From assembly GCA_030683995.1 (NCBI GenBank), contig JAUXPH010000008.1, positions 1 to 49,946 of the forward strand: 49,946 nucleotides of DNA, given 5' to 3'. The translations under genes and the position numbers were made by a program. The notes below the pieces were generated by a model, which saw nothing but the letters and a program-made list of their open reading frames with translations, did no database searches and had not been told where the DNA came from. Of this stretch, positions 1 through 49,946 are shown piece after piece; the first letter of the stretch is position 1; every line of letters begins with the position of its first letter. The DNA is from Lutibacter sp. Its GTDB lineage: Bacteria; Bacteroidota; Bacteroidia; Flavobacteriales; Flavobacteriaceae.

Positions 1-1
1 A

Positions 2-3000
2 TTTTGTAACAATAACAGTCTAAGTGTTCTTGATTTATCTAGTAATTCCAATTTAAGGGGAGTGTGGGCAAATCAAAATTTCCTTACAGCCATTAATATT
101 AGCAATTGCCCAAATTTAGAAACCCTTCATTTATGGAGTAATCAATTAACTAGCTTAATTGTAGATAATAATGTTGCGTTAAAAGAACTTATTTTACTTG
201 GAAATAATTTAACTAATTTAGATATTTCCAATAATCCAAATTTAACATTTTTACAATGTAATTATAACCAATTAACAAGTTTAAATATTGCCAATGGGAA
301 TAACGCTAATTTTTCTCCACCCAATTGGACAGCAATAGCAATGAATGCTTCAAACAATCCAAATTTAAATTGCATTCAAGTTGATTCTGGAATAATAAAC
401 AATGTTCCTGCAGATTGGGCTAAAGATGAAACTGCTGCTTATAGCGAAGAAAACTGTGAAAGTTTACCAATTCTTTATGTAAATGATAATAACCAATCGG
501 GGGATTTATACACTACAGCAATTGGCAATAATGCAAATCCGGGAACAGCAGCTTTGCCTTTTGCAACCATTCAACACGCTATCAACAAGGTAGCTGTTGG
601 CGGAGTGATTTATGTAGATGCAGGAATTTATATGGAAGATGTGATTGTAAATAAAGCAGTAACACTTAATGGAGTTCAAGCAGGTGTTAATCCAGTTTCA
701 TCTTTAACACGAGGAGCCGAAACTGTTGTGATGTCGGCTACAGCAGACCCAATTAACAGATCAGTTTTCATACTGCAATCTAGTGATATCACTATTGATG
801 GTTTTACAATTGATGGGGATAATCCTACTATTACAGGTTCTGTATTGTTAAATGGATCAGATATTAACGCAGGTTTTGGAATTGCCAAATTTACTGAACC
901 AACGGCTCACAATAATCTCAATATTCGAAATAATATTATTAAGAATTTTTATAGATATGGCGTTTTTATACAATCAACTTCCGAACTCCCGCTAAATGGA
1001 AACTTGATTGCACAAAATCATTTCAACAATATTTCTGCTCAAAATGTTGATGGAAATTATGGCAGATGGGGACGTGGAGTTGCACTTCTAAATAATTCGT
1101 ATGCTTCAGTTAGTCATAACATTTTTACAAAAGTTTCCACAGCAATATTGATATCTAATTTCAATGAAACTTCTATTGATAATTATTCCATAACTGGGAA
1201 TATAATGGAAACCTATAGATCAGGTATTGAATTTTCGAGATTTAGTGCAGGCGCAAATCGTTACGAAGTAAATAATAATCATATCAGCACTGGAGATCTT
1301 CTTTCTTGGACTGTTCCAGAAGCAAGTACAACAAATAATAATATAGGTATCAATGCATCTTCTATCAGCAATACTACTGGTCAAAGTTTTCATAATAATA
1401 CCATCATAAACACACGAACCGGTGTATTGCTATCATATAATATTTCAAGTATTCCGGGTTGGGCTATTAATGTACATAATAACAGTATTACAGAAATCAT
1501 TGATTATGCCATTATAAATTATGAGGGGAATAAAGTAAATGCCACTTGTAATTGGTATGGTTCTACCGCTGTACAAGATAACTTGGCTAAAATAACAGCT
1601 CAAACTGGTTATTTTGTGCCATTCTTAACCAACGGAACAGATACCGACCCTTCAACAAATGGTTTTCAACCGGTACTCAATTCCTGTAATGGTTGGCCTT
1701 TGTCTGCATCGGTAACTAGTAAAACAGATGTTACTTGTTTTGAAGCCAATAATGGCAGCATCAATATTTCAATTGATAATCTTTTTACAGGAAAGGCTCC
1801 ATATACTTATTTATGGACAAAAGATGATGAACCAGAATTCAGTTCTTTAGATGAAGACCCAAGTAATTTGTCACCAGGTACTTATCGTGTAACAATTACA
1901 GATGATTTAGGCACTAATATATTAGTTGATTATGAAGGAAACATCATAAATATTGAAGTTGATATTAATGAGCCTGAAGTGTTAACAGCGACGGCCAATG
2001 TCATAAACAATATTTGTTTTGCAGGTAATACCGGTTCAATAATTGTCACTGCCATTGGCGGAACAGCACCTTATTCTTATTTATGGAGCAATGGCGGAAC
2101 AGAAGATCAGATTGGTAATCTAACAGCAGGTATTTATTCTGTACTCATTACAGATGCCAATGGTTGTACCAGTAATACACAATATGAAGTAACACAACCA
2201 ACGCAAATTGCATTGCAATTAACAGATTTATCTACGGCTTGTTCCAATATTGCAACTGTTTCTGCACTTGGAGGAACTGGTGGTTATGCTTATTTGTGGA
2301 GCAATGGTGCTACTTCCGCAGAAATTAACGCAGTTGCTGCCGGCACTTATAATGTAATAGTTACCGATACAAATGGATGTACAATGAGTGGAAGCATTAC
2401 ACTTGCCGTTAAAGAAGCATTCAATCCTTCAGCATCCGTTACCAATGTAAGTTGTTTTGGTGGGGCAGATGGCAGTATCATTATTGGTAATGTTAACGGA
2501 CAAGCTCCTTTTTCTTATAGTATAGATGGAATCAACTTTATTCAGGATCAAAATCAATTCAGTAATTTAAAAGCTGGAACTTATACAGTTGGAGTAAGAG
2601 ATGCAAACGGGTGCACAGGTTTTGTTACAAAAACTATTAGTGAACCAGTGCCTATTTTAATTATCATAGATAATGTACAGGGAACTTGCGCAGGTGTCAG
2701 TGCCGGAAGTATAAGCATTTCAACATCAGGTGGTTCACCAGGGTTCATCTATAGTTGGAATGGCCCTAATGGTTTTGTGTCATCATCAAAAAACATTAGT
2801 AGTCTAGCACCTGGAACTTATAGTATAACAGTAAGTGACACTAAAAACTGTAGCACAACTACTTCCAGTATTGTTGTCCCTACAACTCCAGAAATAGTTG
2901 TGAATGAAACAGTTGTGCACATTGCATGTAAAGGCGAAACCAATGGATCTATTAACTTAGCCGTAAGCGGAGGTAGCGGAAATGGATTTTACTACAGCTG

Positions 3001-4012
3001 GTCTGTAGTTGGTGCCACTGGAAATAGTGTTGGGAACCTTACTGTCGGTAATTATAATGTAACTATTACCGATATCGGTACAGGTTGTGTTGTGACTAAA
3101 AATTATACGATCACACAACCATCTACCAATGTGAGTATTTCTGCTAAAGGAGCTAATGCAACAGGATGTAACAGTATGGGAAAAATCACCATTACGGCAG
3201 CTGGGGGAACAGGGACAGCATATAGCTATAAATTGGATGGAGGTGAATTTGGATCAGCAAATGTATTTGATAATTTACAGGCTGGAATCTATGTAGCCTG
3301 GGCTAAAGACTCTAATGGATGTACCAATTTTCAAGCAGTAACTATTACAGACAATGGCTCTGATGTGTACGAAGGAAATAATAGTAAGAACAGAGCAAGG
3401 TCAATTAATGTTGGCCCAACTATTAATGCAAGAATTGGTTCTTCAACTGATGTTGATTGGTTTAGTTTTGATGTTCCAACGGGAGGAGGAAATTATATTT
3501 TGAATTTAAATCATCAATCAATTAATTATGAATTCAATTTGTATCCTTCTTCAAATCTTCCGGCATTAACACCGATAAATCAGGCAAGCACAACAAAAGA
3601 ATATAATTTATCGGCTGGAAAATATTATATCCAAGTATTTGGGGGGAAATCTTTCAGTTGTTATAACTTATCTGTAAATCCTGCAAATGGTTCTGCTAAA
3701 AATGACAGCAGTCAAACCGAAAATGAAATTTATAGTGAAGTGGACAAACAGGATGAATTAGCATTTACGGAACTCAATGCAATTGCATATCCAAACCCAT
3801 CATCCTTGTACTTTACATTAAAAATTCAAGGTATGTCATTGGAAAATGTTGTAAATGTAAGTGTTTATGATTTGCTTGGCAGATTGGTGTTTACCAAATC
3901 AGGTTCTATAAATGATGAATATCGGTTTGGTGAGGAATTTCTGGTTGGAGTTTATTTGGTTAAGGTTCAACAAGGAACGGAGATGGTTTCTCTTAAAGTG
4001 ATTAAAAAATAA
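2..4012 (+). CDS. T9SS-sorted modular surface protein, 5'-truncated by the window edge (LRR, beta-helix, SprB-type repeats)
   Basis: The reading frame is open from the first bases, so the real start and signal peptide lie upstream; a GTG at 62 is only an internal codon. About 1,336 residues are visible. Domains in order: leucine-rich repeats rich in Asn (about 1-150); a parallel beta-helix region opening with a PFATIQHAINKV motif (about 160-545); about seven SprB-type Ig-like repeats, each with a C..(N)GSI start, a PYxYLW core and an AGTYxVxVTDxNGC end (about 577-1110); a PPC-like domain with DVDWFSFDV (about 1120-1220); and a C-terminal Por sorting domain (YPNPSS from about 1261, then DLLGRLVF and GVYLVKV). 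Proteins with this tail cross the outer membrane by the type IX system and become surface-attached or secreted. The binding target is unknown; adhesion or polysaccharide contact is inference from the repeat types. Confidence 0.9.
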   Translation, partial: FCNNNSLSVLDLSSNSNLRGVWANQNFLTAINISNCPNLETLHLWSNQLTSLIVDNNVALKELILLGNNLTNLDISNNPNLTFLQCNYNQLTSLNIANGNNANFSPPNWTAIAMNASNNPNLNCIQVDSGIINNVPADWAKDETAAYSEENCESLPILYVNDNNQSGDLYTTAIGNNANPGTAALPFATIQHAINKVAVGGVIYVDAGIYMEDVIVNKAVTLNGVQAGVNPVSSLTRGAETVVMSATADPINRSVFILQSSDITIDGFTIDGDNPTITGSVLLNGSDINAGFGIAKFTEPTAHNNLNIRNNIIKNFYRYGVFIQSTSELPLNGNLIAQNHFNNISAQNVDGNYGRWGRGVALLNNSYASVSHNIFTKVSTAILISNFNETSIDNYSITGNIMETYRSGIEFSRFSAGANRYEVNNNHISTGDLLSWTVPEASTTNNNIGINASSISNTTGQSFHNNTIINTRTGVLLSYNISSIPGWAINVHNNSITEIIDYAIINYEGNKVNATCNWYGSTAVQDNLAKITAQTGYFVPFLTNGTDTDPSTNGFQPVLNSCNGWPLSASVTSKTDVTCFEANNGSINISIDNLFTGKAPYTYLWTKDDEPEFSSLDEDPSNLSPGTYRVTITDDLGTNILVDYEGNIINIEVDINEPEVLTATANVINNICFAGNTGSIIVTAIGGTAPYSYLWSNGGTEDQIGNLTAGIYSVLITDANGCTSNTQYEVTQPTQIALQLTDLSTACSNIATVSALGGTGGYAYLWSNGATSAEINAVAAGTYNVIVTDTNGCTMSGSITLAVKEAFNPSASVTNVSCFGGADGSIIIGNVNGQAPFSYSIDGINFIQDQNQFSNLKAGTYTVGVRDANGCTGFVTKTISEPVPILIIIDNVQGTCAGVSAGSISISTSGGSPGFIYSWNGPNGFVSSSKNISSLAPGTYSITVSDTKNCSTTTSSIVVPTTPEIVVNETVVHIACKGETNGSINLAVSGGSGNGFYYSWSVVGATGNSVGNLTVGNYNVTITDIGTGCVVTKNYTITQPSTNVSISAKGANATGCNSMGKITITAAGGTGTAYSYKLDGGEFGSANVFDNLQAGIYVAWAKDSNGCTNFQAVTITDNGSDVYEGNNSKNRARSINVGPTINARIGSSTDVDWFSFDVPTGGGNYILNLNHQSINYEFNLYPSSNLPALTPINQASTTKEYNLSAGKYYIQVFGGKSFSCYNLSVNPANGSAKNDSSQTENEIYSEVDKQDELAFTELNAIAYPNPSSLYFTLKIQGMSLENVVNVSVYDLLGRLVFTKSGSINDEYRFGEEFLVGVYLVKVQQGTEMVSLKVIKK

Positions 4013-4310
4013 TACATTTTATAAGATGAAGATAAAAAGTCAATCAATGTTTTTGGTGTTTTTGATCAAAGAAATATATGATATGTAATAAGAAAGAGTT
4101 AAACGTGATGCTTTTTTGCTTGATGAAAAATGTGTTATGAATTATTGGTATGTTGAAATTTATAAACTGAATGGCAACAGTATTTTAAGTAAGTTCATTT
4201 GGAGTATTGTATTAGGCTCATACAATTATAAATACAATAGAAAAAAACATATACTACTATTGCGGTAGTTAAATGATAACGCTATTATTAACAATTAAAA
4301 CCAAAAAATT
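4013..4310. other. Intergenic region, no gene seen
   Basis: This spacer separates the surface-protein gene from the lipoprotein gene. It is very AT-rich and holds only very short reading frames, such as a 20-codon frame at 4026. A short dyad ACTAC/GTAGT sits around 4252-4270, close to where a promoter for the lipoprotein gene would be. I see no clear TAnnTTTG box and no convincing terminator. Confidence 0.5.
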
Positions 4311-4775
4311 ATGAAAAAACTAAATTTATTTATTTACGCACTACTTACATTATTTATTGTTTCATGCTCTAAAGATAGCGATGAAAACAACAACGCAGCA
4401 GGAGATGATTTATTAATAGGTGTGTGGAAACCTGTTAAAGACGTTGAGACTTATAACGGTGTTGAGGAAGTGTATATCTACAACACTTGCGAACAAAAAA
4501 GCAGGTTAACTTTTGAAGGAAATGGAAACATAAAAATCTTAAGTTTCTATGATGATGAAGGTAATGGAAATTGCATTGAAGATAACTTTGGTTTTGTAAG
4601 TGGTTCTTGGGCAAAAATTTCTGAAGGCAAATATAAAGTAACAACTACATTCTATGATGAAGCTACGAAAAAGAATGAAACGGATACTGAGACAATTAGC
4701 ATTTCCTTTCCAAATTCAAATACTATGAAAATTATGTATGATGCTACTGATTATTCGGAATATTCGAGGATATAA
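4311..4775 (+). CDS. Lipocalin-like lipoprotein
   Basis: A 154-residue protein with a lipoprotein signal peptide: a Lys-rich start, a hydrophobic core and a lipobox ending FIVSC, so it should be anchored by a lipidated Cys. The mature part has GVWKP near its start, followed by alternating beta-strand segments. This is the pattern of the small lipocalin-like (Lipocalin_4/5, DUF5004-like) proteins common in Bacteroidota. Ligand and role are unknown. It stands alone: a large surface-protein gene lies upstream and a convergent gene downstream. The assignment rests on the lipobox and the GxW motif. A GTG or later start is unlikely because the ATG gives an intact signal peptide. Confidence 0.75.
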   Translation: MKKLNLFIYALLTLFIVSCSKDSDENNNAAGDDLLIGVWKPVKDVETYNGVEEVYIYNTCEQKSRLTFEGNGNIKILSFYDDEGNGNCIEDNFGFVSGSWAKISEGKYKVTTTFYDEATKKNETDTETISISFPNSNTMKIMYDATDYSEYSRI

Positions 4776-4936
4776 TTGGGCTGATTATTGTTTCTTATTC
4801 AAAAAATGATGATAATAACACCATAATAGGTGAAGAATTAATTATTCTTGTATCGGAAATTTGTGTGTCAGCTATTTTAACCAAGGGCATCTACTTAATT
4901 TGGTTTTGGCTTTGTTTTTTAAAAAAGTACCGTTGT

Positions 4937-6295
4937 TTAATCTAAATAATAGGCATTATTTAATTTTGCAACGGTACAATTCCAATTTAAAACCGTTTTA
5001 ATCTTGGTTTTAAAAGCCTGGCTTTGGTGTGGTTCTCCGTGATTTATGATGGTGAGCGCTGGCGGTTGTTTAAAATGTTTGAGCCAATCCATGAGTTCAC
5101 TTTGATCTGCATGGCCGGAAAATTCATTGATCTTAAAAATTTCAGCTTTTACTTGATGGTATTCCCCAAAAAACTTGATTTCTGTGTCACCTGCAAGCAA
5201 TGCCCTTCCACGGGTTCCTTCCGCCTGATAGCCAACGATTAACACACTGTTTTTTTCGTCAGAAATAAGTTTGTCCAAATAATGCAACACCCTTCCGCCG
5301 GTAATCATACCGCTACCGGCCAAAACAATTTTAGGATCATTATTATTGACAATCATTTTAGACGCATTAATTTCCGTAATTAAATGGACTGTTGAGAGCA
5401 TACTTTTGATATCTTCATCCGATAAGATATGTTGGTCCCGGTATTTAAAATAAACCTCCGTTGCATTTACGCCCATTGGGCTGTCGAGAAATATAGGAAT
5501 ATTTGGCAGTTTATGATCACGTTTTAGCAGACTTAACAAATAAATAATTTCTTGCGCCCTTTCCACAGAAAAAGTGGGGATGATTAAAATGCCGCCCTTA
5601 TTGAAAGTGTGATTTATGTACTTCAGCAACAACTCGCTAACTGAAAAATTGGTGTGGTTTCTGTTTCCGTAGGTAGATTCAACCACAAGGTAATCGGCTT
5701 TTTCTAGATATTCAAAAGGATGCAAAAGGAGCGGTTCTTTCCTTCCGATATCGCCCGAGAAAACAATTATTTTTCCATTAATATCAAGTATTACAAATGC
5801 GCTTCCCAAAATATGGCCGCTGTTCACAAATTTGAATTTTATATGGTCGTCTATTACATTCCAGGTATCCAAATCAAACGTTTTGAATCTTGCCATTGTA
5901 AGTTTGGCGTCATCCACTTCATACAAAGGTTTGGCCGGATCGTGTTTGGTATAGTGGTGTTCATTGGCTCTGAGGGCATCTTCCTCCTGTATTTTGGCGC
6001 TGTCCAGCAAAATGATTTCTGTTAAATCTTTGGTTGGTTTGGTGCTATAAATTTTGCCTGAGTACCCGTTTTTAATCAAAATTGGAAGATAGCCGGTGTG
6101 GTCCAAATGCGCGTGGGTGAGAATTACCAAATCCAATTCTTTAAAATCTGGCGGGATTGGTTCCCAGTTTTTCACGCGTAATTCTTTCAATCCCTGAAAC
6201 AAGCCGCAATCGATCAATATCTTTTTGTAATTAACTTCCAATAAAATTTTGGAACCGGTTACGGTTCCGGCACCTCCAAAAAATGTGAGTTTCAT
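4937..6295 (-). CDS. MBL-fold/beta-CASP metallohydrolase (RNA-processing exonuclease-like)
   Basis: The 452-residue protein opens with MKLTFFGGAGTVTGS, the usual start of this family, so I use the ATG at 6295; an ATG 14 codons upstream (6337) is possible. The metallo-beta-lactamase core shows the metal motif H61-A-H63-L-D65-H66, then GHILGSA, SGDIGR and VESTYGNR. The beta-CASP insert follows, with VERAQE and GSGMITGGR, and a C-terminal FSGHAD and INHGEP complete the metal and phosphate sites. Family members (YSH1/CPSF73-like) cleave RNA in the cytoplasm; some bacterial members have other substrates, so the substrate here is not fixed. The gene converges on the lipoprotein gene and diverges from the serine hydrolase gene. 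Confidence 0.9.
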   Translation of the reverse strand: MKLTFFGGAGTVTGSKILLEVNYKKILIDCGLFQGLKELRVKNWEPIPPDFKELDLVILTHAHLDHTGYLPILIKNGYSGKIYSTKPTKDLTEIILLDSAKIQEEDALRANEHHYTKHDPAKPLYEVDDAKLTMARFKTFDLDTWNVIDDHIKFKFVNSGHILGSAFVILDINGKIIVFSGDIGRKEPLLLHPFEYLEKADYLVVESTYGNRNHTNFSVSELLLKYINHTFNKGGILIIPTFSVERAQEIIYLLSLLKRDHKLPNIPIFLDSPMGVNATEVYFKYRDQHILSDEDIKSMLSTVHLITEINASKMIVNNNDPKIVLAGSGMITGGRVLHYLDKLISDEKNSVLIVGYQAEGTRGRALLAGDTEIKFFGEYHQVKAEIFKINEFSGHADQSELMDWLKHFKQPPALTIINHGEPHQSQAFKTKIKTVLNWNCTVAKLNNAYYLD

Positions 6296-6550
6296 TATAG
6301 GTTGTTTTAGCGTTATTACATTAAAATTAGGCTTCATTTTATAATTACAAAATGATATGCATCAGTTGTCTAAATGTCAGACAAAAAACAGTTTGAAGAA
6401 AAAAAATGCCATTTTATTGAATATTTTGGCAGTTATTAAATAATTTTTGTATAATTGTAAAGTTTAATTTTATTTAATGAGTGCCAAACCCAATAAATGC
6501 GAAAATAGCGCGTTAAAAAATGGTAATTAAATAAGAGAAAGAAGCCAAGA

Positions 6551-7978
6551 ATGAATAAACCCTATCTAATTGACGTTTTGTTGTTTGTGTCGATGTTTTT
6601 TTTCGTTGTAACAAATAGCGCTGACAGAGATTCCGAATTCAATCGTTTTAGCAAAGTAGGCAATCTGCACAATTCCAATGATTTATCTTCAAACCAGCGC
6701 TCACAAAAAGAATTGGAGCATTCAATTTTAATGGCAGCCTATAAAGTTCCATTAGAAAATATCCGTAACTACACCAGTCAGTTAAGCCAACAGTACGGAT
6801 TTAACGGCAGTATTTTAGTGGCTAAAAACGGAAAAGTATTGTTTGAAGAGCACGTTGGGCGTAAAGATTTAAGGCAAAAAGATCCTATTGAAAGCACAAG
6901 CACCTATCAACTCGCCTCAGTTTCAAAACAGTTTACGGCTGCGGCAATTTTGTTGCTGTACCAAGAAGGAAAACTGGATTTAGATGATTTTGCCTCAAAA
7001 TATTTAACCGATTTTCCTTACCAAAACATCAAAATTCGTCATTTGTTAAACCATACATCCGGACTTCCAAACTATATGTATGCGGCTGAAAAAAACTGGA
7101 AAAGTAAAACGCCGCCAGACAATATCGCTATGTTAGGCCTTATGAATAAATTAAAAATGCAGCCATATTTTAAACCGGGAGACCGATTTGATTATAGCAA
7201 TACAGGTTATTTTATTCTGGCTTCCATTGTTTCAAAAGTAAGCAAACAAAGTTTAAGTGATTTTCTCGACAGTCGATTTTTTAAACCTTTGAATATGCAA
7301 TATACGTATGTTCATAATCCAAATGAAAAAACTAAAAATGATGAATTGATTGGTTTTAGGAAATATGGAAAGTCGTATATAGCCATTCCGTTTACAGTTA
7401 ATGATGGCGTTGTGGGCGATAAAGGCATCTATTCTAACGTAAATGATTTATTTAAGTGGAACCAATCTTTAGAAAAGAATACCATATTAACCAAACCTAT
7501 TTTAGAACAGGCATATCTTCCTGGAAAAACCAATAGCGGCAAAATAGTGCCTTACGGATTTGGCTTTCGGCTAAAGCAGGAAATCGACAGTGAATTGGTT
7601 TATCATAATGGCGTTTGGAATGGATTCAGCACAACTTTAAGAAGTTATAAAGCCGACGAAATCACCATTATTATATTGAGTAACAATAGTTTTAGTTCAA
7701 TTACGCCTATTTCTGAGAAACTGCGTGACCTTAGCAAAGACTTTTCAAAATACGATCCTTTTGTGTCTTTTTTGGAAAACACCAATATTTATGATATCAG
7801 TAAATTAAAAAATAATTTGAAATATTTTACTGATATTCCAAAAACTGAATCTGTTGCCATTATCGAAAAAATAGCCAACATATACAACAAACAGAATGCC
7901 CAGTTTCTATCTTATATAAACTTAGAGGATCCAAATCCTTATCTTGTAAACCAGCAATACCAAACTTTGTTGAATTAG
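6551..7978 (+). CDS. Serine hydrolase, beta-lactamase/PBP-like family (class C fold)
   Basis: A 475-residue protein with a hydrophobic N-terminal segment (about 5-22) that is a signal peptide or anchor, so the catalytic part should act in the periplasm. The S123-V-S-K126 motif is the SxxK nucleophile and base, Y215-S-N217 is the YxN motif, and HLLNHTSGLPNY is typical of Pfam Beta-lactamase (PF00144) proteins. A HNGVWNGFST segment near residue 355 occupies the place of the third (KTG-like HxG) motif. The family includes D-aminopeptidases, esterases and class C-type enzymes; the substrate cannot be told here. The C-terminal 80 residues are less conserved. The gene appears monocistronic. Confidence 0.85.
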   Translation: MNKPYLIDVLLFVSMFFFVVTNSADRDSEFNRFSKVGNLHNSNDLSSNQRSQKELEHSILMAAYKVPLENIRNYTSQLSQQYGFNGSILVAKNGKVLFEEHVGRKDLRQKDPIESTSTYQLASVSKQFTAAAILLLYQEGKLDLDDFASKYLTDFPYQNIKIRHLLNHTSGLPNYMYAAEKNWKSKTPPDNIAMLGLMNKLKMQPYFKPGDRFDYSNTGYFILASIVSKVSKQSLSDFLDSRFFKPLNMQYTYVHNPNEKTKNDELIGFRKYGKSYIAIPFTVNDGVVGDKGIYSNVNDLFKWNQSLEKNTILTKPILEQAYLPGKTNSGKIVPYGFGFRLKQEIDSELVYHNGVWNGFSTTLRSYKADEITIIILSNNSFSSITPISEKLRDLSKDFSKYDPFVSFLENTNIYDISKLKNNLKYFTDIPKTESVAIIEKIANIYNKQNAQFLSYINLEDPNPYLVNQQYQTLLN

Positions 7979-8113
7979 ATAAATTTATAAGTTTCGCGAG
8001 CATTTTTTTCATGCCTAAAATTTTATTTTACTGTTTTTTCAGAAAATCACGAAGCCTTTTCAAATAAAATTCATGAATTGTAAATAGGTGCAGAAGAACT
8101 CCTAAATTATCTT

Positions 8114-8121
8114 TAAATTTG
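8114..8121 (+). promoter_or_regulatory. Possible Bacteroidota -7 box (TAAATTTG) for the cupin gene
   Basis: TAAATTTG matches the TAnnTTTG consensus and lies 19 bases before the cupin ATG. No TTG is found at the expected upstream distance, so support is weak. Confidence 0.35.
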
Positions 8122-8140
8122 AAAGACAAAAATCATTCAA

Positions 8141-8503
8141 ATGAAAAAATACACCATACAAAAATCACCATTTGTAATTCCGACTACTGACGGCAAATTA
8201 ATAGAAGAACATTTTGGGCATACCACTGGGCAAGGGGAATTGAGTTTGGCACATATGATAGCGCCGCCATATTGGAGTGAGCCTTTTCAAACGCCTCAAT
8301 TTGATGAATACACCTATATTATCAAAGGTAAAAAACAATTTAATATTGAAGGGAAACTTGTGGTTTTGGAAGCAGGACAATCCATTAAAATACATAAAGG
8401 CGTGCGGGTTCAATATTCAAATCCGTTTGAAGCCGAATGTGAATATTTATCGGTTTGTACGCCTGCTTTTTCTGTTGGATTAGTGAATAGGGAAGGGGAT
8501 TGA
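8141..8503 (+). CDS. Small single-domain cupin protein
   Basis: A 120-residue cytoplasmic protein with one cupin barrel. The conserved segments are the PPYWSEPFQTPQFDEYTYIIKGKKQF stretch (about residues 46-70), which corresponds to cupin motif 1, and the LEAGQSIKIHKG stretch, which corresponds to motif 2. In motif 1 the usual metal-binding His pair is largely replaced; Glu and Gln residues remain, so metal binding is uncertain. No enzyme activity can be assigned. It stands alone between two intergenic regions. Confidence 0.75.
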   Translation: MKKYTIQKSPFVIPTTDGKLIEEHFGHTTGQGELSLAHMIAPPYWSEPFQTPQFDEYTYIIKGKKQFNIEGKLVVLEAGQSIKIHKGVRVQYSNPFEAECEYLSVCTPAFSVGLVNREGD

Positions 8504-8600
8504 AATTTATTTTTCAAAAAATAATTCTCTAATTAGTGCCTAAAGTTTGGAGTGCCTAAATTGCATAAAGTTAAAAAGTCATTAATTTTACTGATTTTTT

Positions 8601-8719
8601 AACCGCAAAGTCGCAAATAAAAAATCGCGAAGGGCGCAAAAAATGAGATACAAAGTCTTTTATTGTTTAATAAAATCATTTGCGAACTTTGCGTAAACCT
8701 TTGCGAAATTAGCGGTTAA
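8601..8719. repeat. Palindromic intergenic element with AACCGC...GCGGTT ends
   Basis: The left end reads TTAACCGCAAAGTCGCAAA and the right end, reversed, reads TTAACCGCTAATTTCGCAAA, giving long imperfect inverted arms. Inner GCGAAG/GCGAAC and GCGCAAA motifs add further pairing. It fills most of the spacer between the cupin gene and the convergent folD gene, so it may act as a terminator or be a non-autonomous repeat. Confidence 0.6.
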
Positions 8720-8733
8720 ACAGTGTGATAGTT

Positions 8734-9606
8734 CTACTTTCTTTCGCAGGCCAGCAAGGTGTTTTTCATCAGCATCGCAATGGTCATTGGCCCAACGCCG
8801 CCAGGAACCGGTGTAATAAACGACGCTTTTTTGCTTACGCTTTCAAAATGCACATCGCCTGACAAACGGTAACCGCTTTTTTTGGAGGTATCTTCAACAC
8901 GTGTAATTCCAACGTCAATAATGGTTACGCCGTCTTTCACCATATCGCCGGTTAAAAACTCGGGAATGCCAAGGGCGGCAACAATAATATCGGCCTGTAA
9001 GGTAAAATCTTTTAAATTTTTTGTGCGGCTGTGCGCAATGGTGACCGTGGCATCGCCAGCTTTTCTTTTTTGGCTCATTAAAATGCTCATAGGGCGGCCA
9101 ACAATATTACTTCTTCCGATAACCACCACGTGTTTGCCTGAAGTTTCAACTTGGTAACGTTCCAGCAATTCTAAAATTCCGAAAGGTGTTGCAGGTAAAA
9201 AACACGGCATATCCAAAGCCATTCTTCCCACATTGGTTGGGTGAAATCCGTCCACATCTTTGTCTGGATTCACCGCATTGAGCACTTTTTCTTCGTTGAT
9301 ATGTTTTGGCAAAGGCAATTGAACTATAAATCCGTCGATGTCGTTATCGTTGTTTAATTTTTCAATTTCGTGCAATAAGGTTGCTTCGGTTGTTTCGCTT
9401 GGAAGTTCAATTAAGGTTGAATTAAATCCAACCAAATGGCAGGCTTTTACTTTGTTGGAAACATACGTCATACTTGCACCATCAGTTCCCACCAATATGG
9501 CAGCCAAATGTGGTGTTTTTTTGCCTTGGGCTTTTAATTGTTTTACCGATTCGGCAATTTCAATTTTTAAGTCATCCGATGTTTTTTTTCCGTCGAGTAA
9601 AATCAT
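8734..9606 (-). CDS. folD: Bifunctional methylenetetrahydrofolate dehydrogenase / methenyltetrahydrofolate cyclohydrolase
   Basis: FolD interconverts 5,10-methylene-, 5,10-methenyl- and 10-formyl-tetrahydrofolate in the cytoplasm, using NADP+. At 290 residues it has the usual length. The catalytic Y48-V-S-N-K52 motif, the QLPLPKH segment, DKDVDGFHP, the GRSNIVGRP dinucleotide-binding motif and the C-terminal PGGVGPMT signature are all present. The ATG start gives MILLDGKK, the usual FolD beginning. The four-helix-bundle gene and ffh lie upstream in the same direction, separated by repeat-like spacers, so cotranscription is uncertain. Confidence 0.98.
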
Positions 9607-9766
9607 TTCTTTAAAGTTTACAGTATTCGGTTGCAGTTTTCAGTATTTTAATCTGAACTTTATCAAATGAACACTTTTATTGTTAATTTTATTCTTATTT
9701 TTATGCAAAAAGTTGTTATTTAATATCTTATTTCTGCAAACTGCATCTGCCAAATGTTAATAAATA
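9607..9766. repeat. Intergenic CAGT-rich stretch upstream of folD
   Basis: The spacer holds TTTACAGTATTCGGTTGCAG followed by a TTTTCAGTATT motif near 9617-9650. The same CAGT/GCAGT words recur at 10158-10199 and at 29821-29902. They look like an interspersed low-complexity repeat and not like a coding region. Confidence 0.45.
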
Positions 9767-10138
9767 TTAAAGCTTTTTAACGCCAAACTTTCCAGGGTTT
9801 GAAATCATAAAATTAATTAATTTTCCTGCTTCAATACTTTTGTTTGTTAAATTTTGTTGAAGTTCTAGATTTATATAGTTACACGAATTTGAGAAATCAA
9901 TCCAAACTTGAGTTTCTGAATTCTCACTATCAGCATCCGTTAATTTACTGATGAAATGTTTTTTGTATTCTCTTTTACGATAAGCCTCAGCAATATTGGT
10001 ACAAATAGATCTCGATGATCTTCTAATTTGATCTGTTAATGAATAAGTCTCTTCTTTTGGAAACGATTTTGATAATTCGAAAACTTCCATAGATAGCTCA
10101 AATGCTTTTTGGTAGGCAAGTAACGTTTTGAAACTCAT
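9767..10138 (-). CDS. Four-helix bundle protein (S23/intervening-sequence protein family)
   Basis: A 123-residue all-alpha protein. The N-terminal LLAYQKAFELSMEVFELSKSFP, the IRRSSRSICTNIAEAYRKR core, and the SETQVWIDFSNSCNYI segment are the signature of the TIGR02436 four-helix bundle family. Members were first found as ORFs inside 23S rRNA intervening sequences, but most are free-standing and of unknown function. Here it lies between folD and ffh, flanked by CAGT-type repeats, which suggests it was inserted between housekeeping genes. Confidence 0.9.
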   Translation of the reverse strand: MSFKTLLAYQKAFELSMEVFELSKSFPKEETYSLTDQIRRSSRSICTNIAEAYRKREYKKHFISKLTDADSENSETQVWIDFSNSCNYINLELQQNLTNKSIEAGKLINFMISNPGKFGVKKL

Positions 10139-10202
10139 ATTTTATAATTTATATTAAATTAACTGCCTACGTAACTGTTAACTGCAACTAAATACTGCCG
10201 AC

Positions 10203-11534
10203 TTATTTCCCCATCCCTTTCATCATTTGCATCATTTGTTTACCGCCGCCGCCTTGCATCATTTTCATCATTTTGCTCATTTGGGTAAACTGTTTCAACA
10301 ATTGATTCACTTCTTGTATGGTGGTTCCCGATCCTTTTGCAATTCGTTTTTTTCTGACTGCATCAATAATAACAGGTTCGCTTCTTTCTGCTGGAGTCAT
10401 AGAATGAATAATGGATTCAATGCCTTTAAAAGCATCGTCATCAATATCAATGTCTTTCATCATTTTTCCGGCTCCTGGAATCATTCCCATCAAATCTTTC
10501 ATATTTCCCATTTTTTTGATTTGCTGAATTTGTTTCAGGAAATCATCAAAACCGAACTGATTTTTTGCAATTTTCTTTTGAATTTTGCGGGCTTCTTCTT
10601 CATCATATTGTTCTTGGGCGCGTTCCACTAACGAAACAACATCACCCATTCCCAAAATACGCTCTGCCATACGGTTTGGATAGAAAACGTCAATGGCTTC
10701 CATCTTTTCACCCGTACCAACAAATTTTATCGGTTTATTTACAACAGATTTAATGGACAAAGCAGCACCTCCTCGCGTATCACCATCTAATTTGGTCAAT
10801 ACAACCCCGTCAAAATTTAAAATATCGTTAAATGCTTTTGCAGTATTTACAGCATCCTGTCCGGTCATGGAATCCACCACAAAAAGTGTTTCTTGCGGAT
10901 TTACAGCCTTGTGGATGTTTGAAATTTCGGACATCATCGCCTCATCAACTGCCAAACGACCTGCAGTATCTATAATCACCACATTTTTGCCGGTTGCTTT
11001 TGCGTGTTTAATGGCATTTTTAGAAATTTCTACCGGATTGTTGTTTCCTTCTTCGGCATAAACTTCAACGCCAATTTGGTCTCCAACCACTTTTAACTGG
11101 TTGATGGCCGCAGGGCGATAAACGTCGCAACCCACCAATAAAACCTGTTTGTTCTTTTTGGTTTTTAAATAATTTGCCAGCTTTCCTGAAAAAGTGGTTT
11201 TACCCGAACCTTGCAAACCCGACATTAAAATCACTGTTGGCGCACCCGATAAATTGATGCCAACGGTTTCGCCGCCCATCAATTCGGTCAGTTCGTCTTT
11301 TACGATTTTCACCATCAATTGTCCCGGATTTAACGTTGTCAAAACGTTTTGTCCCAAGGCTTTTACTTTTACGGTGTCGGTAAAGTTTTTGGCTATTTTA
11401 AAGTTAACGTCGGCATCCAAAAGCGCTCTTCGAACTTCTTTTAATGTTTCCGCAACATTTATTTCTGTAATTTTTCCGTGTCCTTTCAGCGTGTGAAAGG
11501 CCTTATCTAATTTATCGCTTAAATTATTGAACAT
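10203..11534 (-). CDS. ffh: Signal recognition particle protein Ffh
   Basis: Ffh binds the 4.5S RNA and signal peptides of nascent membrane proteins and delivers ribosomes to FtsY. The 443-residue protein has the N domain, then the GTPase domain with GLQGSGKTT (G1, about 106-114), DTAGRLAVD (G3), TKLDGDTRGGAAL (G4 and following) and GTGEKMEAID. A Met-rich M domain runs from about 300 to the end, with the final KMMKMMQ and QMMQMMKGMGK segments. Length and motif order are normal. The ATG gives MFNNLSDKLDKAF, the typical start. Confidence 0.98.
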   Translation of the reverse strand: MFNNLSDKLDKAFHTLKGHGKITEINVAETLKEVRRALLDADVNFKIAKNFTDTVKVKALGQNVLTTLNPGQLMVKIVKDELTELMGGETVGINLSGAPTVILMSGLQGSGKTTFSGKLANYLKTKKNKQVLLVGCDVYRPAAINQLKVVGDQIGVEVYAEEGNNNPVEISKNAIKHAKATGKNVVIIDTAGRLAVDEAMMSEISNIHKAVNPQETLFVVDSMTGQDAVNTAKAFNDILNFDGVVLTKLDGDTRGGAALSIKSVVNKPIKFVGTGEKMEAIDVFYPNRMAERILGMGDVVSLVERAQEQYDEEEARKIQKKIAKNQFGFDDFLKQIQQIKKMGNMKDLMGMIPGAGKMMKDIDIDDDAFKGIESIIHSMTPAERSEPVIIDAVRKKRIAKGSGTTIQEVNQLLKQFTQMSKMMKMMQGGGGKQMMQMMKGMGK

Positions 11535-11678
11535 AGTCGTTTACCTCGTTTTTTAGAATTGACAAATATACTAAAATTGAAATAAATTTTAAGTCGATTT
11601 TTGAAACTAAATAGGGAAATATTTTATAGTAAATTCATTGAAAAAAAACGAAATGCCTTGTTAAAAAAGTTGTTCAAA

Positions 11679-12284
11679 TTAACTTTTGGGCCATTGATGC
11701 ATTTTTAAGTTTTTTTCCAAATTCAAGATGACATTTTTAAGTCGTCTCAATTTTGTTGCTTCCTGTTTTGCGCCTGAAATATGCGAAGCATACTCTTTTC
11801 GATAAGTATAAGCCATATTTTCAAAATTCTTTTTGGCCAATTTGTTTTTGTTTAATTCCTGTTGAAGCAATTCCGGAATTTCAATTTCTTTGTTGGATTC
11901 AATTTTTTTTAAGCCAGTTTTGCCCAAGGTAAAAGCCTCCATAAAATAGGGGAGAAGCTGATTTTCCTTAATTTCAGAAATAGAATTGAATTTAATGGTT
12001 CTTATATTTTTTGCGCTGCAGTCACCAGAAAACAAGTGGTGTTTGTCGCTCATTTCTGCGCCATTAAAAAAGTTAATGGAGACGTATTTTTGAAAAGCGG
12101 CAATTCCGCAAACCATTTCTTTTGTATGAAATACAGGAACATTCCATTTCCAATCTTCAACAATATCGTTATCAGCTTTATGAATTAATTTTCGCAACAA
12201 TGACAAAATTTCCTGAGCAAAAGCTGCTCTGGAATTGATATAGCCATCAATTAATGATGATGCATTCGGATTAATTTTAGACAT
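11679..12284 (-). CDS. DUF1801 / YdeI-like protein
   Basis: A 201-residue soluble protein. The first half (DGYINSRAAFAQEILSLLRKLI, then EDWKWNVPVF and GIAAFQKYVSINFFNGA) is the DUF1801 (YdhG-like) domain. The C-terminal part (AYTYRKEYASHISGAKQEATKLRRL) is the helical YdeI/OmpD-associated tail. Function in this family is not well established; no catalytic motif is evident. It precedes ffh in the same direction with a spacer of about 144 bases, so an operon link is doubtful. Confidence 0.85.
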   Translation of the reverse strand: MSKINPNASSLIDGYINSRAAFAQEILSLLRKLIHKADNDIVEDWKWNVPVFHTKEMVCGIAAFQKYVSINFFNGAEMSDKHHLFSGDCSAKNIRTIKFNSISEIKENQLLPYFMEAFTLGKTGLKKIESNKEIEIPELLQQELNKNKLAKKNFENMAYTYRKEYASHISGAKQEATKLRRLKNVILNLEKNLKMHQWPKS

Positions 12285-12367
12285 CGGTTGGTTTAAATAT
12301 TATTGTCATTTTAGAAAAATCCTATTTTATATTTCCTGAAAAAACTTTCGACTTTAGCCTTTCAACT

Positions 12368-12847
12368 TTATTTAACTTTTACGAATTTTATGGAAGTTGT
12401 ATTCACACAATATCTTTTACCGGTGGTGTCTTTTGGCCCGTCATCAAAAAGATGTCCCAAATGTCCGCCACAAGATGCGCAAACAATCTCTGTGCGAATC
12501 ATTCCGTGACTTCTGTCCGACACATAGTTTACGGTTCCTTCAATGGCATCGTCGAAAGATGGCCATCCGCAATGCGATTCAAATTTGCTGCCCGATTCAA
12601 AAAGCTGCAAATCACAACCTGCGCAATGATAAGTTCCTTTTTCAAAATGAGCTGTATAACCGCCTTCACTTGGTCGATCTGTGCCTTTTTCCCTTAAAAT
12701 TTGATAGGCTTCAGGAGACAGTATTTTTTTCCATTCTGCCTCGGTTTTAATCACTTTTTTAACCATCACTTTTTTGTTTTTTTCTTGAGAATAACCATTA
12801 CATCCAAAAAGGGTTATCAATATGAATGCGAAAGATATATTTTTCAT
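12368..12847 (-). CDS. msrB: Peptide-methionine (R)-S-oxide reductase, lipoprotein form
   Basis: MsrB reduces methionine-R-sulfoxide in oxidised proteins. The 159-residue protein begins with a lipoprotein signal (MKNISFAFILITLFGC), so this copy should work outside the cytoplasm. The two Zn-binding CxxC pairs are visible as CAGCDLQ and CASCGGH, HCGWPSF is conserved, and the catalytic Cys is C147 in RYCVNT. The recycling Cys found in some MsrB proteins is not obvious. The alpha/beta hydrolase gene lies upstream in the same direction. Confidence 0.95.
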   Translation of the reverse strand: MKNISFAFILITLFGCNGYSQEKNKKVMVKKVIKTEAEWKKILSPEAYQILREKGTDRPSEGGYTAHFEKGTYHCAGCDLQLFESGSKFESHCGWPSFDDAIEGTVNYVSDRSHGMIRTEIVCASCGGHLGHLFDDGPKDTTGKRYCVNTTSIKFVKVK

Positions 12848-12882
12848 CTGTGTAAATTTTATTTTTTATTGGTAACAGATTG

Positions 12883-12902
12883 CTGCCTGCCTGCCTGCCT
12901 GC
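12883..12902 (+). repeat. Tetranucleotide repeat, five CTGC units, leading into a hairpin
   Basis: Five perfect CTGC units are followed by TGGCGGG, so CCTGCC can pair with GGCGGG around a small loop. It lies just upstream of msrB and could vary in length by slippage. Confidence 0.7.
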
Positions 12903-12965
12903 TGGCGGGTTCGCCAAAAATCATTCTATATAGGTATCAAAATTTGTTGTGCTCGTTTCATCTGT

Positions 12966-13844
12966 TTATTTTCTGTTAATAAATTCAATAATTCGACCAA
13001 TCACTTTGGAATCTTTTAAAATTCGGCTATGTCCCAAGCCGTTGGTAATTAAAATTTCACCTTGTTCCAGATTTTGTCGAATATGGTGTGCACAACTTAC
13101 AGGAACATCTTTATCTTCGGTGTCGTGCAGCACTAAAGTAGGAATTTTCACTGATTTTGCCGCAATATATGCAGAATAATTATCAATATCTTCTCCGAAC
13201 TTTCTATAAAAATGCTGTTTTATTTTATTGACCAATTTTAGTTTTAGCTGAATTTTAGCCACAAATTCTTTGATAATATCTGTAATTACATCACCTGAAC
13301 CAATGACAATGGCTTTTTTTACGTTTAATCCAAGTTTAACGCTATTTAAAACAGTCATTCCGCCTAATGAATGTCCGATGGCAATATCGAAAGGACCAAA
13401 TTCTTTTTCTAAAAATAGTGCAGTTTTTACAAATTCGTTCATCATTGTTGTTTTTCCCGAAGATTTTCCGTGAGCAGGCGCATCAAAACTTATCGTCATA
13501 AAACCATTTTCCAGCAACTTGTCCGCAATCTTAAAAAGTTGTGTTCCCCGTCCCGACCAGCCGTGAATCAACAAAATTTTTCTTTTTGAATAGCCATAAG
13601 AATACACCATTACTTCCTTATTCAATTCAGGAATCATAACCAATTTCTTCTGTGCGCTGTCGGCCATCATATTTTCACGAGCTGGGGTTTTGAAACGAAT
13701 GGGTGTTCTAAAAAGTTTAATTGCATACAAAACAGCCAATGGTGGCGCCAGATATTGCAGTATTTTTCCTGTTGCAATAATTGATGCCGGAATTTTTGGA
13801 ACAGTAATTGAAGATGTTGTGATATTATTGGCTTTAGTATCCAT
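12966..13844 (-). CDS. Alpha/beta-fold hydrolase
   Basis: A 292-residue protein. After an N-terminal part with weakly hydrophobic segments (about 25-50), the alpha/beta hydrolase core shows LLIHGWSGRG (oxyanion region), FDAPAHGKSSG, the nucleophile elbow G-H-S159-L-G-G, a likely acid in DTEDKDVP and a likely catalytic His in LGHSRIL. The substrate is unknown; lipase/esterase-like action is inference from fold. The gene is divergent from the M48 peptidase gene. Confidence 0.88.
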   Translation of the reverse strand: MDTKANNITTSSITVPKIPASIIATGKILQYLAPPLAVLYAIKLFRTPIRFKTPARENMMADSAQKKLVMIPELNKEVMVYSYGYSKRKILLIHGWSGRGTQLFKIADKLLENGFMTISFDAPAHGKSSGKTTMMNEFVKTALFLEKEFGPFDIAIGHSLGGMTVLNSVKLGLNVKKAIVIGSGDVITDIIKEFVAKIQLKLKLVNKIKQHFYRKFGEDIDNYSAYIAAKSVKIPTLVLHDTEDKDVPVSCAHHIRQNLEQGEILITNGLGHSRILKDSKVIGRIIEFINRK

Positions 13845-13924
13845 ATAAATGGTTTAATTTTGCCGGTAAAGATAGAATTTGTAATTTTATGTATATAGGA
13901 TGTTTTAACTTAAAAACTTTAAAA

Positions 13925-14728
13925 ATGAAAAAATTTATTTCCTTGTCGTTGCTTATGTTATTTATGATAAGCTGCAGCACCGTTCCAATTACTGGAAGAC
14001 AACGTCTTAATTTAGTGAGTGATGCCGAAATATTGCCAGCCAGTTTTGCCCAATATGAAGGCTTTTTGAAAGAAAACAAACTTTCCAATGATGCAAAAAT
14101 GACCAATGAAGTGCAAACTGTCGGAAAAAATATTTCTCATGCCGTAGACAAATTTATGCGGGCAAACGGAATGGTTTCTGAAGCAAACGCTTACCGTTGG
14201 GAGTTTAATTTAATTGAAGACAAAGCGGTAAATGCTTGGTGTATGCCAGGCGGAAAAGTGGTTTTTTACACAGGTATTTTACCTGTTGCAGCTAACAAGG
14301 ATGGTATTGCAGCCGTTATGGGCCATGAGATTGCGCATGCATTTGCAAAACACGGACAAGAACGTATGACAAGCGCTTACGGACAACAATTGGGAGGCGT
14401 TGCAGTTGCAATTAGCACAAACAATAAGGATCCTAAAACTCAAAATTTATGGAATACCATTTATGGTATCGGTTCACAGGTTGGGATGTTATCTTATAGC
14501 AGAACCCATGAAACAGAAGCTGATAAATTGGGATTGGTTTTTATGACGATGGCAGGATATAATCCGCAAGAAGCCATCAATGTATGGATTCGTATGGGCC
14601 AATTGTCTACCGGAGGAGCGCCACCAGAATTTTTAAGCACGCACCCTTCTAATGAAACAAGAATAAAAAACTTGAAAGCCTATATGCCAACAGCCATTGC
14701 TGAAGCAAAAAAATACAATGCCCAATAG
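13925..14728 (+). CDS. M48-family metallopeptidase lipoprotein
   Basis: I start at the ATG at 13925 (MKKFISLSL) because it gives an intact lipoprotein signal with lipobox LFMISC; an ATG 12 codons upstream would spoil it. The mature protein begins STVPITGRQRL, typical of BepA/LoiP-like M48 peptidases in the periplasm. The zinc site is H134-E-I-A-H138, with the third ligand in E196-T-E-A-D200. A STHPSNETRIKNL segment near the C-terminus is also typical. About 267 residues, the usual length without TPR repeats. Likely role: quality control of envelope proteins. A strong hairpin terminator follows 50 bases downstream. Confidence 0.93.
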   Translation: MKKFISLSLLMLFMISCSTVPITGRQRLNLVSDAEILPASFAQYEGFLKENKLSNDAKMTNEVQTVGKNISHAVDKFMRANGMVSEANAYRWEFNLIEDKAVNAWCMPGGKVVFYTGILPVAANKDGIAAVMGHEIAHAFAKHGQERMTSAYGQQLGGVAVAISTNNKDPKTQNLWNTIYGIGSQVGMLSYSRTHETEADKLGLVFMTMAGYNPQEAINVWIRMGQLSTGGAPPEFLSTHPSNETRIKNLKAYMPTAIAEAKKYNAQ

Positions 14729-14780
14729 TTAAATTGGTTTTATTTTAGAATAAAAAAAATATTTATAGTATATTGTCATC

Positions 14781-14808
14781 CGTTCTGAATTTTCAGAACG
14801 GTTTTTTT
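14781..14808 (+). terminator. Intrinsic terminator touching the next start codon
   Basis: A perfect 10-bp stem, CCGTTCTGAA/TTCAGAACGG, with a two-base TT loop, is followed by seven T. The T run ends one base before the ATG of the transporter gene at 14809. Confidence 0.85.
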
Positions 14809-16119
14809 ATGTTAAAAAAAGGAGACAAAAAACTCATCAATGCCTGGGCGTTTTACGATTGGGCAAATTCAGCCTATTCCTTGGTAATTGCTACCGCAGT
14901 TTTTCCGATATATTACAGCAGTTTAACCGAGTCGTTTGCATCGGTTGAAGGCCAAATAACTTTTTTGGGAACATCTTGGAATCCTACAACACTATACGAT
15001 TACACGTTGGCATTCTCATTTTTGTTAGTTGCATTTATGTCGCCAATTTTATCGGGAATAGCCGATTATACAGGAAATAAATTGAAATTTCTAAAATTCT
15101 TTTGTTTTCTGGGATCTTTTTCGGTGATGGGTTTGTACTTTTTTGAAGGAGAAAAAACACTTTGGGTAGGCTTGGTTTTTACGGTTTTTGCCAGTATCGG
15201 ATTTTGGGGCAGCATTGTTTTTTACAATGCTTTTTTACCCGAAATTGCACATCCTGAACAACAGGATAAAGTGAGCGCTAAAGGATTTATGTTTGGTTAT
15301 ACAGGTTCTGTTTTGTTGTTGTTATTCAGTTTGGTGATGGTCAATAAACCGGAAATGTTTGGTTTGCCAAATGCAGCTGCAGCTTCTCGCCTTACTTTTT
15401 TATTGGTGGGGATTTGGTGGTTGGGATTTGCCCAAATAACCTATCACTATTTACCGAATAACGTTTACGGAAGAAAACCCAAAAAGGATTTTATATGGAA
15501 GGGATTAAGAGAATTAAAAGTTGTTTATGATGAAATGAAGCAACATCCTGAATTAAAATTCTTTTTATTGGCTTTTTTTATGTTTAGTGTGGGTGTGCAA
15601 ACCATTATTTTAATGGCAGGCATTTTTGGCAGCAAAGAACTTGGGTTGCCAACAATGGATTTAATTGCCGTTATTTTGCTGGTGCAAATTGTCGCAATTT
15701 TTGGCGCATTTTTATTTTCAAGAATTTCAGAAAAGATTGGCAATATCGCCACTTTAAAAATTACCATTTTTATATGGGCATTGGTTTGTTGCATTGCCTT
15801 TTTATTGGATAAATCCCAACCAAACGTTTCTTATTATTTTTATGGTCTGGGAGCGCTTATTGGAATGGTTATGGGCGCCATCCAATCTTTGTCACGTTCA
15901 ACCTATTCCAAACTGTTGCCTGAAACAAAAGACCACGCAACTTATTTTAGTTTTTATGATGTCACAGAAAAGCTAGCCATTGTATTTGGCATGATTGTTT
16001 TTGGCTTGTTAATTTCCTTAACGGGTTCTATGCAATTCAGTGTATTGTTTTTGGCAGTTTTCTTTATAATATCCTTTGTTTTGCTGAACTTTGTGGGAAA
16101 AACAAAATATGTCCAATAA
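14809..16119 (+). CDS. MFS transporter, UMF1 (Atg22-like) family
   Basis: I choose the ATG at 14809 because MLKKGDKKLINAWAFYDWANSAY is the standard beginning of this family; an upstream TTG at 14773 would read through a terminator hairpin. The 436-residue protein has about 11-12 hydrophobic helices and the MFS loop signature SRISEKIGN. UMF1 proteins are named after yeast vacuolar Atg22 amino-acid effluxers, but bacterial substrates are unknown. The 3' end overlaps the L-2-hydroxyglutarate oxidase gene by 11 bases, so the two are cotranscribed. No ribosome binding site can fit upstream because the terminator occupies that position. Confidence 0.9.
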   Translation: MLKKGDKKLINAWAFYDWANSAYSLVIATAVFPIYYSSLTESFASVEGQITFLGTSWNPTTLYDYTLAFSFLLVAFMSPILSGIADYTGNKLKFLKFFCFLGSFSVMGLYFFEGEKTLWVGLVFTVFASIGFWGSIVFYNAFLPEIAHPEQQDKVSAKGFMFGYTGSVLLLLFSLVMVNKPEMFGLPNAAAASRLTFLLVGIWWLGFAQITYHYLPNNVYGRKPKKDFIWKGLRELKVVYDEMKQHPELKFFLLAFFMFSVGVQTIILMAGIFGSKELGLPTMDLIAVILLVQIVAIFGAFLFSRISEKIGNIATLKITIFIWALVCCIAFLLDKSQPNVSYYFYGLGALIGMVMGAIQSLSRSTYSKLLPETKDHATYFSFYDVTEKLAIVFGMIVFGLLISLTGSMQFSVLFLAVFFIISFVLLNFVGKTKYVQ

Positions 16120-17311
16120 TTCTGATTTTATCGTTGTTGGAGCCGGCATTGTCGGACTCGCCACAGTTTATAAATTACAATTAAAATTTCCCGAAAAATC
16201 AATTCTTATTTTAGAAAAAGAACCCGAAATCGGCTTGCACCAAACCGGCCGCAATTCGGGTGTCATGCACTCCGGAATTTATTACAAACCCGGTTCTTAT
16301 AAAGCTAAAAATTGTAAAATAGGAAGTGCTCAACTGATAAAATTTGCCATTGAAAACAACATCAAACACGACGTTTGCGGAAAGGTAATTGTGGCGTCAT
16401 CAAAACAGGAATTGGCTGTTTTGTCAGCTATTTACCAAAGAGGTATTCAAAATGAAACTCCGGGAATCTGTTATTTAACTTCCCAAGAAATAAAACAAAA
16501 AGAACCTTTTATTGAAGGAATTAAAGGGATTTGGGTACCAACTGCAGGAATCATCGATTATGTGATGGTTTGTAAAACTTTTGTGGATTTAGTAACAACA
16601 ATCAATCCCAAAAGCATTTTAATAAAATCCTGTGAAGTTGTCGAGGTTATTGCTGATAGTGATTCCACCACCTTAAAAACAAATCAGGGAAATTTTATTG
16701 CCAATAAAGTGATTTTCTGCACCGGATTGCAATCAGACCGAATCGCCGCAAAAGATGATTTAAAACTCGATATGCATATTGTGGGTTTTAGGGGAGATTA
16801 TTTTGAGTTAAAACCTGAAGCCGCGCATAAAATCAACAATTTGGTGTATCCTGTTCCCGATCCGAAATTTCCGTTTTTGGGCGTGCATTTTACACGAATG
16901 ATACAAGGCGGCATTGAATGCGGCCCAAATGCCGTTTTCACTTTTAAAAGAGAAGGTTACAACAGAACAAGTTTCGATTTAAAAGATACTTTTGAAGCGT
17001 TAACTTTTAAGGGAACCTGGAAATTATTCGGAAAACATTGGCGCAAAGGAATTGGTGAATACAAGCGTGCTTTTTCTAAACGTTTGTTTGTAAAGGAATT
17101 GCAAAAAATGATGCCAACAATTACCGTAAATGACGTGCAAACTGCAAGAGCCGGCGTTAGGGCGCAGGCAATTGATTTTGATGGAAATATGGTTGATGAT
17201 TTTAAAATTATGAAACACAACGGCAATATTCACGTGCTAAACGCGCCATCGCCTGCAGCAACTTCATGTTTGGCAATTGCTGATGAAATTGTGAATGTGG
17301 TTTTAAGTTAA
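16109..17311 (+). CDS. lhgO: L-2-hydroxyglutarate oxidase
   Basis: This FAD enzyme oxidises L-2-hydroxyglutarate to 2-oxoglutarate. The ATG at 16109, inside the end of the transporter gene, gives MSNNSDFIVVGAGIVGLAT with the FAD-binding G11-x-G13-x-x-G16. HQTGRNSGVMHSGIYYKPGS is the family's flavin-contact segment, and the C-terminal PSPAATSCLAIAD closes the FAD site. About 400 residues, normal for LhgO. Translational coupling to the UMF1 transporter suggests a linked metabolic role, but the transported compound is not shown. Confidence 0.93.
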   Translation: MSNNSDFIVVGAGIVGLATVYKLQLKFPEKSILILEKEPEIGLHQTGRNSGVMHSGIYYKPGSYKAKNCKIGSAQLIKFAIENNIKHDVCGKVIVASSKQELAVLSAIYQRGIQNETPGICYLTSQEIKQKEPFIEGIKGIWVPTAGIIDYVMVCKTFVDLVTTINPKSILIKSCEVVEVIADSDSTTLKTNQGNFIANKVIFCTGLQSDRIAAKDDLKLDMHIVGFRGDYFELKPEAAHKINNLVYPVPDPKFPFLGVHFTRMIQGGIECGPNAVFTFKREGYNRTSFDLKDTFEALTFKGTWKLFGKHWRKGIGEYKRAFSKRLFVKELQKMMPTITVNDVQTARAGVRAQAIDFDGNMVDDFKIMKHNGNIHVLNAPSPAATSCLAIADEIVNVVLS

Positions 17312-17727
17312 ATATCTGGATTTGGTATTCAGTAAAGGTTTTTCTGATTTCAAAAGTTTACCATCCAACCCTTTCAAAAAAAGTCTATTTCTCTGAGTAA
17401 AGCGGTCTTATGTCTATTTACCAATCAAAAGAGTTTATTACGCGAATTAAGGGTTAGATTTAGTCAATAGCCGCCTGCTTTAGCTGGCGGGCAAATGTTG
17501 AACTTCAAATTGGCTTTAGCCAAAATAATAAAAATGTTTTGGCTAAAGCCTTCATACGAACATATTTTAATCCGTTGGCTAAAGCCAACGGCTATTTAAC
17601 CCATAATTCGCATTTATTTATAATTGATATAAATAGTTAATTACCTGTTAATAATTGAATTTCTTCAACTTCTAAAAGCGTTAAGATTAGTGGTATTTTT
17701 AAACCTAATTTTAGAATTTTTAAAACC
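17312..17727. other. Long intergenic region with a palindromic element, no gene seen
   Basis: The 416-base spacer holds no credible reading frame. Its middle is the palindromic element described separately at 17466-17596. The remainder is plain AT-rich sequence. A promoter for the DUF5020 gene should lie in the last 100 bases, but no TAnnTTTG box is clear. Confidence 0.6.
17466..17596. repeat. Compound palindromic element with AATAGCCG/CGGCTATT ends
   Basis: Outer ends AATAGCCG and CGGCTATT are perfect inverted repeats. Inside are a CCGCC/GGCGG hairpin, TTGGCTTTAGCCAA at 17510, TTTTGGCTAAAGCC at 17537 and CCGTTGGCTAAAGCCAACGG at 17572. The nested symmetry resembles a MITE or REP-type element with no coding capacity. 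Confidence 0.7.
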
Positions 17728-18384
17728 ATGAAAAAAATCATCACCATTGCCATCTTTTTTATTGCTGTCACAGCCAGTGCGCAAAACTTTCAGTTGCACA
17801 GAGATTTTGAAAGAGGCCACTTTACCACAACTTTTGAGCTTTTTAAGCCTGATAAATACGGAAATACCTTCACGTTCGTCGATTTTGATTATAACGCAAG
17901 TTCGGGGATAAGCGGCGGCTATTATGAAATTGCGCGTGTGTTGAAAACAGAAAAAATGCCGGTCGGATTGCACGTGGAATACAATGGCGGATTGGGAACT
18001 TTTAAAACAGCTGATGGTATGGGCGGATTTACCATCAATGATGCGTGGATTTTTGGTGCCAATTACTCAAAAGGAAATGCGAAAATGGGATTTTCAACCT
18101 ATGCCGGCTACAAAGCAATAAAAAATGCAGGTGAAGCCAACTACCAAATTACAGGAACGTGGTACGTAAATTTGGTTGAAAATAAAATTACTTTTTCTGG
18201 TTTTGCCGATTTATGGTCAGAAAACGGATTGACCGATAAAACGGTATTTTTAGCTGAACCGCAATTGTGGTTTCATTTAAATAAAAGTTTTTCAGTAGGA
18301 GGAGAGGTTGAATTGTCAAACAATTTCGCCTATGAATTTGAATTCAAAGTAAGGCCAACCTTGGCCATAAAATGGAATATCTAA
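17728..18384 (+). CDS. DUF5020-family outer-membrane protein (Tsx-like beta-barrel)
   Basis: A 218-residue protein with a cleavable signal peptide (MKKIITIAIFFIAVTASA, cleavage before QNF). The rest is made of amphipathic beta strands and ends in a short strand with aromatic or hydrophobic residues (LAIKWNI), as in small outer-membrane barrels. The LHRDFERGHFTTTFELFKPDKYG segment is typical of DUF5020, which resembles the nucleoside channel Tsx. It lies 15 bases before a purine permease gene, so an operon that brings nucleobases or nucleosides across both membranes is plausible. Confidence 0.8.
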   Translation: MKKIITIAIFFIAVTASAQNFQLHRDFERGHFTTTFELFKPDKYGNTFTFVDFDYNASSGISGGYYEIARVLKTEKMPVGLHVEYNGGLGTFKTADGMGGFTINDAWIFGANYSKGNAKMGFSTYAGYKAIKNAGEANYQITGTWYVNLVENKITFSGFADLWSENGLTDKTVFLAEPQLWFHLNKSFSVGGEVELSNNFAYEFEFKVRPTLAIKWNI

Positions 18385-18399
18385 TAAAAACATCAAATT

Positions 18400-19695
18400 A
18401 TGTTAGACAAGTTTTTTAAAATAACAGAAAATAAATCGACGTTAAAAACGGAGATTATTGCGGGAATTACCACTTTTATGACGATGGTTTACATTTTAGC
18501 CGTAAATCCGAGCATATTAAGCGCCACAGGAATGGATAAGGACGCCGTATTTACCGCAACGGCTTTATCGGCCATCATTGCAACGTTGGTGATGGCTTTG
18601 GTGGCCAAATTGCCGTTTGCATTGGCACCAGGAATGGGCTTAAATGCGTTTTTTGCTTTTACGGTGGTTTTAGGAATGGGTTATTCCTGGGAATTTGCGT
18701 TAACCGCTGTTTTTTTGGAAGGAATCATTTTTATCATTTTAACGGCATTTAACATCAGGGAACTCATTGTAAATTCTATTCCTATAAACCTGAAACACGC
18801 AGTTTCTGTGGGTATTGGTTTGTTTATCGCTTTTATCGGATTAAAAGGAACGGGCTTAATTGTCGACAATCCCGCGACCTTGGTTGGTTTGGGAGATATG
18901 AGAAATCCTGCCGTTTTGGTTGGATTGGCAGGTGTCATCATCATAGGTGTTTTATTCGATAAAAAAGTAAAAGGCGCCATTTTAATTGGGATATTAGCTT
19001 CCACAATTATCGGAATATTTGTGGGCATTACCGTAATTCCTGAAAATTTTAGTTTGGTGAGTTTGCCGCCATCCATCGAACCCATTTTTTTTAAGTTCGA
19101 TTTTTCTCAAGTGTTTACTTTAGATATGTTAATCGTTTTATTCACCTTTTTGTTTGTGGATATGTTTGATACCGTGGGAACATTGGTTGGCGTATCTTCA
19201 AAAGCGGATATGTTGGATAAAGACGGAAATGTTCCAAGGGTAAAACAAGCGTTGTTTGCGGATGCTATCGGAACAACCGTTGGCGCAATCCTGGGAACTT
19301 CAACCGTAACAACCTATGTGGAAAGCGCTGCAGGCGTGGCAGAAGGCGGAAAGACAGGAATGACCGCATTAACGGTTGCGGGAATGTTCGCCTTGGCCTT
19401 GTTTTTTGCGCCAATATTTATGATTATTCCTGCGGCAGCAACGGCTCCGGCATTAATTATCGTAGGATTGTTTATGATCTCGCCTATTATGAAAATTGAT
19501 TTGGACGATTTTACGGAAGCCATTCCGGCTTTCTTCACCATCATTATGATGCCGTTAACCTACAGCATTGCTGAAGGAATTGTGTTTGGAATGCTTTCTT
19601 TTGTGATTTTAAAACTGCTTACTGGCAGGTATAAAGAAATAAAACCGATTATGTACATTATCGCAATACTGTTTCTGATCAAATTCTATGTTTGA
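18400..19695 (+). CDS. NCS2-family purine permease, AzgA/PbuG-like
   Basis: A 431-residue inner-membrane protein with about 12-14 hydrophobic segments. MLDKFFKITENKSTLKTEIIAGITTFMTMVYILAVNP is the standard N-terminus of the AzgA-type subgroup of NCS2, which takes up adenine, guanine or hypoxanthine with protons. Conserved ALAPGMGLNAFF, FLFVDMFDTVGTL and GTSTVTTYVESAAGVAEGGKTG motifs are present. It follows the DUF5020 barrel gene by 15 bases. Exact substrate is not decidable. A strong terminator follows. Confidence 0.93.
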   Translation: MLDKFFKITENKSTLKTEIIAGITTFMTMVYILAVNPSILSATGMDKDAVFTATALSAIIATLVMALVAKLPFALAPGMGLNAFFAFTVVLGMGYSWEFALTAVFLEGIIFIILTAFNIRELIVNSIPINLKHAVSVGIGLFIAFIGLKGTGLIVDNPATLVGLGDMRNPAVLVGLAGVIIIGVLFDKKVKGAILIGILASTIIGIFVGITVIPENFSLVSLPPSIEPIFFKFDFSQVFTLDMLIVLFTFLFVDMFDTVGTLVGVSSKADMLDKDGNVPRVKQALFADAIGTTVGAILGTSTVTTYVESAAGVAEGGKTGMTALTVAGMFALALFFAPIFMIIPAAATAPALIIVGLFMISPIMKIDLDDFTEAIPAFFTIIMMPLTYSIAEGIVFGMLSFVILKLLTGRYKEIKPIMYIIAILFLIKFYV

Positions 19696-19714
19696 TAAAT
19701 AGCAAGTCTACCAT

Positions 19715-19752
19715 AAAAAAGCCTTTCTGAATTTTCAGAAAGGCTTTTTTTA
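19715..19752. terminator. Two-way intrinsic terminator between convergent permease genes
   Basis: A perfect stem of about 17 bp (A-run plus GCCTTTCTGAA against TTCAGAAAGGC plus T-run) with a two-base loop. A T run follows on both strands, so it can end both the purine permease and the UraA-type transcripts. Confidence 0.92.
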
Positions 19753-19766
19753 TGTATGCAGAAAAT

Positions 19767-21011
19767 TTAGTCCAGTTCGTTTGGAATTTCTTCAGATTTA
19801 ATAAGTGTTTTTGGCAAAATCAGGTTTAAAATAACGCCAATGACTGAGGCCAATCCTATTCCAGCCAACGAAAAATTACCATAACTCATTTGTGCGCCGC
19901 CAATGCCAATGGTTAAAATTACGGAAACAATCACTTGATTCCTTGTGATGGAAAAATCGGTTTTTGAATCGATCAAAGTTTTAATTCCAATACTTGCAAT
20001 CATTCCAAAAAGCAGCAACATAATGCCGCCCAATACTGCAGGCGGAATGGTTTTTAAAATGGCGCTTATTTTCCCAACCAACGAAAACACAATGGCGGTA
20101 ACAGCGGCAATTCTAAGCACTCTGGGATCGGTAATTTTGGTTAAAGCCACCGCGCCGGTAACTTCAGAATAGGTGGTGTTAGGCGGTCCGCCTAAAAATC
20201 CGGCAAAAGCAGTGGCAATACCGTCTCCCAGCAAGGTGCGATGCAATCCGGGATCTTTCACAAATTCTTTATCTGAAACACCGCTAATGGCGTAAACATC
20301 GCCAATATGTTCAATAATGGGCGCAATGGCAACCGGAATCATATATAAAATGGCGGCCCAATTAAATTCGGGAGCCGTAAAATTTGGAAGCGCAAACCAG
20401 GCAGCTTCGCCAACAGATGAAAAATCGACCAAGCCGGCAAAAAATGAGATGATATAACCAACAATAATTCCAATAAAAATTGGAATCAATTTGATCATTC
20501 CTTTGGTATAAATCACAATAAAAATGGCAGTAATTAAAACCGCAAACGCAATGGGCCAGTTTGATTTTGCCATCCCAACGCCAACGCTGGCTAAAGACAA
20601 TCCAATCACCATAATAACCGGTCCAATCACCACCGAAGGAAATATCTTTTCAATCACTTTTAATCCCCACATTTTTACAACAAAAGACACAACGCCATAC
20701 ACCAAACCAACGGCAATAAGGCCTCCCAAAGTTCCGGGATACCCATACAATTCGGTGGAGGCCACAATCGGCGCGATAAAAGCAAAACTGCTCCCCAAAA
20801 AAATCGGGACTTTTCCTTTGGTAATTACGTGAAAAATAAGCGTTCCAACGCCCGCGGTAAACAACGCAACCGACGGGTCAATGCCAATTAACAAAGGAAC
20901 CAGCACCGTTGCACCAAATGCAACAAATAAAAATTGGATACCAACAATTATGCGCTTTGGGGTGTTCGAAATGATGGCTAAGTTTTGATCTTTGGAAGAT
21001 TTTATGGACAT
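19767..21011 (-). CDS. uraA: UraA-type uracil/xanthine permease
   Basis: A 414-residue inner-membrane NCS2 transporter, with about 14 hydrophobic segments. PKRIIVGIQFLFVAFGATVLVPLLIGIDPS, LGSSFAFIAP, VVIGPVIMVIGLSLA, and the substrate-site segment PIAIAPIIEHIGDVYAISGV (with conserved Glu and His) are typical of UraA/PyrP uracil:H+ symporters. The GGPPNTTYSEVTGAVALT motif is also present. It is convergent with the AzgA-type permease and shares its terminator. Uracil is the best guess; xanthine is possible. Confidence 0.88.
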   Translation of the reverse strand: MSIKSSKDQNLAIISNTPKRIIVGIQFLFVAFGATVLVPLLIGIDPSVALFTAGVGTLIFHVITKGKVPIFLGSSFAFIAPIVASTELYGYPGTLGGLIAVGLVYGVVSFVVKMWGLKVIEKIFPSVVIGPVIMVIGLSLASVGVGMAKSNWPIAFAVLITAIFIVIYTKGMIKLIPIFIGIIVGYIISFFAGLVDFSSVGEAAWFALPNFTAPEFNWAAILYMIPVAIAPIIEHIGDVYAISGVSDKEFVKDPGLHRTLLGDGIATAFAGFLGGPPNTTYSEVTGAVALTKITDPRVLRIAAVTAIVFSLVGKISAILKTIPPAVLGGIMLLLFGMIASIGIKTLIDSKTDFSITRNQVIVSVILTIGIGGAQMSYGNFSLAGIGLASVIGVILNLILPKTLIKSEEIPNELD

Positions 21012-21123
21012 GTTTTAAAATTTTGGTCGCGCTAATTTAAGTATAAAAATAAAACAACCCGAAATTAAAACTTTAGAATCATTTTAAATTAATGCTATTT
21101 TTTAAACAAAATTTTTGATAATG

Positions 21124-21251
21124 TTTTGGGCGTTACCCGCCAGCTGGCGGGTCGGGCCTTTTGTTCCAAACTTTTTTCGCTAAAAAAGCGCAAAAAGGTT
21201 TTCACTTCAGTCCCTAACGCGAATCGAATTACGTCCCGATTTATATCGGGA
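21124..21251 (+). repeat. Dispersed repeat, copy A (GGGCGT...palindrome...CCCTAACGCGAAT) plus adjacent palindrome
   Basis: The order is TTGGGCGTTA, the perfect palindrome CCCGCCAGCTGGCGGG, TCGGGCC and TTTTGTTCC. A hairpin around CGCTAAAAAAGCG follows, then TTCACTTCAGTCCCTAACGCGAAT. At 21235-21250 comes CCCGATTTATATCGGG. The same layout occurs on the other strand at 29672-29784. It occupies the spacer between the UraA-type gene and the hydrogenase protease gene; I see no gene there. Confidence 0.65.
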
Positions 21252-21302
21252 TTTAGGTTTATGAATTACGATTTTTTTTTGAAAACAAGCTACAATCTTG
21301 CG

Positions 21303-21749
21303 CTAACGAAAGTGGTTTTCAATAAAATAGGAGAAACCATTCTTTAAATTTGTTTTTGCCTGTTTTGACAATCCAACTTCAATATTCCATTGATATCCCT
21401 GAATTTTCATCAAATATGCCTTTGGTTTTTTTGTATAAAGAGTTTCGCATAGATTCAAAATTTGGTTTGGAGGAACGGAATGTGTAGAAAAAGAAACTTC
21501 TTTTGAAGGGTAAATGCGTTCAAATGAAAATCCGTCTTTTATTTCCGATTTACAGGCATCAATAAAAATTACAGTTTTATAAGTTGAAATCAATTCTGCA
21601 TCTTCCACCATCAACTGGTATTTATACAGCAAATTATTGGTTTTAAGTCCTTCTTTTTCCAAGAGATCCAAAAACACCCAGCCAAGTCCGTCGTCCTGCC
21701 GCGTGTTATTTCCAATCCCAATAACAAGTGTATTATCTAATTTTTTCAT
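21303..21749 (-). CDS. hoxW: [NiFe]-hydrogenase maturation protease
   Basis: This endopeptidase removes the C-terminal tail of the large subunit after nickel insertion. The ATG at 21749 gives MKKLDNTLVIGIGNNTRQDDGLG, the family start, where the metal-sensing Asp and the GxGN loop are clear; the open frame extends 12 codons further but into HoxH. IDACKS and SFSTHSVPPNQIL carry the second Asp and the His expected at the nickel-binding site. About 148 residues. Its start overlaps the end of hoxH by 17 bases, so it is coupled to its own substrate. The symbol follows the HoxW role in group 3d systems. Confidence 0.9.
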   Translation of the reverse strand: MKKLDNTLVIGIGNNTRQDDGLGWVFLDLLEKEGLKTNNLLYKYQLMVEDAELISTYKTVIFIDACKSEIKDGFSFERIYPSKEVSFSTHSVPPNQILNLCETLYTKKPKAYLMKIQGYQWNIEVGLSKQAKTNLKNGFSYFIENHFR

Positions 21750-23190
21750 CGATGATATTTCGGTAATAATCTTCCAATTGCACAATTAAAGGCATTTCAC
21801 CAAAAGCGTGGGTTGCACAACTCAAACAAGGATCATAAGCCCTGATGGCAATTTCAATCTGGTTCAACATTGGTTCAGTGATTTCCGGTTTGTTATTGAG
21901 TATATTTTTGGCAACTTCCCTAACGCCACGGTTCATCGCTTCGTTATTGTGCGTTGTGGAAACAATTAAATTGCATTTGGTGATCAAGCCTTTTTCATCG
22001 GTATGATATTCGTGAATCAGCGTTCCTCTTGGCGCTTCAATAATACCAATACCTTTTAGTCTTGGAGTGCCTTTTCTCACCAAATCGTTATTCATCAACG
22101 TGTCATCCAGCAAAAATTCTTTCATCGCTTCAGCACTGTACAACAATTCAATCAATCGTGCCCAATGGGTATGCATCGTCATATTGTTGGGTTTGTTATT
22201 GGTATATTCTTTAAATATTTGTCGTTCTTTTTCGGCAAGTGGCGTTCCCATATAAGCGCAGGTATTCAATCGGGCCAATGGTCCAACACGGTTCCATCCA
22301 TTTTCCCTGCCATATTTTGTCATATACGGAAATTTCAAATAGGACCAGGGTTCAACAGCTTCTTTAAAGTGATCGCGATAATCAACATCGGCAATATTAA
22401 GCAACTCATTTCCTTCAGAATCTATAGATCTTAACCTGCCGTCATACAATTCAAAAGCGCCGGTTTCTTTGCGCACCAAACTCAAATGATTGGACGGATA
22501 AGCGGCGAAATTGTCAAGCCACGTTGCGTTTTCAAGATAATAGGTTTTAATAAAATCAATCATTTCTTTGGACCAGGAAATCATGGTGTCAACGTTTGGA
22601 ATCAGCATTCCGTCCAAGAAATAGGCACGTTCTTCAGCTTTAAATGTTTTATGAACGCCTCCCGGCACCGCTAAAATTCCGTGAATTTTTTTTCCAGCCA
22701 ATGCTTTAATGATTTCCTGCCCAAATTTTCGCATCAAAATGCCTTTTTTTGCGAGCTCCCTATTTTCGGCAGCAACGGCAACAACATTTCTTTTTTCCGC
22801 AGGGGCGTTAATTCCGAACAGAAGATCGGGTGAAGCCAAATAAAAAAAATGCAAGGCGTGCGACTGAAAAACTTGTCCGAAATGCAGTAATTTCCTCAAT
22901 TTTGTGGCAGTTGGCGATAAATTTTCTGGGTCGATCCCTACCAATTGGTCGATGGCTTTTGCGGCTGCCAAATGGTGGCTTACCGGACATATACCGCAAA
23001 GCCGTTGCACCAAAACCGGTGCTTCCCAATATGGATGTCCCTGAATAAATTTTTCAAATCCCCTAAATTCCACTATGTGCAAAAAGGCATCGCTCACAAC
23101 GCCGTTTTCGTCAAGTTTTATGGTCACTTTTCCGTGTCCTTCAACACGTGTAATAGGATCTATAATTATTTTTCTTGGGCCCATTTGCAA
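21733..23190 (-). CDS. hoxH: NAD-reducing [NiFe]-hydrogenase large subunit
   Basis: This subunit holds the Ni-Fe active site. In 485 residues it shows RVEGHG near residue 15, the first ligand pair C65-G-I-C68 in RLCGICPVSHH and the second pair C455/C458 in D-P-C-L-S-C-A-T-H461. A 24-residue tail after H461 is the expected target of the maturation protease encoded next. Sequence style (DPCLSCATHAFGEMPL) matches group 3 cytoplasmic enzymes, 3d by company with HoxF/U/Y. An ATG two codons inside (MGPRK) is an equally good start. It lies 12 bases after the HoxU-HoxY fusion gene. Confidence 0.96.
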   Translation of the reverse strand: MQMGPRKIIIDPITRVEGHGKVTIKLDENGVVSDAFLHIVEFRGFEKFIQGHPYWEAPVLVQRLCGICPVSHHLAAAKAIDQLVGIDPENLSPTATKLRKLLHFGQVFQSHALHFFYLASPDLLFGINAPAEKRNVVAVAAENRELAKKGILMRKFGQEIIKALAGKKIHGILAVPGGVHKTFKAEERAYFLDGMLIPNVDTMISWSKEMIDFIKTYYLENATWLDNFAAYPSNHLSLVRKETGAFELYDGRLRSIDSEGNELLNIADVDYRDHFKEAVEPWSYLKFPYMTKYGRENGWNRVGPLARLNTCAYMGTPLAEKERQIFKEYTNNKPNNMTMHTHWARLIELLYSAEAMKEFLLDDTLMNNDLVRKGTPRLKGIGIIEAPRGTLIHEYHTDEKGLITKCNLIVSTTHNNEAMNRGVREVAKNILNNKPEITEPMLNQIEIAIRAYDPCLSCATHAFGEMPLIVQLEDYYRNIIDEKIR

Positions 23191-23202
23191 TGATTTTTAG
23201 AT

Positions 23203-24465
23203 TTAGTCATACTTGTATTTAGGATAAGCAATGGAATATTCTTCTTGAAATAAAATGTTTTTGACCACATTCCAGATATGGTTGGCATCCGGCGGGCATC
23301 CCGGAATATGATGGTCTATTTTTACGATTTCATGATTGGCATACACGTTGTTTAAAATTTTGGGAATGTCTTCATGATTTGGAATTATCGTTTCATTTTC
23401 CTCACTCGTCATCGAATCCAGATAAGACTCTTTTAAACATGCTTCCAAAGGAAAAGTATTTCTCATCGCCGGCAATCCGCCCCAAATGGCACATTCTCCA
23501 ACAGAAACCAAGATGTCGCAATTTTTCCTGAATTCGCGCAGCACTTCAATATTATGGGTGTTGCAGCAACCGCCTTCAATAAGTCCGATATCGCAATGTT
23601 TGCTAAAATTCTTTATGTCGGTGATGGGGCTTTTATTAAATTCAACAACTTCAAATAAATCGAGAATGCCTAAATCCACATCGAGCATCGACATATGGCA
23701 TCCAAAACAGCCGGCGAGTGAAGTGGTAGCGACAATTTTCTTTTTAATATTGGTTCTGTGTTTTTTTACGGGATTTAAGGACATTGATTTTTCTTCTGTA
23801 ACTATATCAAATTTTCTGTCTCCAAATGGTTTGCTGAAGGATTTTCCCTTGACTAAAATGGCGCCGGTCGGACAAATTTGCATGGCATGCGCAGCCTGTA
23901 ATTCCGATAATTTTGCTTCTTGTTCATAATCAACGGAAACCATGGTTTTATTTCCTTTGTTGATGGAATAAAATATGTTGTAGCCGTCAAAAGTTTTTAC
24001 TTCTTCAATGCAACGTCTGCATTTAATGCACCTGTTTTGGTTTACCACAATACGTTCAGGACGCGCATCGGTAATTCTGTCAATAAATAAATGCGGAAAT
24101 CGTGTGTATTTTATGCCGGTTTCATAGCCTAAATTTTGCATTTGGCAATCCCCGCTTTTTTCGCAGGAAGGGCAAAAATGATTTCCCTCAACAAACATCA
24201 TTTCTATAATGGCTTTCCGGGTATCCAACAATTCTGGGGTGTTCACTTCTATTTCCATTCCATCAGCTACGCGAACGGTGCAACCAGCAACATCGCGACC
24301 GTTTAATTTTACAGTGCAAACCCTGCAGGTTCCTAGCGGATCTAAATGTTTAAAATGGCACAAGGTTGGAATAAAAACACCGTTTTGTTTAGCGGCTTCT
24401 ATTAAATTTAATCCTGTTTCGGCTGTGCAAATTCTTCCGTCTATTTTAAATGAACTCGTTTTCAT
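23203..24465 (-). CDS. hoxUY: HoxU-HoxY fusion: diaphorase Fe-S subunit joined to hydrogenase small subunit
   Basis: One continuous 420-residue frame carries two subunits that are normally separate. Residues 1-228 match HoxU: a [2Fe-2S] set C36/C47/C50/C62, an H96-x-C98-x2-C101-x5-C107 cluster site, and C146/C149/C152 with C198 for a [4Fe-4S] cluster. A basic linker (about 229-243) leads to residues 244-420, which match HoxY: C253-F-G-C256, C325 in VGECAIWGG, and C390 in IPGCPPD, all four ligands of the proximal cluster. The protein would pass electrons from the Ni-Fe site to HoxF. No stop, frameshift signal or damaged ligand is seen, so the fusion looks functional. Confidence 0.95.
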   Translation of the reverse strand: MKTSSFKIDGRICTAETGLNLIEAAKQNGVFIPTLCHFKHLDPLGTCRVCTVKLNGRDVAGCTVRVADGMEIEVNTPELLDTRKAIIEMMFVEGNHFCPSCEKSGDCQMQNLGYETGIKYTRFPHLFIDRITDARPERIVVNQNRCIKCRRCIEEVKTFDGYNIFYSINKGNKTMVSVDYEQEAKLSELQAAHAMQICPTGAILVKGKSFSKPFGDRKFDIVTEEKSMSLNPVKKHRTNIKKKIVATTSLAGCFGCHMSMLDVDLGILDLFEVVEFNKSPITDIKNFSKHCDIGLIEGGCCNTHNIEVLREFRKNCDILVSVGECAIWGGLPAMRNTFPLEACLKESYLDSMTSEENETIIPNHEDIPKILNNVYANHEIVKIDHHIPGCPPDANHIWNVVKNILFQEEYSIAYPKYKYD

Positions 24466-24729
24466 GGGTATTTTTATATTATAAATAATTAATTACCAGG
24501 TATTTAATATTTTTAATTTTCATAAATAAAAACTCACAACTTGAACTTTTTATCCTAACCTCAGATCTTTCCTTCCCGACAGCTATCTGGAGAAAGGGAG
24601 TTTGTTTTTAAAAAACCTTTAACCTTTAACTTTTAACTTTTAACTTTTTAACGCCCAACGCGCCGGCTGGCCCAATCGCTAAAAACAGCTACCAGCTATT
24701 TTTTTAACGATCTGTCCCCCCTTTGGGGG
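24466..24729. repeat. Spacer inside the hydrogenase operon with AT heptamer repeats and palindrome remnants
   Basis: Between hoxF and hoxUY. Near 24616-24651 ACCTTTAACC is followed by several TTTAACT units. At 24575-24590 CCCGACAGCTATCTGG is a worn version of the CCCGATAGCTATCGGG palindrome. Next to the hoxF stop is a C/G-rich stem of the CCCCCTAACCCCCAAAGGGGG type. No gene is seen. Confidence 0.5.
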
Positions 24730-26457
24730 TTAGGGGGCCTGCGTATCCTTTATCAAAGAATCATAGTTATAAACAGCAGCTTCCATATCAAATTCCACGT
24801 TTAAATTTTCATTGGTTTTTATAATTTTTTGATTGAAATATCCTTCAAACTTATCAAGTGCCATCACAAGTGTATTTGCGGAAAATTGACCCAATCCGCA
24901 CCTGCTGGTGAGTTTGATGATTTTACCCCATTCCTTAATTTCTTCTAAATCCTGCGCGGTACAAATCCCTTTTTTAATTTTCTTGATTTTTTCGTGTAAA
25001 ATCTGATTTCCGGCGCGGCAAGGGGTGCAAACACCGCAAGATTCCTCTTTAAAAAACGTGGTGTAGTTCTCCAAAATTTTTGTGATGCTTCTGAAATTGT
25101 TAAAAACCATAATAGATCCGGCGCAGATTAAATCTTCCTTGCATATTTTACGATCAAATTCGGTGTTGTTGATACAGATGCCCGACGGACCGCTAATTTG
25201 AACAAAATGTGGTGATGTAGCCTGGCAGAGGTGTAAAATTTCTTTCATGGTCATTCCCCATTCAATTTCATAAATTCCAGGTTTTGCAACATCGCCAGAT
25301 ATACTCAATACTTTGGTTCCTTTGCTTTCTTTGGTGCCGATAGTTGAAATAAAATGGGTGCCCAATTCAATGATTCTGGCCGCCATGGCAAAAGTTTCCA
25401 CATTATTAACGATGGTAGAGCAGCCAAAATAGCCAAATTCTGTTGGGTAATATTTTTTAATTCTTGCTTCGCCTCGTTTTCCTTCCAAAGATTCAATTAA
25501 AGCCGATTCTTCGCCGCAAATATAAGCGCCTGCGCCAACCTGAATTTGTATGCTAAAATTAAATTTTGGAATGCCAAGGATATCGTTCCCCAAAAGATTA
25601 TTTTCTTGAAATTCATGAAGGGTATTTTCTATTTTTTCAAGCAAATACATGTATTCAGCACGCAAATAAATAAAACCGGTGGTAGCACCGGAAATGTAGG
25701 CCGCCACAATCATTCCTTCAATAACCAATCCGGACAGATTGTTAAGCAATGATTTGTCTTTAAAAGTTCCGGGCTCACCTTCATCGGCATTGCAGATAAT
25801 GTATTTTTTTGAAGTGGAACTTTCTTTGCTGCTTTTCCACTTTTTGGCTGTTGGAAAAAATGCGCCGCCGCGACCTTCGAGATTGGCTGCTGAAATAAGA
25901 TTTAAAATCTCATCAGGCGTATGGTTTTTTAATTTTTTCAGGGCAATTCCCATTTCGTATTTTCGAAAGAAAATCGTTTTGTCGTCCGCAGGCAAATATT
26001 GTATTTTACTGGTCGGATTGCTGGAAATAAAACGCAGTGAATTTCCGTTTTTCAGTTGTTGGATAATTGTTTTTACTTTTTCGGGCGTTAGATTGGTAAA
26101 CGGAAAAAAGTTAATCAAGGCAGCAGGTTCCTGATCGCTTAATCCGATGCAGGAAGTCTCAAACAGCGAAAAGAGCGGATTTTCATCATAACTGCCAAAA
26201 GTGCATCCTGTTTCTTTTTCAAAAGCGGCTTTTATTTGCTGAAAGCCTTTGAACTCTGAAATAATGCTGTTGTTTAAATAAATGATGTATTTTCCTGTGG
26301 GTTGGCGGTGGAAAAAATGGTAAAATGAAACCACGCCTTCAATTTCTATTTTTGAAACACTTAATTTTTGGGCAATTTGCGCAATGGCATTTTCTGAAAC
26401 ATAACCAAATTTATTTTGAAACTCCCAAAGTTTGTTTAAAAGACCTGTTCTATTCAT
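24730..26457 (-). CDS. hoxF: NAD-reducing hydrogenase diaphorase subunit, NuoE-like plus NuoF-like domains
   Basis: A 575-residue protein. Residues 1-150 form a 24-kDa (NuoE)-like domain, and residues 160-545 the 51-kDa (NuoF)-like domain with the FMN motif starting G195-R-G-G-A and ending FPTAKKW, the NADH-site GAGAYICGEESAL, and a [4Fe-4S] site C474/C477/C480 with C520. In the NuoE-like part only C103 (SCIGLSDQEP) remains of the four [2Fe-2S] ligands. HoxF exchanges electrons with NAD(H) and hands them to HoxU. It is the first gene of the operon. The last codons and stop lie in a G/C-rich repeat, so the C-terminus may be altered. Confidence 0.95.
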   Translation of the reverse strand: MNRTGLLNKLWEFQNKFGYVSENAIAQIAQKLSVSKIEIEGVVSFYHFFHRQPTGKYIIYLNNSIISEFKGFQQIKAAFEKETGCTFGSYDENPLFSLFETSCIGLSDQEPAALINFFPFTNLTPEKVKTIIQQLKNGNSLRFISSNPTSKIQYLPADDKTIFFRKYEMGIALKKLKNHTPDEILNLISAANLEGRGGAFFPTAKKWKSSKESSTSKKYIICNADEGEPGTFKDKSLLNNLSGLVIEGMIVAAYISGATTGFIYLRAEYMYLLEKIENTLHEFQENNLLGNDILGIPKFNFSIQIQVGAGAYICGEESALIESLEGKRGEARIKKYYPTEFGYFGCSTIVNNVETFAMAARIIELGTHFISTIGTKESKGTKVLSISGDVAKPGIYEIEWGMTMKEILHLCQATSPHFVQISGPSGICINNTEFDRKICKEDLICAGSIMVFNNFRSITKILENYTTFFKEESCGVCTPCRAGNQILHEKIKKIKKGICTAQDLEEIKEWGKIIKLTSRCGLGQFSANTLVMALDKFEGYFNQKIIKTNENLNVEFDMEAAVYNYDSLIKDTQAP

Positions 26458-26814
26458 CCGGAAAGAATTTACAGTTTCTGGACTTAAAGTTACAAAATAA
26501 AATAGTTTTAACGCCTGATTTTTAAATGTTTAAAGCGATTTATATTTAATTCAGCGTTTTTATATAGTTGTTTATAAATTGGCATGAATAAGATAAATAT
26601 CTTGAATTTAACAAGCAAAAGAAGTTGTTATTATTGTTTTTAATTCATTGTTGTCCAATTAAATTTTTAATTCAAACAGGCCACTATGTTTGTAGAAAAT
26701 GGATTTTTCCTAAAAACAAGTTCCAGCGAGACTGTCCCGATTCCGACAACATTTGGGATTTTGGGAGGCGATCTGTTTATTAAGCCCTATTATGATTGTG
26801 ATGAATTATTTTTT

Positions 26815-26839
26815 ATTAAGGTTTATTTAATACCTTAAT
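26815..26839. promoter_or_regulatory. Small dyad ATTAAGGT/ACCTTAAT
   Basis: Perfect 8-bp inverted arms with a 9-base spacer, upstream of the larger dyad. A second regulator site is possible. Confidence 0.35.
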
Positions 26840-26864
26840 TGATATGAAGTTACATTGAAACTTT

Positions 26865-26904
26865 AAGTCATAAATGTTACACAACTCTGTAACGTTTATG
26901 ACTT
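26865..26904. promoter_or_regulatory. Long inverted repeat, likely operator of the efflux operon
   Basis: AAGTCATAAATGTTACA is followed after six bases by TGTAACGTTTATGACTT, 17-bp arms with one mismatch. It lies just before the TACTTTTG box at 26925 and overlaps the expected -33 region. This is the size and position of a TetR-type operator, but no regulator gene lies next to it. Confidence 0.6.
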
Positions 26905-26924
26905 CCTTACGTTTTTGCCCCAAC

Positions 26925-26932
26925 TACTTTTG
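26925..26932 (+). promoter_or_regulatory. Bacteroidota -7 box TACTTTTG for the efflux operon
   Basis: It matches TAnnTTTG. It lies 22 bases before the chosen ATG at 26955. The upstream element is poor: TTC at 26902-26904 sits 20 bases before it in place of TTG. Confidence 0.55.
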
Positions 26933-26954
26933 CGTCGAACAAAAAAACAAAATT

Positions 26955-28262
26955 ATGCAACTAAAAAAAAGTGTATTCATTGTATTTTTTCTTTTCAACG
27001 TAATAATCATTAACGCACAGCAAGAAATAATTTCTCTTGAAGAAGTGTTGGGAAAGGTTGAAAAGAACAATCATGCAATTAAAATATCAGACCAAGATTA
27101 CCACGCCGCCAAGGCCGATTTTAATCAGACAAATTCGATATTTTTACCAAATATTTCCATTTCCCATACAGCCATCACAACTACAAATCCGCTCATGGCA
27201 TTTGGTTCAAAGTTAAACCAGGAAATACTGACTCAGGCCGATTTTAATCCGGCACTCCTAAACGATCCAAATGAAATTAAAAATTTCGCCACAAAAATCG
27301 AGATTCAGCAACCTATTTTTAATGCTGACGGATTGTTTATGCGAAAAGCCGCAAAAGCAAAAATGAATGCGGTTGAATTACAGTCGGAACGCACAAAAGA
27401 TTATATAAAACTGGAAGTGACTAAAGCCTATATGCAATTGCAGGTGGCCTATAAAGCGGTGGAAGTTTTAGAAAAAGCCAGAGAAGCCGCACTGGAAAAC
27501 AAAAAAATAGCGGACAATAATTTTAAACAAGGCTATATGCAAAAAGCCGATATTTTGTCGGTGGAAGTTCATATGACCGAAGTTGAGAATCAGTTGTTAA
27601 GCGCCAAAAGCAGCGTGCAAAATGCCTCAGACAACCTGAAATTTTTAATGGGCGAGCAAAATGAAACAGTTTTAAAACCGTCTTCAGAACTAAAAGCCGA
27701 ATTGGATTTGGTCATTTATAACGAAAACCTTTCCCAAAACAGGGCTGATATTGATGCGATGCAACAAAGTACCGAAGCATACAACAATATGCATAAAGCG
27801 AACAAAATGAGCTATTTGCCAAGCCTAAACGCCTTTGGAAGTTACGAAATGTACGATGACCAGCTATTTGGCACCGATGCAAAAGGCTATTTGGTTGGCG
27901 CCCAATTATCGTGGAATGTGTTCGATGGATACAAACGCATCGGAAAAATTCAAAAAAGCAAGGCCGAACTTGACAAAGCTGAAATTGGTTTGGAACAATA
28001 TAAAAATCAGAGCAATTTAGATTATAACATCGCCAAACGTCAGCTTAAAGATGCCGAAAACAAGTTGGTTTTAACAAATTTGGCTTCGGAACAATCAAAA
28101 GAAGCGTTGAGAATAAGAACAAACAGGTTTGAGCAAGGTTTGGAAAAAACATCCGATTTACTCATTTCCGAAACCCAATATATGCAAAAACAGCTTGAAT
28201 ACTTACAAACGGTGTTTAATTACAATTTCACCAAAGCTTATGTGGCATTTTTAACAAAATAA
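26955..28262 (+). CDS. TolC-family outer-membrane efflux channel
   Basis: I start at the ATG at 26955, which gives a clean signal peptide (MQLKKSVFIVFFLFNVIIINA, then QQE). The longer frame from 26874 would run through the promoter box and operator. About 435 residues with two OEP repeats, long coiled helices rich in Ala, Lys and Glu (about 150-250 and 330-420), and a strand GSYEMYDDQLFG of the barrel. It forms the outer-membrane exit duct of the tripartite pump whose adaptor and RND genes follow. Spacing to the adaptor gene is short, so they are cotranscribed. Confidence 0.93.
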   Translation: MQLKKSVFIVFFLFNVIIINAQQEIISLEEVLGKVEKNNHAIKISDQDYHAAKADFNQTNSIFLPNISISHTAITTTNPLMAFGSKLNQEILTQADFNPALLNDPNEIKNFATKIEIQQPIFNADGLFMRKAAKAKMNAVELQSERTKDYIKLEVTKAYMQLQVAYKAVEVLEKAREAALENKKIADNNFKQGYMQKADILSVEVHMTEVENQLLSAKSSVQNASDNLKFLMGEQNETVLKPSSELKAELDLVIYNENLSQNRADIDAMQQSTEAYNNMHKANKMSYLPSLNAFGSYEMYDDQLFGTDAKGYLVGAQLSWNVFDGYKRIGKIQKSKAELDKAEIGLEQYKNQSNLDYNIAKRQLKDAENKLVLTNLASEQSKEALRIRTNRFEQGLEKTSDLLISETQYMQKQLEYLQTVFNYNFTKAYVAFLTK

Positions 28263-28327
28263 GGTGACAAGAAAAAACAAAAGGCCCAAAAATAAATTAC
28301 AAAACCATGCTTAAAAACATAAAATCA

Positions 28328-29410
28328 ATGAAAAAAATCACAACAATATTCGCAATTTCAGCCTTCATTTTAACGGTTAGTTGCGGCAAAGATAAAGCAG
28401 CAACAAAATACACCACACCGGCTATTGCCGTAACAGTGAGCACGCCATCAGCGGAAGGCGGTTCCTATTTATCGGCCAGCGGTAAAATTGAAGCGGTACA
28501 AAACGCAAACCTAAGCACCCGAATGATGGGTTATGTTACCGAAACTTATGTAAATGTTGGCGATAAAGTTTCCAAAGGACAATTATTGCTGCGCATTAAC
28601 AGCGCCGATATTTCGGCACAAAGCGCACAAGTTTCGGCCTCAATTACCGAAGCAAAAGCCGCTTTTAAAAATGCCGAGAAAGATTACAATCGTTTTAAAG
28701 CTTTATACGAACAAAACAGCGTTTCCCAAAAAGAAATGGACGACATCACTGCCAATTATGATATGGCAAAAGCAAGACTGGAAGGCGCCAACCAAATGAA
28801 AAATCAGGTAAATGCGCAACTCTCCTACTCCAATATTACAGCGCCTTTTAGCGGCGTTGTCACCGGAAAATTTATCAACAAAGGCGATATGGCAAATCCT
28901 GGAATGCCTTTAATAAGTATAGAAACACCTGGAAGTTTTCAAGTGACGGCTTTGGTGCCTGAATCTGAAATTACAAAAATTAAGGATGGATCAAGCGCCA
29001 ATGTTGTTGTAAAATCGACCAATGAACTTATAAAAGGAACCGTAACAGAAGTAAGTTCTTCGGCAAAAAATACAGGCGGACAATATTTGGTGAAAGTGGT
29101 TTTAGACAAAACCGATGCAAAATTGTTATCGGGAATGTTTACTTCCGTGCAGTTTCCTGTTGAAAAAACAACGAAATCAAACCTGATTTTAGTTCCGGAA
29201 AGCGCTTTGGTAAAACAGGGACAATTAACAGGAATTTACACGATTGGAAATGAAAATGTCGCGATATTAAGATGGTTAAGAACCGGAAAAACGTTTGGCG
29301 ACAACATAGAAGTATTATCGGGATTGGCTGCAGATGAGCAATTTATTGTTTCTGCAGAAGGAAAATTATTTAATGGAGCGAAAGTAATCCCATCCCCAGC
29401 CATTCCCTAA
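28328..29410 (+). CDS. RND efflux periplasmic adaptor (membrane fusion) lipoprotein
   Basis: The ATG at 28328 gives MKKITTIFAISAFILTVSC, a lipoprotein signal; an ATG seven codons earlier is also possible. About 360 residues. Order: beta-barrel/lipoyl half (SASGKIEAVQNANLSTRMMGYV.. VNVGDKVSKGQLLLRI), a coiled hairpin (about 90-160), the second lipoyl half (ITAPFSGVVTGKFINKGDMANPGMPL), and the barrel and proximal domains. It links the inner-membrane pump to TolC. The final residues (IPSPAIP and stop) are encoded by the start of an intergenic tandem repeat, which appears to have replaced the original end. Confidence 0.93.
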   Translation: MKKITTIFAISAFILTVSCGKDKAATKYTTPAIAVTVSTPSAEGGSYLSASGKIEAVQNANLSTRMMGYVTETYVNVGDKVSKGQLLLRINSADISAQSAQVSASITEAKAAFKNAEKDYNRFKALYEQNSVSQKEMDDITANYDMAKARLEGANQMKNQVNAQLSYSNITAPFSGVVTGKFINKGDMANPGMPLISIETPGSFQVTALVPESEITKIKDGSSANVVVKSTNELIKGTVTEVSSSAKNTGGQYLVKVVLDKTDAKLLSGMFTSVQFPVEKTTKSNLILVPESALVKQGQLTGIYTIGNENVAILRWLRTGKTFGDNIEVLSGLAADEQFIVSAEGKLFNGAKVIPSPAIP

Positions 29411-29724
29411 GGGAAGGGAGTTGAATAATTGGAAATCATACAAAACCTCCAGAGGAGCGAACTGTTTGTAGAAAAATATAGTTCAAATGAAATCCGCGTG
29501 AGGGATTGAGGCGGTATCCTTTTGTGAAGTGCAACGGAACAAAAAATCCCATCCCCAGCCCTTCCCCAAGGGAAGGGAGTTAGAAGGGAGTTGAATAAGT
29601 GATAAATTGAAGGGTATAAAAAGCTCCGGAGGAGCGAACTGTTTGTAGAAAAATAATTTCAATATAATACCCGCGTGAGGGATTGAGGCGGTATCCTTTT
29701 GTGAAGCGCAGCGGAACAAAAGAT
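29386..29724 (+). repeat. Tandem direct repeat of about 160-180 bases, two units
   Basis: Unit 1 (29386-29544) and unit 2 (29545-29724) share, in order: AATCCCATCCCCAGCC, a CC(A/C)AAGGGAAGGGAG hairpin region, GGAGCGAACTGTTTGTAGAA, CGCGTGAGGGATTGAGGCGG, and TATCCTTTTGTGAAG. The units differ by substitutions and a short insertion (TTAGAAGGGAG) in unit 2. Unit 1 begins inside the adaptor gene. The region also contains a minus-strand frame with a repeated SQKDTASIPHA peptide, which I treat as a by-product. Confidence 0.8.
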
Positions 29725-29784
29725 TTAGCCGAAAGCCCGGCCCGACCTCCCGATAGCTATCGGGATTTAGGGAGGGACACGCCC
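29672..29784 (-). repeat. Dispersed repeat, copy B (reverse orientation)
   Basis: Read on the minus strand: TGGGCGTGTCCCTCCC, then the palindrome CCCGATAGCTATCGGG (29749-29764). Next come GGTCGGGCCGGGCTTTC and TCTTTTGTTCCGCTG, a hairpin, and CCGCCTCAATCCCTCACGCG. The plan matches copy A at 21124. A short third copy of the CACGCG end lies in tandem unit 1 at 29495-29543. Confidence 0.65.
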
Positions 29785-29947
29785 ACCGAAAAGGCGGGCA
29801 GGCCCAAATAGATAAAAAATAGTAGGCAGTATTCAGTCACAGTTTACAGTCGCAGTAAAATAAATAAATCAGTAATCAGTTTGCAGTTGCAGTTTTCAGT
29901 ATTAAAAAACTTTAAACTTTTAAACTTTAAACTTTAAACTTTAAAAA
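29785..29947 (+). repeat. CAGT-rich and TTTAAAC-rich low-complexity leader before the RND gene
   Basis: CAGTATTCAGT, GCAGT and TTTGCAGTTGCAGTTTTCAG words run from 29821 to 29902. AAACTTT units follow (29908-29945) right up to the ATG at 29948. Similar CAGT words flank the four-helix-bundle gene. No gene is seen, and no ribosome binding site is evident. Confidence 0.5.
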
Positions 29948-32900
29948 ATGCAAGAAGGAATTTCAGGTAAAATAGCCAATATATTCATCAATTCAAAGTT
30001 GACCATTTTGTTGATGGTTGCCTTGATGGCGATTGGCATCTATAGTTCATTTCTCATTCCAAGAGAGGAAGAACCGCAAATTATTGTTCCTATGGCCGAC
30101 GTTTTGGTTGGTTATCCGGGCGCAAGTCCAACCGAGGTTGAAAGCCGTGTGGTGAAACCGTTGGAGAAAATTATATCGGACATCAAAGGCGTGCAACACG
30201 TGCACAGCATTGCGATGAACGGACAATCGATGATTATTGTGCAATTTTATGTGGGCGAAGACACCGAACGCTCGTATGTGAAATTGTATGATGAGTTGAT
30301 GCGCCATCAGGGAATGTTTCCTCCGGGCGTAACGCAACCTTTGGTAAAAACCCGTTCTATTGATGATGTTCCTATGCTGGGGCTGACTTTTTGGAGTGAT
30401 ACCTATAACGATTTTCAAATTCGCCAGATAGCGGAGGAAGTGACATCTGAAATTGAAAAAGTTAAAGATGTGTCGATCACCAAAGTTATCGGCGGAAGAA
30501 ACCGTCAGCTAAAAGTGGTGTTGGACAAAGATAAAATGGCCGAAAACGGCATTGATGCTTTGGGAATTATGCAAATGATCCAAGCCAATAACAGCAGTTC
30601 ACAATCGGGAAGTTTTGTGCTAAATGACCAGGAATATTTAATCACCACCGGAAAATTTTTAACCTCCTCAGAAGATGTGGAAAATTTGGTGGTTGGCGTT
30701 AACAACAATATGCCGGTTTATTTAAAACAGGTTGCCACCATACAAGACGGCCCGGAAAAACCGAACAGTTATGTGTCTTTTGGTTATGGAAAAAATAATG
30801 AAAAACACATATCAAATTCGGGTGAGTACAATGCGGTTACGCTTTCAATCGCAAAAGTAAAAGGAGCCGATGCGATGAAAATTTCTGACAAGATTTTGGA
30901 CCGGGTTGAAAACTTAAAACAGACGATAATTCCTACGGATGTTCACGTGGATGTTACGCGCAACTATGGAGAAACCGCATCACATAAAGTGGGCGAATTG
31001 TTGCTTCATTTAGGCGTGGCCATTTTGGCCGTTACTATTTTGGTGATGTTGGCGATGGGCTGGCGCGGCGGATTGGTGGTGTTTTTCTCGGTGCCGCTAA
31101 CGTTTGCCTTAACCTTGTTCAGTTATTATTTGTTAGGTTATACTTTAAACCGAATCACTTTGTTTGCCTTGGTTTTTGTGGTGGGAATTGTGGTTGACGA
31201 CAGTATTATTATCGCCGAAAATATGCACAGGCATTTTAAAATGAAGCGATTGCCATTTAAACAAGCTGCTATTTATGCAATTAATGAAGTAGGAAATCCG
31301 ACCATTTTGGCCACTTTTACGGTAATCGCCGCCATTTTGCCGATGGCTTTTGTATCAGGAATGATGGGGCCTTATATGAGTCCGATGCCAATTGGCGCAT
31401 CCATTGCCATGATTCTGTCGCTTTTTGTCGCTTTAACCGTTACGCCTTATTTAGGTTATCATTTATTGCGTGAAAAAGATTCACAAGAACATAAAAAAGA
31501 ACAAGGTTTAGAAGCTGGAATGATTTATAAAATCTATAAAAAATTAGAGCAGCCACTTTTAGAAAGCCGGACAAAACGTTTGGTAACCATTGGGATTACC
31601 TTGGTTTTATTGGCAGGATCTGTACTGATGTTCTTCACAAAATCTGTTGCCGTAAAAATGTTGCCTTTTGACAACAAAAACGAGTTTCAGGTGGTCATTG
31701 ATATGCCCGAAGGAACTACGCTGGAAAGAACTGCGGCGGTAACCCAGGAAATTGCGCAATATATTGCAACAACGCCTGAGGTCACCAATTACCAAAATTA
31801 TATTGGAACCTCTGCCCCTATCACGTTTAACGGATTGGTGCGTCATTACGATATTCGTGGCGGCAGTAATATGGCCGATATTCAAGTGAATTTGTTGCTT
31901 AAAGAAGATCGAAAATTGCAAAGTCATGACATTGCCAAAAAAGTGCGTCCCGAAATTATTAAAATTGCCAAAAAATACGGTGCGAATGTAAAATTGGTTG
32001 AAGTTCCGCCAGGACCGCCGGTATTGTCAACATTGGTTGCTGAAGTTTACGGACCAGATTATGGTGAGCAAATTAAAGTGGCAAAGCAGGTGAAGCAAAT
32101 TTTGCAAAACACAACCGATGTTGTGGATATTGACTGGATGGTTGAAGATGCACAAACGGAATACCGACTTGAAATTGACAGGGAAAAGGCGATGCTTAAC
32201 GGTATTGCGCCACAACATATTGTTGGGAATTTGACCTATCTTTTAAAAGAATATCCAATTTCCTATTTGTATGATGAAACATCTTTTGACCAGGTTGATA
32301 TTGTGTTGGCTTTAAGCGATGCTGATAAAACAAGTTTGCAGGACATTCAAAACATCAAAATAAAAGGAAGTCAGGGCAATGTGATACCAATAAGTGATTT
32401 GGTGAGTATAAAACAAGATACTTTACAAAAATCGATTTATAGAAAAGATCAAAAAAGAGTGGTTTATGTCACAGCTGATATGGCTGGCGGATTGGAAAGT
32501 CCGGTGTATGCAATCTTGGGAATGAAAGAAAAATTGCAAAAAATTGAATTGCCTAAAGGCTATAAACTCAATGAACTTTATTTGGAACAGCCTTCAGACG
32601 AAAGCAACTTTGCAGTGAAATGGGATGGAGAATGGCAAATTACCTTGGAAGTTTTCCAAGATTTAGGAACCGCATTTTTGGTGGTCATTATTATCATTTA
32701 TATGTTAATTGTCGGTTGGTTCCAAAACTTTAAAACGCCGTTGGTGATGATGCTTGCAATTCCGCTGTCATTGGTAGGCATTGTGCTGGGACATTGGATA
32801 TTGGGCGCATTCTTTACCGCTACCTCTTTTATTGGAATGATTGCTTTGGCGGGTGTTATGGTTCGAAATTCGGTATTGCTGATCGACTTTATTGAAATTC

Positions 32901-33178
32901 GCTTAAACGACGGAATTCCTTTAAAACAAGCCATTATTGATGCCGGTGCCGTGCGAACCACCCCGATTTTACTGACAACAGGAGCTGTGGTCATCGGTGC
33001 TTCTATTATTTTGTTTGACCCAATTTTCCAAGGGTTGGCCATATCATTGGTAGCCGGTGCCATCGTTTCTACGATGTTAACGCTGATTGTGGTTCCGATG
33101 ATTTATTATATGACCGAAAAAAAGAAATGGGAAAATAATTCGGAAAACAACGATAAATCAGCATCAGAAGAATCATAA
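29948..33178 (+). CDS. RND-family efflux pump, inner-membrane permease
   Basis: A 1,076-residue permease with the RND plan: TM1 (about 14-34), a large periplasmic loop, TM2-6 (about 350-500) with the TM4 motif VVDDSIIIAEN, TM7, a second periplasmic loop, and TM8-12 (about 880-1060). The two adjacent Asp in TM4 are the proton-relay pair of drug-type (HAE) pumps, unlike the single-Asp DGAVII motif of the metal-type pump further on. With the TolC and adaptor genes it makes a tripartite exporter; the substrate is not known. Its 538-base distance from the adaptor gene is filled by repeats. Confidence 0.93.
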   Translation: MQEGISGKIANIFINSKLTILLMVALMAIGIYSSFLIPREEEPQIIVPMADVLVGYPGASPTEVESRVVKPLEKIISDIKGVQHVHSIAMNGQSMIIVQFYVGEDTERSYVKLYDELMRHQGMFPPGVTQPLVKTRSIDDVPMLGLTFWSDTYNDFQIRQIAEEVTSEIEKVKDVSITKVIGGRNRQLKVVLDKDKMAENGIDALGIMQMIQANNSSSQSGSFVLNDQEYLITTGKFLTSSEDVENLVVGVNNNMPVYLKQVATIQDGPEKPNSYVSFGYGKNNEKHISNSGEYNAVTLSIAKVKGADAMKISDKILDRVENLKQTIIPTDVHVDVTRNYGETASHKVGELLLHLGVAILAVTILVMLAMGWRGGLVVFFSVPLTFALTLFSYYLLGYTLNRITLFALVFVVGIVVDDSIIIAENMHRHFKMKRLPFKQAAIYAINEVGNPTILATFTVIAAILPMAFVSGMMGPYMSPMPIGASIAMILSLFVALTVTPYLGYHLLREKDSQEHKKEQGLEAGMIYKIYKKLEQPLLESRTKRLVTIGITLVLLAGSVLMFFTKSVAVKMLPFDNKNEFQVVIDMPEGTTLERTAAVTQEIAQYIATTPEVTNYQNYIGTSAPITFNGLVRHYDIRGGSNMADIQVNLLLKEDRKLQSHDIAKKVRPEIIKIAKKYGANVKLVEVPPGPPVLSTLVAEVYGPDYGEQIKVAKQVKQILQNTTDVVDIDWMVEDAQTEYRLEIDREKAMLNGIAPQHIVGNLTYLLKEYPISYLYDETSFDQVDIVLALSDADKTSLQDIQNIKIKGSQGNVIPISDLVSIKQDTLQKSIYRKDQKRVVYVTADMAGGLESPVYAILGMKEKLQKIELPKGYKLNELYLEQPSDESNFAVKWDGEWQITLEVFQDLGTAFLVVIIIIYMLIVGWFQNFKTPLVMMLAIPLSLVGIVLGHWILGAFFTATSFIGMIALAGVMVRNSVLLIDFIEIRLNDGIPLKQAIIDAGAVRTTPILLTTGAVVIGASIILFDPIFQGLAISLVAGAIVSTMLTLIVVPMIYYMTEKKKWENNSENNDKSASEES

Positions 33179-33214
33179 AATGAACATTACGGATATGCGA
33201 CACCATCTCCAAAG

Positions 33215-33242
33215 ATCCTGCCTGTTTACCAACAGGCAGGAT
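33215..33242. repeat. Perfect hairpin ATCCTGCCTGTT / AACAGGCAGGAT
   Basis: Twelve-base perfect stem with a TACC loop, 37 bases after the RND stop. No T run follows, so it may be a transcript end stabiliser or a repeat and not a classical terminator. Confidence 0.6.
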
Positions 33243-33357
33243 TGTTAAAAACCATAAAAATATAACAGATGAAATGAGCATAACTGAAACTATATTTAAA
33301 CACCGATTCAGCTATGCGAATTACATATAACAAATAAAAAACAATAAATATCTACCT

Positions 33358-33663
33358 ATGAAATTACTTGTCATAACCGCTATTCAGGAGTATTCTAAAG
33401 ACATAAAACTGATGCTTAAAAAATCAGATATTCATATCTATTCTTATAAAGATGTTCTAGGTTTTAGGGATATATCCCAGGAATCCTTAGAAAGCAACTG
33501 GTTTGCAGGAGAAATGGATGAAAGCCAGTCCATCATTTTCTTTGCTTTTGTAAAAAAACAAAATGTTGATGCCTTTTTTATCAAAGCAGATGAATTTAAT
33601 GCCAAACAGAAAACGTTGTCAAAAGTTCATGTTGTTGTCTTAAATATTGAAAAATCGAATTGA
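33358..33663 (+). CDS. Small protein of unknown function, PII-like fold suspected
   Basis: I do not recognise a named family with certainty. The 101 residues have no signal peptide or membrane segment. Predicted order is strand (MKLLVITAI), helix (YSKDIKLMLKKSD), strand (HIYSYKDVLGF), loop, strand (SQSIIFFAFV), helix (NVDAFFIKADEFNAK), strand (KVHVVVLNI). That beta-alpha-beta-beta-alpha-beta pattern and the length resemble PII-like signalling proteins with a shortened T-loop. It follows the RND gene, just as a true PII gene follows the metal RND genes at 40336. A role in pump control is inference only. Confidence 0.6.
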   Translation: MKLLVITAIQEYSKDIKLMLKKSDIHIYSYKDVLGFRDISQESLESNWFAGEMDESQSIIFFAFVKKQNVDAFFIKADEFNAKQKTLSKVHVVVLNIEKSN

Positions 33664-33669
33664 GTGTAG

Positions 33670-33689
33670 GGACAGGTCGCGACCTGTCC
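33670..33689. repeat. Perfect 20-base palindrome GGACAGGTCGCGACCTGTCC
   Basis: It is preceded by TGTAG and lies nine bases after a stop codon. A similar palindrome is, from memory, common between genes in Bacteroidota and cyanobacteria. Confidence 0.65.
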
Positions 33690-33744
33690 GTTCAATAAAT
33701 TAAAAAGAAAACAGGAATTAGAAAAACAAAAGTTTAAGGTTTCA

Positions 33745-33764
33745 ATCCCGATAGCTATCGGGAT
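33745..33764. repeat. Palindrome ATCCCGATAGCTATCGGGAT
   Basis: Perfect 20-base palindrome. The same core (CCCGATAGCTATCGGG) recurs at 29749 and 49788, with variants at 21235 and 24575. Confidence 0.75.
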
Positions 33765-33836
33765 CAGGTTTAAAATCATAAATTACTGATAATTAACGCT
33801 ATATATTAAAGGAACAAATCATAAAAAAATATTAAA

Positions 33837-34022
33837 ATGAAAAACAGAATTGTAAGAGCCGTTGCCGGCACTTTTATATTAATTAGCTTGGTTCTCGCCA
33901 TAAAACTAAACGTCAACTGGCTGTGGTTTACCGCATTTGTTGGAGCCAATTTATTGCAATCGTCATTTACAAAGTGGTGTTTAATGGAAGTGATTTTAGA
34001 AAAATTGGGCGTAAAAAATTGA
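33837..34022 (+). CDS. DUF2892 (YgaP-like) small membrane protein
   Basis: A 61-residue protein with two hydrophobic segments (AVAGTFILISLVLAI and WLWFTAFVGANLLQSSFT) and the end WCLMEVILEKLGV. It matches the DUF2892 membrane domain that occurs alone or fused to rhodanese in YgaP. Such proteins often stand near RND or sulfur/metal genes; function unknown. A decayed second copy of its C-terminal half is at 43129-43242. Confidence 0.88.
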   Translation: MKNRIVRAVAGTFILISLVLAIKLNVNWLWFTAFVGANLLQSSFTKWCLMEVILEKLGVKN

Positions 34023-34156
34023 TATATTAATCCATAAAACAAGGTTTTAAAGAATTGAAAGAATCATAATTACAAAGATTCTTAATCTGCAAAATTTAAC
34101 GGCCGTATTTCTTTATCGTCTGATTTGGAGGCTTTTTAATCATTAAAAAGATCCAT

Positions 34157-34193
34157 TTAAATTCGGTTGCATAACTTATGTAACCGAATTTAA
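34157..34193. promoter_or_regulatory. Long inverted repeat upstream of the metal operon
   Basis: TTAAATTCGGTTGCATAA and TTATGTAACCGAATTTAA form 18-base arms with one mismatch (a G-T pair in RNA) around a single base. It may end the DUF2892 transcript or be an operator; the T run after it is weak. Confidence 0.5.
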
Positions 34194-34213
34194 TATTTTA
34201 TCCCCTATAAATC

Positions 34214-34232
34214 TTTGCAACACCATTGCATC
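34214..34232. promoter_or_regulatory. Probable Fur-family operator, site 1
   Basis: TTTGCAACACCATTGCATC contains TGCAA and TTGCA half-sites. The core matches site 2 at 41093 with the same spacing (TGCA--NCC-TTGCAT). It ends about 12 bases before the TATATTTG box, over the -33 region. Confidence 0.6.
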
Positions 34233-34242
34233 AATTTAGTTG

Positions 34243-34250
34243 TATATTTG
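34243..34250 (+). promoter_or_regulatory. Bacteroidota -7 box TATATTTG
   Basis: It matches TAnnTTTG and lies only four bases before the GTG start at 34255, so the transcript may be almost leaderless. TTG at 34215 or 34226 gives an upstream spacing of 25 or 14, neither ideal. Confidence 0.55.
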
Positions 34251-34254
34251 AGCC

Positions 34255-34569
34255 GTGAAAATAATAGCAATCATCATATCAATTATCACCATCATATTTT
34301 CAGCATTGCCCTGTGATGATGAAGCTGATATTGGTGCGCAACAAACTGCTGTAATTTCACAAGGTTCTGATTTGGAAAATAATGTTCATATTGATTTATG
34401 TTCTCCCTTTTGTTCTTGTGCTTGTTGCACTATCAGCATTTCCGAACCGACAAACCTGACAGAAATTCTAATTTCCCCAATAATTCCTGCGAAAGAATTG
34501 GATACCCATTACGAGGTATCTTTTTTCAATAATTATTTTTCCAAAATTGACCAACCACCCCAAGTTTAA
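34255..34569 (+). CDS. Small exported Cys-rich protein (DUF6660-like) at the head of the metal operon
   Basis: A 104-residue protein with a GTG start. The first 19 residues are a hydrophobic signal sequence ending at an ALPC site. The mature part holds a cluster C-x3-C-x-C-x-C-C (in DLCSPFCSCACCTISI), suited to soft-metal binding. From memory, small proteins of this kind (DUF6660) precede CusA-type pumps in flavobacteria. It lies about 70 bases before the CusA-TolC gene and behind a TATATTTG box and a Fur-like operator, so it is likely part of a metal-responsive operon. A metal chaperone or sensor role is inference. Confidence 0.75.
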   Translation: MKIIAIIISIITIIFSALPCDDEADIGAQQTAVISQGSDLENNVHIDLCSPFCSCACCTISISEPTNLTEILISPIIPAKELDTHYEVSFFNNYFSKIDQPPQV

Positions 34570-34641
34570 GTTATAAATATGGTTTTAAACACCTGCCGTT
34601 TGGGTGTTACTTATTTTAATTAACTTAAACATATCATAAAA

Positions 34642-37600
34642 ATGATCGATAAAATCATTCGATTTTCCATAAACAATAAATTCATTGTCGGCTTATTTAT
34701 TTTGGTGCTTATTGGTACCGGTATTTATTCGATGATGACCATAAAATTGGGCTCTGTACCCGATATTACCAACAATCAAGTACAAATTATTACGGTGGCC
34801 CCTAATTTGGGGACAGAAGATATAGAGCAATTTGTGACCTATCCAATAGAATTGGCAGTCGCCAATTTACCAAGTGTTATAGAGTTGCGTTCAGTATCTC
34901 GTTTCGGACTTTCAGTGGTAACCATTGTGTTTAAAGACGAAATGGGAACCTACTTGCCCCGGCAATTGGTTCAGGAAAAACTGACCAAAATACAGGAAGA
35001 TATTCCGGCAGGTTTTGGAAAACCATTTATGGCCCCTATCGCAACTGGTTTGGGAGAAATTTACCAATACTCATTGGTACCTATGGATGGATTTGAAACT
35101 AAATATTCTTCAACCGAACTGAGAACAATCCAAGATTGGATTGTAAAACGACAAATGGCATTGGTGCCCGGCGTAGTTGAAATAAATTCTTTTGGCGGTA
35201 ATGTAAAACAATACGAAATTGCCTTAAATCCCAACCTCTTAAACAGTATGGGCATTAGCATCACTGAAGTTTTTGAAGCGCTGGAAAGCAACAATTCAAA
35301 CACAGGCGGGGCATATATTGAAAAAAATCATCAAGCCAACTTTATTCGTGGGGAAGGATTGGCAAGAACTTTAGAGGACATTGAAAATATTGTGGTGGCA
35401 AACAATGAAAACACCCCAATTTTAATCAAAGATGTTGCAGATGCTGTTCGTTTTGGCGCTGCGGTTCGATATGGCGCTTTCACCGAAGACGGTAAGGAAG
35501 CTGTGGGCGGACAAATTTTGATGTTAAAAGGCGAAAATCCCAATGAAGTCATAAAAAATGTGCAAAAACGTATGGCAAGTATTCAAAAATCATTGCCTGA
35601 AGGTCTGGAAATTAGACCTTTTTTAGATCAAAGCGATTTAATTGCGCGCACTACAAGCACAGTTTCAAAAAACTTAATTGAAGGTGCCCTAATTGTTGTG
35701 TTTGTGTTGGTCTTGTTGTTGGGAAGTTTACGCGGAGGTTTACTTACAGCATCCATAATACCGCTTTCCTTATTGTTTGCATTTATTTTAATGAAAGCAA
35801 CTGGCGTTTGGGCAAATTTAATGTCGTTGGGCGCGATAGATTTTGGAATTATAGTGGATGGCGCTGTTATTATAGTCGAAGGAACAGTGCACCACATAGA
35901 AAAACGAATCAAAAAGAATAAAGCCGATTTTACGTCGCAAGAAATGGACGAACTCACCTATAAATCGAGCAGTATGATGATGAATGCCGCATTTTTTGGA
36001 CAGTTAATTATTCTTATCGTTTTTACGCCCATTTTATTTTTAACCGGCGTTGAAGGAAAAATGTTCCGGCCAATGGCATTTACTTTTGGATTTGCCGTGT
36101 TGGGCGCCCTATTGTTATGCCTCACCTACGTTCCTGTTATGGTGTGTTTGTTTTTAAAACCCACCTCGCAAAACAAACGAAATTTGTTTACGAAGTTGGA
36201 AGATGGACTCACAAAAATGAGCGATAAAATGATGAAAGGTATTTTTAAAGGTTATAAACCTTTGATTCAAGGTGCTTTAAAATTCAAAAAAATAGTGCTT
36301 GCCGTTGCACTGCTTCTATTTGTTATTGCAGCTTTTGTGTTCACAAGAATGGGCGGTGAATTTATCCCTAAGTTAGATGAAGGGGATATCGCGATGCAAA
36401 TTATAATGAAACCTGGCAGTTCTTTATCCGAATCCATCAAAATTTCAGAAGAAGTTGAAAATATCATCAATGATAATTTTCCGGAAATTAAAACAGTGGT
36501 GGGGAGAATTGGGGTTTCAGAAATACCGACAGATCCTATGCCGATGGATATTACAGATTCTTTTATCATATTGGAAAAGGATATGACTAAGTGGACTTCA
36601 GCTTCAACCAAAGCCGAGTTAATTGAAAAAATTCAGGAAAAGTTGAAATCTATCGTGGGCGTCAACTTTATATTTTCACAACCGGTTGAATTGCGTTTTA
36701 ATGAGTTACTGACGGGTGTTCGTGAGGATGTTGCCATTAAATTATATGGAAACGATTTGGATGTGCTGGCAATTAAAGCGGAAGAAATGGCTAAAATTAT
36801 TCAAACAGTCGATGGTGCCGCAGATGTGCGTGCTGAAGCTACAGAAGGTTTGCCGCAAATCACGGTAATTTATCAAAAAGATAAATTGGCAAAATATGGA
36901 CTAACCATTGATAAATTAAATCGTTATGTGAGCACTGCTTTTGCAGGGGCAAATGCGGGAATTATTTTTGAAGGGGAAAAACGCTTTGATTTGGTAGTCC
37001 GTTATTCAGATGATTACAGGCAAAATATTGAGGATTTACGTAACCTTTTTGTGGATTTACCAAATGACGGATCACAAATTACGCTGAATGAATTGGCCGA
37101 TATCAGTTACAAACCCGGGCCTATGCAAATTTCACGCGACAATACGTACAGAAGGGTTTCGGTGGGCGTAAATGTTAGGGGGCGCGATGTGGAAACTATG
37201 GTGGAAGAGGTACAGCTGAAATTAGAGCAACAATTAAAATTGCCTGACGGCTATTTTATTGAATATGGAGGTTCTTTTGAAAATTTGCAGCGAGCCAAAG
37301 AACGATTGACCATTGTGGTGCCTATCGCGTTATTTCTGATATTTATATTGCTTTATTTTGCCTTAAACTCCGTAAAACAGGCAACAATGATTTATATGGC
37401 GGTGCCATTGGCAGCCATTGGCGGTATTTTTAGTTTGTTTTTACGTGGTATGCCCTTCAGCATTTCGGCCGGAGTTGGTTTTGTGGTGTTGTTTGGGGTG
37501 GCTGTTTTAAATGGATTGGTATTGGTAAGCAGGTTTAACAGCTTAAAATTAGAAGGAATGACAGATTTAAAAAAACGTATTTTACTGGCAACCGAAGAGC

Positions 37601-39033
37601 GGTTACGCCCCATATTATTAACGGCTGTTGCAGCAATTATGGGATTTTTGCCCATGGCAATTTCGGCATCTGCTGGCGCTGAAGTGCAAAGGCCTTTAGC
37701 CACCGTTGTTATTGGCGGTTTAATTTCATCTACCTTATTAACGCTATTGGTGGTGCCTGTTTTGTATTATTTTGTGGAACGCGGTTCTGAGAAAAGGAAA
37801 ATCGCTAAAACAACTAAGTTGAATCCGTCAATAGCAACAATAATATTGCTGGGATTTATTTCATTTTTCGGCTTAAATTCGGCAATGGCGCAAGAGCAAC
37901 CTCAAAATTTAACCATTGAAAAGGCTGTTGCCATAGCTTTTGAAAACAATCCAACCATTATAGCTGCCAATCTGGAAATTGAAAAACAGGAAAGCTTAAA
38001 AAAATCGACTTTCGATTTAGACAAAACAGCAGTATCTTATAGAAAAGGACAAATAAATGGGTTACAAAACGATTATGAAATTAGCGTTTCCCAAGATTTT
38101 AAATTTCCAACCGTTTATGGCGCAAAAGCAAAATTGCAGTCAGCACAAATTGCTTTAAGTGAGGTTTCATTAACACTTGAAAGAAACAGGTTAGAGCGCG
38201 ATGTGAGAGCAACTTATATGGAGTTGTGGTTTGCAAAAAATAAGTTTTCCTTAATTTCAAACTTAGAGTCAGCGTTTCAGAATTTTGCCGTTATTGCCGA
38301 AAAAAGATTTGAATCCGGTGAAACCAATTTGATTGAGAAAATGTCTGCGGAAGGTAAACAAGCGGAAATAAACCTCTTAAAATCTGAGGTAAGTTTGGAT
38401 GTCGATAACTTAGGAAAGCAATTGCAATTACTGATGAACAGCGAGAATGCCGTTACAATTGCAGATGCTGATTTGGTAAAAATACCCTTTTCAACGATTG
38501 AAAAAAATGACAACATAAGCCCTATTTTAAGGCTTCAAGAACAATTTGTCACTGTTTCCGAAAGGGAACACAAATTAGAAAAGGTGCGGTTTCTGCCCGA
38601 TTTATCTGCCGGTTATTTCAATCAGCAAATTGACGGTGTCAAGAATTTTACCGGTTTTCAAGTGGGCGTAAAAGTTCCTGTGTTCTTTTGGGCGCAAAAA
38701 GGAAAAACACAAGCCGCCAAGAAAAACAGTGAAATTACCCAAATGAATTACGAGCAAACCAAATTGGACATAAGTGCGGTGCTTCAAGCCAACCTTCAAG
38801 ATTTTGAAAAACATAAGGCCTCTTTGGTGTATTATGAAACCAAAGGATTGCAATTGGCCGATAAATTATTTTCATCTGCCAATAAAGCCTATAAGGAAGG
38901 TGAGGTTGATTATGTGGAATACATAAGAACTTTAGAGCAAGCGGTGCAAATTAAAGAAAGCTATTTAAACAGGCTCAATCTATACAACCAAACCGTAAAT
39001 GAAATCAACTATTTAACAGGAAAATACAATTAA
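34642..39033 (+). CDS. cusA: CusA/CzcA-type heavy-metal RND pump fused to a TolC-family channel
   Basis: A 1,463-residue protein. Residues 1-1050 are a full metal-type RND permease with 12 TM segments and the TM4 signature GAIDFGIIVDGAVIIVEGTVHH; the first loop has PDITNNQVQI typical of CusA/CzcA. After TM12 and a short basic stretch comes a second hydrophobic segment (IILLGFISFFGLNSAMA, cleavage-like site A1083/Q1084), then a TolC/OEP domain (about 1090-1463) with the two-repeat coiled pattern. Pump and outer-membrane duct are thus one polypeptide, perhaps cut by signal peptidase I. The adaptor gene follows 91 bases downstream. Cu, Ag, Zn, Co or Cd are possible substrates. Confidence 0.93.
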   Translation: MIDKIIRFSINNKFIVGLFILVLIGTGIYSMMTIKLGSVPDITNNQVQIITVAPNLGTEDIEQFVTYPIELAVANLPSVIELRSVSRFGLSVVTIVFKDEMGTYLPRQLVQEKLTKIQEDIPAGFGKPFMAPIATGLGEIYQYSLVPMDGFETKYSSTELRTIQDWIVKRQMALVPGVVEINSFGGNVKQYEIALNPNLLNSMGISITEVFEALESNNSNTGGAYIEKNHQANFIRGEGLARTLEDIENIVVANNENTPILIKDVADAVRFGAAVRYGAFTEDGKEAVGGQILMLKGENPNEVIKNVQKRMASIQKSLPEGLEIRPFLDQSDLIARTTSTVSKNLIEGALIVVFVLVLLLGSLRGGLLTASIIPLSLLFAFILMKATGVWANLMSLGAIDFGIIVDGAVIIVEGTVHHIEKRIKKNKADFTSQEMDELTYKSSSMMMNAAFFGQLIILIVFTPILFLTGVEGKMFRPMAFTFGFAVLGALLLCLTYVPVMVCLFLKPTSQNKRNLFTKLEDGLTKMSDKMMKGIFKGYKPLIQGALKFKKIVLAVALLLFVIAAFVFTRMGGEFIPKLDEGDIAMQIIMKPGSSLSESIKISEEVENIINDNFPEIKTVVGRIGVSEIPTDPMPMDITDSFIILEKDMTKWTSASTKAELIEKIQEKLKSIVGVNFIFSQPVELRFNELLTGVREDVAIKLYGNDLDVLAIKAEEMAKIIQTVDGAADVRAEATEGLPQITVIYQKDKLAKYGLTIDKLNRYVSTAFAGANAGIIFEGEKRFDLVVRYSDDYRQNIEDLRNLFVDLPNDGSQITLNELADISYKPGPMQISRDNTYRRVSVGVNVRGRDVETMVEEVQLKLEQQLKLPDGYFIEYGGSFENLQRAKERLTIVVPIALFLIFILLYFALNSVKQATMIYMAVPLAAIGGIFSLFLRGMPFSISAGVGFVVLFGVAVLNGLVLVSRFNSLKLEGMTDLKKRILLATEERLRPILLTAVAAIMGFLPMAISASAGAEVQRPLATVVIGGLISSTLLTLLVVPVLYYFVERGSEKRKIAKTTKLNPSIATIILLGFISFFGLNSAMAQEQPQNLTIEKAVAIAFENNPTIIAANLEIEKQESLKKSTFDLDKTAVSYRKGQINGLQNDYEISVSQDFKFPTVYGAKAKLQSAQIALSEVSLTLERNRLERDVRATYMELWFAKNKFSLISNLESAFQNFAVIAEKRFESGETNLIEKMSAEGKQAEINLLKSEVSLDVDNLGKQLQLLMNSENAVTIADADLVKIPFSTIEKNDNISPILRLQEQFVTVSEREHKLEKVRFLPDLSAGYFNQQIDGVKNFTGFQVGVKVPVFFWAQKGKTQAAKKNSEITQMNYEQTKLDISAVLQANLQDFEKHKASLVYYETKGLQLADKLFSSANKAYKEGEVDYVEYIRTLEQAVQIKESYLNRLNLYNQTVNEINYLTGKYN

Positions 39034-39124
39034 AAGATGACACGAGCCATAATAAATTTTGATATACAAAGAAATGATTAATGGCGAACTGCATCTGTAC
39101 CAATAAAAAATAAATAATAAACAG

Positions 39125-40309
39125 ATGAAAAATATATTAAAAATAAGCGCCATTTCACTATTTCTTATTGTTTTGGGGAGCTGCCAAAGCAAAACAGCGC
39201 CACAAGACGAGAATAATGAGGCGATTAACACACAGCAAGAGGAAAGCACTAATTTAGTTGTTTTACAGCAAAAGCAATTGGAGGTCATGAACATAGCATT
39301 GGGCACTGCCAAACAAATAAATTTAGGTGATGCGTTAAAAGTAAACGGACAACTGGAATTGCCGCCTCAAAACAGGGCAAGCGTCAGCGCCATCATTGGA
39401 GGCCGTGTGCAAAGTATTGCTGTAATTGAAGGAGATTATGTAAAAAAAGGGCAAGTTCTTGCGCAGCTAAATAACCCTGAATTTATAACAATGCAGCGGG
39501 AATATCTTCTGGCAAAAAGCAATATTTCATTTTTGGAGCAAGATTATCAACGCAAAATGGCCCTTTTAAAAGACGGCATCACTTCCGCAAAATCATTTCA
39601 ACAAGCGGAAGCCGCGTATAATGACGGAAAATCGGCATTGAATGCCGCTAAATCAATGTTGCAGTTAATGGATATCAATGTTTCAGGTTTAGAAAACGGG
39701 AAAATAATTTCTTCAGTTCCTGTGGTTTCTCCCATAAATGGCGTTGTTCAAACCATTGAAATCAATATTGGAAAATTTGTTGCCTCAGAACAAAAAATGT
39801 TCGAAATTATTAACAATGAATTTTTACATTTAGGGCTTAAAGTATTTGAAAAAGACATTGATAAAGTCAAAATTGGACAAAAAATCACTTTTTCATTGAC
39901 AACAAGACCCGACAAAATTTATGAAGCGGAAATATTTGCCTTAGGCAAAGCTTTCGATATGAATACCAGGGCGGTGCTGGTTCATGCTAAAATAAATGGT
40001 ACGCACGATGGCTTGTTAACCGGAATGTTTGTTGAAGCAAGAATTGTAACCTCCAGTAAAGAAGTGCTTGCGTTGCCAAATGAAGCTTTTATCAATGAAA
40101 AAGGACTGGATTATGTTTTTGTCCAACGGAACAAAACCGGCGACAACATTGAATTTGAAAAAGTACAGGTAAATAAAGGTGTTTCTGACTTGAGTTTCAC
40201 AGAAGTGTTTTTCATCAATGCCTTGCCGAAAGAGGCGGTAATTGTCACAAAAGGCGGCTATTACTTAAATGCCGAAATGCAAAAAAGTGAGTTTGGCGAT
40301 GAAGATTAA
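39125..40309 (+). CDS. CusB/CzcB-type periplasmic adaptor lipoprotein
   Basis: A 394-residue protein with a lipoprotein signal (LFLIVLGSC lipobox, then QSKTAPQ). The barrel-lipoyl-hairpin order is clear: GRVQSIAVIEGDYVKKGQVLAQL is the first lipoyl half, residues 120-190 are a coiled hairpin, and SPINGVVQTIEINIGKFV is the second half. The C-terminal domains end KGGYYLNAEMQKS, as in heavy-metal adaptors. It bridges the pump and the outer membrane. PII and Fur genes follow at short spacing, making one operon. Confidence 0.92.
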   Translation: MKNILKISAISLFLIVLGSCQSKTAPQDENNEAINTQQEESTNLVVLQQKQLEVMNIALGTAKQINLGDALKVNGQLELPPQNRASVSAIIGGRVQSIAVIEGDYVKKGQVLAQLNNPEFITMQREYLLAKSNISFLEQDYQRKMALLKDGITSAKSFQQAEAAYNDGKSALNAAKSMLQLMDINVSGLENGKIISSVPVVSPINGVVQTIEINIGKFVASEQKMFEIINNEFLHLGLKVFEKDIDKVKIGQKITFSLTTRPDKIYEAEIFALGKAFDMNTRAVLVHAKINGTHDGLLTGMFVEARIVTSSKEVLALPNEAFINEKGLDYVFVQRNKTGDNIEFEKVQVNKGVSDLSFTEVFFINALPKEAVIVTKGGYYLNAEMQKSEFGDED

Positions 40310-40335
40310 ATTAAATCAACACAAAATTAAAACAG

Positions 40336-40674
40336 ATGAAAGAAATTAAAGCATTCATAAAACCCAATAAACTAGAAAACGTAATAGAAGCACTTAAAGA
40401 AAATGGCTTTGAAAGCGTAACCTTGTCAGAATGTGAAGGTACGGGAACTTATAAACGCGAAGATTCATTCCCTTCATTAAAATTTCACTTTGCGGACAGC
40501 AAAATGATTAAAGTGGAATTGGTTTGCCAAAATGAAGAAGCGGAAAAAGCCGTGGCGATTATTTGTAAAAATGGTGCCACGCCCTATCCTGCCGATGGGA
40601 TAGTTTATGTGGCGGACATTAATGACGCGTACAGAATTAAAACAGGAAAGTCCATAAAAAGATTTAATAAATAG
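40336..40674 (+). CDS. PII-family signalling protein linked to metal efflux
   Basis: A 112-residue PII protein: MKEIKAFIKPNKLENVIEALKENGF is the standard first strand and helix, and IVYVADINDAYRIKTGKS matches the C-terminal signature with Arg and Thr that hold ATP. The T-loop region (GTGTYKREDSFPSLKFHFADSK) lacks the usual uridylylation Tyr context. No glnA, amtB or glnD is near. PII proteins beside CusABC genes form a separate group noted in the literature (PII-NG, from memory). A role in sensing metal or pump state is inference. It sits 26 bases after the adaptor and 3 bases before the Fur gene. Confidence 0.9.
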   Translation: MKEIKAFIKPNKLENVIEALKENGFESVTLSECEGTGTYKREDSFPSLKFHFADSKMIKVELVCQNEEAEKAVAIICKNGATPYPADGIVYVADINDAYRIKTGKSIKRFNK

Positions 40675-40677
40675 GCA

Positions 40678-41094
40678 ATGCAAAATTTGGAAAAAATATT
40701 GGAGCATAATCATATAAAACCGACAGCAATGCGACTGTTGGTTTTACAATTTTTGCTAAATAAAAAAGTGGCAATCAGCTTAACCGATGTGGAAAATCAT
40801 TTCGACCAATCGGACAGAACCACGTTATACCGCACCTTAAATACCTTTGTTGAAAAGGGTATCTCGCACAAAATAGACGACGGCACGGGAATTACCAAAT
40901 ACGCTTTGTGCGAAGAAAATTGCCATTGCGAAATAGATACCGATTTGCACTTGCATTTTCATTGTACAAAATGTAATGAAACAGTGTGTATCACAGAATA
41001 TAAAATTCCGCCAATACATTTGCCAAAAGATTATATTGCCGAAAATGTAAATTTGGTGGTAAAAGGAATTTGTGAAAAATGCAATAACAAATAA
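40678..41094 (+). CDS. Fur-family transcriptional regulator
   Basis: A 138-residue Fur/Zur/PerR-type repressor. The winged helix covers about 1-80 (TAMRLLVLQFLL, then RTTLYRTLNTFVEKGI as the recognition helix region). The dimer domain has H91-x-H93-x-H95-C96-T-K-C99 with C132-E-K-C135 for the structural zinc, and further His and Cys (C78, C82, C84) that could bind metal. Which metal it senses cannot be told. It is last in the cusA operon, 52 bases before the P1B-ATPase gene, and matching dyads precede both transcription units. Confidence 0.92.
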   Translation: MQNLEKILEHNHIKPTAMRLLVLQFLLNKKVAISLTDVENHFDQSDRTTLYRTLNTFVEKGISHKIDDGTGITKYALCEENCHCEIDTDLHLHFHCTKCNETVCITEYKIPPIHLPKDYIAENVNLVVKGICEKCNNK

Positions 41095-41112
41095 TGCACT
41101 TCCGTTGCATAG
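41093..41112. promoter_or_regulatory. Probable Fur-family operator, site 2
   Basis: AATGCACTTCCGTTGCATAG carries the ATGCA...TGCAT dyad and agrees with site 1 at 13 of 20 positions without gaps. It ends just before the TATTTTTG box of the P1B-ATPase gene and overlaps the fur stop codon. Confidence 0.6.
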
Positions 41113-41122
41113 GGTTTTAGGC

Positions 41123-41130
41123 TATTTTTG
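41123..41130 (+). promoter_or_regulatory. Bacteroidota -7 box TATTTTTG for the P1B-ATPase gene
   Basis: It matches TAnnTTTG and lies 16 bases before the ATG. A TTG at 41105, inside the operator, is 15 bases upstream, shorter than ideal. Confidence 0.55.
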
Positions 41131-41146
41131 AAACAAATTTAATATT

Positions 41147-43096
41147 ATGAGTGAAGAATCTAAATGCGAAGATGGTGCCTGTGCCATAGATTATACAAAA
41201 GACAATCCAAAATCAACAAAAACAACTGTTTTTAATAAAAGCTACCTAACTCCAGTAATTTGTTTCTTTTTATTGATGGTGGGAATCGTTTTTGATTTTT
41301 ATGAAATTCCATTTTTTAAAGCCCCGATTCCAATAATTTGGTTTGGCATTATTTACATCCTAATTGGCGGCCCGGTACTCCTAAAAGCTGCAAAATTAAT
41401 GATCAAAGGCGCTATTTATAACGAGTTTGTTTTAATGTCTGTTGCAACCATTGGCGCATTTTTAATTGGCTCTTATGAAGAAGGCGTTGCGGTTATGCTG
41501 TTTTATGTTGTTGGGGAATTATTTCAGGACGCGGCTGTAAACAAAGCCAAACGGTCTATTGAAGCCTTATTAAAAGTACAGGTTGAAGAAGTTATTGTGT
41601 TGGAGAATGATAATGCTACCGTAAAACATCCAAGAGAGGTTGAGGTCGGACAAATAATTCAAACCAAGCCAGGGGAAAAAATCGCATTGGATGGCGAATT
41701 AATTTCAAACGATGCTGTTTTAAATACAGCCGCTTTAACGGGTGAATCCACGCCAGACACTAAAATAAAAGGTGATAAAGTGCTGGCAGGAATGATAAAT
41801 CTCACTAAAGTGATAGAGATAAGAGTTACCAGTAAATTTGAAGATACAAAACTCTCAAAAATATTAAAATTTGTCCAGGAAGCCGTTGGCAGAAAAGCAA
41901 AAACGCAATTATTAGTGAGCCGATTGGCAAAAATATACACGCCTATTGTATTTTGGTTGGCAATTGGATTGGTTGTAATCCCCTATTTCTTTCTTGGCGA
42001 TGCTTATGTATTTCAAATGTGGTTTCAACGTGCCTTAATCTTTTTGGTGATCTCTTGTCCGTGCGCCTTGGTAATTTCAATCCCATTGGGTTATTTTGGG
42101 GGAATTGGCGCGGCCTCACACAATGGCATCTTGTTCAAAGGCTCCAATTTTATCGATTTAATGACCAAAGTAGATACTGTTGTCATGGATAAAACAGGAA
42201 CATTGACCAAAGGTGTTTTTGAAGTGCAAGAAATAGTTGCCCTAAATTTTGAAAAAGAATTATTGCTAGAATTAACAGCCGTTTTGGAAGCAAATTCCAC
42301 CCATCCTATTGCAGAAGCCATTGTAAAACATGCGAAAATTAATAAAACAGCCTTTAAAGCAACCAATGTTGAAGAGATTGCCGGCTACGGATTGAAAGGG
42401 CAAATTGGGGAGTATGAAGTTTTGGCCGGAAACACAAAACTGTTGGAAAAATTTAATGTTCCGTATGATGAAAAACTAAATTCAAGTACCGAAACCATTG
42501 TGGTTATTGCCATAAATAAAATATTTACAGGCTATATCACTATTGCAGATACGCTCAAAAATGACGCTAAAAAGGCAATTATGGCATTGCATAACATTAA
42601 AAATATAACCAAAGTTGTGATGCTTTCAGGCGATAAGCAAGCAGTAGTCGATAAAATTGCGAAACAGTTAGGAATTGATGAAGCAATCGGTGAATTGTTG
42701 CCGGAAGATAAAATAAAAGAAGTCGAAAAATTAAAAGCGGCAGGAAGAACCGTTGCTTTTGTTGGTGACGGAATAAATGACGCCCCTGTTATCACAATTG
42801 CCGATGTCGGCATGGCAATGGGCGGATTGGGCAGTGATGCGGCCATTGAAACTGCCGATGTCGTGATTCAAACAGACCAGCCTTCTAAAATTGCGACAGC
42901 CATTAAAATAAGCAATTCGACCACTAAAATAATATGGCAGAATATTGCATTGGCCTTGGGCGTAAAAATACTGGTGTTAATTTTAGGCGCTTTTGGGATG
43001 GCAACTTTATGGGAAGCCGTAATTGCCGATGTTGGTGTCGCTTTATTGGCTATTTTAAATGCTGTTCGCATTCAAAGAATGGAGTGGAAATCTTAG
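41147..43096 (+). CDS. P1B-type heavy-metal ATPase (ZntA/CadA-like)
   Basis: A 649-residue metal exporter. No full HMA domain is present at the N-terminus; there is only C-x4-C (KCEDGAC) in residues 7-12. TGES of the actuator domain is near 198, the metal-binding C304-P-C306 is in the SCPCAL helix, the phosphorylated D348 is in DKTGTLT, the SSTHP-type His-Pro nucleotide motif is present, and GDGINDAP starts at 540. A conserved Asp in the last helices (VIADVGVALLAILN) fits the P1B-2 group that exports Zn, Cd or Pb. Length and motif order are normal apart from the short N-terminus. Confidence 0.95.
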   Translation: MSEESKCEDGACAIDYTKDNPKSTKTTVFNKSYLTPVICFFLLMVGIVFDFYEIPFFKAPIPIIWFGIIYILIGGPVLLKAAKLMIKGAIYNEFVLMSVATIGAFLIGSYEEGVAVMLFYVVGELFQDAAVNKAKRSIEALLKVQVEEVIVLENDNATVKHPREVEVGQIIQTKPGEKIALDGELISNDAVLNTAALTGESTPDTKIKGDKVLAGMINLTKVIEIRVTSKFEDTKLSKILKFVQEAVGRKAKTQLLVSRLAKIYTPIVFWLAIGLVVIPYFFLGDAYVFQMWFQRALIFLVISCPCALVISIPLGYFGGIGAASHNGILFKGSNFIDLMTKVDTVVMDKTGTLTKGVFEVQEIVALNFEKELLLELTAVLEANSTHPIAEAIVKHAKINKTAFKATNVEEIAGYGLKGQIGEYEVLAGNTKLLEKFNVPYDEKLNSSTETIVVIAINKIFTGYITIADTLKNDAKKAIMALHNIKNITKVVMLSGDKQAVVDKIAKQLGIDEAIGELLPEDKIKEVEKLKAAGRTVAFVGDGINDAPVITIADVGMAMGGLGSDAAIETADVVIQTDQPSKIATAIKISNSTTKIIWQNIALALGVKILVLILGAFGMATLWEAVIADVGVALLAILNAVRIQRMEWKS

Positions 43097-43128
43097 GTTA
43101 TCAGCTATATATTTAGGTAATTCAATGA

Positions 43129-43242
43129 TGGGTGAATACATTTACTGAAAATGTTTTAATACAAGCTTCCATCATAAAATGGTGTTTATCGAAAGTAATT
43201 TTTAGAAAAATTGGAGGTAAAAGATTGGTTTTAATTTTGTAA
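43129..43242 (+). pseudogene. Decayed remnant of a second DUF2892 gene
   Basis: In one frame this stretch reads WVNTFTENVL, then IIKWCLSKVIFRKIGGK. It lines up with the end of the intact DUF2892 gene at 33837 (WFTAFVGANLL, then FTKWCLMEVILEKLGVK). There is no start codon and a stop lies directly upstream. DNA identity is also visible: TGGTGTTTA and TTTTAGAAAAATTGG occur in both. The tail now carries the promoter of the next gene. Confidence 0.7.
43211..43239 (+). promoter_or_regulatory. Full Bacteroidota promoter (TTG - 18 bases - TAATTTTG)
   Basis: TTG at 43211-43213 and TAATTTTG at 43232-43239 have an 18-base spacer. A second, adjacent TAATTTTG lies at 43240-43247. It should drive the His-rich small protein and the TonB-dependent receptor. 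A TTTGTAATTTTGCAAA half-dyad overlaps the boxes. Confidence 0.6.
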
Positions 43243-43300
43243 TTTTGCAAACTAAAATTCACTTAAAATTAAACAACTTTTAAAAAATATAATTTCTATT

Positions 43301-43591
43301 GTGTTGATTACAACTGTATTGCTTCCCTTTGCAGTACAGTTTGATCATTCATTTGAAAAGCATCAACATTCAGTTTGTAAAGCTCAAAATATCATACATT
43401 TTGATGCCCATGAAATTGACTGTTCAGTTTTTCATTTTAGGATAAATACCCTTAAAATTGATTTTTCTACTGAAGCTCATTTTGCTAAAAATGAACTAAA
43501 TGAAGAAAAAATAGTTACTGCGGAATCGCAAACTGCTTCTGCAAAATTTCACTACAAATCCTCCAGAGCACCTCCATTTTTATTGATATAG
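43301..43591 (+). CDS. Small His/Cys-containing protein before the TonB receptor, start uncertain
   Basis: A 96-residue frame from a GTG. Its first residues are hydrophobic (LITTVLLPFAVQF), followed by DHSFEKHQHSVC and FDAHEIDCSVFHF, a run of His and Cys able to bind metal. In-frame codons upstream (QLLKNIISI before the GTG) look like the true signal sequence but no ATG, GTG or TTG precedes them, so an unusual start codon (for example ATT at 43268) or leaderless initiation is possible. I do not recognise a named family. It lies 37 bases before the receptor gene, suggesting a shared metal-uptake role. Confidence 0.65.
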   Translation: MLITTVLLPFAVQFDHSFEKHQHSVCKAQNIIHFDAHEIDCSVFHFRINTLKIDFSTEAHFAKNELNEEKIVTAESQTASAKFHYKSSRAPPFLLI

Positions 43592-43628
43592 AAAAGAATT
43601 ACAATTTTTATCAATAAAAAAACAAAAA

Positions 43629-45839
43629 ATGAAATTATATATAACTATCCTATTTTCAGTAGGATTCATCTTATTTGCGCAATCACAAAACAAAATATCA
43701 GGCAAAATTACCAATAGCCAAAACGAGCCTTTATTGGGTGTCACGGTTTATATTGAAGAACTTCAAAAAGGGACTTCAACCAATGAAAATGGCGAGTATG
43801 AATTGACCAATTTACCCAGCAATGCCATTAAAATGACTGTTGCTTATATCGGCTTTAAAACCCAGGTAAAAAGCATTGCATTGTTAACAAAAGAAACCAA
43901 CCTAAATTTCACTTTGGAAGAAGCCGTTTTTAAAATGGATGAGGTTATTGTCTCCACAGTTTTTAACAAATTGCAATCACAAAACGTGATGAAAGTTGAA
44001 CACGAAAGCATAAAAACCTTACAGCGAAAAGGAACGGCAACTTTAATTGAAGGACTTACAACCATTCCGGGAGTTTCGCAAGTTTCCACCGGAACTTCTA
44101 TAGGAAAACCGGTAATTCGCGGGTTAAGCGGCAATCGCGTTTTGGTGTATTCACAAGGCGTACGAATTGAAAATCAGCAGTTTGGCGATGAACACGGCTT
44201 GGGTTTAAACGATTCGGGCATAGAAAGCGTTGAAGTGATCAAAGGTCCGGCTTCTTTGCTTTATGGTTCCGATGCTTTGGGCGGTGTATTGTATTTTATT
44301 CCTGAAAAATTTGCTGAAGCCAACACTTTTGTTGCCAATTTTGATCAGAAATTATTTTCAAACACGGCTGGCAGCAATTCGTCAATAGGTTTAAAAACTT
44401 CTTCTGAAAATTGGAAATTCTTGGCAAGAGGAAGTTACAATACACATTCCGATTATAAAATTGCAAAAGGAGATCGCGTAACAAACACACGTTACAATGA
44501 AACTGATTTTAAAACAGGGATTGGTTACAGCGATTCAAAAATCTCCAGTGTTTTTAGGTACAATTACAACAAATTGGATTTGGGAATACCTGAGGATGGC
44601 GTTGCCGAACAAACCACCAACAAAAAAACAGACTACCCAAAACAAAATGTTTTTAATCACTTGTTGAGTTTCAACAATATTTTGTTTTTCTCTAAATCTA
44701 AATTGGATGTTGATTTAAGCTATATTTCAAACGATAGAAGTGAGTTTGAAGACAGCGATGTGGCCGATTTACAAATGAAATTGAAAACGTTTAATTACGA
44801 TGCAAAATACCATTTGCCAAAATATGGCAATTTAGAAACCATCTTAGGAATTCAGGGAATGCACCAAAATAACAAAAATTTTGGGGAAGAATATTTAATT
44901 CCTGATGCACTGACCAATGATATAGGCTTTTTCGGAACCGCAAATTACGAGTGGAACTCCAATGTAATATTGGCAGGATTGCGTTTCGACAACAGGGCCA
45001 TTTCTACGGAAGCAAATGGAACTATTGGAGAAGAAGGCTCTTTTGAAGCCGTTGATAAATCGTATAACAGTTTTAATGCTTCGTTGGGTTATAAAACCAA
45101 TTTAAATGACCATTTAATATTTCGTTTAAATGTTGCAACCGGATTTAGAGCGCCAAATTTGGCTGAACTAACCTCAAACGGCGTTCACGAAGGAACCAAC
45201 AGATACGAAATTGGAAACAGCCATTTAAAAACAGAACAAAACATACAAACCGATTTAAATATTGAATTCAACACAGACCATTTCGAATTTTTTGCGAATG
45301 GTTTTTACAACCACATCAATAATTATATTTATACCTCGCCAACTGGTGAAATACGTGAAGACAATGATGTTTTTATGTACATTCAAAATGACACAAAATT
45401 ATATGGCGGTGAAATTGGTGTGCATTTTCATCCGCATCCTTTAGATTGGTTGCATTTTGAAAGCAGTTTTGAAACGGTTACAGGAAAAAAACAAGATGGT
45501 GACTATTTACCGTTAATTCCTGCAAACAATTGGAACAATACTTTAAGAACAGAATTTAACATCAAAAAATGGCTGAACGATGGATTTGCCTCATTTAATG
45601 TTTCCAGCACTTTTAAACAAAACAATGTCAGCGGATTTGAAACTGCATCAAAAGGGTATTCCTTGATGAATATTGGTTTCGGGGGCGCTGTTAAATTTGG
45701 AAAAACAAATTTTGACATCAATATAAACGCCAATAATGTATTAGATGAAAGTTATATAGCACACCTGTCGCGCTTAAAAGCAGATGACATTCCCAATATT
45801 GGAAGAAATTTTATTGTTGGAGTGAAATTTAATTTGTAA
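43629..45839 (+). CDS. TonB-dependent receptor with CarboxypepD_reg domain, probable metal uptake
   Basis: A 736-residue outer-membrane receptor. After a signal peptide (cleaved near residue 20), a CarboxypepD_reg-like domain (ISGKITNSQNEPLLGVTVYIEELQKGTSTNENGEYEL, about 22-105) precedes the plug (EGLTTIPGVSQVSTGTSIGKPVIRGLSGNRVLV). The 22-strand-type barrel follows, ending in an aromatic-rich strand (NFIVGVKFNL). A His-rich FHPHPLDWLHF segment near residue 600 and the neighbouring metal genes suggest a ZnuD-like metal substrate, but siderophore or other use is possible. Confidence 0.9.
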   Translation: MKLYITILFSVGFILFAQSQNKISGKITNSQNEPLLGVTVYIEELQKGTSTNENGEYELTNLPSNAIKMTVAYIGFKTQVKSIALLTKETNLNFTLEEAVFKMDEVIVSTVFNKLQSQNVMKVEHESIKTLQRKGTATLIEGLTTIPGVSQVSTGTSIGKPVIRGLSGNRVLVYSQGVRIENQQFGDEHGLGLNDSGIESVEVIKGPASLLYGSDALGGVLYFIPEKFAEANTFVANFDQKLFSNTAGSNSSIGLKTSSENWKFLARGSYNTHSDYKIAKGDRVTNTRYNETDFKTGIGYSDSKISSVFRYNYNKLDLGIPEDGVAEQTTNKKTDYPKQNVFNHLLSFNNILFFSKSKLDVDLSYISNDRSEFEDSDVADLQMKLKTFNYDAKYHLPKYGNLETILGIQGMHQNNKNFGEEYLIPDALTNDIGFFGTANYEWNSNVILAGLRFDNRAISTEANGTIGEEGSFEAVDKSYNSFNASLGYKTNLNDHLIFRLNVATGFRAPNLAELTSNGVHEGTNRYEIGNSHLKTEQNIQTDLNIEFNTDHFEFFANGFYNHINNYIYTSPTGEIREDNDVFMYIQNDTKLYGGEIGVHFHPHPLDWLHFESSFETVTGKKQDGDYLPLIPANNWNNTLRTEFNIKKWLNDGFASFNVSSTFKQNNVSGFETASKGYSLMNIGFGGAVKFGKTNFDININANNVLDESYIAHLSRLKADDIPNIGRNFIVGVKFNL

Positions 45840-45860
45840 TTCAAACAAAGCCCACTGTTT

Positions 45861-45974
45861 AAAGAGGCTGTCTAAAAATTAGATTTAACAGCAATGTTCG
45901 CAAAATATTGCATTTTTTGCGAAAAACTTAGTACCTTTTCGTTTAAAAAAGAGTTCATTTTAGACATCCTCTTT
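45861..45974. repeat. MITE-like inverted-repeat element or long-stem terminator
   Basis: AAAGAGGCTGTCTAAAA and TTTTAGACATCCTCTTT are 17-base arms with one mismatch, 80 bases apart. Inside, TTCGCAAAA/TTTTGCGAA makes a second stem. GAGGCTGTCTAAAA-type ends occur at some insertion sequences, so it may be an IS-derived mini-element. It lies between two convergent genes. Confidence 0.6.
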
Positions 45975-46008
45975 TAATTATTATCAATTTCAAAGCACAA
46001 TTAATAAA

Positions 46009-47064
46009 TTAAGAAAGAAAACCGGCAATAACCTTTGTTTTGGGGAATTTTTCCAAAATAATTTTGATAAATACCGTTAAGGGAATGGCCATGATTAAGC
46101 CCGCAATTCCCCAAATGTAACCCCAAAACATCAGCATCACCAAAATGGTAATAATGTTGATAGAAAAGGATCTTCCCATAAAAATAGGTTCTAAAATACT
46201 GCCAAACAATACCTGCACCCCTGTGATTGAAAGTATGAAAAAGAATAAAACACTTGTGGTATCAAGCTGTACAAAGGCAAACAGCGATAATAAAATTACA
46301 CACGCAAAAGAACCGACCATTTGCACAAAATTAATGATAAAGGCAAATAATCCCCAAAATATTGGGAAATTGACGTCGAAAATCACACAAGCCAAACCGG
46401 TGCCAATTCCTGTGAGAAGACTGACAAATATTTTTACTTTTATGAAGGTGAGTAAATCTTTTTCAATTTTCATGAATGTTTTTACCGATGCATACTTTTG
46501 TTTGAGGATGGTATTGTTCAATAGTTTTTCAAAATTGATGGACTCGGCTAGCCATAAAATCACGAAGAAAGCCGTCATTAAGGTCATGGTAAGCGTTTTG
46601 CTTACAAAGTCTAACGTTGACCCAAAGTATTTTGAAACGCTTTCTTTTTGAAATATGTTTGAAAATATATTTTCGCCTTCATTGAAGTATTCAATACCAA
46701 AAAATTGCTCAATTGAAGTCATTAAATCCAAAACTTTTGTTTCAGCTTTTTTCAGAAAAAGGGTATCGGTGGCTAAAATTTCCCTGCTGGAAAGTTTTAC
46801 CAATTCTCCGCCAATTTTAAACAATGCGGCAAAAATGAGAATGACCACAAAAATACTGATAAATTTAGGCACTTTTCGTTTGTTAAACCAGCGCATGAGC
46901 GGCAAAAACAACAAGGCAATAAACATAGAAGCCACCAGCGGAATAAAAATAAAAGACAATATTTTTAGCAAATAAAAAATAAACGGAATTACAATAAACA
47001 GTAACAGGATATTTGTTGTTTTTCGATTTTCCATGGTTTCTAAATAATCAATATGATTTTGCAA
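46009..47064 (-). CDS. AI-2E family transporter (PerM/TqsA-like)
   Basis: A 351-residue inner-membrane protein with about seven or eight hydrophobic segments: two near the N-terminus (about 17-60), one near 70, and a C-terminal group (about 155-345) with EPIFMGRSFSINIITILVMLMFWGYIWGIAGLIMAIPLT, the family signature. Family members export autoinducer-2 (TqsA) or act as Na+/H+ antiporters; the substrate here is open. An ATG ten codons inside (MENRKTTN) is also a possible start. TerC lies upstream with 17 bases between. Confidence 0.92.
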   Translation of the reverse strand: MQNHIDYLETMENRKTTNILLLFIVIPFIFYLLKILSFIFIPLVASMFIALLFLPLMRWFNKRKVPKFISIFVVILIFAALFKIGGELVKLSSREILATDTLFLKKAETKVLDLMTSIEQFFGIEYFNEGENIFSNIFQKESVSKYFGSTLDFVSKTLTMTLMTAFFVILWLAESINFEKLLNNTILKQKYASVKTFMKIEKDLLTFIKVKIFVSLLTGIGTGLACVIFDVNFPIFWGLFAFIINFVQMVGSFACVILLSLFAFVQLDTTSVLFFFILSITGVQVLFGSILEPIFMGRSFSINIITILVMLMFWGYIWGIAGLIMAIPLTVFIKIILEKFPKTKVIAGFLS

Positions 47065-47081
47065 TTCAGTAAAAAATAATT

Positions 47082-47921
47082 TTATTTATCCGTTGTGTTT
47101 TCTTCTTTCAATTTTTCATCAAAAATAGCTGTTTCGCTAACATTGATGATGTGTTTCCCTTTTCTTACTCTCATATTTAATGCTTCAACACCCAATGAAA
47201 ATGCGATGGCGAAATATAAATAGCCTTTCGGGATGGCGCCAACTTGCTGACCCAATACTTCTGCATGCGACAAATGTGCTCCTTCTGTAATTAGCATAAA
47301 ACCAATTAAAATTAAGAAAGACAACGCCAGCATTTGGATTGTTGGATGTGCATTTACAAATTTGCCAACCGGTGTGGCGAAAATCATCATAACAATCATA
47401 GAAATCACCACGGCGGTCACCATAATGGTTAAAGCGCCTTGTATTCCGTTAGTCATTCCAACAGCAGTTAAAACTGAATCAAAAGAGAAAACAATGTCAA
47501 TCATCACAATTTGTATGATTACGCCTCGCAAAGTGGCGAACTTTATTTTATCCGGAGATATTGCGCCATGCTCAATGCCTTCCACTTTATCCCTTATTTC
47601 GCTGGTGCTTTTGTACAATAAAAAGAGTCCGCCCAAAATTAAAATAATGCTTTGACCAGTTACCCCAAATTTTAACCAAGACAGGTTAATGGTGTAAAAA
47701 GGGTCTTTCATTGAAATTAAGTAGGAAATACCAAACAGCAGTGCAATTCTAAAGAGCATCGCCAAAACCAAACCTATTCTGGTTGCCTTTTTTATTTGGT
47801 CTTTTGGCAGTTTTCCTGCCGCGATGGAAATAAAAATAATATTGTCAATCCCTAAAACAATTTCTAAAAAAGTAAGCGTTAAAAGTGCTACCCAAGCATC
47901 AGCGTGTAAAAATATTTCCAT
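47082..47921 (-). CDS. TerC-family integral membrane protein
   Basis: A 279-residue inner-membrane protein with about seven hydrophobic helices. The conserved acidic motifs EIVLGIDNIIFIS (about 20-32) and IDIVFSFDSVLTAVGM (about 140-155) are present. TerC-type proteins have been linked to tellurite resistance and Mn2+ export, and may metallate exported proteins. Here it sits between a lipoprotein gene and an AI-2E gene in a minus-strand cluster with very short gaps; no other ter genes are near. Confidence 0.93.
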   Translation of the reverse strand: MEIFLHADAWVALLTLTFLEIVLGIDNIIFISIAAGKLPKDQIKKATRIGLVLAMLFRIALLFGISYLISMKDPFYTINLSWLKFGVTGQSIILILGGLFLLYKSTSEIRDKVEGIEHGAISPDKIKFATLRGVIIQIVMIDIVFSFDSVLTAVGMTNGIQGALTIMVTAVVISMIVMMIFATPVGKFVNAHPTIQMLALSFLILIGFMLITEGAHLSHAEVLGQQVGAIPKGYLYFAIAFSLGVEALNMRVRKGKHIINVSETAIFDEKLKEENTTDK

Positions 47922-47927
47922 AAAATA

Positions 47928-48344
47928 TTAGTTTGATATTTTTGTGATTTCTCCTTTCTGAACATAATTAGAATGTCCGATCACCGCTTCAAACTCATAA
48001 GAATTGTCCTTAAGACTTGTGATTTTTATATGAATGGGATCTTCATCAATGGCGGTTTTTGGATGCAACATTTTAAGCGTGTAGTTAAAATTGTTTTTCC
48101 AGGAAATTGAAAGTGTGTCAATTCGGTCTTCATATTTTTCAATCTGAATAGAATCTTTTCTGATGATGATGGTTTTTTCATAACCTTTACCGGCTGGAAT
48201 TTCAAAAGTTCCCGATTTAAAACGGTCAGAATTTGACCCTTCAATTTCAATCGTTCCCGATTCAGAATTTTCGGGTTTGCGCGATTCATTTTTACAAGAT
48301 AATATTGCTAAAAGCAATAAGGGCAACAATATGATTTTTTTCAT
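47928..48344 (-). CDS. Small lipoprotein of unknown function
   Basis: A 138-residue protein with a clear lipoprotein signal (IILLPLLLLAILSC, then KNESRKPENSES). After a Ser/Glu-rich linker, the rest is made of short beta strands with Ile/Tyr alternation (YEKTIIIRKDSIQIEKYEDRIDTLSISWKNNFNYTLKM). No named domain recognised, although small Bacteroidota lipoproteins of this type are common near purB. Its ATG shares one base with the purB stop (TAATG), so it is translationally coupled to purB. Confidence 0.8.
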   Translation of the reverse strand: MKKIILLPLLLLAILSCKNESRKPENSESGTIEIEGSNSDRFKSGTFEIPAGKGYEKTIIIRKDSIQIEKYEDRIDTLSISWKNNFNYTLKMLHPKTAIDEDPIHIKITSLKDNSYEFEAVIGHSNYVQKGEITKISN

Positions 48345-49687
48345 TAGATTCCGGTATAATTACTTGGGGTGATTGATTTTAATTCTTTTTTTATGTCGTT
48401 TGAAACGTGCAAACCATCAATAAAATCGGCCATCGATTTTTGGGTGATTTTTTCGTTTGTTCTTGTCAATTCTTTTAAAGCTTCATACGGATTTGGGTAA
48501 GCTTCCCTTCTTAAAATTGTTTGGATGGCTTCCGCAACCACCGCCCAATTATTTTCCAAATCTTCAGCAAATTTTTCTTTGTTGATGATTAATTTGTTCA
48601 ATCCCTTTAACGTTGAATTGAAGGCAATAATTGTGTGGGCAAAAGGAACGCCAATATTTCTGAGCACGGTAGAGTCGGTTAAATCGCGTTGCAATCTTGA
48701 TAAAGGCAATTTGGCCGACAAATGTTCAAAAATAGCATTCGCAATTCCTAAGTTTCCTTCAGAATTTTCAAAATCGATTGGATTTACTTTATGCGGCATA
48801 GCCGATGAACCCACTTCGCCTTCTTTAATTTTTTGTTTGAAATAATCCATGGAAACATAGGTCCAAATATCTCTGTCAAAATCTATAAGAATGGTATTTA
48901 TGCGTTTTAAGGCATCAAAAATACCCGCCAAATGGTCGTAATGTTCAATTTGCGTGGTTGGAAAAGAATGGTGTAAACCCAAAACTTGCTCCACAAAACG
49001 GGTCCCGAAAACTTTCCAATCCGTTGCAGGAAACGCCACTTTGTGCGCATTGTAGTTTCCCGTTGCGCCACCAAATTTTGCAGCGTAGGGAATGTTTTTC
49101 AGCTGTTTTAATTGCTGCTCGATACGTTCAACAAAAACAGCGATTTCTTTTCCCAATCGGGTCGGCGATGCCGGTTGTCCGTGCGTTCTTGCCAACATGG
49201 GAATTTCAGCCCATTCGGTTGCCAATTGGTTCAGTTTGTCTGATAGCAATTTCAATTCCGGATAATATACCGCATCAAAAGCATCTTTTAAAGATAATGG
49301 AATTGAAGTGTTGTTGATATCCTGCGAGGTCAATCCGAAGTGAATAAACTCCTTATATTTCTGAAGCTGTAACGTATCAAATTTTTCTTTGATAAAATAT
49401 TCCACAGCTTTCACATCGTGGTTGGTAATTTTTTCGATGTCTTTAATTTTTTGTGCATCTTTCGCAGAAAAATTGCCATAAATTTTTCTTAATTCCGCAA
49501 AAAGTGACATATTAAAATCTGCCAATTGCGGCAAAGGAATTTCACATAAAGCAATAAAATATTCAATTTCAACTTTTACGCGGTATTTAATGAGCGCTTC
49601 TTCAGAAAAAAAGAGCGCCAATGGTTCAACTTTGTTTCGGTATCGGCCGTCAATAGGCGATATGGCATTCAAATTTGATAATGACAT
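48344..49687 (-). CDS. purB: Adenylosuccinate lyase
   Basis: PurB splits SAICAR and adenylosuccinate to fumarate plus AICAR or AMP in purine synthesis. The 447-residue protein starts MSLSNLNAISPIDGRYRNKVEPL, the usual PurB beginning. It has ARTHGQPASPTRLGKE and the fumarase/aspartase signature GEVGSSAMPHKVNPIDFEN. Length is normal for the long (E. coli-type) PurB group. It leads a minus-strand run: purB, lipoprotein, terC, AI-2E. Confidence 0.97.
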   Translation of the reverse strand: MSLSNLNAISPIDGRYRNKVEPLALFFSEEALIKYRVKVEIEYFIALCEIPLPQLADFNMSLFAELRKIYGNFSAKDAQKIKDIEKITNHDVKAVEYFIKEKFDTLQLQKYKEFIHFGLTSQDINNTSIPLSLKDAFDAVYYPELKLLSDKLNQLATEWAEIPMLARTHGQPASPTRLGKEIAVFVERIEQQLKQLKNIPYAAKFGGATGNYNAHKVAFPATDWKVFGTRFVEQVLGLHHSFPTTQIEHYDHLAGIFDALKRINTILIDFDRDIWTYVSMDYFKQKIKEGEVGSSAMPHKVNPIDFENSEGNLGIANAIFEHLSAKLPLSRLQRDLTDSTVLRNIGVPFAHTIIAFNSTLKGLNKLIINKEKFAEDLENNWAVVAEAIQTILRREAYPNPYEALKELTRTNEKITQKSMADFIDGLHVSNDIKKELKSITPSNYTGI

Positions 49688-49946
49688 TTTTTAGTTTTAT
49701 ATTGAATTGAAAAGTGTAAAATTAATCAAATAAATATTAGTTTGATTAAAAAGTTTAAAAGTCGGAATAAGGATACCGAAGGCCGATCCCGATAGCTATC
49801 GGGACGGAAGACCTTTAGATTTGTATTATAAATAATATTTATAATAATGATGATGTTGAAAAGAGGGGGTCCGGGGGAGACTCATAACTAATAAAAAAGT
49901 TCATAACTTTAATGAGAAAATAAAATAGTAAAAAGAATGGGGTGAA
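49688..49946. other. Window end: spacer with a palindrome, no gene seen
   Basis: The 259 bases hold the 18-base palindrome TCCCGATAGCTATCGGGA at 49787-49804, a G/C-rich GAGGGGGTCCGGGGGAGA stretch near 49862, and AT-rich DNA. A purB promoter should be here on the minus strand, but I see no clear TAnnTTTG box. Confidence 0.5.

Follow-up and report, generated by a model that had tools for sequence, protein, structure and literature searches.

We describe here a hydrogenase gene cluster on a contig of a Lutibacter sp. assembly (GenBank GCA_030683995.1, contig JAUXPH010000008.1); the whole stretch of 49,946 nucleotides analyzed is called the window. The cluster is compact, lies on the reverse strand, and reads hoxEF-hoxUY-hoxH-hoxW. 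The hoxEF gene (24730 to 26457) encodes a HoxE-like thioredoxin domain and HoxF, with NADH/FMN and 4Fe-4S domains (PF01257, PF01512, and PF10589). A 264-nt spacer (24466 to 24729) separates it from the fused gene hoxUY (23203 to 24465), which is followed by hoxH, encoding the [NiFe] large subunit (21733 to 23190; PF00374). The end of hoxH is overlapped by a gene for a HoxW-like maturation endopeptidase of the TIGR00072 superfamily (21303 to 21785), whose product scores 66.4 bits against NCBIfam TIGR00072 (cut-off, 47.45) and has no Pfam match at 0.001. With HoxE joined to HoxF and HoxU joined to HoxY, the cluster therefore encodes three structural subunits rather than four or five. Directly downstream of hoxW lies a Flavo-1 RNA (RF01705, 52.4 bits; 21146 to 21228, reverse strand), and the next frame of at least 90 aa on the hox strand, 414 aa long, occupies 19767 to 21011.

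The hoxUY gene starts with ATG and encodes 420 aa plus a stop, as defined by the open reading frame list, Pfam, and sequence matches to the PDB. Residues 1 to 222 (23800 to 24465, reverse strand) form the HoxU part and residues 242 to 420 (23206 to 23742, reverse strand) the HoxY part; between them lies a 19-aa linker, residues 223 to 241 (23743 to 23799, reverse strand). Four Pfam domains occur in the one chain: Fer2_4 (5 to 76), NADH-G_4Fe-4S_3 (83 to 121), Fer4_Nqo3 (139 to 203), and Oxidored_q6 (253 to 402). In the PDB sequence search, residues 5 to 222 align with chain B and residues 242 to 420 with chain C of 5xf9, which together with 5xfa we take to be the NAD-reducing [NiFe] hydrogenase HoxFUYH of Hydrogenophilus thermoluteolus. 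These alignments and the cluster ligands delimit the two parts. An earlier note on this DNA had proposed that HoxU and HoxY share one frame with every cluster ligand intact, and this holds: all 16 ligands are present in a single frame of 420 codons. The HoxU part carries C36/47/50/62, H96/C98/101/107, and C146/149/152/198, and the HoxY part carries the proximal cluster ligands C253/256/325/390. From family knowledge, we take the first HoxU set to bind a [2Fe-2S] cluster and the other two to bind [4Fe-4S] clusters. Across 65 distinct fused proteins (window included), 15 of the 16 ligands are identical in every protein and C36 is kept in 64, the remaining sequence (L005) being cut by a contig end. 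The fusion of HoxU and HoxY in the window is confirmed as real. The best PDB sequence match of the HoxY part is 5xf9 (169 bits); the HoxU part scores slightly higher against NiFe-HydA (7t2r_A, 137 bits) than against 5xf9_B (130 bits). The NCBIfam HoxU model PRK07569 is the top match of HoxUY, yet the fused protein falls below the cut-off (168 versus 333 bits), and annotation would benefit from recognition of the fused form. Searched with the fused protein, the Lutibacter assembly yields no further pair of HoxU and HoxY; the one other hit is a 28% match in a 909-aa frame.

On its sequence features, the window enzyme is a predicted NAD-linked [NiFe] hydrogenase of the group 3d type. HoxH has the motifs RLCGIC and DPCLSCATH and a C-terminal extension past the final His, with the hoxW-like gene adjoining, and cleavage of the extension is predicted. 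It is 50% identical to Cupriavidus necator HoxH, and its top PDB sequence match is 5xf9_D, at 506 bits versus 393 bits for the methyl-viologen-reducing enzyme. HoxY is of the short kind, with Oxidored_q6 and four ligands and without NiFe_hyd_SSU_C in the HoxY part. A diaphorase module is present as HoxU (NuoG N-terminal) and HoxF (NuoF), by Pfam and by 5xf9 chains B and A. The top PDB match of HoxEF is 5xf9_A (336 bits), aligned from residue 4, so that the HoxE-like domain is covered; this domain keeps one of the four cluster cysteines of cyanobacterial HoxE in an alignment with C. necator HoxF and Acaryochloris HoxE. In place of the separate HoxU and HoxY usual in group 3d there is one 420-aa frame, and since separation is the usual rather than the defining state, we treat the enzyme as a variant of this group. 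The trees described below comprise only relatives found with the query, C. necator included, plus Acaryochloris in the HoxH tree.

In some Lutibacter and Winogradskyella relatives, two tandem hoxEF-like frames precede hoxUY (L032 2256-3983, L033 2264-3991, L036 2227-3993, and L240 4742-6472). In the Lutibacter sister loci L032 and L033, the first hoxEF copy is separated from hoxUY by the second; the frame farther upstream is partial in L036 (1-750). In its NADH/FMN loop, the copy adjoining hoxUY reads GLGGA instead of GRGGA (L032, L033, and L036 compared). The window, L035, L037, and L241 have a single hoxEF, and over the HoxF part the window protein is nearer to the non-adjoining type of L032 and L033 (70 to 72% versus 57 to 58%). 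Two diaphorase subunits for one HoxUY are worth study.

Elsewhere in the Lutibacter assembly, contig C32 encodes a second [NiFe] hydrogenase, of the membrane type (locus L238, 2993-7354), comprising small and large subunits, cytochrome b, and a HycI-type protease. Contig C53 carries hypF, hypD, and a gene for a hypE-like AIRS protein, so maturation genes are present. On contig C46 (2744-5241), a HoxF-like frame (32%) stands beside a 909-aa NuoG/HoxU-like frame (28%); this pair is perhaps an NAD-linked formate dehydrogenase.

HoxUY was modeled with AlphaFold2 in two runs, with 50 and 78 aligned sequences, and the models are weak (mean pLDDT, 64.8 and 71.6; pTM, 0.45 and 0.50). In the better one, HoxU is good over residues 1 to 90 and 131 to 210, residues 213 to 239 have pLDDT below 50, and HoxY is weak. 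Foldseek with the weak model matched the HoxU part to 5xf9_B (TM by target, 0.74) and the HoxY part to 5xf9_C (0.63), matches of separate parts that have no bearing on how the domains are placed relative to each other. The top match by E value was 8a6t_A, an FeFe-hydrogenase subunit that shares HoxU-like domains.

Within the same family, HoxUY was found in 14 of 299 genomes (the source genome included) at 15 places, every one a single frame without stops; one is cut by a contig end, and the 14 places besides the window show 57 to 79% identity. Of the 584 loci confirmed when named genomes were scanned, the best 80 have hoxU and hoxY fused in 51 cases and apart in 29. The titles of fused records name Lutibacter, Winogradskyella, Lutimonas, Ginsengibacter, Pontibacter, and Botryobacter, and fused MAGs are labeled Flavobacteriaceae, Cytophagales, Cyclobacteriaceae, Chitinophagaceae, Saprospiraceae, Balneolaceae, Rhodothermaceae, Chlorobiota, and, in one case, Acidobacteria. 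A fused protein in the Bacteroidales sample (G892) is shared with the Chlorobiota-labeled MAG (L075), and Chlorobiota is therefore used here as a label and not as firm taxonomy. In one Balneolales MAG (L098), hoxU and hoxY are separate.

Further groups were surveyed with the HoxY half alone as the query (E at most 1e-20), so that fused genes were not favored. In the order of a Bacteroidales MAG, HoxY was found in 43 of 247 genomes, with 3 fused frames, 38 short frames, and 2 cut ones; 13 of the 43 places were classed by frame length alone (128 to 203 aa, two at contig ends). HoxY occurs in 36 of 247 genomes, at 40 places, in the phylum of the Acidobacteria MAG; a Saccharicenans MAG (L080) is part of this sample. 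Among the 32 inspected with their sequence, 1 is fused, 30 are separate, and 1 has no HoxU in reach, and the other 8 were classed by frame length alone (189 to 340 aa, 32 to 39% identity). Two Acidobacteriota frames of 428 and 418 aa (L244 and L245), considered as fusions, were both separate on inspection. The phylum of a Spirochaetes MAG has HoxY in 35 of 198 genomes; all 20 places inspected are separate, and 15 of the 35 were classed by frame length alone (187 to 299 aa). In the order of Ginsengibacter, with HoxY in 8 of 198 genomes, 6 are fused and 2 separate; the 2 are distant (36 to 38% identity), and the close homologs are fused in 6 of 6 cases. Among the matches listed for a phylum-wide sample of 395 genomes, 7 are fused, and at least 17 genomes have separate genes. 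In a plasmid collection, 4 of 344 matching records cover at least 80% of the query; the three inspected (C. necator pHG1, Lichenicola, and Acaryochloris) all have separate genes, and the fourth is another C. necator H16 record. Carriers of the fusion are mainly Bacteroidota and neighbors; separate genes prevail almost throughout the Bacteroidales, Acidobacteriota, and Spirochaetota samples. The earlier premise that separate hoxU and hoxY are the normal state is thus borne out by the C. necator, Lichenicola, and Acaryochloris records and by most of these three samples.

Two quick trees, with SH-aLRT as their only support and without use of the fused gene itself, were built from the relatives. 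The HoxH tree has 111 rows (106 different), midpoint rooted, with 68 fused and 43 separate; it holds 111 of about 120 classified rows, with L001 (the window again) dropped and rows without a 250-aa HoxH match or without both U and Y left out. A single branch, at 100% SH-aLRT, sets the 68 fused rows apart, with one change of state. The HoxF+HoxH tree, of 52 rows from loci chosen by hand and rooted on C. necator, places its 28 fused rows in one clade with 100% SH-aLRT, apart from 24 separate rows. Neither tree has a separate row inside the fused group. Long branches are borne by L094 and two plasmid rows in the HoxF+HoxH tree and by eight rows in the HoxH tree. Mapping on a hydrogenase tree had been proposed in advance, and on these trees of relatives the fused rows form one group; with this support, one fusion event suffices. 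The fusion is taken as derived because outgroup and sister rows are separate. It is old and clade-wide and appears to have been acquired once. L094 (50% identity over the full-length query) and L145 and L203 (62% over HoxY) were considered as fusions of separate origin, but all three belong to the one fused clade of the HoxF+HoxH tree. The only Acidobacteria-labeled fused case (L047 4001-5260, an SZAS-13 MAG) groups with flavobacterial rows in each tree, a placement that may reflect horizontal transfer or a binning error.

The linker was compared across the 65 distinct fused proteins, with 13 duplicates removed and L230 to L235 outside the count. Its sequence is variable, rich in K, E, and N, and without stops, and its length stays within 18 to 25 aa (19 to 21 aa in 55 of 65). 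Between residue 222 of HoxU and residue 242 of HoxY, the fused genes span 54 to 75 nt (median, 60). The equivalent distance in 100 separate loci with at least 46% HoxY identity is 45 to 75 nt in 93 (median, 59; range, 41 to 157), and in distant separate relatives (L117 to L133; 33 to 52% HoxY identity) it is 45 to 75 nt in 2 of 17. As the junction is about equally long in near separate relatives, loss of one stop codon could make the fusion. Near separate pairs chosen by HoxY alone are in the same frame in 25 of 71 cases, about as expected by chance (Bacteroidales, 10 of 27; Acidobacteriota, 6 of 24; Spirochaetota, 9 of 20). An in-frame arrangement in all 29 separate loci of the named-genome scan was considered as a signal and set aside: tblastn gives a single in-frame segment a higher score, so that the ranking was suspected of bias, and the pairs chosen by HoxY alone give 25 of 71.

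In this enzyme family, electrons pass between the Ni-Fe site and NAD+ by way of the HoxY cluster, the HoxU clusters, the HoxF cluster, and FMN. HoxUY very probably serves as the central electron relay in a soluble NAD-linked [NiFe] hydrogenase of three subunits. We propose that hoxU and hoxY were once neighbors in the same frame, a few codons apart, and that loss of the hoxU stop would have joined both. In the resulting complex, presumably matured by HoxW, electrons would travel from the Ni-Fe site of HoxH to the HoxY cluster, on to the HoxU clusters of the same chain, and through the HoxF cluster and FMN to NAD+, or in reverse. The linker would hold the diaphorase and hydrogenase halves together and fix their ratio at 1:1, and the joint would keep a short cluster-to-cluster path between them. 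Neither half could then leave the complex, and a free diaphorase (HoxEF-U) pool would be impossible. That the fusion locks the two enzyme halves together, as the earlier note held, would follow from the covalent linkage.

The joining of the genes may have had no functional consequence at all. Under such neutrality, a real fusion would stem from a single stop loss and persist since a new stop and a new start would have to arise together before the genes could separate again; we regard this as plausible, though short of probable. It agrees with the near-equal junction lengths of fused and near separate genes, the chance-level frequency of in-frame pairs, the variable linker sequence, and the sufficiency of one event in both trees. 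The complete lack of separate rows inside the fused group and the constancy of linker length speak against it, although neutrality is still compatible with both, and a neutral origin and persistence fits all the data.

A functional gain is possible but somewhat doubtful: the fusion may have founded a lineage of three-subunit hydrogenases that is unable to split into free halves and has a measurable advantage in assembly or stability. Passages of PMC3189943 describe the Rhodococcus opacus enzyme as splitting easily in vitro and that of R. eutropha as not doing so, and passages of PMC7363133 describe ready dissociation of Synechocystis HoxEFUYH, with about 23% of HoxF in HoxEFU. If the gain is real, HoxUY would represent nature's own covalent answer to the dissociation of modules that is known from the Rhodococcus and cyanobacterial enzymes.

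An effect on oxygen behavior, also suggested in advance, is unlikely to have driven the fusion, whether as O2 tolerance or as quicker reactivation of the Ni-Fe site with electrons from NADH. Several fused carriers belong to genera that we take to be aerobic, which counts in its favor, and passages on related enzymes propose that reverse electron flow from NADH through the relay reactivates the site (PMC12809855 and PMC3189943). However, the R. eutropha enzyme, with HoxU and HoxY separate, is already called oxygen tolerant in a passage of PMC3189943, and the fusion is therefore not required for tolerance. It is quite improbable that the cell contains HoxU and HoxY as separate proteins, whether through cleavage of the product or through an internal start that also yields HoxY. 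The linker is K/E-rich and modeled with low confidence, residue 228 of the window protein, within the linker, is encoded by ATG, and an ATG, GTG, or TTG occurs in 25 of 65 linkers (ATG in 14), but 51 lack ATG, 40 lack all three codons, and no internal start is conserved in position. The earlier note's alternative of an assembly frameshift, in which the read data would hold a stop or frameshift lost between hoxU and hoxY, is rejected as practically excluded, as the same open frame recurs across many independent assemblies in the family sample and the named-genome scan, including named-strain records of Lutibacter citreus, Lutibacter agarilyticus, Winogradskyella alexanderae, Ginsengibacter hankyongi, and Pontibacter ruber.

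Full-text literature searches, with subscription papers outside their scope, returned no description of a HoxU-HoxY fusion in the titles and abstract openings of the papers found, and none appears in the hydrogenase passages of PMC2974642, PMC12809855, PMC8880783, PMC3189943, PMC7363133, and PMC10369191. Fusions of other kinds occur in such passages: HydB-HydC/HoxF (PMC8880783), HoxF described as a fusion of Nqo1 and Nqo2 (PMC3189943), and engineered fusions, e.g., PsaD-HoxYH (PMC10369191). The earlier note had allowed that the fusion might be an already described standard form; it is standard within genomes of the clade (15 of 15 family places and 6 of 6 close homologs in the order of Ginsengibacter), but a description was not found in the passages covered. 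The window enzyme is best described, from its genes, as a three-subunit variant of a known soluble hydrogenase produced by a genuine, old, clade-wide fusion. A passage of PMC7363133 treats a separate cellular role of the Hox diaphorase half as an open question in cyanobacteria, and a natural lineage with both halves in one chain offers a ready comparison; it suggests that module separation is dispensable in the fused lineage. HoxUY is also a candidate tethered enzyme for H2-driven NADH recycling, in which subunit loss during purification may be a practical problem according to a passage of PMC12809855.

Among known systems, the HoxFUYH of H. thermoluteolus, an enzyme named in a passage of PMC8880783, is the best PDB sequence match for the window HoxH, HoxEF, and HoxY part and a strong one for the HoxU part, but it has HoxU as chain B and HoxY as chain C, whereas in the window one chain comprises both. 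The soluble hydrogenase of C. necator (Ralstonia eutropha) pHG1 has the gene order F-U-Y-H-protease, as in the window, and its HoxF has a HoxE-like domain with one of four cluster cysteines, as in the window HoxEF. In contrast, its hoxU and hoxY are two genes that lie in different frames and share 4 nt, and its protease gene is followed by a cyclic-nucleotide-domain gene, presumably hoxI, where the window has the 414-aa frame instead. The cyanobacterial bidirectional hydrogenase HoxEFUYH has the same five modules as the window, but (e.g., in Acaryochloris) as separate genes and with a four-cysteine HoxE, against fused genes and one cysteine in the window. Synechocystis HoxEFU exists free of HoxYH, according to a passage of PMC7363133, a state that the HoxUY fusion would forbid. 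In NiFe-HydABCSL (PDB 7t2r), which gives best or second-best PDB matches, the HydA N terminus resembles HoxU, HydS resembles HoxY, and HydL resembles HoxH. As described in passages of PMC8880783, that enzyme is electron bifurcating, its HydA, at 692 aa, is much longer and is not joined to HydS, and HydB and HydC are distinct proteins, whereas the window has HoxE and HoxF fused.
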